A program made the translations under genes and the position numbers. A stretch of DNA of 36,442 nucleotides from Oxalobacteraceae bacterium (GTDB lineage Bacteria; Pseudomonadota; Gammaproteobacteria; Burkholderiales; Burkholderiaceae_D), in the NCBI GenBank assembly GCA_023259175.1, contig JAHFQV010000031.1:1-36442 (forward strand), in the 5' to 3' direction. The notes under the pieces were generated by a model that ran no database searches, was not told the origin of the DNA, and worked only from the letters and a program-made list of their open reading frames with translations. Positions 1-36,442 of the stretch are shown here, piece by piece (the stretch's first letter is position 1; each line of letters opens with the position of its first letter).

Positions 1-493
1 CTTCTTCCACATACTTCAACATTTTGTTCAATGCGTGAACCACGGTTTGTTCCCGCACTTCATGTCGATTGCCAGCAAAGACTTTGCGTTCGGTGTGGGT
101 AAAGCCACCTACTTTCCAACCGAAACATACGGTGCCAACTGGTTTGCCAGGAACCGCGCCGCCAGGGCCGGCGATGCCAGTTGTGGAGAGCGAAATATGC
201 GCCTCAGAATTAGCGATTGCACCTTCGGCCATGGCGGCCGCGATTTCTTCACTGACTGCGCCATGTTGTGCAATGAGTGAGGCTGAAATGTCCAGCATTT
301 CTGTCTTTGACGAATTGGAGTAAGGGACAAAGCCGCAGTCAAACCATTCGGAAGAGCCGGCAATTTCGGTGAGTGCCTGACAGATACCCCCACCTGTACA
401 AGACTCTGCCACTGAGAGCAAGAGTTTTTTGGATTTGAGAATGGCGCCGACTCGTTCGGCGAGCTCAAGTGAATTGTGTATTTGATTTGGCAT
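1..493 (-). CDS. pncC: CinA C-terminal domain protein, nicotinamide-nucleotide amidase (partial, runs off the left edge)
   Basis: The protein starts MPNQIHNSLELAERVG and carries the family signature SVAESCTGGG near residue 30, followed by the conserved stretch TTGIAGPGG. This is the stand-alone C-terminal domain of CinA. In this family it hydrolyses the amide of nicotinamide mononucleotide (NMN to NaMN plus ammonia) in pyridine nucleotide salvage in the cytoplasm. The reading frame stays open to the window edge, where it reads HALNKMLKYVEE. That is close to the usual length of about 160-165 residues, so only a few residues are missing. The ATG has a GGAG Shine-Dalgarno sequence about 8 nt upstream. 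It is the last gene of the thiL-pgpA-pncC run, 77 bp after the pgpA stop. The family call is firm; the activity is inferred from the family. Confidence 0.9.
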   Translation of the reverse strand, partial: MPNQIHNSLELAERVGAILKSKKLLLSVAESCTGGGICQALTEIAGSSEWFDCGFVPYSNSSKTEMLDISASLIAQHGAVSEEIAAAMAEGAIANSEAHISLSTTGIAGPGGAVPGKPVGTVCFGWKVGGFTHTERKVFAGNRHEVREQTVVHALNKMLKYVEE

Positions 494-570
494 ACGACAG
501 TCTCCGTGGTTTTCCTCGTAGGAATACTTTACCACTATGTCGAAGCCCAATTGGTGATTTTTTTCGTGGT

Positions 571-1095
571 TTAACCACTACGCCACAAAGCGAAACAAAG
601 TAGCGTAAAAAACGCCGCAACAATGTCATCAAACATCACGCCAAAACCTCCTTTAAACTTGCGATCGAAGTAGCCGATGGGCGGTGGTTTGACCATGTCG
701 AAAAATCGAAAGCCGATGAAGGCCCAGCACTGCACACTAAACGAGGCTGGGGTCACTAACAGTAGCACCAGCCAAAAGGCGATGATTTCATCCCAAACCA
801 TGCTGCCATGATCGGGCACTCCCAGATTTTTTCCCGTGATGGCGCAGACCCAGACGCCGATAAAAAAACCGACCACGATGATGATAGCCCAATTGAAAGG
901 GGTAAAAAATAGAGGCCAGCGTAAGCTCAGTACGACAAAACTTAACCAAGCGAAAAGGGTGCCGGAAGTGCCTGGCATGATGGGCGATAAACCACTCCCA
1001 AATCCCTGCGCTAAGAAATGAGCGGGATGCGCGCACATGAAACGGAATGTAGCTCGGATGCGGGCAGCGGGAGATGGAGATGGAGACGAATTCAT
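571..1095 (-). CDS. pgpA: Phosphatidylglycerophosphatase A
   Basis: A 174-residue integral membrane phosphatase that removes the phosphate from phosphatidylglycerol phosphate in phospholipid synthesis. The family motifs are clear: GSGLSPIMPGTSGTL near the N-terminus, then DHGSMVWDEIIAFW, then DMVKPPPIGYFDRK and GGFGVMFDDIVAA. The acidic residues in the WDE and DD motifs belong to the active site in this family. About four hydrophobic segments are visible. The reading frame is open further upstream to 1215, but that part overlaps the end of thiL and does not look like PgpA. The ATG at 1095 lies 31 bp after the thiL stop and gives the normal family length. No strong Shine-Dalgarno sequence is seen, which fits translation coupled to thiL. 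thiL-pgpA-cinA is a common order in proteobacteria. Confidence 0.93.
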   Translation of the reverse strand: MNSSPSPSPAARIRATFRFMCAHPAHFLAQGFGSGLSPIMPGTSGTLFAWLSFVVLSLRWPLFFTPFNWAIIIVVGFFIGVWVCAITGKNLGVPDHGSMVWDEIIAFWLVLLLVTPASFSVQCWAFIGFRFFDMVKPPPIGYFDRKFKGGFGVMFDDIVAAFFTLLCFALWRSG

Positions 1096-1126
1096 GATGA
1101 AAGTGCGGAGTCGGTTCCTGATCAAT

Positions 1127-2095
1127 TTAGTCGGTACGGAAGTGATCAAAAGATTGTAGCGCAAGCGAGAGTTCTTTTTTATTTTTATCGAGTATTCGCA
1201 GACCTGTTGGGGCAACGATACGGCCTATCCGGGTGACCGGGGTGTTGGCTGTTTGCGCAGCGGTGAGTACCTGCGAGCGCCGAGTGCTTGAAGCCGTAAA
1301 ACATAATTCGTAATCATCGCCACCAGTTAATGCAAATTGTCTTTGCAGCGCATTTTTTTGCGAGGCCAGCACCGCGCCTATCGGCAAGCTATCCACATCA
1401 ATTTCAGCGCCTACGGCTGAAGCGGCGAGGATATGCCCAAGATCGCCTGTTAAGCCATCGGAAATATCCAAAGCAGCATGTGCGAGCCCGCGTAAGGCGA
1501 GTCCTAAAGCGATTCTTGGTGTGGGCGTGTGGAGTCTGGCTGCGGCCTTTGCAAACGCCTCTGCATCGAGGCGTACTTCGTTTTTGAGGGCGGCCAAGGC
1601 AAGGCGGGCATCGCCTAATGCACCCGAGATCCAAATGTCGTCGCCCACTTGCGCCGCAGTGCGTTTTAAAGCCAGTCCCGATGGTAATTCGCCCAAGATC
1701 GTGATGCAGATATTGAGCGGTCCTTTGGTGGTGTCGCCACCGATGAGAGGGCAGTTAAATTGCCTTGCCAGCGCCAATAAACCTTCTGAAAATGGCGCTA
1801 ACCAAGCTTCATTCACTTCGGGTAGGGCAATTGCCAAGGTAAATCCCAAAGGCGATGCGCCCATCGCGGCGAGATCCGATAAATTGACCGCTAGGCTTTT
1901 ATGTCCAAGGCTGCGCGGATCAACGTCGGGGAAAAAATGCCGACCACTGACTAGCATGTCGCTGGAAATGGCAAGCTGCATCCCCGGCTGCGGATTAATT
2001 AAAGCGCAATCGTCACCGATTCCCAAAGCCAGCTGCGGGTGGGTCAATGGCTTAACGCTGAAATATTTTTTGATGAGGTCGAATTCTGAAAGCAT
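1127..2095 (-). CDS. thiL: Thiamine-monophosphate kinase
   Basis: A 322-residue cytoplasmic kinase that converts thiamine monophosphate to thiamine pyrophosphate with ATP, the last step of the pathway. Motifs in order: LSEFDLIKKYF at the start, GIGDDCA near 26 (metal and nucleotide binding), SSDMLVSGRHF, NLSDLAAMGA, GGDTTKG in the middle, DISDGL and TGGDDYELCF towards the end. This is the PurM-like fold order of ThiL. I chose the ATG at 2095 because family members begin MLSEFDLI. An in-frame TTG at 2116 would add seven residues and has no ribosome binding site. It is the first gene of the thiL-pgpA-pncC run. Confidence 0.95.
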   Translation of the reverse strand: MLSEFDLIKKYFSVKPLTHPQLALGIGDDCALINPQPGMQLAISSDMLVSGRHFFPDVDPRSLGHKSLAVNLSDLAAMGASPLGFTLAIALPEVNEAWLAPFSEGLLALARQFNCPLIGGDTTKGPLNICITILGELPSGLALKRTAAQVGDDIWISGALGDARLALAALKNEVRLDAEAFAKAAARLHTPTPRIALGLALRGLAHAALDISDGLTGDLGHILAASAVGAEIDVDSLPIGAVLASQKNALQRQFALTGGDDYELCFTASSTRRSQVLTAAQTANTPVTRIGRIVAPTGLRILDKNKKELSLALQSFDHFRTD

Positions 2096-2202
2096 AGGGT
2101 ATTGTACCGAGGACAATCAAGATTTGAGCTAAATTGACTCGTGAATTTTGCACGGTAGACAAAAAATTTAGACGAGCGCGCTCTTTGTCTATCCAAGGAG
2201 TT

Positions 2203-2694
2203 TTAGACCGCAGCCTCTTGCGCGATTTGTACTTCCCCAAAGGTCAAAAATAAACTGACACCTGGTTTCACGATCACCCGATAGGCCCCTTTGGCCTGTG
2301 TGAGACGCATTGCAAGGGCTGCATATTCCCAGGCCCGGTGTTCGGTGCAATCAACCCGACTCTTGGTGAGTTCAGCGACTTTTTGCTGTTTGCCAAATGC
2401 CTTCACGACATTTGCGTTTTTTTGTAAAGCGGGAAGAACAGAGGGGTGTTTCCAGCCCCATAGAAAACTGTTTTCATGATGATGAAAGGAGCCAATCACT
2501 TGCGCGGGCGCGATAGCAAAACTACCGTCTTGGAAGGTCAGAAGGAGTTGGCCAGTGTATTGATCGAGATGCCAAGACTGTTCTTCACCTAAGCGCCAGT
2601 TTGCGTTGTGCAGCATCATGGCCGTTTGCGCTTCCTCTGCGCTCGCGGCGATGAATGCGTCGAGATTTTTTTCGCGATTAAAAAACTTAAGCAT
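2203..2694 (-). CDS. Conserved hypothetical protein, DUF6882-like
   Basis: A 163-residue, probably cytoplasmic protein with no signal peptide or membrane segment. It has several aromatic motifs: NANWRLGEEQSWHLDQ at about 30-45, then GSFHHHENSFLWGWKHPSV at about 68-86. The WxWxxP pattern recalls the DUF6882 family, but I make that link from memory and hold it loosely. No catalytic motif is visible. The ATG is followed by LKFFNREKNLD, and no clear Shine-Dalgarno sequence precedes it. The gene lies upstream of thiL on the same strand with a 107 bp gap, so it may or may not be cotranscribed with it. The real function is unknown. Confidence 0.6.
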   Translation of the reverse strand: MLKFFNREKNLDAFIAASAEEAQTAMMLHNANWRLGEEQSWHLDQYTGQLLLTFQDGSFAIAPAQVIGSFHHHENSFLWGWKHPSVLPALQKNANVVKAFGKQQKVAELTKSRVDCTEHRAWEYAALAMRLTQAKGAYRVIVKPGVSLFLTFGEVQIAQEAAV

Positions 2695-3188
2695 GAAATG
2701 AATAAGGGGGTGAAATTTTGATAGAGTGTTAAAGGATACTGTACCACCATCGTCTTACCCCAGCATCATCGCTACTGCTTTGCTGTCCATTGCTATCCAT
2801 TGCTATGGTCAGCGGCGGTATGCCTGGCTGGAGGTGCTTTGGGGTAGTTACTTTCTGGTTTTTTTTATGTACTTACTTTTGTACTTGCTCGCCTGCTTAT
2901 TTGTGTACGAATCTCTGACGATTTTTTTCAAGCTATTGTGCCTGTTTTTTGAGTGTTCGAGATGCTCCCAGATGAAAAATACTGGAGATATTGAATTATT
3001 GCAATACATCTTTTATTTTTTTTGCGGACTGCAGCGCGTTGACTACATTTTTTGTGGATAGAGCCTATTTTTGTTTTGAATCCTATGCTTTTTCTGCATG
3101 CAGGTCATAGAAATACTTATGAGGCAATGCTTTCTCGTCTGCTAGAATTACTGACCCTCTATCGATAGCATTTTAAGGAACGATCAAT
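2695..3188. other. Intergenic region between the DUF6882-like gene and maeB
   Basis: About 490 bp of T-rich sequence between divergent genes. An open frame at 2726-3061 starts with GTG, lacks a ribosome binding site and translates to an unusually Phe/Leu/Cys-rich peptide, so I do not call it a gene. A 10 bp unit is repeated twice in tandem at 2787-2806. The region must hold the maeB promoter. A TAGAAT box at 3143-3148 is a possible -10 about 40 bp before the maeB start, but no good -35 stands at the right distance. AAGGAA at 3174-3179 is the maeB Shine-Dalgarno sequence. Confidence 0.5.
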
Positions 3189-5501
3189 ATGGATTCGTCG
3201 TCAGAACAAAAAGAATTACTTCGTCAACAGTTACGCCAGGCTGCGTTGGAATATCACGAATTTCCTTCGCCAGGAAAAATCAGTGTCACTCCTACAAAAC
3301 AATTAACCAATCAACGTGATCTCGCCTTGGCCTATTCGCCCGGTGTCGCATCGCCTTGCGAAGAAATTGTTGCAGATCCAGCCGCGGCATTCAAGTACAC
3401 CGCTCGTGGCAATTTGGTCGGCGTAATTACCAATGGTACGGCGGTGCTGGGTTTGGGTAACATCGGCCCACTCGCTTCCAAGCCGGTGATGGAAGGTAAG
3501 GGCGTGCTCTTTAAAAAATTTGCTGGCATCGATGTTTTTGATATTGAAATTAACGAATCCGATCCAGATAAATTAGTCGATATTATTGCCTCCCTTGAGC
3601 CTACTTTTGGTGGGATTAATCTCGAAGATATCAAAGCACCCGAGTGTTTTTACATCGAAAGAAAACTCCGTGATCGTATGAAAATACCGGTCTTTCATGA
3701 TGATCAGCACGGCACCGCAATTATCGTGGGTGCAGCGATCATGAATGGTTTGAAAGTCGTTGAGAAAGATATTAAGCAATGCAAGTTGGTGGTCTCAGGC
3801 GCAGGCGCGGCGGCCTTGGCCTGCTTAGATTTAATCGTGGATTTGGGCTTTCCGATTGAGCATATTTTTGTCACTGATTTAGCCGGTGTGGTGTATAAAG
3901 GTCGCCAGGAATTGATGGATCCGGACAAGGAAAAATTTGCTCAGCAAACCAGCGCTCGTAGTTTGAAAGAGGTGATGGTTGACGCGGATATTTTTCTAGG
4001 ATTGTCGGCCGGTGGTGTACTTAAACCCGATATGGTGAAAACGATGGCGGCGCGACCTTTGATATTGGCGCTCGCAAATCCCACACCTGAGATTTTGCCC
4101 GAAGAAGTGCGATCGGTACGCGACGATGCAATCATGGCGACGGGGCGTTCGGATTTTCCGAATCAGGTTAATAATGTGCTCTGTTTCCCGTATATTTTTC
4201 GCGGTGCTTTAGACTGTGGTGCGACGACCATCACAAGAGAAATGGAAATCGCGGTAGTCCATGCGATTGCAGATTTGGCGCAGGCCGAACAGTCCGATGT
4301 AGTGGCCACGGCTTACGGTATATCCAACCTTTCCTTTGGCCCTGAATATTTGATTCCCAAGCCTTTCGATCCGCGCTTGATGATAAAAATCGCGCCTGCT
4401 GTGGCTAAAGCGGCGGATGAATGTAAGGTCGCTGCGCGTCCAATTAAAGATATGCAGGCCTATATTGATCGCCTCCAGCAATTTGTTTATCACAGCGGCA
4501 CGTTCATGAAGCCGCTGTTTCAAATTGCCAAGAAAACGCCTATGGAGAAAAAACGCATTGTCTTTGCAGAGGGTGAAGAAGAGCGTGTTTTACGGGCGGT
4601 GCAAGTGGTGGTCGATGAAGATTTGGCGCGACCTATTTTGGTGGGACGTCCGCACATTCTCGAGCAGCGCATTGAAAAATTTGGTTTGCGTTTGCGGGCT
4701 GGAATTGACTTTGAGATGATCAATCCAGAGATGGATGCGCGTTATCGTGATTACTGGCAGACCTACCACCAAATGACCTGCCGCCAAGGCATCACTGAGC
4801 AGTACGCGAAATTGGAGATGCGCCGTCGGCATACTTTGATAGGCTCGATGATGCTGCATAAGGGCGATGCCGATGGCATGATCTGCGGCACATTTGGAAT
4901 TGGCAGCTTACACCTGTTTTACGTCAACCAGGTATTGGGTAAACGCGAGGGCGTGAAGGTTTATGCGGCGATGAATGGATTAGTCTTACCTGATCGTCAG
5001 TTGGTCTTGGTTGATACTCACATCAATGAAAATCCAACGGCCGAGCAGATCGCTGAAATCACGATTATGGCGGCCGAAGAAATGCGCCGTTTTGGCTTGC
5101 AACCGAAAGCTGCTCTGCTCTCCCATTCAAATTTCGGCTCCAGCAATACCGAGTCCGCCAAGAAAATGCGCGCAGCATTAGCGATTATTCAGCGCGACGC
5201 ACCTGATTTGGAAGTTGATGGGGAAATGCACGGCGATAGTGCATTGGATGCCGATTACCGGCAAAAAATTATGCCGAGTTCCAATTTGACGGGCGACGCT
5301 AATTTGCTGGTGATGCCTAATATCGATGCCGCCAATATTGCGTATAACCTCCTTAAAACAGCCGCAGGAAATAATATCGCGATAGGGCCGATTTTATTGG
5401 GTTGCGCTAAACCCGTCCATATTTTGACCTCCTCCTCTACTGTTCGTCGTATTGTCAATATGACTGCGCTGTGCGTGGTTGATGCTGTTTTCCAACGCTA
5501 A
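3189..5501 (+). CDS. maeB: NADP-dependent malic enzyme with C-terminal phosphotransacetylase-like domain
   Basis: A 770-residue cytoplasmic enzyme that decarboxylates malate to pyruvate, usually with NADP. Residues 1 to about 430 are the malic enzyme part: [11 protein letters not shown] near 50, [11 protein letters not shown] near 85, [11 protein letters not shown] near 145, DDQHGTA near 172 and a Rossmann motif [12 protein letters not shown] near 203. Residues from about 440 to the end match the phosphate acetyl/butyryl transferase fold ([40 protein letters not shown]). In MaeB this domain is thought to be regulatory, binding acetyl-CoA. Length fits the family (about 760 residues). AAGGAA stands 9 nt before the ATG. 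The gene stands alone, followed by a strong terminator. Confidence 0.95.
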
Positions 5502-5523
5502 TTTCCTCGTCAAGACCTTCACC

Positions 5524-5555
5524 AAACAGCAGCTTGCTTAGCTGCTGTTTTTTTT
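5524..5555 (+). terminator. Rho-independent terminator of maeB
   Basis: A perfect 10 bp stem (AAACAGCAGC at 5524-5533 paired with 5541-5550) with a 7 nt loop, followed by a run of T to 5555. It lies 22 bp after the maeB stop. The tract of A before the stem could also give weak termination on the other strand. Confidence 0.92.
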
Positions 5556-8295
<2,740 letters not shown>

Positions 8296-8310
8296 GTCAT
8301 TCGAAAGCTT

Positions 8311-8330
8311 GGGTATTTTTCGAAATACCC
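8311..8330 (+). terminator. Hairpin just after the M4 protease stop codon
   Basis: A perfect 8 bp stem (GGGTATTT with AAATACCC) closed by a TTCG loop, 15 bp after the stop codon. UUCG loops give very stable RNA hairpins. No T run follows, so it may protect the 3' end of the mRNA rather than end transcription itself. A stronger terminator lies at 8477. Confidence 0.5.
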
Positions 8331-8362
8331 TAGTCTCTAGAGATGAAGGCAAATTTCCATTC

Positions 8363-8382
8363 ATTCCCGTGAAAACGGGAAT
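8363..8382. repeat. REP-like palindrome
   Basis: ATTCCCGT-GAAA-ACGGGAAT is a perfect 8 bp stem with a GAAA loop. It resembles the ATTCCCGC...GCGGGAAT palindromes scattered between genes in many beta- and gammaproteobacteria. Whether it is repeated elsewhere in this genome cannot be seen here. Confidence 0.45.
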
Positions 8383-8476
8383 TCTTTGACGCCTTGTTAA
8401 AGGCATGGAGAATTGCTTTTCTTAGTGTGATGTGGGAAAAACGGAACTAGCGCTTGCTTGATTCAGTTTGACCCTG

Positions 8477-8509
8477 AAAAAGCCGACATGCACCGTGTCG
8501 GCTTTTTTG
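8477..8509 (+). terminator. Strong rho-independent terminator
   Basis: A perfect 12 bp stem (AAAAAGCCGACA at 8477-8488 with 8496-8507) and a 7 nt loop, followed by more T. The A run on the other side makes it likely to work in both directions. It separates the M4 protease from the convergent small zinc-ribbon gene. Confidence 0.9.
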
Positions 8510-8563
8510 TTTTAAAAAACCTCCGCGCTTCCCTAGCGTTTTGATGAGGGAAAGCCGCGTTGG

Positions 8564-8776
8564 CTAATGATGGTGCGACCAATGCCCGTCTTCAGATGCC
8601 AAATAAGCTTTGACCGTCGCTTGATCTCCGGTCGCATGTTTTTTGAGTGTGCCGCAATCACAAATTCCCTGATAGGCTTGAATATGTGCGCAAGTGGAGA
8701 GTTTTTGTAAAAAAACTTTGACGAACTTTCCGCATTGTTCGCATTTAAAGTGGAGAATACGTGCTGGCTTGTTCAT
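8564..8776 (-). CDS. Small zinc-ribbon-like protein of unknown function
   Basis: A 70-residue protein with two cysteine pairs, CEQC (C12, C15) and CDC (C39, C41), plus C29. It ends in a His-rich tail (DGHWSHHH). The spacing fits a small zinc ribbon or another metal site, and there is no signal peptide or membrane segment. The gene is short, but the cysteine pattern and its position ending 54 bp beyond a bidirectional terminator support it. No strong Shine-Dalgarno sequence is seen before the ATG. I do not recognise a named family. Confidence 0.6.
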   Translation of the reverse strand: MNKPARILHFKCEQCGKFVKVFLQKLSTCAHIQAYQGICDCGTLKKHATGDQATVKAYLASEDGHWSHHH

Positions 8777-8884
8777 GGCTAGTGGATGGCATGTAAAGGT
8801 GTGTGAGCCGAGATTTTATCGTATTTAGATCGACCGAAAAAAGAATCGGCACTTTTGCCGTGTTTTAGAATTTTTACTACGCTG

Positions 8885-9433
8885 ATGAAATTGAATACCT
8901 ACCTCGCCCTATTTAGAGGCATTAATGTCGGTGGCAAAAATATTTTGCCGATGAAGGATTTGCTCGAACTCGTGACCCAACTAGGCGTGCAGAAAGCGCG
9001 AACTTATATTCAGAGTGGTAATCTTGTTTTTGATGCTAAGCCAGCCGATTGCGCCACCATTGAGCAGCAAATCCGCCTCGCGATTAAAGCGCGCTTTGGT
9101 TTTGAGCCAGCGATTATTTTAATCGGTGCCAAGCAGCTTGCGCAGATCATCGAAGCTTCGCCATTTTCAAGCACAGAAGAACAAGCGCAAAGCGCACATT
9201 TTGGTTTTTTGTCGAAGCCAGCGACGCAGGCGGATATGCAAAAGCTAGAAAAAATGTGCAAAGAAAGTGAGCGCTTTGTATTGACCGAACAAGTTTTTTA
9301 TCTGTTCGCCCCAGAAGGACTCGGGCAATCGAAATTAGCCGCTGGTGCCGAAAAAGCGCTCGGTGTGCAAACCACATTTCGCAATTTTCGTACTGTCCTT
9401 AAGTTGCGTGAAATGGTGTCTAATCGCGTCTAG
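8885..9433 (+). CDS. DUF1697 family protein
   Basis: A 182-residue cytoplasmic protein. The start, TYLALFRGINVGGKNILPM, followed by LGVQKARTYIQSGNLVFDA at about 35-53, is the hallmark of DUF1697. The family is widespread in bacteria and its biochemical role is unknown. The ATG at 8885 matches the usual family start (MKLNTYLALFRGINVG). A TTG at 8855 would add ten residues with no support. It stands alone on the plus strand and converges on the response regulator gene. A short inverted repeat (AGGCCG at 9457-9462 with CGGCCT at 9480-9485) between them could be a weak shared terminator. Confidence 0.88.
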   Translation: MKLNTYLALFRGINVGGKNILPMKDLLELVTQLGVQKARTYIQSGNLVFDAKPADCATIEQQIRLAIKARFGFEPAIILIGAKQLAQIIEASPFSSTEEQAQSAHFGFLSKPATQADMQKLEKMCKESERFVLTEQVFYLFAPEGLGQSKLAAGAEKALGVQTTFRNFRTVLKLREMVSNRV

Positions 9434-9504
9434 TGGTATCCGAACGAAGTTGAGTTAGGCCGAGTAAATTTTTCAGTAGCGGCCTTAATTGGTGCCTACG
9501 ACAC

Positions 9505-10203
9505 TTATGCTTCCGGTCGTGCAGTGCGAATGCCTAGGCGCGACACTTCGATTAGTAATTCTGTCCTGCGCGCCACGCGAAAAATTCGAAATAATTTGGG
9601 TACATAGTGTTTTCGTATAGTGCCTTCTTCGACATTCATTTTGCAGGCGATCGTTTTGTTGGGTAGGCCCTGACATAGATAATATAAAACCTCAAGACTG
9701 CGTCCCGCGATGCCTAAAGTTTCGGCTGAAACGATGGTTTCTGTGGGTGTTTCTCTGTGATTGATACGGTCGTATTCAAATAGGTCGAGCGGGATAAAAA
9801 TTCCACCTTCGAACACCGTATTGAGCGCGTTTCGAAAAACTTCATCGCTGTCTGAGTTTTTGGATATAAATCCACTGGCACCTAAATTGAGGCATTCCAA
9901 CACCAAGGATTTGTCTGAGCTTGCCGAGAGCATGATAGTTCGCACATTGATTTCATGGCTGCGAATAAAGGCGAGTACATCCCGTCCATCATGAGTTGAA
10001 TTGAGGTCGATATCCAAAAAGAAGAAGTCGAAACTGTATTCGCTTAATGCCTTGACTGCATCTTCATAGCAAGAAACTTCCACAATTTTCGCTTCTGGTT
10101 CGGTGATGTGTATCAATTCGCGCATGCCTGCGCGCACCAGTCCCTGATCTTCTAATATTAAAATTGTTTTTTGGTCGCTGCTGCGTTTGGGGGTTTCATT
10201 CAT
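9505..10203 (-). CDS. LuxR/NarL-type response regulator
   Basis: A 232-residue transcription factor. Residues 13 to about 130 form a receiver domain with the acidic pair E18/D19, the phospho-acceptor D64 in FFLDIDLN and the conserved lysine K115 in GFISKNSD. Residues of about 160-220 form a LuxR-type helix-turn-helix (LEVLYYLCQGLPNKTIACKM, then VEEGTIRKHYVPKLFRIF). The typical N-K-x-I-A turn is present. It starts 2 bp after the stop of the hybrid kinase, so the two are almost certainly cotranscribed and form one signalling pathway. Its targets are unknown; the neighbouring secreted proteases are candidates only by position. Confidence 0.92.
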   Translation of the reverse strand: MNETPKRSSDQKTILILEDQGLVRAGMRELIHITEPEAKIVEVSCYEDAVKALSEYSFDFFFLDIDLNSTHDGRDVLAFIRSHEINVRTIMLSASSDKSLVLECLNLGASGFISKNSDSDEVFRNALNTVFEGGIFIPLDLFEYDRINHRETPTETIVSAETLGIAGRSLEVLYYLCQGLPNKTIACKMNVEEGTIRKHYVPKLFRIFRVARRTELLIEVSRLGIRTARPEA

Positions 10204-10205
10204 CT

Positions 10206-13200
10206 TCAGCTCGCACGATTAGACTGCGCATTGGTTTTAAGTCCCATTGAAACTGGGGCGTCTGGCTTGTGATCGGTTGGGGGTTCGGAAGGATGTTTGC
10301 AAAGCTTATCAATTTCTTCGATCAATGTGTGGGGCGATACCGGTTTGGTGAGTATCGTGCAGGTTTGCACGATGTCGTCAGGGATTAGATGTTTCGATTC
10401 GCCAGTGATAATGATGGCAGGGATGGCGTGACTAAATTCTTTGCGCAAAGCGGCAATGACATCTCTGCCGGTCCAGTGGTTTGCGAGTAAATAGTCGGTC
10501 AAAATCAGGTCAGGCATGCGTTCTATGTAAGCTAAATTATCGAGCAGGGCTTCATAGGAATGAAAAGCTTCGCAGATGATTTCAAATTCTGTGAGTAATT
10601 CCACCGTTGAGGTACGCACCAAGAGATCGTCTTCGACATAGATGACGTACAGACCCGTCAAGCTGACGCTCGATTCGGTGCTGATATTGTCTTTGTTGGC
10701 AGGCGCTGGGCCTAGGCCTTCGGCGCGCGGGAGGTCAAGATAAAAACGCGTACCATGCCCTAAATTTGAGCGCATAAACATCGCGTGACCCGTCAACATT
10801 TCTATCGTCGCGCTGACAATGGATAAGCCCAAGCCTAAGCCTTTTTCACGGTCCCTTTCTTGATTGGCGACTTGATAGAAGGCTTTAAAAATATTATTTT
10901 GGTCGGAAGGGGCGATGCCGATACCATTGTCAAGAACGTAGAGTCGGCAAAATTTCATGAAAACGACCAGCCGTATTACCACGATGGCGGCTTCTTTTTT
11001 ATCTGGCTTGCTGTATTTGATGGCGTTCGAAACTAGATTGACGATGACGCGATAGAGTAGGTTTTGATCGCTCTGGATAAAATAATGTTTGCCGCTCTTT
11101 TTTTGGCAACGAATTTTGACCTGACGTTCATCTGCAAAAGGGCGCATCGATGTAATCACTTCATCGATCATCTCACCTAAATCGAAGACACTGTATTCGG
11201 GTTTGACTAAGCCAGATTCAAGGCGAGATACTTCTAAAATAGCGTTGAACGAGGAGCGCATGACATGGGTGGCATTTTGCGCTAATTGAATTAAACTTCG
11301 GCTTTTTTGCAAGTCATCACGGGCGATCGCATTTCTGAGCGCCTCGAGTAAATTGGAAATCGCCTGCATAGGTTGACGCAGATCATGTGCTGCGTCGGCG
11401 ATAAATTTAGATTTATTTTGATTTTGCTGACGTACTTCCTGGGTACGTTCACGCACGACTTCTTCTAACCAATTGCGCTGACGAATCAAGGTGCCGACAC
11501 GGAGATTGTAGAGATACCAGATCAGTCCTATGGTCAGCGTTGTGACTAAAACGCGGAACCAGTTTGTCTTCCAGTACGGTGGAGTGACGTTGATCTCGAG
11601 CGTTGCTTCTTCCTGGCTCCAGATCCCCGCTTCATTTTGTGCTTTGACTCGAAAGATATAGCGACCGGGGTCGAGATTGGCATAGTTGGCCTGCCTTATT
11701 TTGGCATCGATGGAAATCCATTCATTATCGTAATTGTCCAGTTTGTATTTGAAGCGATTTTTTGAGACATTGGAAAAATGGAGGGCCGTGAATTCGATGG
11801 TAAAGCGATTCTGTTCTTTGGGCAGTTTTACGGCGTTGTTTAGATTTTTTTTGTCTTTGCTGTTCTGCGAGTAGGCATTGATGTTGAGCGCTTGATTGCC
11901 CAGATAAAATCCTGTAATGCGAGCGATAGGTGGATAAGGATTTTTCTTGATGTGTTCCGGACGAAAAACGGTGAGGCCATTGGTTCCTCCGAAAAAATAA
12001 CGGCCATCACTGCTTTTGAAAGCAGCGCCGTAATAGAACTCCCCCTTGGTCATACCATCTTGTTCGGTGTAGTGACGCAGTTCTCCGCTTTGCATGTCAA
12101 AGTGCGAAATGCCGGCATCGGTGCTTAACCACAAATCTTGCTGGCCCCCTTCTAGGATCGCATCCACCGTTGATTCGACTGCGTAGAATTTAAACTGCAG
12201 CTTTTCCTCGGTTTCGTTGCTGATGCGGTTAAGGCCATTTTCCGTTCCTATCCAAATATGATTTTGGGTGTCCTCAATGATGACGCTGACATGACCAGGG
12301 CCTATGCTATTGGGGTCGTGTGGATCGTGGCGATAAAAATGAAATTGACCCGACTTCAAATCGAGCATTTGTAAGCCACTGGGACTGCCTATCCATAGTC
12401 GTTGTTTCGAGTCCTCAAGCAGTGCGTAGGTCGAATCATCGTAGAGGCTATTGGCGAGCCGCGCTTCATGCCGATAAAGGCGCATTTTTTGTGTTTGGTA
12501 ATCGAGAAAAGCAAGACCATTGTTGGAACTCATCCAAAAATTACCCGCATGATCGATTAAGGTTTGATAGACGATGCCGAGTTTGGGATCACTTGCCAAT
12601 CGAGGTCTCAAATAAAAGCGTCCAGTTTTGAGATCGAAACGTTCAAGTCCTGAAATCGAGGTGAGCCAAACCTGATCATGTTGGTCGATCACGATACTGG
12701 AAAAACGATCCCGCGCTGAAGCATTGAGTTCTTTGGGGGCGTGTCGGTAGATGCGTATGATGCCGGTCTTAGGATCAAGTAAGTTCAGGCCGCCGCCATA
12801 GGTGGGAATGTAGATGAGTCCATTGTGGTCACCCAAGACGGCACTAATTTTGTCGTTGCTGAGTCTTTGAGGCTTTTGTTCTTGCGAGGTATAGCGCCCG
12901 AAGCCGCCGCTGGCGAGATCAACTCGGCAGGTGCCACCGGCCCATGAGCCTATCCATAAGGTTTCAGTGTGATCTTGAAAAAGAGAATACACCTCGTCGT
13001 CGCACAAACTATTGTGATCACCGACAAAGTGGCGGAATTGGCGAAAGGTTTCGTTTTCGTGCGCATAGCGTAGCAAACCATGAGATAGGGTGCCTATCCA
13101 AATATCCCCTTGTTTATCCTCTAAAAGGCTGTACACGCGGTCGCCAATCACGTCGCTGGGTATGGGGTGGGGAAATGGGATGGCGCGCTTGCTGCTTGGG

Positions 13201-14036
13201 TCTAGGCGCGCCACACCATGTTCAGTTCCGACCCAGAGTTCTCCCTGCTTGCGTAACAGTAGGCTACGTACTTCCAGCTTGCGGCTCGCACCACGGCCTA
13301 GATCGATGGCAATGTGTTCGAAGCTGTTTGCGCCGGGTGCGAGATAATCTAAGCCAATGTCGGTGCCGACCCACAATCCGCCGTTGCTGTCGCAGGTGAC
13401 CGTGTTGATTTTGTCGCTGGAAATGCTGTCTGCTTTTTGCGCATCATAGCGAAAAGTAGAAAATGCGCGTCGCTTTTTATCGTAATGTTGTAGGCCAGCT
13501 TTGGTCGCTATCCACAAACCTGCTTGATTGTCACCCGTAATAAACGTGACTTGCCGCCCATTTGTATCGGGTATTTGCGCATGATCGCCCGGCAAAGTCG
13601 ACGGCTCGACCATGGTGAAACTCTCGTCGCTAGGGTTGAATTTTTGTAAGCCGTTACGTGTTCCTATCCACAAGACTGATTCTCGATCTACATACAGCGC
13701 ACCTATCCAATTATTGGCGAGGCTGTGCGGATTGGCGGGCTTACTACGATAGACCTTGAATTGGTAGCCATCAAACCGCGATAAGCCATTTTGACCGCCA
13801 AACCACATAAAGCCTTGCGCGTCTTGCGCGATCGAGAGGATGGTGTTTTGTGGTAGGCCCTGCTCAATGGAGAGTGTCTCAAAATGGATGGGTGCTTTGC
13901 TGAGATCGGGCGGGCTGTGCTCGCTTGCGTTACCAAGTGCTGTGCTCACTAGCATGACGTACAGGCAGAGCAAGGCACCGAACCACGGAAGCCGGATGAA
14001 CCTTAGGTAGCGCGGGACTTGATGATGAAAGTACAT
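10206..14036 (-). CDS. Hybrid sensor histidine kinase with double beta-propeller periplasmic sensor
   Basis: A 1276-residue membrane sensor. An N-terminal hydrophobic segment (about 18-36) is a signal peptide or anchor. A long periplasmic part follows with about 14 two-component-regulator propeller repeats (pattern LWIGTxxGLxxF), enough for two seven-bladed propellers. A Y_Y_Y domain (YKLDNYDNEW to RFRVKAQ-like sequence) comes next. One membrane helix lies near 818-838, then a coiled linker and a HisKA domain with H884 in ADAAHDLRQP. The ATPase domain has NLVSNAIKY, DNGIGI and GLGLGLSI. A C-terminal receiver carries D1181 in LILTDYLL. Unlike the Bacteroides systems with this sensor, it ends in a receiver without an AraC domain. 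The DNA-binding output is instead the separate LuxR protein. The ligand is unknown; many such sensors detect glycans or peptides, but nothing here shows which. Confidence 0.94.
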   Translation of the reverse strand: MYFHHQVPRYLRFIRLPWFGALLCLYVMLVSTALGNASEHSPPDLSKAPIHFETLSIEQGLPQNTILSIAQDAQGFMWFGGQNGLSRFDGYQFKVYRSKPANPHSLANNWIGALYVDRESVLWIGTRNGLQKFNPSDESFTMVEPSTLPGDHAQIPDTNGRQVTFITGDNQAGLWIATKAGLQHYDKKRRAFSTFRYDAQKADSISSDKINTVTCDSNGGLWVGTDIGLDYLAPGANSFEHIAIDLGRGASRKLEVRSLLLRKQGELWVGTEHGVARLDPSSKRAIPFPHPIPSDVIGDRVYSLLEDKQGDIWIGTLSHGLLRYAHENETFRQFRHFVGDHNSLCDDEVYSLFQDHTETLWIGSWAGGTCRVDLASGGFGRYTSQEQKPQRLSNDKISAVLGDHNGLIYIPTYGGGLNLLDPKTGIIRIYRHAPKELNASARDRFSSIVIDQHDQVWLTSISGLERFDLKTGRFYLRPRLASDPKLGIVYQTLIDHAGNFWMSSNNGLAFLDYQTQKMRLYRHEARLANSLYDDSTYALLEDSKQRLWIGSPSGLQMLDLKSGQFHFYRHDPHDPNSIGPGHVSVIIEDTQNHIWIGTENGLNRISNETEEKLQFKFYAVESTVDAILEGGQQDLWLSTDAGISHFDMQSGELRHYTEQDGMTKGEFYYGAAFKSSDGRYFFGGTNGLTVFRPEHIKKNPYPPIARITGFYLGNQALNINAYSQNSKDKKNLNNAVKLPKEQNRFTIEFTALHFSNVSKNRFKYKLDNYDNEWISIDAKIRQANYANLDPGRYIFRVKAQNEAGIWSQEEATLEINVTPPYWKTNWFRVLVTTLTIGLIWYLYNLRVGTLIRQRNWLEEVVRERTQEVRQQNQNKSKFIADAAHDLRQPMQAISNLLEALRNAIARDDLQKSRSLIQLAQNATHVMRSSFNAILEVSRLESGLVKPEYSVFDLGEMIDEVITSMRPFADERQVKIRCQKKSGKHYFIQSDQNLLYRVIVNLVSNAIKYSKPDKKEAAIVVIRLVVFMKFCRLYVLDNGIGIAPSDQNNIFKAFYQVANQERDREKGLGLGLSIVSATIEMLTGHAMFMRSNLGHGTRFYLDLPRAEGLGPAPANKDNISTESSVSLTGLYVIYVEDDLLVRTSTVELLTEFEIICEAFHSYEALLDNLAYIERMPDLILTDYLLANHWTGRDVIAALRKEFSHAIPAIIITGESKHLIPDDIVQTCTILTKPVSPHTLIEEIDKLCKHPSEPPTDHKPDAPVSMGLKTNAQSNRAS

Positions 14037-14069
14037 ACGGAACCTGAATGGGACGGCCTGAATATTATC

Positions 14070-14098
14070 GTTTTATTTTGACTAGTTTAATTTGTCAA
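14070..14098 (-). promoter_or_regulatory. Putative sigma-70 promoter of the hybrid kinase operon
   Basis: On the minus strand a perfect TTGACA box (14098-14093) is followed after 17 bp by TAAAAC (14075-14070), a weak -10. It lies about 35 bp before the kinase start codon, in an A/T-rich stretch with no gene. The spacing is ideal, but the -10 matches only four of six positions. Confidence 0.45.
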
Positions 14099-14218
14099 CC
14101 TAAAACAGAATTTTATTCGACTCGTCTTCGACGCAATTTGAGCATTAGCGGTGCATTCTTCATTCAATTGCCTAGAACAATGCAACCGCCACCCGCTCAG
14201 ATTCTAATCGACGAACGC

Positions 14219-14797
14219 TTATTTGGAAACGATAGTCCAAGTCCAATCGCGGTCAGAGGCAGCGATGGTGCTGGAATACGAACGTATCGTACTGCCTTCG
14301 CCCGGCCAAGGATTGTTGATGTTTAAGCTATTGCCGGTATTGGTGTAACCATAGACAGTGACAAAATGACCGCCACCACTACGCCATGTCCACAAGATAA
14401 CGAAAGGTTTGTTGCTTTCGATGCGGCTGGCAACGCTCGCTTTGCTTAGATTGTAGTTGTAGACCGAGTTGGCAACACCCCAGTGCGTCAAAATTTTGCC
14501 GATGGTATAGGTAGAGTCTGGCTGATTGAGTGAGCTATTCCAATAAAACGTACTATTGCCACAGGCGTAGCTTGAATTTAAGGCGTAGTTGACTTCACTA
14601 CATTGCGTCACGGTTTTGCCGAAATAACCCAAGATCATCGAGCTACTGGCGGCCCAGCACCAGTTGCTATGTTCTTGTTGATTCATTGGGAAATTATTGA
14701 GTTTGTACCAGCTATAGTTTTGCGCTGAAGCCAGACTACCTAAAGTTATTGCTGCGATAAAGCCTAGTGCTTGTAAGCTACGGATGAAAGTTTTCAT
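14219..14797 (-). CDS. Secreted papain-like cysteine protease (C70/C39_2-like)
   Basis: A 192-residue exported protein. The signal peptide is clear (TFIRSLQALGFIAAITLGSL, cleavage near A25). QQEHSNWCWAASSSMIL gives the nucleophile C47 in the NWCWAA motif typical of AvrRpt2-type (C70) and related papain-like peptidases. H144 in SGGGHFVTVYGY and N162 in NINNPWPGEG complete the triad. C66 and C79 could form a disulphide. The ATG at 14797 has a near-perfect AGGAGG Shine-Dalgarno sequence 5 nt upstream. The frame is open to 14845, but that extension has no such support. It is the second gene of a two-gene operon, 53 bp after the stop of a secreted partner. It probably acts outside the cell or in the periplasm; the substrate is unknown. 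Confidence 0.85.
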   Translation of the reverse strand: MKTFIRSLQALGFIAAITLGSLASAQNYSWYKLNNFPMNQQEHSNWCWAASSSMILGYFGKTVTQCSEVNYALNSSYACGNSTFYWNSSLNQPDSTYTIGKILTHWGVANSVYNYNLSKASVASRIESNKPFVILWTWRSGGGHFVTVYGYTNTGNSLNINNPWPGEGSTIRSYSSTIAASDRDWTWTIVSK

Positions 14798-14850
14798 TGT
14801 GTCCTCCTGAAGGGTTTGATGCGCCGTGGTTTGAAGCGGCCGCACGCTTA

Positions 14851-15570
14851 TTATTTGGCGATGTTTTTGCTCAGTATCGCTTGGATTTTGGGCAAAATAT
14901 CTTGCGCACTACTTGCGTCTGCACCACTGCTGGTACCGAATGGGCTAGCCAGTTGTAGCGTGGCGCGAGCGGCGATCAACGGCGCATAACCCAATTCACC
15001 TTGGTCGTTTTTCACTTCGAGGAAATCAGAAGTCGCTTGGTAAATCCGAACGAAGCGAAAACCCTGTTTGCCTGCATTGCGTTGACTCGATTGCTGCACA
15101 TCGTTTGCCAGCTTGGCGGCACCAGCCGAACTAAATTCCCAATTGCCTTGAATTTTTTCCATTCCAACCAAGCCAACAGCACGACCATTGACCATCACCA
15201 TGAAATTCCAAATCCCAGTGCCAACCAATTGTTGATCAAAGCGCGTCTTTGCATTCATTAAAGCTTGTGGCGCAGCGCTATAGACTTCGAAAGCCATGCC
15301 CAATGTGGCGCTTTTTAAGGACTTCACATCACTGACATCAAATACAAAGTTGGCAGGAATTGCCTCGCGTGCATATTGTGCGGAAAGGCTAGCGACCAAA
15401 GATTGCAGCGCTTTGTCAGCGACGGTGCGTAGACCCGCTGGTTCCTTGGCGGCTACCGCCCGATTGACCGCTTCATTGTCGAAGGGGGATTGGTTGATGT
15501 TGTGGCTATAGGCGACTTGTGCAGCAAGGAGACTGAGTCCTAGGGCCGCAGTGTTGAAATACAGTTTCAT
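14851..15570 (-). CDS. Secreted protein of unknown function, partner of the cysteine protease
   Basis: A 239-residue protein with a signal peptide (MKLYFNTAALGLSLLAAQVAYS, cleavage near residue 22) and no membrane segment or catalytic motif that I recognise. The mature part includes ANFVFDVSDVKSLKSATLGM at about 75-94 and a likely beta-rich middle (GIWNFMVMVNGRAVGLVGME). AGAGGAAG stands just before the ATG. It is the first gene of the operon, followed by the secreted cysteine protease. Proteases are often encoded with a secreted inhibitor, chaperone or substrate, and this protein could be any of these. I infer that only from position. Confidence 0.7.
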   Translation of the reverse strand: MKLYFNTAALGLSLLAAQVAYSHNINQSPFDNEAVNRAVAAKEPAGLRTVADKALQSLVASLSAQYAREAIPANFVFDVSDVKSLKSATLGMAFEVYSAAPQALMNAKTRFDQQLVGTGIWNFMVMVNGRAVGLVGMEKIQGNWEFSSAGAAKLANDVQQSSQRNAGKQGFRFVRIYQATSDFLEVKNDQGELGYAPLIAARATLQLASPFGTSSGADASSAQDILPKIQAILSKNIAK

Positions 15571-15599
15571 TGTCTTCCTCTCTCTTAAAGATATGGGAT

Positions 15600-15614
15600 G
15601 CCAATTGAATTGGC
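15600..15614. promoter_or_regulatory. Perfect 15 bp palindrome upstream of the protease operon, possible operator
   Basis: GCCAATT-G-AATTGGC lies 30-44 bp upstream of the start of the secreted-partner gene. A second inverted repeat, CATCTG-TAG-CAGATG, is at 15651-15665. Both are in the 225 bp spacer that must hold the operon promoter. Such symmetric sites suit a dimeric regulator. No protein can be assigned. Confidence 0.4.
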
Positions 15615-15795
15615 TAATATTGTTTTTGATGATTCAAGGATTTATTGAAGCATCTGTAGCAGATGTGTACAGAGAATTGCCTAAGCTACAGCTTGAGATT
15701 AGTCAATAAAATGGCCGCTGCCTATTCGACATATGTCATGTCAAGGAAGGGCAGTGAAGAGATAAGTTTGAAATCTGTGGTAGTGATGAAACAAT

Positions 15796-16953
15796 TTAGC
15801 TTTGGCGCAGCTTCAATCGCCAAAGTGAAGTCGTTTCCGCTGCCCGTGCGACGTGTAAGGGATCCTTACTGTCTTTAGTTTTGGCATGCGTAGGGCGAAT
15901 ATCAAGTTTGTCGATGACTTCAAGTTCGGCTGCCGCTATCCAGTGTTGTAATTCTTGCGCGCTGCGTAGCTCTAGGTGCTGCGCTAAGTCCGACAAAATT
16001 AACCAAGCTTCACCCCCTTCGCTTAAATGAGCACCGACTTGGCTTAGGAAAGCACGCAACATGCGACTTTCGGGGTCATAGATGGCGTATTCGATGGCTG
16101 AATTTGGGCGCGCGGGAAGCCAAGGCGGATTGCAAACAATGAGTGCTGCGCGGCCTTCGGGAAACATATCGATTTTTTGGAGTTCGACTTGTGAGGCATA
16201 GCCCAGACGGGTCAAATTTTCTTCCGCGCATTGCAAAGCACGAGGGTCTTGATCGGTGGCGATGATTTTTTGGATGCCGCGCCGCGCTAATAAGGCCGCG
16301 ATCACACCGCTACCGGTACCGATGTCAAAAGCAATCGTCGTATTCGGTAGCGGCGCTTGGGCGATTAAATCCAAATACTCGCCGCGAACCGGTGAAAAGA
16401 CACCGTAATGGGGATGAATTTTATTATCCAATGCCGGAATGTAGACGCCATTCTTGCGCCATTCGTGTGCGCCGACGAGACCGAGTAATTCGCGTAAGGA
16501 GCAAATAAAGCCATGCGCTTGTTCGCCATAGGCTTCTTGCATGGCTAAACTTAAATCAGGCGCACGCCGTAAATTGATTTTAAAGTTGGCTTCAACTTCG
16601 ATCAACAACATCGCGAGAATGTGCGCTCTTTGTGCCTGCTTTTGCCGATGCGCAAAAAAAATTGCGCGCGGACTCGCGTCGCTGGCAGGAGGTGATTTCG
16701 CACGACGCTGATGGCTACGCTTAGGTGCGTCCAAGCGACGCGCGACCGCCAGCATGAGTTGCCGTGCATTTTGAAAATCACCCCGCCATAAAAGCGCCGT
16801 CCCTTCACACATCAGACGATAGGCGGTGTCGGCATTCATGCTGTCATCGATGCAGACGACTTTGCTCGGTACGGCGTGATGGTTCTCAGATTGCCAGCGT
16901 AAGCAGCGTTCCTGTTCGTTCTCAGTCCAGAGGATTTGTGCGGTAGTTGACAT
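15796..16953 (-). CDS. Class I SAM-dependent methyltransferase (NPPW type)
   Basis: A 385-residue cytoplasmic protein. The C-terminal half is a Rossmann methyltransferase with motif I FDIGTGSGVIAALLARRG at about 208-225 and the catalytic motif IVCNPPWLP at about 270. NPP(Y/W/F) motifs are used to methylate amino groups on glutamine or on nucleic acid bases, so a role in protein or rRNA modification is likely. The N-terminal 200 residues are not recognised and include a basic stretch (RRLDAPKRSHQRRAKS) that may bind RNA. I chose the ATG at 16953 (MSTTAQILW). In-frame starts at 16983 and 16998 are possible, and none has a good Shine-Dalgarno sequence. It is divergent from the outer-membrane protein gene. 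Confidence 0.8.
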   Translation of the reverse strand: MSTTAQILWTENEQERCLRWQSENHHAVPSKVVCIDDSMNADTAYRLMCEGTALLWRGDFQNARQLMLAVARRLDAPKRSHQRRAKSPPASDASPRAIFFAHRQKQAQRAHILAMLLIEVEANFKINLRRAPDLSLAMQEAYGEQAHGFICSLRELLGLVGAHEWRKNGVYIPALDNKIHPHYGVFSPVRGEYLDLIAQAPLPNTTIAFDIGTGSGVIAALLARRGIQKIIATDQDPRALQCAEENLTRLGYASQVELQKIDMFPEGRAALIVCNPPWLPARPNSAIEYAIYDPESRMLRAFLSQVGAHLSEGGEAWLILSDLAQHLELRSAQELQHWIAAAELEVIDKLDIRPTHAKTKDSKDPLHVARAAETTSLWRLKLRQS

Positions 16954-17098
16954 TGAAAATCTTATAGGTGGGTGTGTTCTCATTGCATTGTATCGCATTA
17001 GTTATACAATCGTGCCCTGGCAGCGTGGCTGCGGATGGTCGATTTGACTGAGAACGCAAGCGTGATCCGATTTTTTTTGCACGACCCTGGAGAAATGA

Positions 17099-17914
17099 AT
17101 GAAATTTTTGAGACCTTGCTTGAAAAATTATTTTGGCCTCTTATTATGGGTGCTCATTGGCTGCGGACAAGTGCAAGCGCAGGTGCAGGTGCAAGACGAT
17201 GCGCCGATTACGCCTTATCGCCCTTCGGTGTCGAGTCCAGCACAACTGCCTGCCGTCGGACAACTTGAGCTTGAAATGGGATGGCTACGTGTCAAACAAA
17301 GCGTTGAAAGCGATACGCGACGCGATAGCGCGCCATATCAGTTTAAATTGGCCTTGAACAAAGACTGGGGAATCTTGTTGGGTGGTGAAGCCCAAGTACG
17401 TTATCAAAGTTTAGGTGCAGCAAGTGAGCGTGGTTTTGGTGATACTACGCTGGTGTTGAAACACGCAGTGCAATTAGATGAAGTCAGTGCTTGGGGTTTT
17501 GAGCTAGGGAACAAATTTTCCACCGCCAAAACAAGCATCGGTAGTGGTAAGGATGATGTGAGTTTGAATGGTATTTATAGTCGCGATATCGGTGATTGGC
17601 ATCTGGATTTGAACGCCAATGCGGTGCGCTTAGGCTTGCAGGAAGCGGGTTTGGGTCGAGTGCAAAAAGGGCTTTCTGCTTCGTTCTCCCACAATCTATC
17701 TGAGCATTGGGCAATGAACGCCGAGCTTGCGGCTACCCAAAGACATGGCAGCAATAGTACTGCGCAATTGTTATTGGCCGCGGTCTATAGCCCGCATAAG
17801 CGATTAAGTATTGATGTGGGTTTGATTAAGGGTTTGAAAAGAGGTTTAAATGAGGCTTCACCCGACTGGGCTTTGTTTAGTGGTGTAGTGTTTCCAGTCG
17901 GTAGAATTTTTTAG
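17099..17914 (+). CDS. Outer-membrane beta-barrel protein, MetA/phenol-degradation-like family
   Basis: A 271-residue exported protein with a signal peptide ending near residue 28 (GQVQAQ). The mature part is built of alternating strands such as LELEMGWLRVKQSV, YQFKLALNKDWGILLGGEAQVRYQSL, GDTTLVLKHAV and WALFSGVVFPVGRIF. It ends in a C-terminal phenylalanine as outer-membrane barrels do. The pattern is that of proteins annotated as transporter or MetA-pathway of phenol degradation; these are predicted barrels of unknown cargo. A possible lipobox-like LIGC at 19-22 raises the alternative of a lipoprotein. GGAG stands 7 nt before the ATG. The EVE-domain gene follows after 12 bp. Confidence 0.75.
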   Translation: MKFLRPCLKNYFGLLLWVLIGCGQVQAQVQVQDDAPITPYRPSVSSPAQLPAVGQLELEMGWLRVKQSVESDTRRDSAPYQFKLALNKDWGILLGGEAQVRYQSLGAASERGFGDTTLVLKHAVQLDEVSAWGFELGNKFSTAKTSIGSGKDDVSLNGIYSRDIGDWHLDLNANAVRLGLQEAGLGRVQKGLSASFSHNLSEHWAMNAELAATQRHGSNSTAQLLLAAVYSPHKRLSIDVGLIKGLKRGLNEASPDWALFSGVVFPVGRIF

Positions 17915-17926
17915 AACATAATGATC

Positions 17927-18385
17927 ATGGCATATTGGTTGATGAAGTCAGAACCTAGCGAAGTGAGTATTGACGATGCTTTGGCAATGGGAGCTGCACC
18001 TTGGTTTGGCGTGCGTAACTATCAGGCGCGTAATTTCATGCGTGACTTGATGAAAAAGGGCGACGGCATTTTATTTTATCACTCCAGTTGCGCCGAGCCG
18101 GGCGTAGTTGGCTTGGCTGAAGTGGCTAGTATTCCCTATCCTGATGAAACGCAGTTTGACGCTCAAAGCAAATATTACGACCCCAAGGCCACCCGCGAAA
18201 CACCGCGTTGGATCTTGGTCGACGTCAAAGCGACGCGCAAAACCCGCTTACTCAAACTCGCCGAACTGCGCGAACATCCCGACTTGGTCGAGATGACAAT
18301 ACTCAAAAAAGGAAATCGTTTATCGATTACTCAGGTCACGGCGCACGAATGGAAAGTGATTAATCAGCTGTTGAAAAAAGACTGA
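17927..18385 (+). CDS. EVE domain-containing protein
   Basis: A 152-residue cytoplasmic protein that consists of one EVE domain. AYWLMKSEPSEVSIDD at the start, WFGVRNYQARNFMRD near 28-42 and GDGILFYHSSCAEPGVVGLAEV near 47-68 are the family signature. EVE domains share the PUA-like fold and some bind modified bases in DNA or RNA. The role of this stand-alone form in bacteria is not established. Family members begin with MAYWLMKSEP or close variants, so I take the ATG at 17927 rather than the one 6 bp before. It follows the barrel gene by 12 bp and converges on speD. Confidence 0.92.
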   Translation: MAYWLMKSEPSEVSIDDALAMGAAPWFGVRNYQARNFMRDLMKKGDGILFYHSSCAEPGVVGLAEVASIPYPDETQFDAQSKYYDPKATRETPRWILVDVKATRKTRLLKLAELREHPDLVEMTILKKGNRLSITQVTAHEWKVINQLLKKD

Positions 18386-18500
18386 GAAAGTGTGCTCCAT
18401 TGTTGCGTCGAGCCCTGAGAAAACCTAGTGGCGGCGATTGAGGGCGCGTCCAAGGACTTAAATTTTTGAGGAGAAATAAGGTAGGGGACGGTAGCGAAAT

Positions 18501-18881
18501 CTAAGACGTTTGTGCGACGCCGCGCCGTGTTGTATTGACGTCGCAGGAGGACGGCTTTAAGGCAAGGCGTATCACTTCCATCGCTGTTTGCGGCTGGGCT
18601 TGGCCGCACATAAAAATATCGGCTGCCGCAAAGCCAAACTCTGGCCAAGTATGAATCGAGATATGTGATTCGGCGAGCAGTAAAACGCCAGTGACCCCCT
18701 GCATAGGGCCAAAGCTATGGAAGTGGCCCAATAAAATGGTCGCGCCGGCGGCTTCGGCTGCTTCTCGTAGTAGTTGCTCGATTAATGGTGCTTGGGTTAG
18801 TAGATCGGCTTCGATGCCGTATAAGTCAGCCAAAAGATGCCAACCCGTGGCTTGCTTAGTCGTTGGAAATAGTTCTGACAT
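18501..18881 (-). CDS. speD: S-adenosylmethionine decarboxylase, class 1B proenzyme
   Basis: A 126-residue proenzyme. It cleaves itself and forms a pyruvoyl group, then decarboxylates AdoMet to the aminopropyl donor used for spermidine-type products. The cleavage motif LLLAESHISIHTWPEFG is intact: cleavage is expected between E71 and S72. H77 and C92 (DIFMCG) match the catalytic H68 and C83 of the Thermotoga enzyme at a constant offset of nine. It is the last gene of the minus-strand arm of the polyamine/membrane cluster. A membrane-bound aminopropyltransferase is encoded on the other arm, so the product has an obvious user. A GAGGA motif about 10 nt before the ATG lies inside the inverted repeat of the MITE-like element upstream. 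The ATG itself overlaps a TAATG sequence. Confidence 0.95.
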   Translation of the reverse strand: MSELFPTTKQATGWHLLADLYGIEADLLTQAPLIEQLLREAAEAAGATILLGHFHSFGPMQGVTGVLLLAESHISIHTWPEFGFAAADIFMCGQAQPQTAMEVIRLALKPSSCDVNTTRRGVAQTS

Positions 18882-18883
18882 TA

Positions 18884-19118
18884 TCCTAAATTCCTCTGTT
18901 GACCGCTCTAAAGCTCGGTAAGTGATTGAAATATTTAACGAATACAGTCATTTGACCTTTCACCATTTTAGTGAGTACGCTACGACTACGATTGCACACT
19001 TTTTCGACTCTCTGCCGTCGTTACTCCTCCTAGCAACGTGATAGGTTGCGTCGTCGTCGCGCCTAGTCAGAGAGCCGAAAAATGCACACTCGTAGCCGTC
19101 CAACAGAGGAATTTAGGA
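18884..19118. mobile_element. MITE-like 235 bp element with 18 bp terminal inverted repeats
   Basis: The ends are perfect 18 bp inverted repeats, TCCTAAATTCCTCTGTTG at 18884-18901 and its complement at 19101-19118. They are flanked on both sides by TTA (18881-18883 and 19119-19121), which looks like a 3 bp target duplication. An imperfect inner inverted repeat pairs 18986-19014 with 19068-19095, including CTCTCTG/CAGAGAG and TTTTTCG/CGAAAAA blocks. A small GCAAC/GTTGC hairpin lies in the centre. No open frame is seen inside. Joining the two flanks gives TAATG, so the stop of the 59-aa gene would overlap the start of speD. This fits insertion of a non-autonomous element. A structured regulatory RNA is the alternative. 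Confidence 0.65.
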
Positions 19119-19298
19119 TTATTTGTGTCCGCTACCGCCGGAGCCATTGCCCCAATTGCCGCCACTGCCCGAGTGTGAGCTCCAGCTACTGCGGCCAGTA
19201 TTGCTACTATTGGGCGACGAAAAAAGGAGTGTCCCCCAGCTGATGCCAGAAAAAATCACCGTGACTATCAGGGAATACATGGAAAATTTATTTTTCAT
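19119..19298 (-). CDS. Small single-pass membrane protein with Gly/Ser-rich tail
   Basis: A 59-residue protein that I do not recognise. Residues of about 7-26 (MYSLIVTVIFSGISWGTLLF) form one membrane helix after a basic start (MKNKF). The rest is Gly/Ser/Asn-rich with Trp and His (GSGGNWGNGSGGSGHK at the end) and is probably disordered outside the membrane. The ATG overlaps the TGA of the DUF4178 gene as ATGA, a typical coupled start, so I prefer it over an upstream start at 19370. The coupling supports a real gene and cotranslation with the DUF4178 protein. Its TAA stop is the exact left flank of the MITE-like element. It may be a small subunit of the membrane complex; this is inferred from position. 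Confidence 0.7.
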   Translation of the reverse strand: MKNKFSMYSLIVTVIFSGISWGTLLFSSPNSSNTGRSSWSSHSGSGGNWGNGSGGSGHK

Positions 19299-20797
19299 AC
19301 TTCGTAATCGCTTAAAGGACTTAAAAATTTCGCCGGGTAATAAATCGCAGCTACGGCAAGCAATACCCAAATCCAGATATCGCCAAAGGCCATGAACAGT
19401 GGAATTGCATTGATCACTAGAGTCCAGATGATAAATTTTCTGGCGATGGATTTTGGTGTGGGTTCAAGGCTTTCTTTGTGCGCGGGAATTTTATTGCCAA
19501 ACCAAGCCTGAATTTGGTCGGCGGAAACCGGAGAAGCTAGTGACCAGGTCATTTCTTGCGCATTGACCTCGGCGGCGATTTTATTTTGGCCGAATTGAAA
19601 TTCGGTAACATTGATGCGGTCGCCAAGATTGACGCGCCAATTAAAAGCGCCCGCAGCAAATATGACACGTGCAGTGTAATCATACAGTTTCTTGTAGCTT
19701 TGATTGCCAAGCGTAGCAGTATCACTCTGCGTCCAGGCTGGCCATTCGCTCAAGACCTTAGCGCGAGCCCAGCCTTCGTCCGTTTCGATCAACCAAAAAA
19801 ATCCCGCACTTGCGTTGTAAAGCAAGTATTCAGTCCACTCGGTATTTTCATCATCGCAGCGTTTCATGAGACCGATGATTTGGTATGGCTTGCCGCTGAC
19901 GACGGCTTTGGCACCGAGTTCTAAACTCGTGTCCACGCGCGCCATACGATTGCCCGCTGCGAGTACTTGGGCAGTCGGGCCTGTGGTGTCGAGCTGGGAT
20001 TGGCAGCTTGGGCATCGTAAATGCGATGTTAAACCCGGTACGTAATTGACTGCGCTGCCGCAAGAGGGGCATTCTAGTGGCGTAAGCTTACCGGGAAATT
20101 TCCCCGCACTTTCTTTGATGGCATCGTCATCGCGTAGCAATTGGCATTTGAGCTGTGTCAAGCTGACCGCTTGACCACTGTACACTTTGGGCTCGCCGAT
20201 CTCCAAACTGGCAGTGGGTGTAATCGAATTCGGATCAGTTGTCGCTACGATTAGATCAGAATAGTCTAAACTTAGAAAGCTCGCTTCGGATCGAAAATCG
20301 GCAACTTTGATAGGCCATCCTTGACCGACTTTAAACGGTAATTCGCCTTGCCCTGCGATGCAACGAGCGGAGCGCACCTCGGCGGCAATAAAATTTTTCC
20401 CACCTATGCGGTAATTTTGGGATGGAAGGATATCGGAAAATTTGGGTAGGTTTTTGCCGCCGGTCTTTTCGGTCGTTAAGGTAAAAAGTCCCGAGGAATC
20501 GCCCAACCAAGCCACTAAACCATCGTCAAATAAAAGATACCATTCATTCCAAGTACCGGCTGAATATTGGAGTTGAATGCGGCCGATCACCGTAAAACCG
20601 AGCGCACCAAATACGCCTGTTGTGCCAATTTGAATGGGTGAATAGTCCTCTAGGACATCGGACATTGTGCCGAGATTCTGGACTGAATCAGCATCTTTAA
20701 GGATGGACGCTTTGCAGTATTCACATACCGCCATGACGGAGGCATGTGAACGAAACTGAACGGGTGCGCCGCAGCTAGGGCAGGAAACATTTTGCAT
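19295..20797 (-). CDS. DUF4178 protein with two zinc ribbons and C-terminal membrane helices
   Basis: A 500-residue protein with an internal repeat. The first zinc ribbon has CPSC (6-9) and CEYC (25-28), followed by a DUF4178 domain (about 50-200, with GTWNEWYLLFDDGLVAWLGD). The second ribbon has C243/C246 and C262/C265, followed by a second DUF4178 domain (about 285-430, with TEWTEYLLYNASAGFFWLIE). Two hydrophobic segments near 455-490 anchor it in the membrane. DUF4178 is of unknown function; E. coli YjfK-type proteins and DUF350 genes are frequent neighbours in such clusters. It starts 13 bp after the SPFH stop and overlaps the next gene by 4 bp. A scaffold or sensing role in the envelope is plausible but unproven. 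Confidence 0.88.
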   Translation of the reverse strand: MQNVSCPSCGAPVQFRSHASVMAVCEYCKASILKDADSVQNLGTMSDVLEDYSPIQIGTTGVFGALGFTVIGRIQLQYSAGTWNEWYLLFDDGLVAWLGDSSGLFTLTTEKTGGKNLPKFSDILPSQNYRIGGKNFIAAEVRSARCIAGQGELPFKVGQGWPIKVADFRSEASFLSLDYSDLIVATTDPNSITPTASLEIGEPKVYSGQAVSLTQLKCQLLRDDDAIKESAGKFPGKLTPLECPSCGSAVNYVPGLTSHLRCPSCQSQLDTTGPTAQVLAAGNRMARVDTSLELGAKAVVSGKPYQIIGLMKRCDDENTEWTEYLLYNASAGFFWLIETDEGWARAKVLSEWPAWTQSDTATLGNQSYKKLYDYTARVIFAAGAFNWRVNLGDRINVTEFQFGQNKIAAEVNAQEMTWSLASPVSADQIQAWFGNKIPAHKESLEPTPKSIARKFIIWTLVINAIPLFMAFGDIWIWVLLAVAAIYYPAKFLSPLSDYEV

Positions 20798-20810
20798 CGT
20801 TAGCTTGGCA

Positions 20811-21845
20811 TTAACCGATCAATTTTTTGAGTATTTCTGCCTTGGCAGCATCATAATCGACGACTGAAATTAAACCCTTATCCATTAAGCTTTTGAGTTT
20901 TTCGAGTCGGGATTCTAGCGTATCGTCTAACTGAGCTGCCGCTGTCGCATTGGCGGCCGCCGCGGGCGCAATTGCGTTAGCAATGCCTTGCGACATCACC
21001 TGACCAAATCCGATTCCCGCTGATAGACCGGCACCTAGGCCAGCTAAGCCCCCTTCATTTTGTGCCGCTAAAGGGATAGAACTAGCGACTTGATATTGGG
21101 TAAAACCTGCCATTTTATTGGCACTCAAACCGCCTTTCATGCCAGCAGAAATGCGTTCATCCAAAGCAGCTTTTAATTCGTCAGGTAGGCTAACACTGGC
21201 AACATTAAACTCATCGAGACCCACCCCGTATTTTTCAAATGACGTGAGTAATTCAGCCTTAATTTGTTGTGCCATCAGCGCCTGATTAGCGGCCATGTCT
21301 AGGAAAGACACGTTTGCACCACCGAGTGAACTTGCCATCGTGGCGAGCGTGATGCCACGCAATTGTTCTTCGACATCGTCGCGGGTGTAGGTTTCGCGGG
21401 TGCCGCTGATCTCAGTATAGAATTTCTTTGGGTCGGTGATGCGATAGGAATACATGCCAAAAGCACGTACCCGTATCATGTCGAAGTCTTTGTCACGTAT
21501 CGTGATCGCTTGGGTCGTGCCCCATTTGCGTCCGGTTTGAATCCGTGTGCTGAAAAAAACCACGTCAGATTTGAAAGGTGATGCAAACAGTTTGTCCCAG
21601 TTTTTTAAGTTGGTGAGCAAGGGTAGGGTTTGCGTGGTGAGTTTGTGATTGCCAGGGCCGAAGACATCGGCCACTTGACCTTCATTAATAAATACGGCCA
21701 TCTGCGATTCACGTACCGTGAGCATGGCACCGTTTTGGATTTCAAAATCTTCCATGGGATAACGCCACGCTAACACGCCGTCGATCTCTTCATTCCACTG
21801 CAAGACATCAATAAACTGCTTCTTAATAAATGAACCGATACCCAT
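20811..21845 (-). CDS. SPFH/band-7 protein with C-terminal SHOCT motif (YdjI-like)
   Basis: A 344-residue protein. The N-terminus, MGIGSFIKKQFIDVLQWNEE, and the blocks AWRYPMEDFEIQNGA, VFINEGQVADVFGPGNHKL and RIQTGRKWGT are those of the YdjI/virion-core type of SPFH protein. The SPFH domain covers about 25-235. An Ala/Gly-rich linker follows (about 265-310). The end, ESRLEKLKSLMDKGLISVVD plus YDAAKAEILKKL, is a SHOCT motif. In Bacillus subtilis the related YdjI, as I recall, recruits a PspA protein to the membrane. No PspA gene is present in this window. The ATG at 21845 has GGAAAA about 8 nt upstream; the open frame further upstream is not conserved-looking. Likely peripheral on the inner membrane, as an organiser or stress scaffold. 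Confidence 0.9.
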   Translation of the reverse strand: MGIGSFIKKQFIDVLQWNEEIDGVLAWRYPMEDFEIQNGAMLTVRESQMAVFINEGQVADVFGPGNHKLTTQTLPLLTNLKNWDKLFASPFKSDVVFFSTRIQTGRKWGTTQAITIRDKDFDMIRVRAFGMYSYRITDPKKFYTEISGTRETYTRDDVEEQLRGITLATMASSLGGANVSFLDMAANQALMAQQIKAELLTSFEKYGVGLDEFNVASVSLPDELKAALDERISAGMKGGLSANKMAGFTQYQVASSIPLAAQNEGGLAGLGAGLSAGIGFGQVMSQGIANAIAPAAAANATAAAQLDDTLESRLEKLKSLMDKGLISVVDYDAAKAEILKKLIG

Positions 21846-21926
21846 AATAATTTTCCAGTAAGTAAAAAAAGGTTTTTTTGATTTGATTTCGAATGGTGCG
21901 CGGAAAAAAATGAAACCTCTCAAAAA

Positions 21927-22313
21927 CTAGGAGATGCAGGCTGCATTGATGATTCCTATCGAAAGCGAGATTGCACCCATCAGCCCGCCAAAAGCAGTAT
22001 TGCCAGAGGTGATTTGATCCTTCGACATATGCAGTAGCTTAGCGCTTATCGTGTATGCTAATACCTGTACCACCATTGCGCCAGCCGCCCAAGCGAGAAA
22101 CTCGCGGTAATCGGCGGTATGGTTGACCGCAGAGGCTAAGGTCAGAGAGAAGCCGATCAAGGCCCCGCCTAAAGAGAGCGCCGCGGCATTATTGCCCTGC
22201 CTAATTAGCAGAACTTCTTCGACCGGAGTGACGGCGGTATAGATCCAAAAAAATATTGCTAACAAGCTTGAGGCTAAGAGCAAGTGGATGACATAATTGA
22301 TGATCGCAGGCAC
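21927..22313 (-). CDS. DUF350 (YjfL-type) membrane protein
   Basis: A 128-residue integral membrane protein with four predicted helices, two per repeat. The conserved block GGALIGFSLTLASAVNH near 49-65, and its partner FGGLMGAISLSIGIINAA near the end, mark DUF350. The function is unknown; E. coli YjfL is the best-known member and is also found near polyamine or glutathionylspermidine genes. The start is GTG at 22313, with GAGAA a few nt upstream and no in-frame ATG near. It is the first gene of the minus-strand arm and shares a 62 bp spacer with the divergent aminopropyltransferase gene. Confidence 0.88.
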   Translation of the reverse strand: MPAIINYVIHLLLASSLLAIFFWIYTAVTPVEEVLLIRQGNNAAALSLGGALIGFSLTLASAVNHTADYREFLAWAAGAMVVQVLAYTISAKLLHMSKDQITSGNTAFGGLMGAISLSIGIINAACIS

Positions 22314-22375
22314 GATGTTCTCGCAAAAAAATTTGAGGAAGGTTGAATTAAGTATGTTAATGCAAAATAGCGCTT
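22314..22375. promoter_or_regulatory. Shared divergent promoter region of the polyamine/membrane cluster
   Basis: Only 62 bp separate the two divergent start codons, so both promoters must overlap or sit back to back here. The sequence is A/T-rich (for example TTGAATTAAGTATGTTAAT on the plus strand). I could not fix a -35/-10 pair for either direction. The layout favours joint control of the two arms. Confidence 0.5.
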
Positions 22376-23887
22376 ATGAATAAGAAGATTTTAATTTTGT
22401 CGGTATTTGTGGTCGCTTCCTGTGGACTTGCCTATGAGTTGATTGCTGGCGCACTGTCGAGCTATTTGCTGGGCGATTCCATCCTACAGTTTTCAACGAT
22501 TATTGGTTGCTATTTATTTGCGATGGGCGTCGGTGCGCATTTTTCCAAATATGTTTCTGATGAAGATGTTCTGATGCGCTTTGTGGATATCGAACTGGCC
22601 GTGGGCATGGTGGGCGGTGTCTCGGCGGCGTGTTTGTTTTTGACTTTTTCGTGGATGGCCGCACCGTTTCGTACCTTGTTATACGTCTTGGTGTTTGTCC
22701 TAGGGTCTTTGGTCGGCATGGAAGTGCCTCTTGTGATGCGAGCGCTGAATGCCCGCCAGACGGCTTTTAATGAATTGGTTAGCCGTGTACTGACTTTTGA
22801 TTATTTAGGGGCGCTTGCGGTCTCTTTGTTGTTCCCCCTAGTATTGGCACCGCAACTGGGTTTGGTTCGCACGGGGTTTTTGTTTGGTATGCTCAATGTG
22901 GCCGTCGCTTTGTGGACGATACATGTTTTTCGGAATGAACTCAAAAATGTGATAGGTCGATTCTTGCGCGCCAGTGCCGTCATGCTGGTGTTGATGAGCG
23001 GTTTTGCGATGTCGGATCGCATGGTCAATTGGGGTGAGCATGGATTATTTGGCGATGAGATTGTTTATGCCACGACGACACCTTATCAACGCCTAGTTAT
23101 CACGCGTTGGAAGGATGACCTTCGCTTATACATCAATGGTAATTTGCAGTTTTCCTCACGCGACGAATATCGTTATCACGAGGCTTTGGTGCATCCCGCG
23201 ATGGAGGCTCTGCCTTGGGCGAAATCCGTGCTAATTATGGGCGGCGGAGATGGTTTGGCTCTGCGTGAAGTTTTGCGTTATCCCAATATCAAAAATGTGA
23301 CCTTAGTTGACCTTGATCCAGCAATGACCACCGCCTTTACGCGACGGCCGGAATTGGCGGCACTCAATCACCATTCTTTCAGTGACCCGCGGGTCAAAGT
23401 GATCAATACGGACGCTGCAATCTGGTTGCAAGATCAGCAGGACATGTTTGATGCAGCGATTATCGATTTCCCCGATCCCTCTAGTTTCGCGCTTGGGAAA
23501 CTTTATTCCGTGCCTTTTTATAGTTTTGTGAAAAAGCACCTTGCTGTCAATGGTTTGATTGTGGTGCAATCGACTTCGCCATTTTTTGCGCCACGTGCGT
23601 TTTGGACGATAGACGCGACCTTGTCAGAAGCAGGATTTCAGACCTACCCCTACCATCTCTACGTGCCCTCCTTTGGTGAGTGGGGATTTGTACTGGCTTC
23701 GCCCCAATTGAAATATCAAGTGCCGAATCAATTTCGCTTGCCCATGCGCTTTCTAAATGCCGAGACGGCGCGCGAGATGTTTATTTTTCCGCCCGATATG
23801 CCACGCTTACCGATGGCACCAAATCGGCTCAATACGCAGTCTTTGGTGCACGAATTTGAGCAAGATTGGCGTGGGGTGATACGTTGA
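22376..23887 (+). CDS. Membrane-anchored aminopropyltransferase (spermidine synthase-like)
   Basis: A 503-residue protein. Residues 1-213 hold about seven hydrophobic segments (near 5-32, 38-56, 70-92, 100-121, 141-160, 166-184, 198-213). Residues of about 225-440 are the spermidine synthase fold: DEYRYHEALVHPAM at 263-276, the AdoMet-binding loop GGGDG at 289-293, VDLDP at 311-315 and the catalytic-region motif DFPDPSS at 364-370. The soluble domain should move an aminopropyl group from decarboxylated AdoMet to an amine. The substrate is unknown and may be a polyamine or a membrane-linked amine. It is followed after 43 bp by the FAD oxidase. SpeD in the divergent arm can supply the donor. 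No obvious Shine-Dalgarno sequence precedes the ATG. Confidence 0.9.
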   Translation: MNKKILILSVFVVASCGLAYELIAGALSSYLLGDSILQFSTIIGCYLFAMGVGAHFSKYVSDEDVLMRFVDIELAVGMVGGVSAACLFLTFSWMAAPFRTLLYVLVFVLGSLVGMEVPLVMRALNARQTAFNELVSRVLTFDYLGALAVSLLFPLVLAPQLGLVRTGFLFGMLNVAVALWTIHVFRNELKNVIGRFLRASAVMLVLMSGFAMSDRMVNWGEHGLFGDEIVYATTTPYQRLVITRWKDDLRLYINGNLQFSSRDEYRYHEALVHPAMEALPWAKSVLIMGGGDGLALREVLRYPNIKNVTLVDLDPAMTTAFTRRPELAALNHHSFSDPRVKVINTDAAIWLQDQQDMFDAAIIDFPDPSSFALGKLYSVPFYSFVKKHLAVNGLIVVQSTSPFFAPRAFWTIDATLSEAGFQTYPYHLYVPSFGEWGFVLASPQLKYQVPNQFRLPMRFLNAETAREMFIFPPDMPRLPMAPNRLNTQSLVHEFEQDWRGVIR

Positions 23888-23930
23888 ATTCTTGCGGTCG
23901 GTTGTTTCAATGTTTGGCGCTGAGGTAAGC

Positions 23931-25538
23931 ATGGATCGCCGTTCATTTCTAATCTGGTCGGGCGCTACCGCTGCACTTGGCAGCGCAGGTGCCGGGCTCT
24001 GGCGGTGGCAAGAGCCGAGTACGCACATTCAGTATCCAGGGCGCGAAGTGGGGCACTATCTTCGCGATCGTCGCGCGATTCCGGCACCTTCTCTTAGCTT
24101 GCAAACGGATGTGGTCATTCTCGGTTCTGGAATTGCTGGCCTAACCGCAGCGTGGAAGATGAATAAAGACGGGCATCAGGACTTTTTGATGATCGATGGG
24201 CCTGAACCCTACGGCAATGCAGCTGGGGGGCATTTTGGCGACCTTGCTTATCCAACCGGTGGGCATTACTTGCCATTGCCATCGCCCGAATCGGTGCATG
24301 TGCGTGAAATTTTGAGCGACCTCGGCATCATTCAAAAAAACTCCATGAGCGAACGCCCCTACTATGACGAGCGCTATATTTTGCATGGACCTGAAGAGCG
24401 TTTGCTGCGTAACGGTCAATGGCAAGATGGATTTATTCCAAGCGAAGGGCTAGCGCAGGCAGAGCTACTTGAACATCAACGCTTCTTTGCCGAGGTCGAT
24501 CACATGCGTCATCTGTTTGGCAGTGACGGCAAGCGGGTTTTTGTTTTTCCGACGGCTTTATCTTCGGACGATCCGAACTATCGAGCACTTGATCAGATCA
24601 CACTGAAGACTTGGCTGCATCAGAATAACTACCATTCACCAACGCTGCATTGGTATTTGAATTATTGCTGCCGTGACGACTACGGGACGCGCTACGATCA
24701 AGTCTCGGCTTGGGCGGGTCTGCATTACTACTGTAGTCGATGGGGGAAGGCTGAGAATGCTGGCAATGGCGCATGGTTGACTTGGCCTGGCGGCATGCAG
24801 CCGCTGGCAAAAGCGATGGATCAGCGCGCGGGTAGTCGCCGCCGCAGTGGTACTGTTATTTCACTTAAAACGTGCGCCGATGGGGTAGAGGCCCTGTGCT
24901 TGGAGTTGATCAATGGCGTTGCGCAGACCTATCTTGTGCGCGCCAGAAAAGCGATTTGTGCCATGCCCTTATATGTTGCTGCTAGGGTGGTCAAGGGTAT
25001 TGAGAATTTCGGTTTTGATCCTGCGCTGCATATGCCGAGTTACGCGCCGTGGATGGTGTCGAATTTCTTGATGAAAGAATTCCCAGTAGAGTTGCCCGAT
25101 GCCCCTCTATCTTGGGATAACGTTGTGTATCAAGAACCCGGCCTCGGTTATGTCGTATCGACCCATCAGGACATCCGAACTACACCCCCAAACAAAACCG
25201 TTTTTACTGCGTACTTAGCCCTGTCTGATCACACGCCAGAGAGCGCTAGAAAATGGTTGAACAAGGCCAGCCCAGAAGAATTATTGAACGCTGCCAGCGT
25301 GGATTTAAAATCGGCTTATGGATGGAAATTTGCGCGCAGTGTAGAGCGCGTCGAGATCACCGTGCGTGGTCACGCAATGGCATCGCCCAAGCCAGGATTT
25401 TTGAGCAATGCAGGATTGAAAGCGCTGCGTGAATTGGAGGGGTCTATCCTATTTGCACACGCCGATTTATCTGGGTTCTCTGTGTTTGAAGAAGCTGCAT
25501 GGTGGGGCTATCGGGCGGCTAAGTTGGCCGTGCTGTAA
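23931..25538 (+). CDS. Tat-exported FAD-dependent amine oxidase-like protein
   Basis: A 535-residue flavoprotein. The start MDRRSFLIWSGATAALGSAG is a twin-arginine signal (RRSFL), so it should be folded with FAD in the cytoplasm and then exported or anchored. The Rossmann motif VVILGSGIAGLTAAW is at 61-75. The C-terminus, FAHADLSGFSVFEEAAWWGY followed by RAAKLAV, is the second FAD-contact region of flavin amine oxidases (where FAGE...GA..SG is usual). The substrate is probably an amine made or modified by the neighbouring aminopropyltransferase. I chose the ATG at 23931 because GAGG lies 8 nt upstream and the Tat motif begins there; a TTG at 23892 would add 13 residues. It converges on matB with an 11 bp gap. 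Confidence 0.88.
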   Translation: MDRRSFLIWSGATAALGSAGAGLWRWQEPSTHIQYPGREVGHYLRDRRAIPAPSLSLQTDVVILGSGIAGLTAAWKMNKDGHQDFLMIDGPEPYGNAAGGHFGDLAYPTGGHYLPLPSPESVHVREILSDLGIIQKNSMSERPYYDERYILHGPEERLLRNGQWQDGFIPSEGLAQAELLEHQRFFAEVDHMRHLFGSDGKRVFVFPTALSSDDPNYRALDQITLKTWLHQNNYHSPTLHWYLNYCCRDDYGTRYDQVSAWAGLHYYCSRWGKAENAGNGAWLTWPGGMQPLAKAMDQRAGSRRRSGTVISLKTCADGVEALCLELINGVAQTYLVRARKAICAMPLYVAARVVKGIENFGFDPALHMPSYAPWMVSNFLMKEFPVELPDAPLSWDNVVYQEPGLGYVVSTHQDIRTTPPNKTVFTAYLALSDHTPESARKWLNKASPEELLNAASVDLKSAYGWKFARSVERVEITVRGHAMASPKPGFLSNAGLKALRELEGSILFAHADLSGFSVFEEAAWWGYRAAKLAVL

Positions 25539-25549
25539 GAAAAGCGCAG

Positions 25550-27067
25550 TCAAAGTGTAAACCCCGCCCGTAATACATTCTTCTGCACCTTTCCCATCGT
25601 ATTTCGCGGCAAGGCTTCGGCAAATTGTATGCGCTTGGGTACTTTGAAGTGGGCGATGCTGGTTTTGAGTCTTGCGATGCATGCTTCTGCTGTGAGTTGC
25701 GCATCGGGTTTGAGGACTAGCACGGCGCAGACGGCTTCGCCGAAGTCGGTGTGAGGGATGCCGATGACGGCTGATTCTGCGACCTCGGGCATATCATCTA
25801 ACCACTGTTCGATTTCTTTCGGGTAGACATTGTAGCCGCCGCTGATGATCAAATCTTTGCTGCGTCCGACGATGCTGATGTAGCCTTGCGCCTCACGTTT
25901 TCCTAAGTCACCGGTTTTGAAAAAACCTTGCTCGTCGAATTCCTCTTTGGTTTTTTCAGGCATACGCCAATAGCCCTGAAACACATTGGGGCCTTTGACG
26001 CGTAGCTCGCCGATCTCGTCGATTGCTGCTTCGTTTTCATTTTCTTTGACGATTCGTAGCTGAAGCTGGGGCAATGCAAAGCCGACACTGCCGCTTCGTC
26101 GCTCACCTTGGTAAGGATTGGAAGTTAAAATATTGGTTTCGCTCATGCCGTAACGTTCTAAAATCGTGTGGCCGGTTTGTGCTTTAAATTGCGCGAAAGT
26201 GTCGGGTAAAAGCGGCGCAGAACCCGATACAAAAAGGCGCATGGTTTGGCAAATTTCTGGGTTGAATTGCGGGTCTTGCAGGAGTCGAACATAGTAGGTC
26301 GGTACCCCCATCATCACACTCGAACGCGGCAAGGCTTCTTTGATTTGATCGTGATCGAATTTAGGCAGAAAAATCATTTTACTGCCGTTCATTAAGGCCA
26401 AATGGCTGGCGACAAATAAACCGTGTACATGGAATATCGGCAGACAATGCAATAAAACGTCCTTTGCTTGCCAGGCCCAAACTTCGGACAAAATTTTTGC
26501 GTTGGAACTTAAATTGCCGTGGCTGAGCATCGCCCCTTTGCTGCGACCCGTGGTGCCGGAAGTGTAGAGTATGGCCGCTAAGTCGTTCGCGTTAGAGTGT
26601 CGCGTTTCAAATTCATTTGGATGCGCGGCGGCCGCTTGTAAGAGGCTGCTGTCTTTGAATGGGGTTGTGCGGTTGGCGAGCGTAAAGACATGCGCGACTT
26701 CGTATTGCAAGGCGAGTTTTGAAATCTGTGTGAAACGATCCGGCGTGCAGACCACGACAGAGGCTTGCGCATCCTGCATAAAATATGCGATTTCGGCCGA
26801 CTGGTAAGCCGTATTGAGTGGGACGAAAACCAAACCCGCCCGTAAGCAAGCCAAATAGAGCATCAGCGCTTCGGGTGATTTTTCAACTTGCACTAGAATT
26901 CTGGCACCCGGCGGGAGTCCTAGCTGCTTGAGCAAATGTGCGATTTTCGCGCTACCGCTTCGCATGTCTTGCCAGGTGTAATAAAGCTGATCGTGGGTTT
27001 CGATGCAGCAGCTTTGATGATCGCTTGGAAAGCCTAGTTCGAGTTGAGCATATAAATTCGGGTTCAT
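25550..27067 (-). CDS. matB: Malonyl-CoA synthetase (acyl-CoA synthetase of the MatB type)
   Basis: A 505-residue cytoplasmic ligase of the ANL superfamily. It is expected to activate malonate (or methylmalonate) to the CoA thioester with ATP. Motifs: P-loop-like LYTSGTTGRSKGAMLSHGNL at about 168-187, ERYGMSETN near 305, GYWRMPEKTKEEF, FFKTGDLG, then IISGGYNVYPKEIE and the C-terminal lysine in NTMGKVQKN. The start MNPNLYAQLE and the RMPEKTK block match characterised MatB proteins, which is why I name it so. It starts 10 bp after the stop of the hydratase-like gene, and adjacent ATG codons at 27070 and 27067 are both possible. It is the last gene of a compact minus-strand run. Confidence 0.88.
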   Translation of the reverse strand: MNPNLYAQLELGFPSDHQSCCIETHDQLYYTWQDMRSGSAKIAHLLKQLGLPPGARILVQVEKSPEALMLYLACLRAGLVFVPLNTAYQSAEIAYFMQDAQASVVVCTPDRFTQISKLALQYEVAHVFTLANRTTPFKDSSLLQAAAAHPNEFETRHSNANDLAAILYTSGTTGRSKGAMLSHGNLSSNAKILSEVWAWQAKDVLLHCLPIFHVHGLFVASHLALMNGSKMIFLPKFDHDQIKEALPRSSVMMGVPTYYVRLLQDPQFNPEICQTMRLFVSGSAPLLPDTFAQFKAQTGHTILERYGMSETNILTSNPYQGERRSGSVGFALPQLQLRIVKENENEAAIDEIGELRVKGPNVFQGYWRMPEKTKEEFDEQGFFKTGDLGKREAQGYISIVGRSKDLIISGGYNVYPKEIEQWLDDMPEVAESAVIGIPHTDFGEAVCAVLVLKPDAQLTAEACIARLKTSIAHFKVPKRIQFAEALPRNTMGKVQKNVLRAGFTL

Positions 27068-27077
27068 CATTCTCAAA

Positions 27078-27851
27078 TTATTTTCCCGTAAAAACTGGAA
27101 TTTGCTTGGCTAGAAAACCCATCACACCTTCCTGATAATCTTGGGTTTCGAGGAAGGAGAATGCTTCGAGTTGTTCTTGATCATTTAATCGTTCGGGGAC
27201 AAAGCTCAAACGGCGGATGAATTTTTTATTCAGGCGTGCAGCGAGCGGGGCGCCTTGTGCGATGCGTTTTGCTGTTTCTAGGGCTTCTTGTGCCACATCG
27301 CCAGCAAGTCTTTGCACCAAGCCGCGCTCTTTCGCTTCCAGACCATTGAGGATGCGACCTTCTAATAAAATTTCAAGCGCGACGGCTTTGCCAGTTAAGG
27401 ATAAAAGACTTTGCAATTCTTTAGGTGCAAGCGGGAAGCCTAATTTGTTGATGGGGATGCCGAAGCGGGCATACGGCGAAGCGATACGGATGTCGCAGGA
27501 AATCGCAATTTCCAAACCGCCACCGACGCACACACCTTCGATGGCCGCGACCACGGGATGGCGACATTCGGTGATCGCGTTTAAGCTCGCCGCGATGGTC
27601 TGATTGTGGTAACGCATGCCATCGGCCAGTGTGTTGCGCACAGTGGCAAATTCTTGTACGTCAGCCCCGGATGCAAATTGCCCATGTGCGCCGCGAATAA
27701 TAATGCAACGCAAATCTTCATTGGCATGGAGTTCTTTAAAATGCAGGGTGAGCGCATTCCACATATCCATGTTGATCGCGTTTAAACAGCTGGGATTTGA
27801 GATCGTAACAAAGGCGAACTGATCTTGAATTTCACAAAAAATTTCGGACAT
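27078..27851 (-). CDS. Enoyl-CoA hydratase/isomerase family protein
   Basis: A 257-residue crotonase-fold protein. The oxyanion-hole regions are present: FASGADVQEF near 60-69 and EGVCVGGGLEIAISCDIRIA near 105-124. The first glutamate (GGLEIA) equals the first catalytic residue of enoyl-CoA hydratase. At the place of the second, where hydratases have QPEI, it reads IPINKLG, so the normal water-addition chemistry is doubtful. Isomerase, hydrolase or decarboxylase activity are alternatives within the superfamily. It lies 2 bp after lgt and 10 bp before matB, so it is probably cotranscribed and may act in malonyl- or acyl-CoA metabolism with MatB. Confidence 0.88.
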   Translation of the reverse strand: MSEIFCEIQDQFAFVTISNPSCLNAINMDMWNALTLHFKELHANEDLRCIIIRGAHGQFASGADVQEFATVRNTLADGMRYHNQTIAASLNAITECRHPVVAAIEGVCVGGGLEIAISCDIRIASPYARFGIPINKLGFPLAPKELQSLLSLTGKAVALEILLEGRILNGLEAKERGLVQRLAGDVAQEALETAKRIAQGAPLAARLNKKFIRRLSFVPERLNDQEQLEAFSFLETQDYQEGVMGFLAKQIPVFTGK

Positions 27852-27853
27852 GA

Positions 27854-28675
27854 TTAACTCCGTTTGGAACGATGGTTTTGTCCAGGTTTTTTTCCGAAAT
27901 ACGACCAGAGTAAAAACGTAGCGCCGACTAAAATCATAGGCAGGGACAAAAGTTGACCCGCTGAAAGCGTAATCCCAAAGGCAGATTTTTCATAATCAGG
28001 GGTGCGGAAATATTCGGTAAAAAAGCGCGCGCAGCCATACAGCAGTACGTACAAAGAGCTCACCGCTAAGGGAGGTCTGGCTTTGCGGGCGAAGAACCAA
28101 ATGATGATAAATACGAGTACGCCATCGACCAGCATTTGATACAGCGGGGATGGGTGAACCGGGTCCACAAGGCCAGGCCAATGCATGGCCCAAGGCAAGT
28201 CGGACGAAGCAATGCGACCCGGTAGTTCGTGATTGATGAAGTTGCCGAAACGCCCGGCGGCATAACCCAAAGGCACTAAAGGCGCGATGAAATCATAGAC
28301 GCTGGAGATCGGCATTTTGGCTTTGCGGGCCCATAAAAACATCGCAATGACGACACCGAGAAATCCACCGTGATAAGACATGCCGCCATGCCAAACCATG
28401 AAAATTTCTTGTGGGTTGGCGAGAAAAAATTGAGGTTGATAAAATAGGACTTCGCCCAAACGGCCACCGAGCACCACGCCAAGTACACCGTAAAATAACA
28501 TATCGTCGATGTGTTCCCGCGTCCATTTTTGCGCAGCGATATGGGGCAAACCTAGCCGAATTCGTCCCAAAATAACAAATTGAGTGAATGCCAGCAAATA
28601 CATAATGCCGTACCAATGAATAGGCCAGCCAAAAACGTGAAAGGCGACTGGATCAAAATTGGGGTGTTCTAACAT
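27854..28675 (-). CDS. lgt: Prolipoprotein diacylglyceryl transferase
   Basis: A 273-residue inner-membrane enzyme with about seven helices. It transfers diacylglycerol from phosphatidylglycerol to the lipobox cysteine of prolipoproteins, the first step of lipoprotein maturation. The family signature is clear: GRFGNFINHELPGR near 145-158, with HGGMSYHGGFLG near 97-108 and a C-terminal RFFTEYFRTPD. Length is as usual. Its ATG overlaps the end of the LysR gene by 7 bp, so the two are probably coupled. The hydratase-like gene follows after 2 bp. Confidence 0.96.
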   Translation of the reverse strand: MLEHPNFDPVAFHVFGWPIHWYGIMYLLAFTQFVILGRIRLGLPHIAAQKWTREHIDDMLFYGVLGVVLGGRLGEVLFYQPQFFLANPQEIFMVWHGGMSYHGGFLGVVIAMFLWARKAKMPISSVYDFIAPLVPLGYAAGRFGNFINHELPGRIASSDLPWAMHWPGLVDPVHPSPLYQMLVDGVLVFIIIWFFARKARPPLAVSSLYVLLYGCARFFTEYFRTPDYEKSAFGITLSAGQLLSLPMILVGATFLLWSYFGKKPGQNHRSKRS

Positions 28676-29574
28676 GGGCTTACAGTCTCTAAAGTTTTTA
28701 AGGTTTCTAAGAAGGCACTCAGCACAGGTGAAGCATGCTCACGTCGCCAAGCTACTCCGATTTCAACTGGCGCACCTGCTTGCGCCAAGGGTAAATAACG
28801 CACACCTGGGCGCTGTAAATTGGAAACCGAAGCGGGAACCAAGGACATTCCCAAGTTGGCCGACACCAAAGCGACTATGGTTTGCATTTGTATCGCCTCT
28901 TGTGCGATCACTGGCGTTAAGCCTTGCCTATGAAAATAGCCGAGTATCGTATCATGTAATGCGGGTGCAATTTTGCGAGGAAATAAAATTAAAGCTAAAT
29001 CTTGGTAGCTAGCCAGTTGCGTCGGTCGCGGACGGCCTGCAGCGCTTTCCGGAATGGCGAGCAGCAAAGGTTCTAGTCTAAGGCGTTGATAGTCTAGCTG
29101 TGATTCGAGTGCCAGTGGCATGGGTGGTATCAGAAAGCCTAAATCGATTTCACCACGTTCAAGCAGACCCCACTGCACGTCGCTGGTGGCTTCCTGTAGT
29201 TGAAACTGTACATCTGGAAATTGCTGGCGAAAGCGCGAAAGGCTAGGTGGCAAAACGCTATAGTCCGCAATCGAAATAAAGGCGATGCGCAAGACGCCGG
29301 TTTCGCCTTTCGCGGCTCTTAGTACCAGATGCGGAATTTGCTCTGCCTGTGCCAGTAGACGTTGGGCTTCGGGAAGCAATGCTTGCCCCGCTGCGCTTAA
29401 TTCAATATGACGTGTTGAGCGTCTAAATAGTTCGACACCGAGCTGGGCTTCTAGGTGCTGAATTGCTTGCGAAAGCGGTGGCTGCGTCATATGTAGGCGC
29501 AATGCCGCACGGCCAAAATGACGCTCCTCGGCGACGGCAAGAAAATATCTGAGTTGACGTAAATCAGGTGGCAT
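28669..29574 (-). CDS. LysR-type transcriptional regulator
   Basis: A 301-residue DNA-binding protein. The helix-turn-helix is at 1-65 (LRQLRYFLAVAEERHFGRAA, then QPPLSQAIQHLEAQLGVELF), followed by the usual ligand domain (about 92-295). It belongs to the CbnR/BenM-like branch by the RHFGRAA and QPPLSQ blocks, whose members often sense aromatic or organic acids. I chose the ATG at 29574 (MPPDLRQLRYF); the frame extends to 29667 but covers the end of the preceding gene. Its 3' end overlaps lgt. LysR genes are more often divergent from their targets, so a regulator inside such a run is slightly unusual. Confidence 0.92.
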   Translation of the reverse strand: MPPDLRQLRYFLAVAEERHFGRAALRLHMTQPPLSQAIQHLEAQLGVELFRRSTRHIELSAAGQALLPEAQRLLAQAEQIPHLVLRAAKGETGVLRIAFISIADYSVLPPSLSRFRQQFPDVQFQLQEATSDVQWGLLERGEIDLGFLIPPMPLALESQLDYQRLRLEPLLLAIPESAAGRPRPTQLASYQDLALILFPRKIAPALHDTILGYFHRQGLTPVIAQEAIQMQTIVALVSANLGMSLVPASVSNLQRPGVRYLPLAQAGAPVEIGVAWRREHASPVLSAFLETLKTLETVSPC

Positions 29575-29599
29575 GGCTTTTTTTAAGCTTACATCTTGC

Positions 29600-29827
29600 T
29601 TACTTTTTACCTTCTTTAAAATTGCGCTTGAGACGTTCCTTACGCATTTTTTCGTGGTGCAGTTCATCTTTATGTTTGTCTAGACCCAGCATGCGTTCGA
29701 AAAATTCAAACCATAAAAAAGCAAAGACCGCCAAGCCGACGATCCACCACCAAGAAAAGTCCTGCATGAAACCGACTTCGGCGAATTTTAATGCGGTGAG
29801 TATGACTAATGGGATGATGAGGTACAT
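29600..29827 (-). CDS. Small Trp-rich membrane protein (TIGR04438-like)
   Basis: A 75-residue protein with two hydrophobic segments, MYLIIPLVILTALKFAEVGF and WWWIVGLAVFAFLWFEFF, and a very basic tail (KHKDELHHEKMRKERLKRNF). The WWW run and the tail match the small Trp-rich protein described for betaproteobacteria. Its function is unknown. Two ATG codons are 6 bp apart; AGGAA suits the second (29827) with a normal spacer and is too close to the first. It lies 25 bp upstream of the LysR gene on the same strand. Confidence 0.78.
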   Translation of the reverse strand: MYLIIPLVILTALKFAEVGFMQDFSWWWIVGLAVFAFLWFEFFERMLGLDKHKDELHHEKMRKERLKRNFKEGKK

Positions 29828-30116
29828 GATCATTTCCTAAATAAAAGGGGTTGACACAGCGTCGTCAAAGCCAGAGATGTTTGCTTTTCCCCCTTTGCTA
29901 GCGAACCAAAAACGCGGAGAAAATTTCAACTCCCTTTGCGCGCTGGCCTCGGTGTCTTCGTCGTGGGCAGCGAATGGATCACCGCTAGTTGGGGGCGATA
30001 CTGTGTTAGTCCTCAAATGAAGTGGACGCTTAACTTGCAATCATAGCATAGTGCAAATGTGCTCAGTTGCAGATGAAAGCGTGTAAAATATCCACACATT
30101 TTTTATGGAGAATCGT

Positions 30117-30425
30117 ATGAAGTCTTTGAATTGGGTCTTGCTAGGTTTAGTGCTTTGCACATCGTCAGCTGCGTTTGCAAATGTTGAGTTGGCGAAAGCG
30201 AAAAATTGTCTAGCTTGTCATAGTGTCGATAAGAAGATCGTAGGTCCAGCCTTTAAAGATGTGGCCAAAAAATACGCCGGGGATGCCAGCGCTGAAGCCA
30301 AACTGATCGCCAAAGTAATTAAAGGCGGAAGTGGTAATTGGGGTGCGGCAGCGATGCCACCGAACTCGCAAGTGTCTGAAGCCGATGTCAAGGTTTTAGT
30401 TAAATGGGTTTTATCGCAAAAATAA
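30117..30425 (+). CDS. Periplasmic class I cytochrome c (c551/c552 type)
   Basis: A 102-residue precursor. The signal peptide is cleaved near residue 21 (SSAAFA/NVE), giving a mature protein of about 81 residues. One haem site is present, CLACH (C31, C34, H35), and M80 in GAAAMPPN is the distal ligand. The size and the MPP motif are those of small cytochromes c551/c552, which carry electrons between the bc1 complex and terminal oxidases or reductases in the periplasm. The start at 30117 has GGAG at the right distance; that GGAG is itself preceded by an in-frame ATG at 30105, which I reject for this reason. Confidence 0.93.
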   Translation: MKSLNWVLLGLVLCTSSAAFANVELAKAKNCLACHSVDKKIVGPAFKDVAKKYAGDASAEAKLIAKVIKGGSGNWGAAAMPPNSQVSEADVKVLVKWVLSQK

Positions 30426-30444
30426 CAGCGGTTTTGTTAGGATG

Positions 30445-30494
30445 AATGCGCGCTTTCTTAGGTCTATCGACCAGCTAAATTTTAGGCGCGCATT
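30445..30494. repeat. Inverted repeat with nested hairpin after the cytochrome c gene
   Basis: A perfect 9 bp stem (AATGCGCGC at 30445-30453 with GCGCGCATT at 30486-30494) encloses a 32 nt loop. Inside is a small GGTC-TATC-GACC hairpin at 30461-30472. It starts 20 bp after the cytochrome stop. There is no T run, so it may be an mRNA 3' end structure or a protein-binding site rather than a classic terminator. Confidence 0.4.
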
Positions 30495-30583
30495 GATGCT
30501 CAGAAGTTTTCGATTCTTTTATATCACGCTCGTTTTTAAAATCGAATAATCAGCAGACTATGTGACTAAGTGATTCTGTGACT

Positions 30584-31096
30584 ATGGCTAAAATTCAGAT
30601 ACTCGATAAGCTTGATCGAAAATTGCTTAATCTGCTGCAAAAAGATAATCAGACACCGACTCGGGTACTGGCGGAGAAACTACACATTTCGCAGCCGACT
30701 TGTTTGCGCCGCATGAAAGCATTGCAGGATTCGGGTGTGATCAGCGCGAACGTGGCGATGGTCGATCCGTTTTCCATCGGTTACGGTATGTTGGCTTTTT
30801 TGGAAATTTCACTGTCCAATCAATCCGATGAACATATGCGAAATTTCGAGTCGTGTATGAGTCACGAACCAGAAGTGATGCAGTGTTATTTCGTTTCTGG
30901 TGAGATCGATTATTTTTTGGTGATCCACGTCGTTGATATGGAAGCCTATTACCAATTTGTGCGCCGGGCGATTTCAGGCTCGGGCAATGTACGCCATTTT
31001 CACTCGCGCTTTCCAATGAAGCGCGCGAAATTTTCAACTCGAATTGTCTTCGACGAAAAAGCCGCTGAGTTGAGTGTGCGGGTCGGACGTAAATAA
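30584..31096 (+). CDS. Lrp/AsnC family transcriptional regulator
   Basis: A 170-residue regulator. The helix-turn-helix is at about 8-55 (LDRKLLNLLQKDNQTPTRVL, then HISQPTCLRRMKALQDSGVI). A RAM ligand domain covers about 70-150 (MQCYFVSGEIDYFLVIHVVD). Such proteins form octamers and respond to amino acids. The size is normal. The ATG at 30584 is preceded by an in-frame GTG at 30578, and neither has a clear Shine-Dalgarno sequence. It stands alone and converges on the DUF2486-like gene with a 14 bp gap. Confidence 0.9.
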   Translation: MAKIQILDKLDRKLLNLLQKDNQTPTRVLAEKLHISQPTCLRRMKALQDSGVISANVAMVDPFSIGYGMLAFLEISLSNQSDEHMRNFESCMSHEPEVMQCYFVSGEIDYFLVIHVVDMEAYYQFVRRAISGSGNVRHFHSRFPMKRAKFSTRIVFDEKAAELSVRVGRK

Positions 31097-31110
31097 ATCT
31101 TTTAACGCTC

Positions 31111-31572
31111 TTATTTGCGCGACTGTAGTTTGGAGAGTTCCTGATTAACTGCACGCGTGACCACCTCTTGTAAGCTCTGTTTGAGCCCCGATCGTATTTC
31201 GTCGGCAAGTTGATCAACTGCGGTTTGCAAGACTTCCGCCAAGCTGTCTCTTACCCTGTGTTCTAAGACGAAGTCAACCCGGGTCAATACTTGCTTGAGC
31301 ACGTTTTCTCTTAGCTTCATTTCCATCGCCTCAAAGTCTTCTGCGCTCAGCACCAATGCGTCTTGCGCCACCGGCGTGAGCTCTAAAACGGTTTCCGCAT
31401 TAAGACCGGTTTTAACTTCGGTCATGGGCTGAATTGGTGTGGGCGTTGGATTGGTTTTGGTAACTGCGATAGCTGGGCCGACAGCGATGGTTTTAGGTAA
31501 GCTAGTTTCGATTTTGTTGGCTTGTAAAATTTCAGTTAATACTGGAATGCTAGCGTCGATTTGATCATTCAT
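31111..31572 (-). CDS. Hypothetical protein, DUF2486-like, downstream of holC
   Basis: A 153-residue protein that begins MNDQIDASIPVLTEIL. It has a Pro/Thr-rich middle (TNPTPTPIQPM) and a long amphipathic helical C-terminal half (about 80-150). The SIPVLTE start and the place directly after holC match the DUF2486 proteins of Burkholderiales, as far as I recall. The function is unknown. Its ATG overlaps the holC stop as ATGA, so translation is coupled. A role linked to the clamp-loader chi subunit is possible by position only. Confidence 0.7.
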   Translation of the reverse strand: MNDQIDASIPVLTEILQANKIETSLPKTIAVGPAIAVTKTNPTPTPIQPMTEVKTGLNAETVLELTPVAQDALVLSAEDFEAMEMKLRENVLKQVLTRVDFVLEHRVRDSLAEVLQTAVDQLADEIRSGLKQSLQEVVTRAVNQELSKLQSRK

Positions 31573-31997
31573 GAGGCACCTACGTTGGTGTGTGTGACAG
31601 TGTGACCTTGTCGTTGGTATTGGCGATAACGTTCTCGCCCTAATTGTGCATCGTTTTCTTCCATCGAAATAATTTCGATCACGCGTTGAAAATCCTGTGC
31701 TTGCGCTGGAGTGTTTTGGCTGAGGTTGATTAAGATTTCTTTGTGCGGCAAGTCTAGCGCAAGGCTCTGCGTCAAGATGATGGGTGTTTGCGGCGCTAAA
31801 TCATCGTTAGCGAAAACATGCGGCAAAAAATCAGTGGCTGAAAATGACCATAAGGCCTCGTCTAACATTTGCCCTTGCGCTTGATCTTGAACCAGCAAAA
31901 CGATTTGATGTTGCGCAGCACGTACTTTGCGCGATAAGCGGCAGGCGTACAGTATTTTGTCTTGAACTTGAGTATGAAAATCGACGCGTAGGCTCAT
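31569..31997 (-). CDS. holC: DNA polymerase III chi subunit
   Basis: A 142-residue protein of the HolC family. It links the clamp loader to single-strand binding protein during replication. The order RVDFHTQVQDKILYACRLSR, then HQIVLLVQDQAQGQMLDEALWSF, then FLPHVFA and QTPIILTQS fits the chi pattern (FH..v.dkl.yaCRL..Ka, D..LW.f....FlPH). The frame is open to 32171 but that part overlaps the glutaredoxin-like gene; the ATG at 31997 matches the family start. It lies 37 bp after the preceding gene and overlaps the next by 4 bp. Confidence 0.9.
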   Translation of the reverse strand: MSLRVDFHTQVQDKILYACRLSRKVRAAQHQIVLLVQDQAQGQMLDEALWSFSATDFLPHVFANDDLAPQTPIILTQSLALDLPHKEILINLSQNTPAQAQDFQRVIEIISMEENDAQLGRERYRQYQRQGHTVTHTNVGAS

Positions 31998-32034
31998 AGT
32001 GATGGTGGGCTCAATTGATCCGTGAAGCGGACGA

Positions 32035-32697
32035 TCAAAACCGGATACCTGTAGGCGAAACACTGCGCGGCACAATGGTATCGCTGGCTTTGGGCTCTTC
32101 TTTTTTTGCGGTCGCCGGACTAGGTGCGGCTGGCTCTGGGTCGGGATAACGATATTCTTTGGGAAGTACACTGTTCTCAGGATAGCCTGCTTTGCTTAAT
32201 GCATCGCGCCATGCTGGGCTTTCAAAGCCGATGAATTTGGCTCTATTGATCATCAAGGACGGTACTTGACTATCACCAGTCGCGAGTTTGAGTTGTTGAA
32301 TATCTTCATTGCTTTTGACGGTCTTTTCGAAAAAGGGAATACCGTTTTGTTTTAGCATAGAGCGCGCATCATTACAGGCGGCGCAGTTGCTAGTGGAGTA
32401 GAGTGTGACGGGATTTTTACTGCTTGCCAGTTCTAATTCTGGCGGAAGTTTGACATTTGAAATGCTGCCCGAGGTATTTAAGCCTTTGCGCGTGACCGTC
32501 TTCACGTTGGACGGTGGGGGCGTATCACTGAAGACTGTTTTTCCATTCGGCCCCACCCATTTATAGACTTGCGCCTGGGCTGTTAAGGTCAGTAATCCTA
32601 GGCATGAAGCTAAGCATAAGCATGAAGCTAAGCATAAGCTGCCGCGCAGGAGTGCCCATGCAGAAAACGGTTTTGTAGGATGATCGTAAGCTTTCAT
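32035..32697 (-). CDS. Exported DUF4124-glutaredoxin protein
   Basis: A 220-residue protein with an N-terminal export signal (about 12-42). A DUF4124 domain follows (VYKWVGPNGKTVFSDTPPP at 44-62), then a glutaredoxin/NrdH-like domain (about 95-170) with the active site NCAAC (C105, C108) and the cis-proline motif SQVPSLMI. The C-terminal tail is Pro/Ala-rich and probably disordered. It may reduce or form disulphides in the envelope; CAAC is an uncommon redox motif. The signal has two LASC motifs made by an 18 bp tandem duplication, so it might be lipidated. The ATG at 32697 has GAAAG just upstream; another ATG at 32715 is possible. It follows prlC after 51 bp. Confidence 0.82.
   Translation of the reverse strand: MKAYDHPTKPFSAWALLRGSLCLASCLCLASCLGLLTLTAQAQVYKWVGPNGKTVFSDTPPPSNVKTVTRKGLNTSGSISNVKLPPELELASSKNPVTLYSTSNCAACNDARSMLKQNGIPFFEKTVKSNEDIQQLKLATGDSQVPSLMINRAKFIGFESPAWRDALSKAGYPENSVLPKEYRYPDPEPAAPSPATAKKEEPKASDTIVPRSVSPTGIRF
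32602..32637 (-). repeat. 18 bp tandem duplication in the signal sequence of the glutaredoxin-like gene
   Basis: The unit GCATGAAGCTAAGCATAA occurs twice in tandem with no mismatch. It is in frame and encodes LCLASC twice in the hydrophobic part of the export signal. The identity of the copies suggests a recent or unstable duplication. Confidence 0.9.
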
Positions 32698-32748
32698 TGA
32701 CTTTCTTTCGTTCATAAATAAATTGAGCTTAACTGGGTCTAGTTGAGA

Positions 32749-34824
32749 CTAACTGCCATGGTCGCTCATGCCATTATGGCGTAATAAGGCATCGATGCTT
32801 GGTTTTCTTCCCCGAAAAGCGACAAAGGAATCGAGGGCGGGGCGTGAGCCGCCCATTTCCAATACTTCTTTCTGGAAGCGTTGTCCGACTTCCCGCGAGA
32901 GCGTACTACCTTCTTGGTCGGCCGCTTCTTCAAATGCGCCATAGGCATCGGCAGAAAGCACTTCAGCCCATTTGTAGCTGAAGTAGCCAGCCGAATAGCC
33001 GCCCGAAAAAATATGGCTAAAGGCATGTTGGAAGCGATTGAATTCAGGCGGCATCAGCACAGTGACTTCGTCGCGGACTAGGCGCAAGCAGTTGGCCACC
33101 GTCTGTTCGTCGACGGCATCGGTATGACAATGCAAGCGCATATCAAACAGCGAGAATTCCACTTGTCGCAAAGTCTGTAATCCAGACTGGAAATTTTTTG
33201 CTGCAATCATTTTGTCGTACAGCGCACGCGGCAAAGTCTCGCCACGGGTGCTATGTGCAGTCATCTCTTGCAAGACATCCCATTCCCAGCAAAAGTTTTC
33301 CATAAACTGCGAAGGAAGCTCGACCGCATCCCATTCCACGCCAGAAATACCGGATACGGATAATTCATCGACTTGTGTGAGTAAATGGTGCAGCCCGTGT
33401 CCAAATTCATGGAATAAAGTGATGACTTCGTCGTGCGAAAAAGTCGCCTCTTTTTCGATTCCATCAACCATCACGGGTGCGCTGAAATTACAAATGAGAT
33501 AGGCTGCGGGTGTTTGTAGTTGTCCGTTTCTGATGCAACGACCGCGCGCATCGTCCATCCATGCGCCACCGCGTTTGCCAGGTCTTGCGTAGAGGTCGGT
33601 GTAAAAATGGGCAATGACTTGGCCTTCTTTTTCGACGCGGTAAAACTTGACATCGGGATGCCAAACGCTGGCTTGGCCCTGCACAATATCGACACCGAAT
33701 AGGCGGTGAATAACGGCGAATAAGCCGGTGCGAACTTGTTGCTCAGGGAAGTATTGTTTGAGTTCTTGTTCGGAAAAAGCGTAACGCTGTTCGCGTAATT
33801 TTTCTGATGCGTAGGTCGTATCCCATGCCATTAAATCTGCAATACCCAACTCGTCACGGGCAAATTCTTTAAGCTGTTTTAAGTCTTGTTCCGCATAGGG
33901 GCGCGCACGTTGCGCTAGATCGAGCAGGAAGCTTTCAACTTGTTCCGCACTTTCGGCCATCTTGGGTGCGAGCGAGACTGCTGCGAAATGTGGATAGCTT
34001 AAAAGTTGCGCTTCTTCCTGGCGCAAACTTAAGAGCTCGCGCATCACGGCACTATTATCCCATTCGGGGTGTCCCGCTAATTCCGACGCTTTGGTGGCGT
34101 TGGCGCGATAGACAGTTTCGCGTAAAGCGCGGTTTTGCGCAAACTGTAAAATTGGGAAATACGAAGGAAAATGCAGGCTAAATTGGTAGCCCGTTTTGCC
34201 CGCATCTTGGGCCGCATTCGCCGCCGCTTGGATGACATCTTCGGGCAGACCCAGTAATTGCGCGGGGTCGTCTACCTGAAACAGACCTGCATTGGTCGCA
34301 TCGAGTACGTTTTCTGAAAACTGTGTGGCTAAGGCCGCCTGTTTTTCTTGAATTTCGCCAAAGCGTATTTTTTGCTCGGCATCGAGTTCTGCACCCCCCA
34401 ACTTAAAATCACGCAAGGCATTTTCTACGATGCGTTTTCGTGCGAAATTAAGTTGTTCAAATTCAGGACTATTTCTTAAAGTACGGTAATGGGCGTACAG
34501 GTGTAAATTTTGCCCAAGCTCAGTCCAAAATTCGGTGACTTTACTCTGATTTTCATTGTAAGTTGCGCGCAGCTCGGGCGTGTCGCAAACGGCGTTTAAA
34601 TGGCTGGCGATACCCCAAGCACGCGAAAGGCGTTCCGTAGCCATCTCCAATGGACTGACAAAATATTCCCAGCTTAGATCGCTCACTTCGCCTTCAAATT
34701 GCGTCACCACAGCGCGCGCATCGGATAAAAGTTGATCGATGGCTGGACTTAAATGCAGAGGGCGAATTTGATCAAAATGCGGTAGATCGCGCATGTCGAG
34801 CAAGGGATTTTGTAGCGCGTTCAT
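32749..34824 (-). CDS. prlC: Oligopeptidase A (M3 family zinc peptidase)
   Basis: A 691-residue cytoplasmic peptidase that degrades short peptides, including cleaved signal peptides. The zinc motif is [10 protein letters not shown] (H472, E473, H476), and the glutamate in VELPSQ (E502) is the likely third ligand. [20 protein letters not shown] near 615-634 is the conserved substrate-binding Gly/Tyr loop of the family. The length matches OpdA (about 680). The ATG overlaps the folD stop as ATGA, so it is coupled to folD. The glutaredoxin-like gene follows. Confidence 0.95.
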
Positions 34825-35669
34825 AGGTTTCTTTCGGCGGCTTCTATCGTGTTGACCAGTAACATCGTGATGGTCATTGGACCCACGCCACCCGGAACTG
34901 GCGTGATGTAGCCAGCGACTTCTTTGACATTCGCGTAGTCCACGTCGCCGCAGAGTTTGCCATCATCATCACGATTCATACCTACATCAAGCACGACCGC
35001 CCCGGGTTTCACCATGTCGGCAGTGACAATATTTCGTTTGCCCGTAGCGACCACCAAGATATCGGCATTGCGCGTGTGCGCACCCAAGTCACGGGTTTTC
35101 GAATTGCAAATAGTGACTGTCGCGCCTGCTTGCAAGAGCAGCATGGCTTGCGGCTTGCCGACAATATTGGACGCGCCGACCACGACGGCATTTGCGCCAC
35201 GTACGGGATAATTAATCGCCTCTAACATTTTCATCACGCCATAAGGTGTGCAAGGCCGAAACAGTGGTTGTCCCGTCATCAGCAAGCCCGCGTTACTAAT
35301 GTGGAAGCCGTCTACATCTTTTTCGGCCGCAATGGCTTCGATGACTTTGTTGGCATTGATATGCGCTGGTAGCGGCAATTGCACCAGAATGCCATTGATT
35401 TTTGGATCGTGATTTAAACGGTCGATGTGGGCCAATAGCGTCGCTTCGCTTAAATCAGCATCGTATTTTTCGAGTATAGAATAAAAGCCGCAGTCCTCGC
35501 AGGCCTTCACTTTGTTGCGCACATAGACTTGTGAGGCAGGATTTTCACCGACCAATATTACGGCAAGGCCGGGCTGCTTGCCTTGTGTAGTTAAAGCAGC
35601 CGCTCTTTGACTGACTTCTTGACGAATTTGTTGAGAAAGGGCGGTGCCACTGATAATTTGTGCGGTCAT
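34821..35669 (-). CDS. folD: Bifunctional methylenetetrahydrofolate dehydrogenase/cyclohydrolase
   Basis: A 282-residue cytoplasmic enzyme that interconverts 5,10-methylene- and 10-formyl-tetrahydrofolate for purine and formyl-Met synthesis. Motifs: [14 protein letters not shown] near 50 with the catalytic lysine, [10 protein letters not shown] near 97, the cofactor loop [20 protein letters not shown] near 163, and [19 protein letters not shown] near the end. The length is usual. It begins a minus-strand run folD, prlC, glutaredoxin-like gene, holC, DUF2486-like gene. A TATAAT box lies upstream. Confidence 0.97.
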
Positions 35670-35707
35670 GATGAGGGCGTAAATACGCGGAAATGGTCTT
35701 GACCGAC

Positions 35708-35713
35708 ATTATA
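35708..35713 (-). promoter_or_regulatory. Putative -10 box of the folD promoter
   Basis: The minus strand reads TATAAT about 40 bp before the folD start codon. This is a perfect -10 consensus. The -35 is not clear; CTTTAC, 16 bp upstream, is a poor match. Confidence 0.45.
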
Positions 35714-35776
35714 AACCGAGAAGTGACAAGTAAAGACCTGCGTGCCAGGGGTGATTGTGAATCTAAAACCTCTCAA

Positions 35777-35866
35777 CACAGAGGCACAGAGGCACAGAGG
35801 GAGATCAAGAGCTTAGGATTTTGGTTTATTTCTTTGAAATTTTAATGAATTTCTCTGTGTCTTTGG
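35777..35866. repeat. CACAGAGG tandem repeat with an inverted partner
   Basis: The 8 bp unit CACAGAGG is repeated three times without a mismatch at 35777-35800. About 50 bp further, TTCTCTGTGTCTTTGG at 35851-35866 is an imperfect inverted copy, so the whole can fold into a hairpin. Similar ACAGAGGCACAGAG...CTCTGTG blocks occur as dispersed intergenic repeats in many bacterial genomes. Confidence 0.6.
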
Positions 35867-36056
35867 CCGCAGAATTCCGCTTGGCTATATTGAGCGGTCT
35901 GTTACTTTGATCTGGCTTCATGCGATTGCCCTGTCGCGCTCCCGTAGCAAGATTCAAATTTTTGAAATTGATTTCGCAAGGGGTAATTCCCGTAAGCATA
36001 TGGAGAAGGTGAATTATCCCAATGAGGTAGATGAAACCTTGGGTACAAGTCGTGGC

Positions 36057-36416
36057 TTAAGTTTCGGCGTTTAGCTTTCGCTGTTCTTTGTACAGTCGAC
36101 GAACAATTGACTGTATGAGGAAGTGTCGATAGGAAATCCAGATCGCGAAAAGGAAGAAAAAACTTGGGTAGACCATTAGAATGATACGCCTATCGTAGAA
36201 CTTGATGATCTGGGTTAGAAGTAGATATCCGAGCAGAACCCCACTAGCGCAAAAGAGTGCATAAACCACACGCGCGGATTTTGTTTTTGATGCGAGTACT
36301 TTAGCTTGCGCCAAGATTTTTTGATGTTCATTGTCGGTTTTGGGCTTAGGCTTGTACCATCGCGCTCCCTGCAAAATAACATCACCTGCCGCTTGCGCTT
36401 GTTTTTTGTCGAGCAT
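36057..36416 (-). CDS. Small membrane protein of unknown function
   Basis: A 119-residue protein with a hydrophilic N-terminal part (1-45) and two membrane helices (about 50-67 and 77-95, VVYALFCASGVLLGYLLLTQ and ILMVYPSFFFLFAIWISY). The tail is basic (RRLYKEQRKL). AGGAAG stands about 8 nt before the ATG, which supports the start. I do not recognise a family. Upstream sequence is cut by the window edge, so its operon partner is not visible. Confidence 0.7.
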   Translation of the reverse strand: MLDKKQAQAAGDVILQGARWYKPKPKTDNEHQKILAQAKVLASKTKSARVVYALFCASGVLLGYLLLTQIIKFYDRRIILMVYPSFFFLFAIWISYRHFLIQSIVRRLYKEQRKLNAET

Positions 36417-36442
36417 TTTGGGGGCTTCCTGTTTTTTTGAGT

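Follow-up and report, generated by a model that had tools for sequence, protein, structure and literature searches.

The locus considered here raises the question of what an AdoMet decarboxylase (SpeD), a membrane-bound aminopropyltransferase and an exported flavoenzyme might make together, next to genes for SPFH, DUF350 and DUF4178 proteins. The window, i.e. the whole 36,442-nucleotide stretch of Oxalobacteraceae DNA that was analysed, carries these genes in two divergent arms separated by a 62 bp spacer (22314..22375). The ORF list and profile searches with Pfam and NCBIfam recovered every gene named in the first-pass annotation as an intact ORF in this arrangement. The minus-strand arm codes, outward from the spacer, for a DUF350 membrane protein (21927..22313; 128 aa, GTG start; PF03994, 103 bits), a 344-aa SPFH/Band_7_1 protein (20811..21845; PF13421, 239 bits) with a C-terminal SHOCT-like domain (PF09851, 24.3 bits, under the 27-bit cut-off), a 500-aa DUF4178 protein (19295..20797; PF13785, 79 bits), a 59-aa micro-protein (19119..19298) and SpeD (18501..18881; 126 aa, class 1b size). 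The DUF4178 protein has two DUF4178 stretches, zinc-ribbon-like parts, for which the Pfam models score mostly under their cut-offs, and, by eye, a hydrophobic stretch at its C-terminal end. On the plus strand lie genes for a 503-aa fusion of an N-terminal 7-TM domain to a C-terminal aminopropyltransferase domain (22376..23887) and for a 535-aa Tat-type FAD oxidoreductase of the flavin amine oxidase superfamily (23931..25538). The earlier count of four envelope proteins stands, with SPFH, DUF350 and DUF4178 as the three that were named and the micro-protein as the unnamed fourth.

The two arms form one set, with a linkage far beyond chance. The first-pass annotation had called for co-occurrence to be tested across genomes and would have given way if the arms rarely occurred together; instead, among 80 sampled genomes of the order, the fusion, the oxidoreductase and the DUF4178 protein are found in the identical 12 only, spanning 6 of 49 families (counted by hand). 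SpeD is present in all 12, on a different contig from the fusion in four of them, and a family-mate of the window's genome (G145) lacks the fusion, oxidoreductase, DUF4178 protein and SpeD altogether. We also examined the loci of the best 80 of 588 relatives, a choice by which the locus set leans to close kin. Here, with 20 of the 80 left out for short flanks, all five partners occur in 45 of the 60 scored loci, the left arm occurs without the oxidoreductase in five, and none of the five partners was found within the flanking DNA examined in four. The oxidoreductase is retained even where it is unlinked (genomes G170 and G213). Its ORF overlaps that of the fusion or lies at most 46 nt away in 63 of 65 loci from these best 80 of 588 relatives, a figure that overstates the overlap because ORFs were taken from the first start codon.

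SpeD is well over its cut-offs as an AdoMet decarboxylase (PF02675, 126 versus 25 bits; TIGR03330, 129 versus 75.65 bits), and a profile search of the window's genome found no second PF02675 protein. Its cleavage site (ESH) is intact, as had been annotated: E71|S72, H77 and C92 are all present, and we take them to have their usual roles, with S72 as the pyruvoyl-forming Ser after Glu. The fusion likewise agrees with its earlier description, one ORF joining a PF01564 domain (127 versus 22.9 bits; NCBIfam PRK03612, 685 versus 472 bits) to a predicted 7-TM part. Together with the score for PF01564, the aspartates D292, D314, D346, D364 and D367, presumably those of the dcAdoMet site and of catalysis, place it in the SpeE family of aminopropyltransferases; they are invariant in 69 fusions from the best 80 of 588 relatives, with 12 of the 80 loci left out of the alignment. 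Against the 30 highest-scoring SpeE, however, the fusion has F433 in place of a Tyr found in 30/30, the FP of its DFPDP in place of S (29/30) and T (28/30), T400 in place of Glu (25/30) and A405 in place of His (23/30). As judged from these alignments, it shares with canonical SpeE the domain and the donor and catalytic residues but differs in its altered acceptor side, its added TM domain and its Cys-poor transferase domain. The form GGGDCG is a motif variant of gammaproteobacterial SpeE. With TIGR00417 the fusion scores 130.9 bits, under the cut-off of 249.55, a miss that is weak evidence because the model also leaves the speD-adjacent stand-alone speE of 14 order genomes under it (188-249 bits), the cut-off being exceeded in 0/80 genomes of the order. 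The fusion was additionally found in 12 records of a plasmid collection.

Hydropathy and charge predict an N-in topology with seven segments in 69/69 of the fusions from the best 80 of 588 relatives, the mean K+R of the two loop sides being 10.1 versus 1.3; the TM part has invariant acidic residues (E21, D34, E73, E116 and D142) throughout these 69. With this predicted topology, the transferase domain would lie on the same side of the membrane as the oxidoreductase, in the periplasm. However, the segment count bears on the side of this domain, and the weaker segments 2, 6 and 7, with a best 19-mer of >=1.6 in 18, 53 and 50 of these 69 fusions, respectively, count against a periplasmic placement; a crude count gives six segments rather than seven in 5/8 fusions of other subfamilies. 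The low Cys content of the transferase domain (0.15 versus 1.68 per 100 aa in the 30 SpeE) lends a periplasmic placement weak support, because the SPFH protein used as a control, presumed to be cytosolic, is as Cys-poor (0.11 per 100 aa). A periplasmic transferase would also require dcAdoMet outside the cytosol, for which we know of no precedent.

The oxidoreductase probably starts at ATG 23931 (MDRRSFL) rather than at TTG 23892 of the listed ORF. Conservation upholds the Tat signal reported for it: in an alignment of 41 oxidoreductases from the best 80 of 588 relatives, with 25 of the 65 loci that have the gene left out, the first Arg of the twin-arginine motif occurs in 41/41 and the second Arg and the following Phe in at least 90%. 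A scan of N-termini from the same relatives, which dropped four ORFs whose FAD motif escaped the pattern, found RR in 53/57, one (L003) being in the wrong frame, and a lax version found a lipobox-like Cys in 10/57; PF10518 scores 15.1 bits, under its cut-off of 22.7. The annotated 'amine oxidase' is sound as far as the superfamily of flavin amine oxidases (PF01593, 28.5 versus 19.8 bits; NAD_binding_8, 28.9 versus 21.9 bits) and no further, the best 60 of 114 PDB matches being a mixture of protoporphyrinogen, L-amino acid, putrescine, polyamine and monoamine oxidases and LSD1, none of which scores above 38 bits. The two best of the 114 are a protoporphyrinogen oxidase and 2b9w, which is titled 'putative aminooxidase' and which we take to be a fatty-acid isomerase; another of the better matches is the putrescine oxidase 2yg6 (profile positions 59-356). 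PADLOC matched the transferase domain of the fusion to mad2 (52 bits) and the flavoenzyme weakly to a desaturase.

New here, along with the topology prediction for the fusion, is the micro-protein gene of the set. There is a 4-nt overlap between its start codon (ATG 19298) and the DUF4178 stop, and its product, for which Pfam and NCBIfam matched no family, consists of one hydrophobic helix and a Gly/Ser-rich tail that ends in His-Lys. Conserved single-TM counterparts lie at the same place in relatives. An unforced test of 71 loci from the best 80 of 588 relatives gave one candidate in 64, several in one (L033, one of them HK) and none in six (L054, L056, L061, L074, L120 and L122); among the 64 uniquely scored loci the C-terminal end is HK in 58 and GK in five, and the terminal Lys is present in 63. 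The single AR end (L003) is that of a wrong ORF, an HK copy being present there in a scan that forced [HN]K; in that scan L061, too, has an HK ORF, and a separate check found one further off in L120. We relied on the unforced test over earlier scans that gave 39/64 (too strict) and 57/67 ([HN]K forced at the end). The flank charges (1.19 versus 1.12) give no orientation. The conserved C-terminal Lys may serve as an acceptor or as a docking tail.

Our preferred reading, tentative and to our minds somewhat short of an even chance, is that the set is a dedicated envelope module for the aminopropylation of an envelope acceptor and its subsequent oxidation. It draws on features visible in the sequences: the gene content and co-occurrence, the kept donor and catalytic residues beside the altered acceptor side, the export signal and the conserved micro-protein. 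SpeD would generate decarboxylated AdoMet in the cytosol, and the 7-TM domain of the fusion would anchor the aminopropyltransferase domain to the membrane, on what is predicted to be the periplasmic face, a placement that we infer, as we do the acceptor and the direction and use of the oxidation. The aminopropyl group would thus be moved onto an envelope-bound acceptor and not onto free putrescine; the Tat-exported FAD oxidoreductase would then oxidize the product or its amine, with the SPFH-SHOCT, DUF4178 and DUF350 proteins and the micro-protein as a putative membrane platform. A specific version, which we regard as a long shot, has the micro-protein itself as the substrate, its C-terminal Lys (or His-Lys) being aminopropylated in the periplasm with exported dcAdoMet and the Tat flavoenzyme producing a reactive aldehyde or cross-link. 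If true, this would parallel, in the bacterial envelope, hypusination with a lysyl-oxidase type of reaction after it. Deoxyhypusine formation on eIF5A and the aminopropylation of microcin C attach an alkylamine to a protein lysine or to a peptide; these systems would resemble the present one only in how they work.

The main rival, which we consider unlikely yet worth serious attention, has the fusion as a spermidine synthase tethered to the membrane and as the only spermidine route of the cell, the oxidoreductase catabolizing polyamines while the SPFH, DUF350 and DUF4178 proteins manage polyamine effects on the membrane. The intact donor and catalytic residues would suit such an enzyme, as would the match of the oxidoreductase to 2yg6 (among those of 38 bits or less), whereas the altered acceptor side argues against it. 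The fusion of Li et al. reportedly gave no complementation of a speE deletion, which also counts against it. Distribution speaks on both sides. SpeD is found in 26/80 genomes of the order, 12 with the fusion and 14 with a stand-alone speE beside speD, without overlap; no stand-alone SpeE was detected at E 1e-25 in the 12 genomes with the set, and in the window's genome the fusion is the sole PF01564 protein with GGGDG and DxxDP motifs. Nevertheless, this exclusion is not significant (0 shared, 2.1 expected, P 0.08), and 54/80 genomes lack a SpeD match. In the class, G060, the other genome with both the fusion and the oxidoreductase, is free of an over-cut-off SpeE, as expected if the fusion replaces SpeE, but related fusions stand alongside an over-cut-off SpeE in 6/8 class genomes whose loci were read, including L131 with the fusion in an SPFH/DUF4178 context. 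Ten were fetched; L136 and L137, left out as more distant fusions, are from genomes that also have SpeE. According to the available text on Burkholderia cenocepacia, a species represented here by L036 with a homologous set, another strain secretes small amounts of spermidine (PMC3700957), in keeping with this rival. A lipid head group (e.g. phosphatidylethanolamine) as the acceptor, in which case the aminopropylated lipid would shift the membrane charge and the flavoenzyme would tailor the lipid, is in our view improbable. According to the same text, B. cenocepacia mutated in both of two annotated spermidine synthases is slightly more sensitive to polymyxin (PMC3700957), which would fit, the tie of either gene to the fusion being putative. 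The 7-TM domain and the SPFH and DUF350 neighbours would also fit. So would the two top PDB hits of the oxidoreductase, if 2b9w is a fatty-acid isomerase, but the oxidoreductase matches its superfamily weakly, at 38 bits at best.

The annotated link from the SPFH protein to PspA fared worse, and a Psp-type module for envelope stress, with PspA recruited by the SPFH protein, is very unlikely here. No match to PF04012 was found in the window's genome (95.8% complete) or in 10/12 order genomes with the set, the other two having matches; hence the set does not work by recruiting PspA here, and on this sequence evidence PspA as a requirement in this clade is refuted. In its favour, neighbourhoods of this kind are indeed in print, as the first-pass annotation had suggested: the available text of one survey describes operons that combine CesT/Tir-PspA and a 7-TM spermidine-synthase-like fusion with DUF350 and DUF4178 (Ravi et al., 2024; PMC11237479, group 2). 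The family-tested operon of L130 is of this type (PspA, DUF2170 and a long DUF350), and those of L132-L135 look alike by eye. However, their fusions are distant (298-324 bits versus 791-819 for those of the set in L138-L141), their surroundings showed neither an oxidoreductase nor an SPFH protein of this set, and the one HK-ending ORF nearby (L132) is antisense to another gene. As far as group 2 is described there, the present set has the fusion, DUF350 and DUF4178 in common with it, has SPFH-SHOCT in place of CesT/Tir-PspA, and adds SpeD, the Tat oxidoreductase and the micro-protein; its DUF350 is shorter (128 aa, ~70 aa in some relatives), no large lipoprotein was seen in it, and the cluster proteins scanned include no CesT/Tir (DUF2170 type) or PspA family. 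The same text gives a variant of a glutathionylspermidine-synthetase-like group with band-7/2TM/SHOCT, AdoMet decarboxylase and polyamine oxidase, and thus with the Band-7/SHOCT protein, decarboxylase and oxidase of our set; its operons have an ATP-grasp ligase, DUF1190 and DUF2491, for which the cluster proteins scanned here gave no match, and the available text mentions no micro-protein for this variant (PMC11237479). It also cites Li et al. 2019 (PMC11237479).

In many bacteria the gene for an AdoMet decarboxylase adjoins one for a membrane aminopropyltransferase. Li et al. are said to have described such a decarboxylase with an MFS-SpdSyn fusion and DUF350 and to have proposed a non-polyamine acceptor; by this description, SpeD, fusion and DUF350 are common to that system and ours. 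With its all-or-none set, exported flavoenzyme and near-invariant micro-protein Lys, the present locus poses specific questions, namely which envelope molecule gains +57 and whether it is the micro-protein Lys. If the transferase domain is periplasmic, this would be AdoMet-derived chemistry outside the cytoplasm.

Finally, the stretch between the micro-protein gene and speD (18880..19122) is palindromic, with a 22-nt inverted repeat and a fold z of -8.2, and an Rfam search of 18300-22450 gave no match at E 0.1. We asked whether the hairpin before speD might be a regulatory RNA and dropped this reading because the stretch is a dispersed repeat, which is not part of the mechanism and has 44 matches in its own genome, itself included.

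The divergent cluster of the first-pass annotation is upheld: its two arms are separated by 62 bp, and every gene then named has a Pfam match over the cut-off, the SHOCT part excepted. On the minus strand, starting from the spacer, lie the genes for a DUF350 protein (21927-22313), an SPFH/Band_7_1 protein with a C-terminal SHOCT-like domain (20811-21845), a DUF4178 protein (19295-20797) and, farthest away, SpeD (18501-18881; also over the NCBIfam cut-off). The plus strand codes for a 503-aa fusion of an N-terminal 7-TM domain and a C-terminal aminopropyltransferase domain (22376-23887; over both Pfam and NCBIfam cut-offs), and for a FAD oxidoreductase (23931-25538, assuming the ATG that opens with MDRRSFL), hereafter the flavoenzyme. 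To these we add one gene, which directly follows that for DUF4178 on the minus strand (19119-19298) and encodes a 59-aa micro-protein matching neither Pfam nor NCBIfam. Between its stop and the speD start lies a palindromic element of 243 bp (18880-19122), the ends of which form a 22-nt inverted repeat; the sequence just upstream of speD comes from this element. With 44 matches in its own genome, itself included, it is probably a MITE-like dispersed repeat.

The proposal that the two arms belong together is borne out by their co-occurrence. We examined the best 80 of 588 fusion-encoding loci, and scored for partners the 60 of these with at least 4.5 kb before and at least 2 kb after the fusion. 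All five partners are present in 45 of these 60 loci, and the left-arm genes accompany the flavoenzyme in 49; the left arm occurs without the flavoenzyme in 5, the flavoenzyme without the left arm in 2, and none of the five partners was found within the fetched flanks in 4 (L046, L052, L059 and L063). The divergent layout is preserved in L002-L045, L070 and L081, and in the more distant loci, with titles including Acidobacteria, Fibrobacteres and Solitalea, most of the genes found share one direction. As an independent check we scanned 80 genomes from the window's order: 12 have the fusion (E up to 1e-80), 12 the flavoenzyme (E up to 1e-30) and 12 DUF4178, and these are the identical 12, falling by hand count into 6 of 49 families. 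Since simple co-occurrence probabilities are inflated by shared ancestry, we counted by family, where the chance of such co-occurrence is 1/C(49,6) = 7e-8. Likewise, the flavoenzyme (E up to 1e-20) occurs in 2 of the 140 genomes of the class sample, with the fusion adjoining in both. Within the order, G170 and G213 have the flavoenzyme in a neighborhood other than that of the fusion, SpeD and the fusion are on separate contigs in G141, G189, G198 and G213, and none of the fusion, flavoenzyme, DUF4178 and SpeD was found in G145, from the window's own family. In L138-L141, L075 and L080, DUF350 is half-length, at about 70 aa compared with the 128 aa of the window's protein, and its gene is situated between those for the micro-protein and the fusion.

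The donor-site and catalytic aspartates of the transferase domain (D292, D314, D346, D364 and D367) are invariant in 69 fusions. While keeping these, the fusions differ from the 30 highest-scoring SpeE of the class sample in having Phe433 for Tyr (30/30), the FP of DFPDP for Ser (29/30) and Thr (28/30), Thr400 for Glu (25/30) and Ala405 for His (23/30); going by SpeE structures, some of these positions would line the putrescine pocket. The domain also matches the PADLOC model mad2 (52 bits), probably through a shared methyltransferase-like fold. Seven hydrophobic segments precede it, and Lys+Arg averages 10.1 on the N-terminal side versus 1.3 on the other, with the same sense in 69/69 fusions; from this bias and seven crossings the transferase domain is predicted, and only predicted, to be periplasmic. 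The weakness of this prediction lies in the number of segments: a 19-residue mean of 1.6 is reached in only 18 of the 69 fusions for segment 2, 53 for segment 6 and 50 for segment 7. In eight fusions from other subfamilies the charge bias is the same, but a crude count yields seven segments for 3 of them and six for the other 5. The low Cys content of the transferase domain (0.15 per 100 aa versus 1.68 in the 30 SpeE) adds little, because the SPFH protein is equally Cys-poor (0.11). Five acidic residues of the membrane part (E21, D34, E73, E116 and D142) are invariant across the 69 fusions and would suit the passage or holding of a cation.

The flavoenzyme belongs by sequence to the flavin amine oxidase superfamily. 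Its PDB matches are weak and spread across enzymes, and therefore cannot be taken to show that it acts on polyamines or uses oxygen. The twin-arginine motif is conserved in 41 flavoenzymes, without exception at its first Arg and almost so at its second. Of 57 N-termini, 10 fit a lax lipobox pattern; some of these resemble Tat lipoproteins, and so do the copies in G170 and G213 that are unlinked to the fusion. In L003 (11512-13142) the gene is apparently split over two frames near its start.

The main rival explanation is that the fusion is a membrane-bound spermidine synthase. SpeD is found in 26 of the 80 order genomes, namely all 12 that carry the set, plus 14 in which a stand-alone TIGR00417 match (188-249 bits, below the model cut-off) adjoins speD, and none of the 80 has both the fusion and a stand-alone SpeE match at E 1e-25. 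This distribution ties SpeD to the fusion and would also fit a fusion that replaces SpeE; the mutual exclusion falls short of significance (P 0.08). The three other PF01564 matches in the window's genome are without the GGGDG and DxxDP motifs. We examined ten further fusions from the class sample, L128-L135 being closer and L136 and L137 the most distant: an over-cut-off SpeE coexists with the fusion in 6 of the 8 genomes of the former, including that of L131 with its SPFH/DUF4178 context, and in both of the latter. No over-cut-off SpeE was found in G060, which has the fusion and flavoenzyme. The L131 cluster (G039, 5229-12614) comprises SPFH, DUF4178 split in two ORFs, a half-length DUF350 and a closely related fusion, and adjoins TelA and Halogen_Hydrol family genes; no flavoenzyme of the set was found in it. 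Li and colleagues reportedly saw such fusions fail to complement a speE deletion. PMC11237479 cites Li et al. 2019 for aminopropylation of other substrates. In favor of the rival, B. cenocepacia, a species represented among our loci by the homologous set of L036, is reported for strain K56-2 to secrete a little spermidine. Deleting its two annotated spermidine synthases, which may or may not include the fusion, slightly lowered polymyxin B resistance (PMC3700957).

Taken together, the gene set, its co-occurrence, the conserved residues and the export signal, as read from sequence, point to a dedicated envelope module as the best-supported account. Here, cytosolic SpeD would supply dcAdoMet, with which the membrane fusion would aminopropylate an acceptor in the envelope. 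The exported flavoenzyme would then oxidize the product, with SPFH, DUF4178, DUF350 and the micro-protein as a possible platform; we infer the periplasmic side, the acceptor and the chemistry. A cluster of this kind is already in print; our additions are the micro-protein, the all-or-none test, the topology and the independence from PspA.

A link to PspA had been suggested earlier and does not hold here: no PF04012 match was found in the window's genome (95.8% complete), and only 2 of the 12 order genomes with the set have one. In the loci read, PspA accompanies a more distant fusion, as in L130, where DUF2170, a DUF350 protein of 300 aa and a weak relative of DUF4178 are also present; the operons of L132-L135 resemble it by eye. 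This PspA operon type is already described in PMC11237479; the DUF350 protein of the window is shorter (128 aa). L130 also has a large lipoprotein (323 aa), from which the micro-protein of the set differs.

The micro-protein has one hydrophobic helix and, in most members, a tail rich in Gly/Ser. No match was found for three members in Pfam or for six in NCBIfam. The literature consulted on the cluster families, searched for the cluster rather than the micro-protein, gave no description of it, and among the papers mentioning DUF4178 or DUF350, DUF4178 was met in PMC11237479 only. A scan of 71 loci without a forced ending gave exactly one candidate in 64, ending in HK in 58 and GK in 5, with a wrong ORF in 1; the last residue is thus lysine in 63/64, despite strongly differing tails. 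The GK-ending forms (L065, L073, L076, L077 and L079) come from what we take, by title and taxonomy, to be four acidobacterial loci and one gemmatimonad locus. They represent a second type in place of the HK type, marked by the motif KS(V/I)R(E/D)NPG, or one similar to it, and by a GGK or LGK ending.
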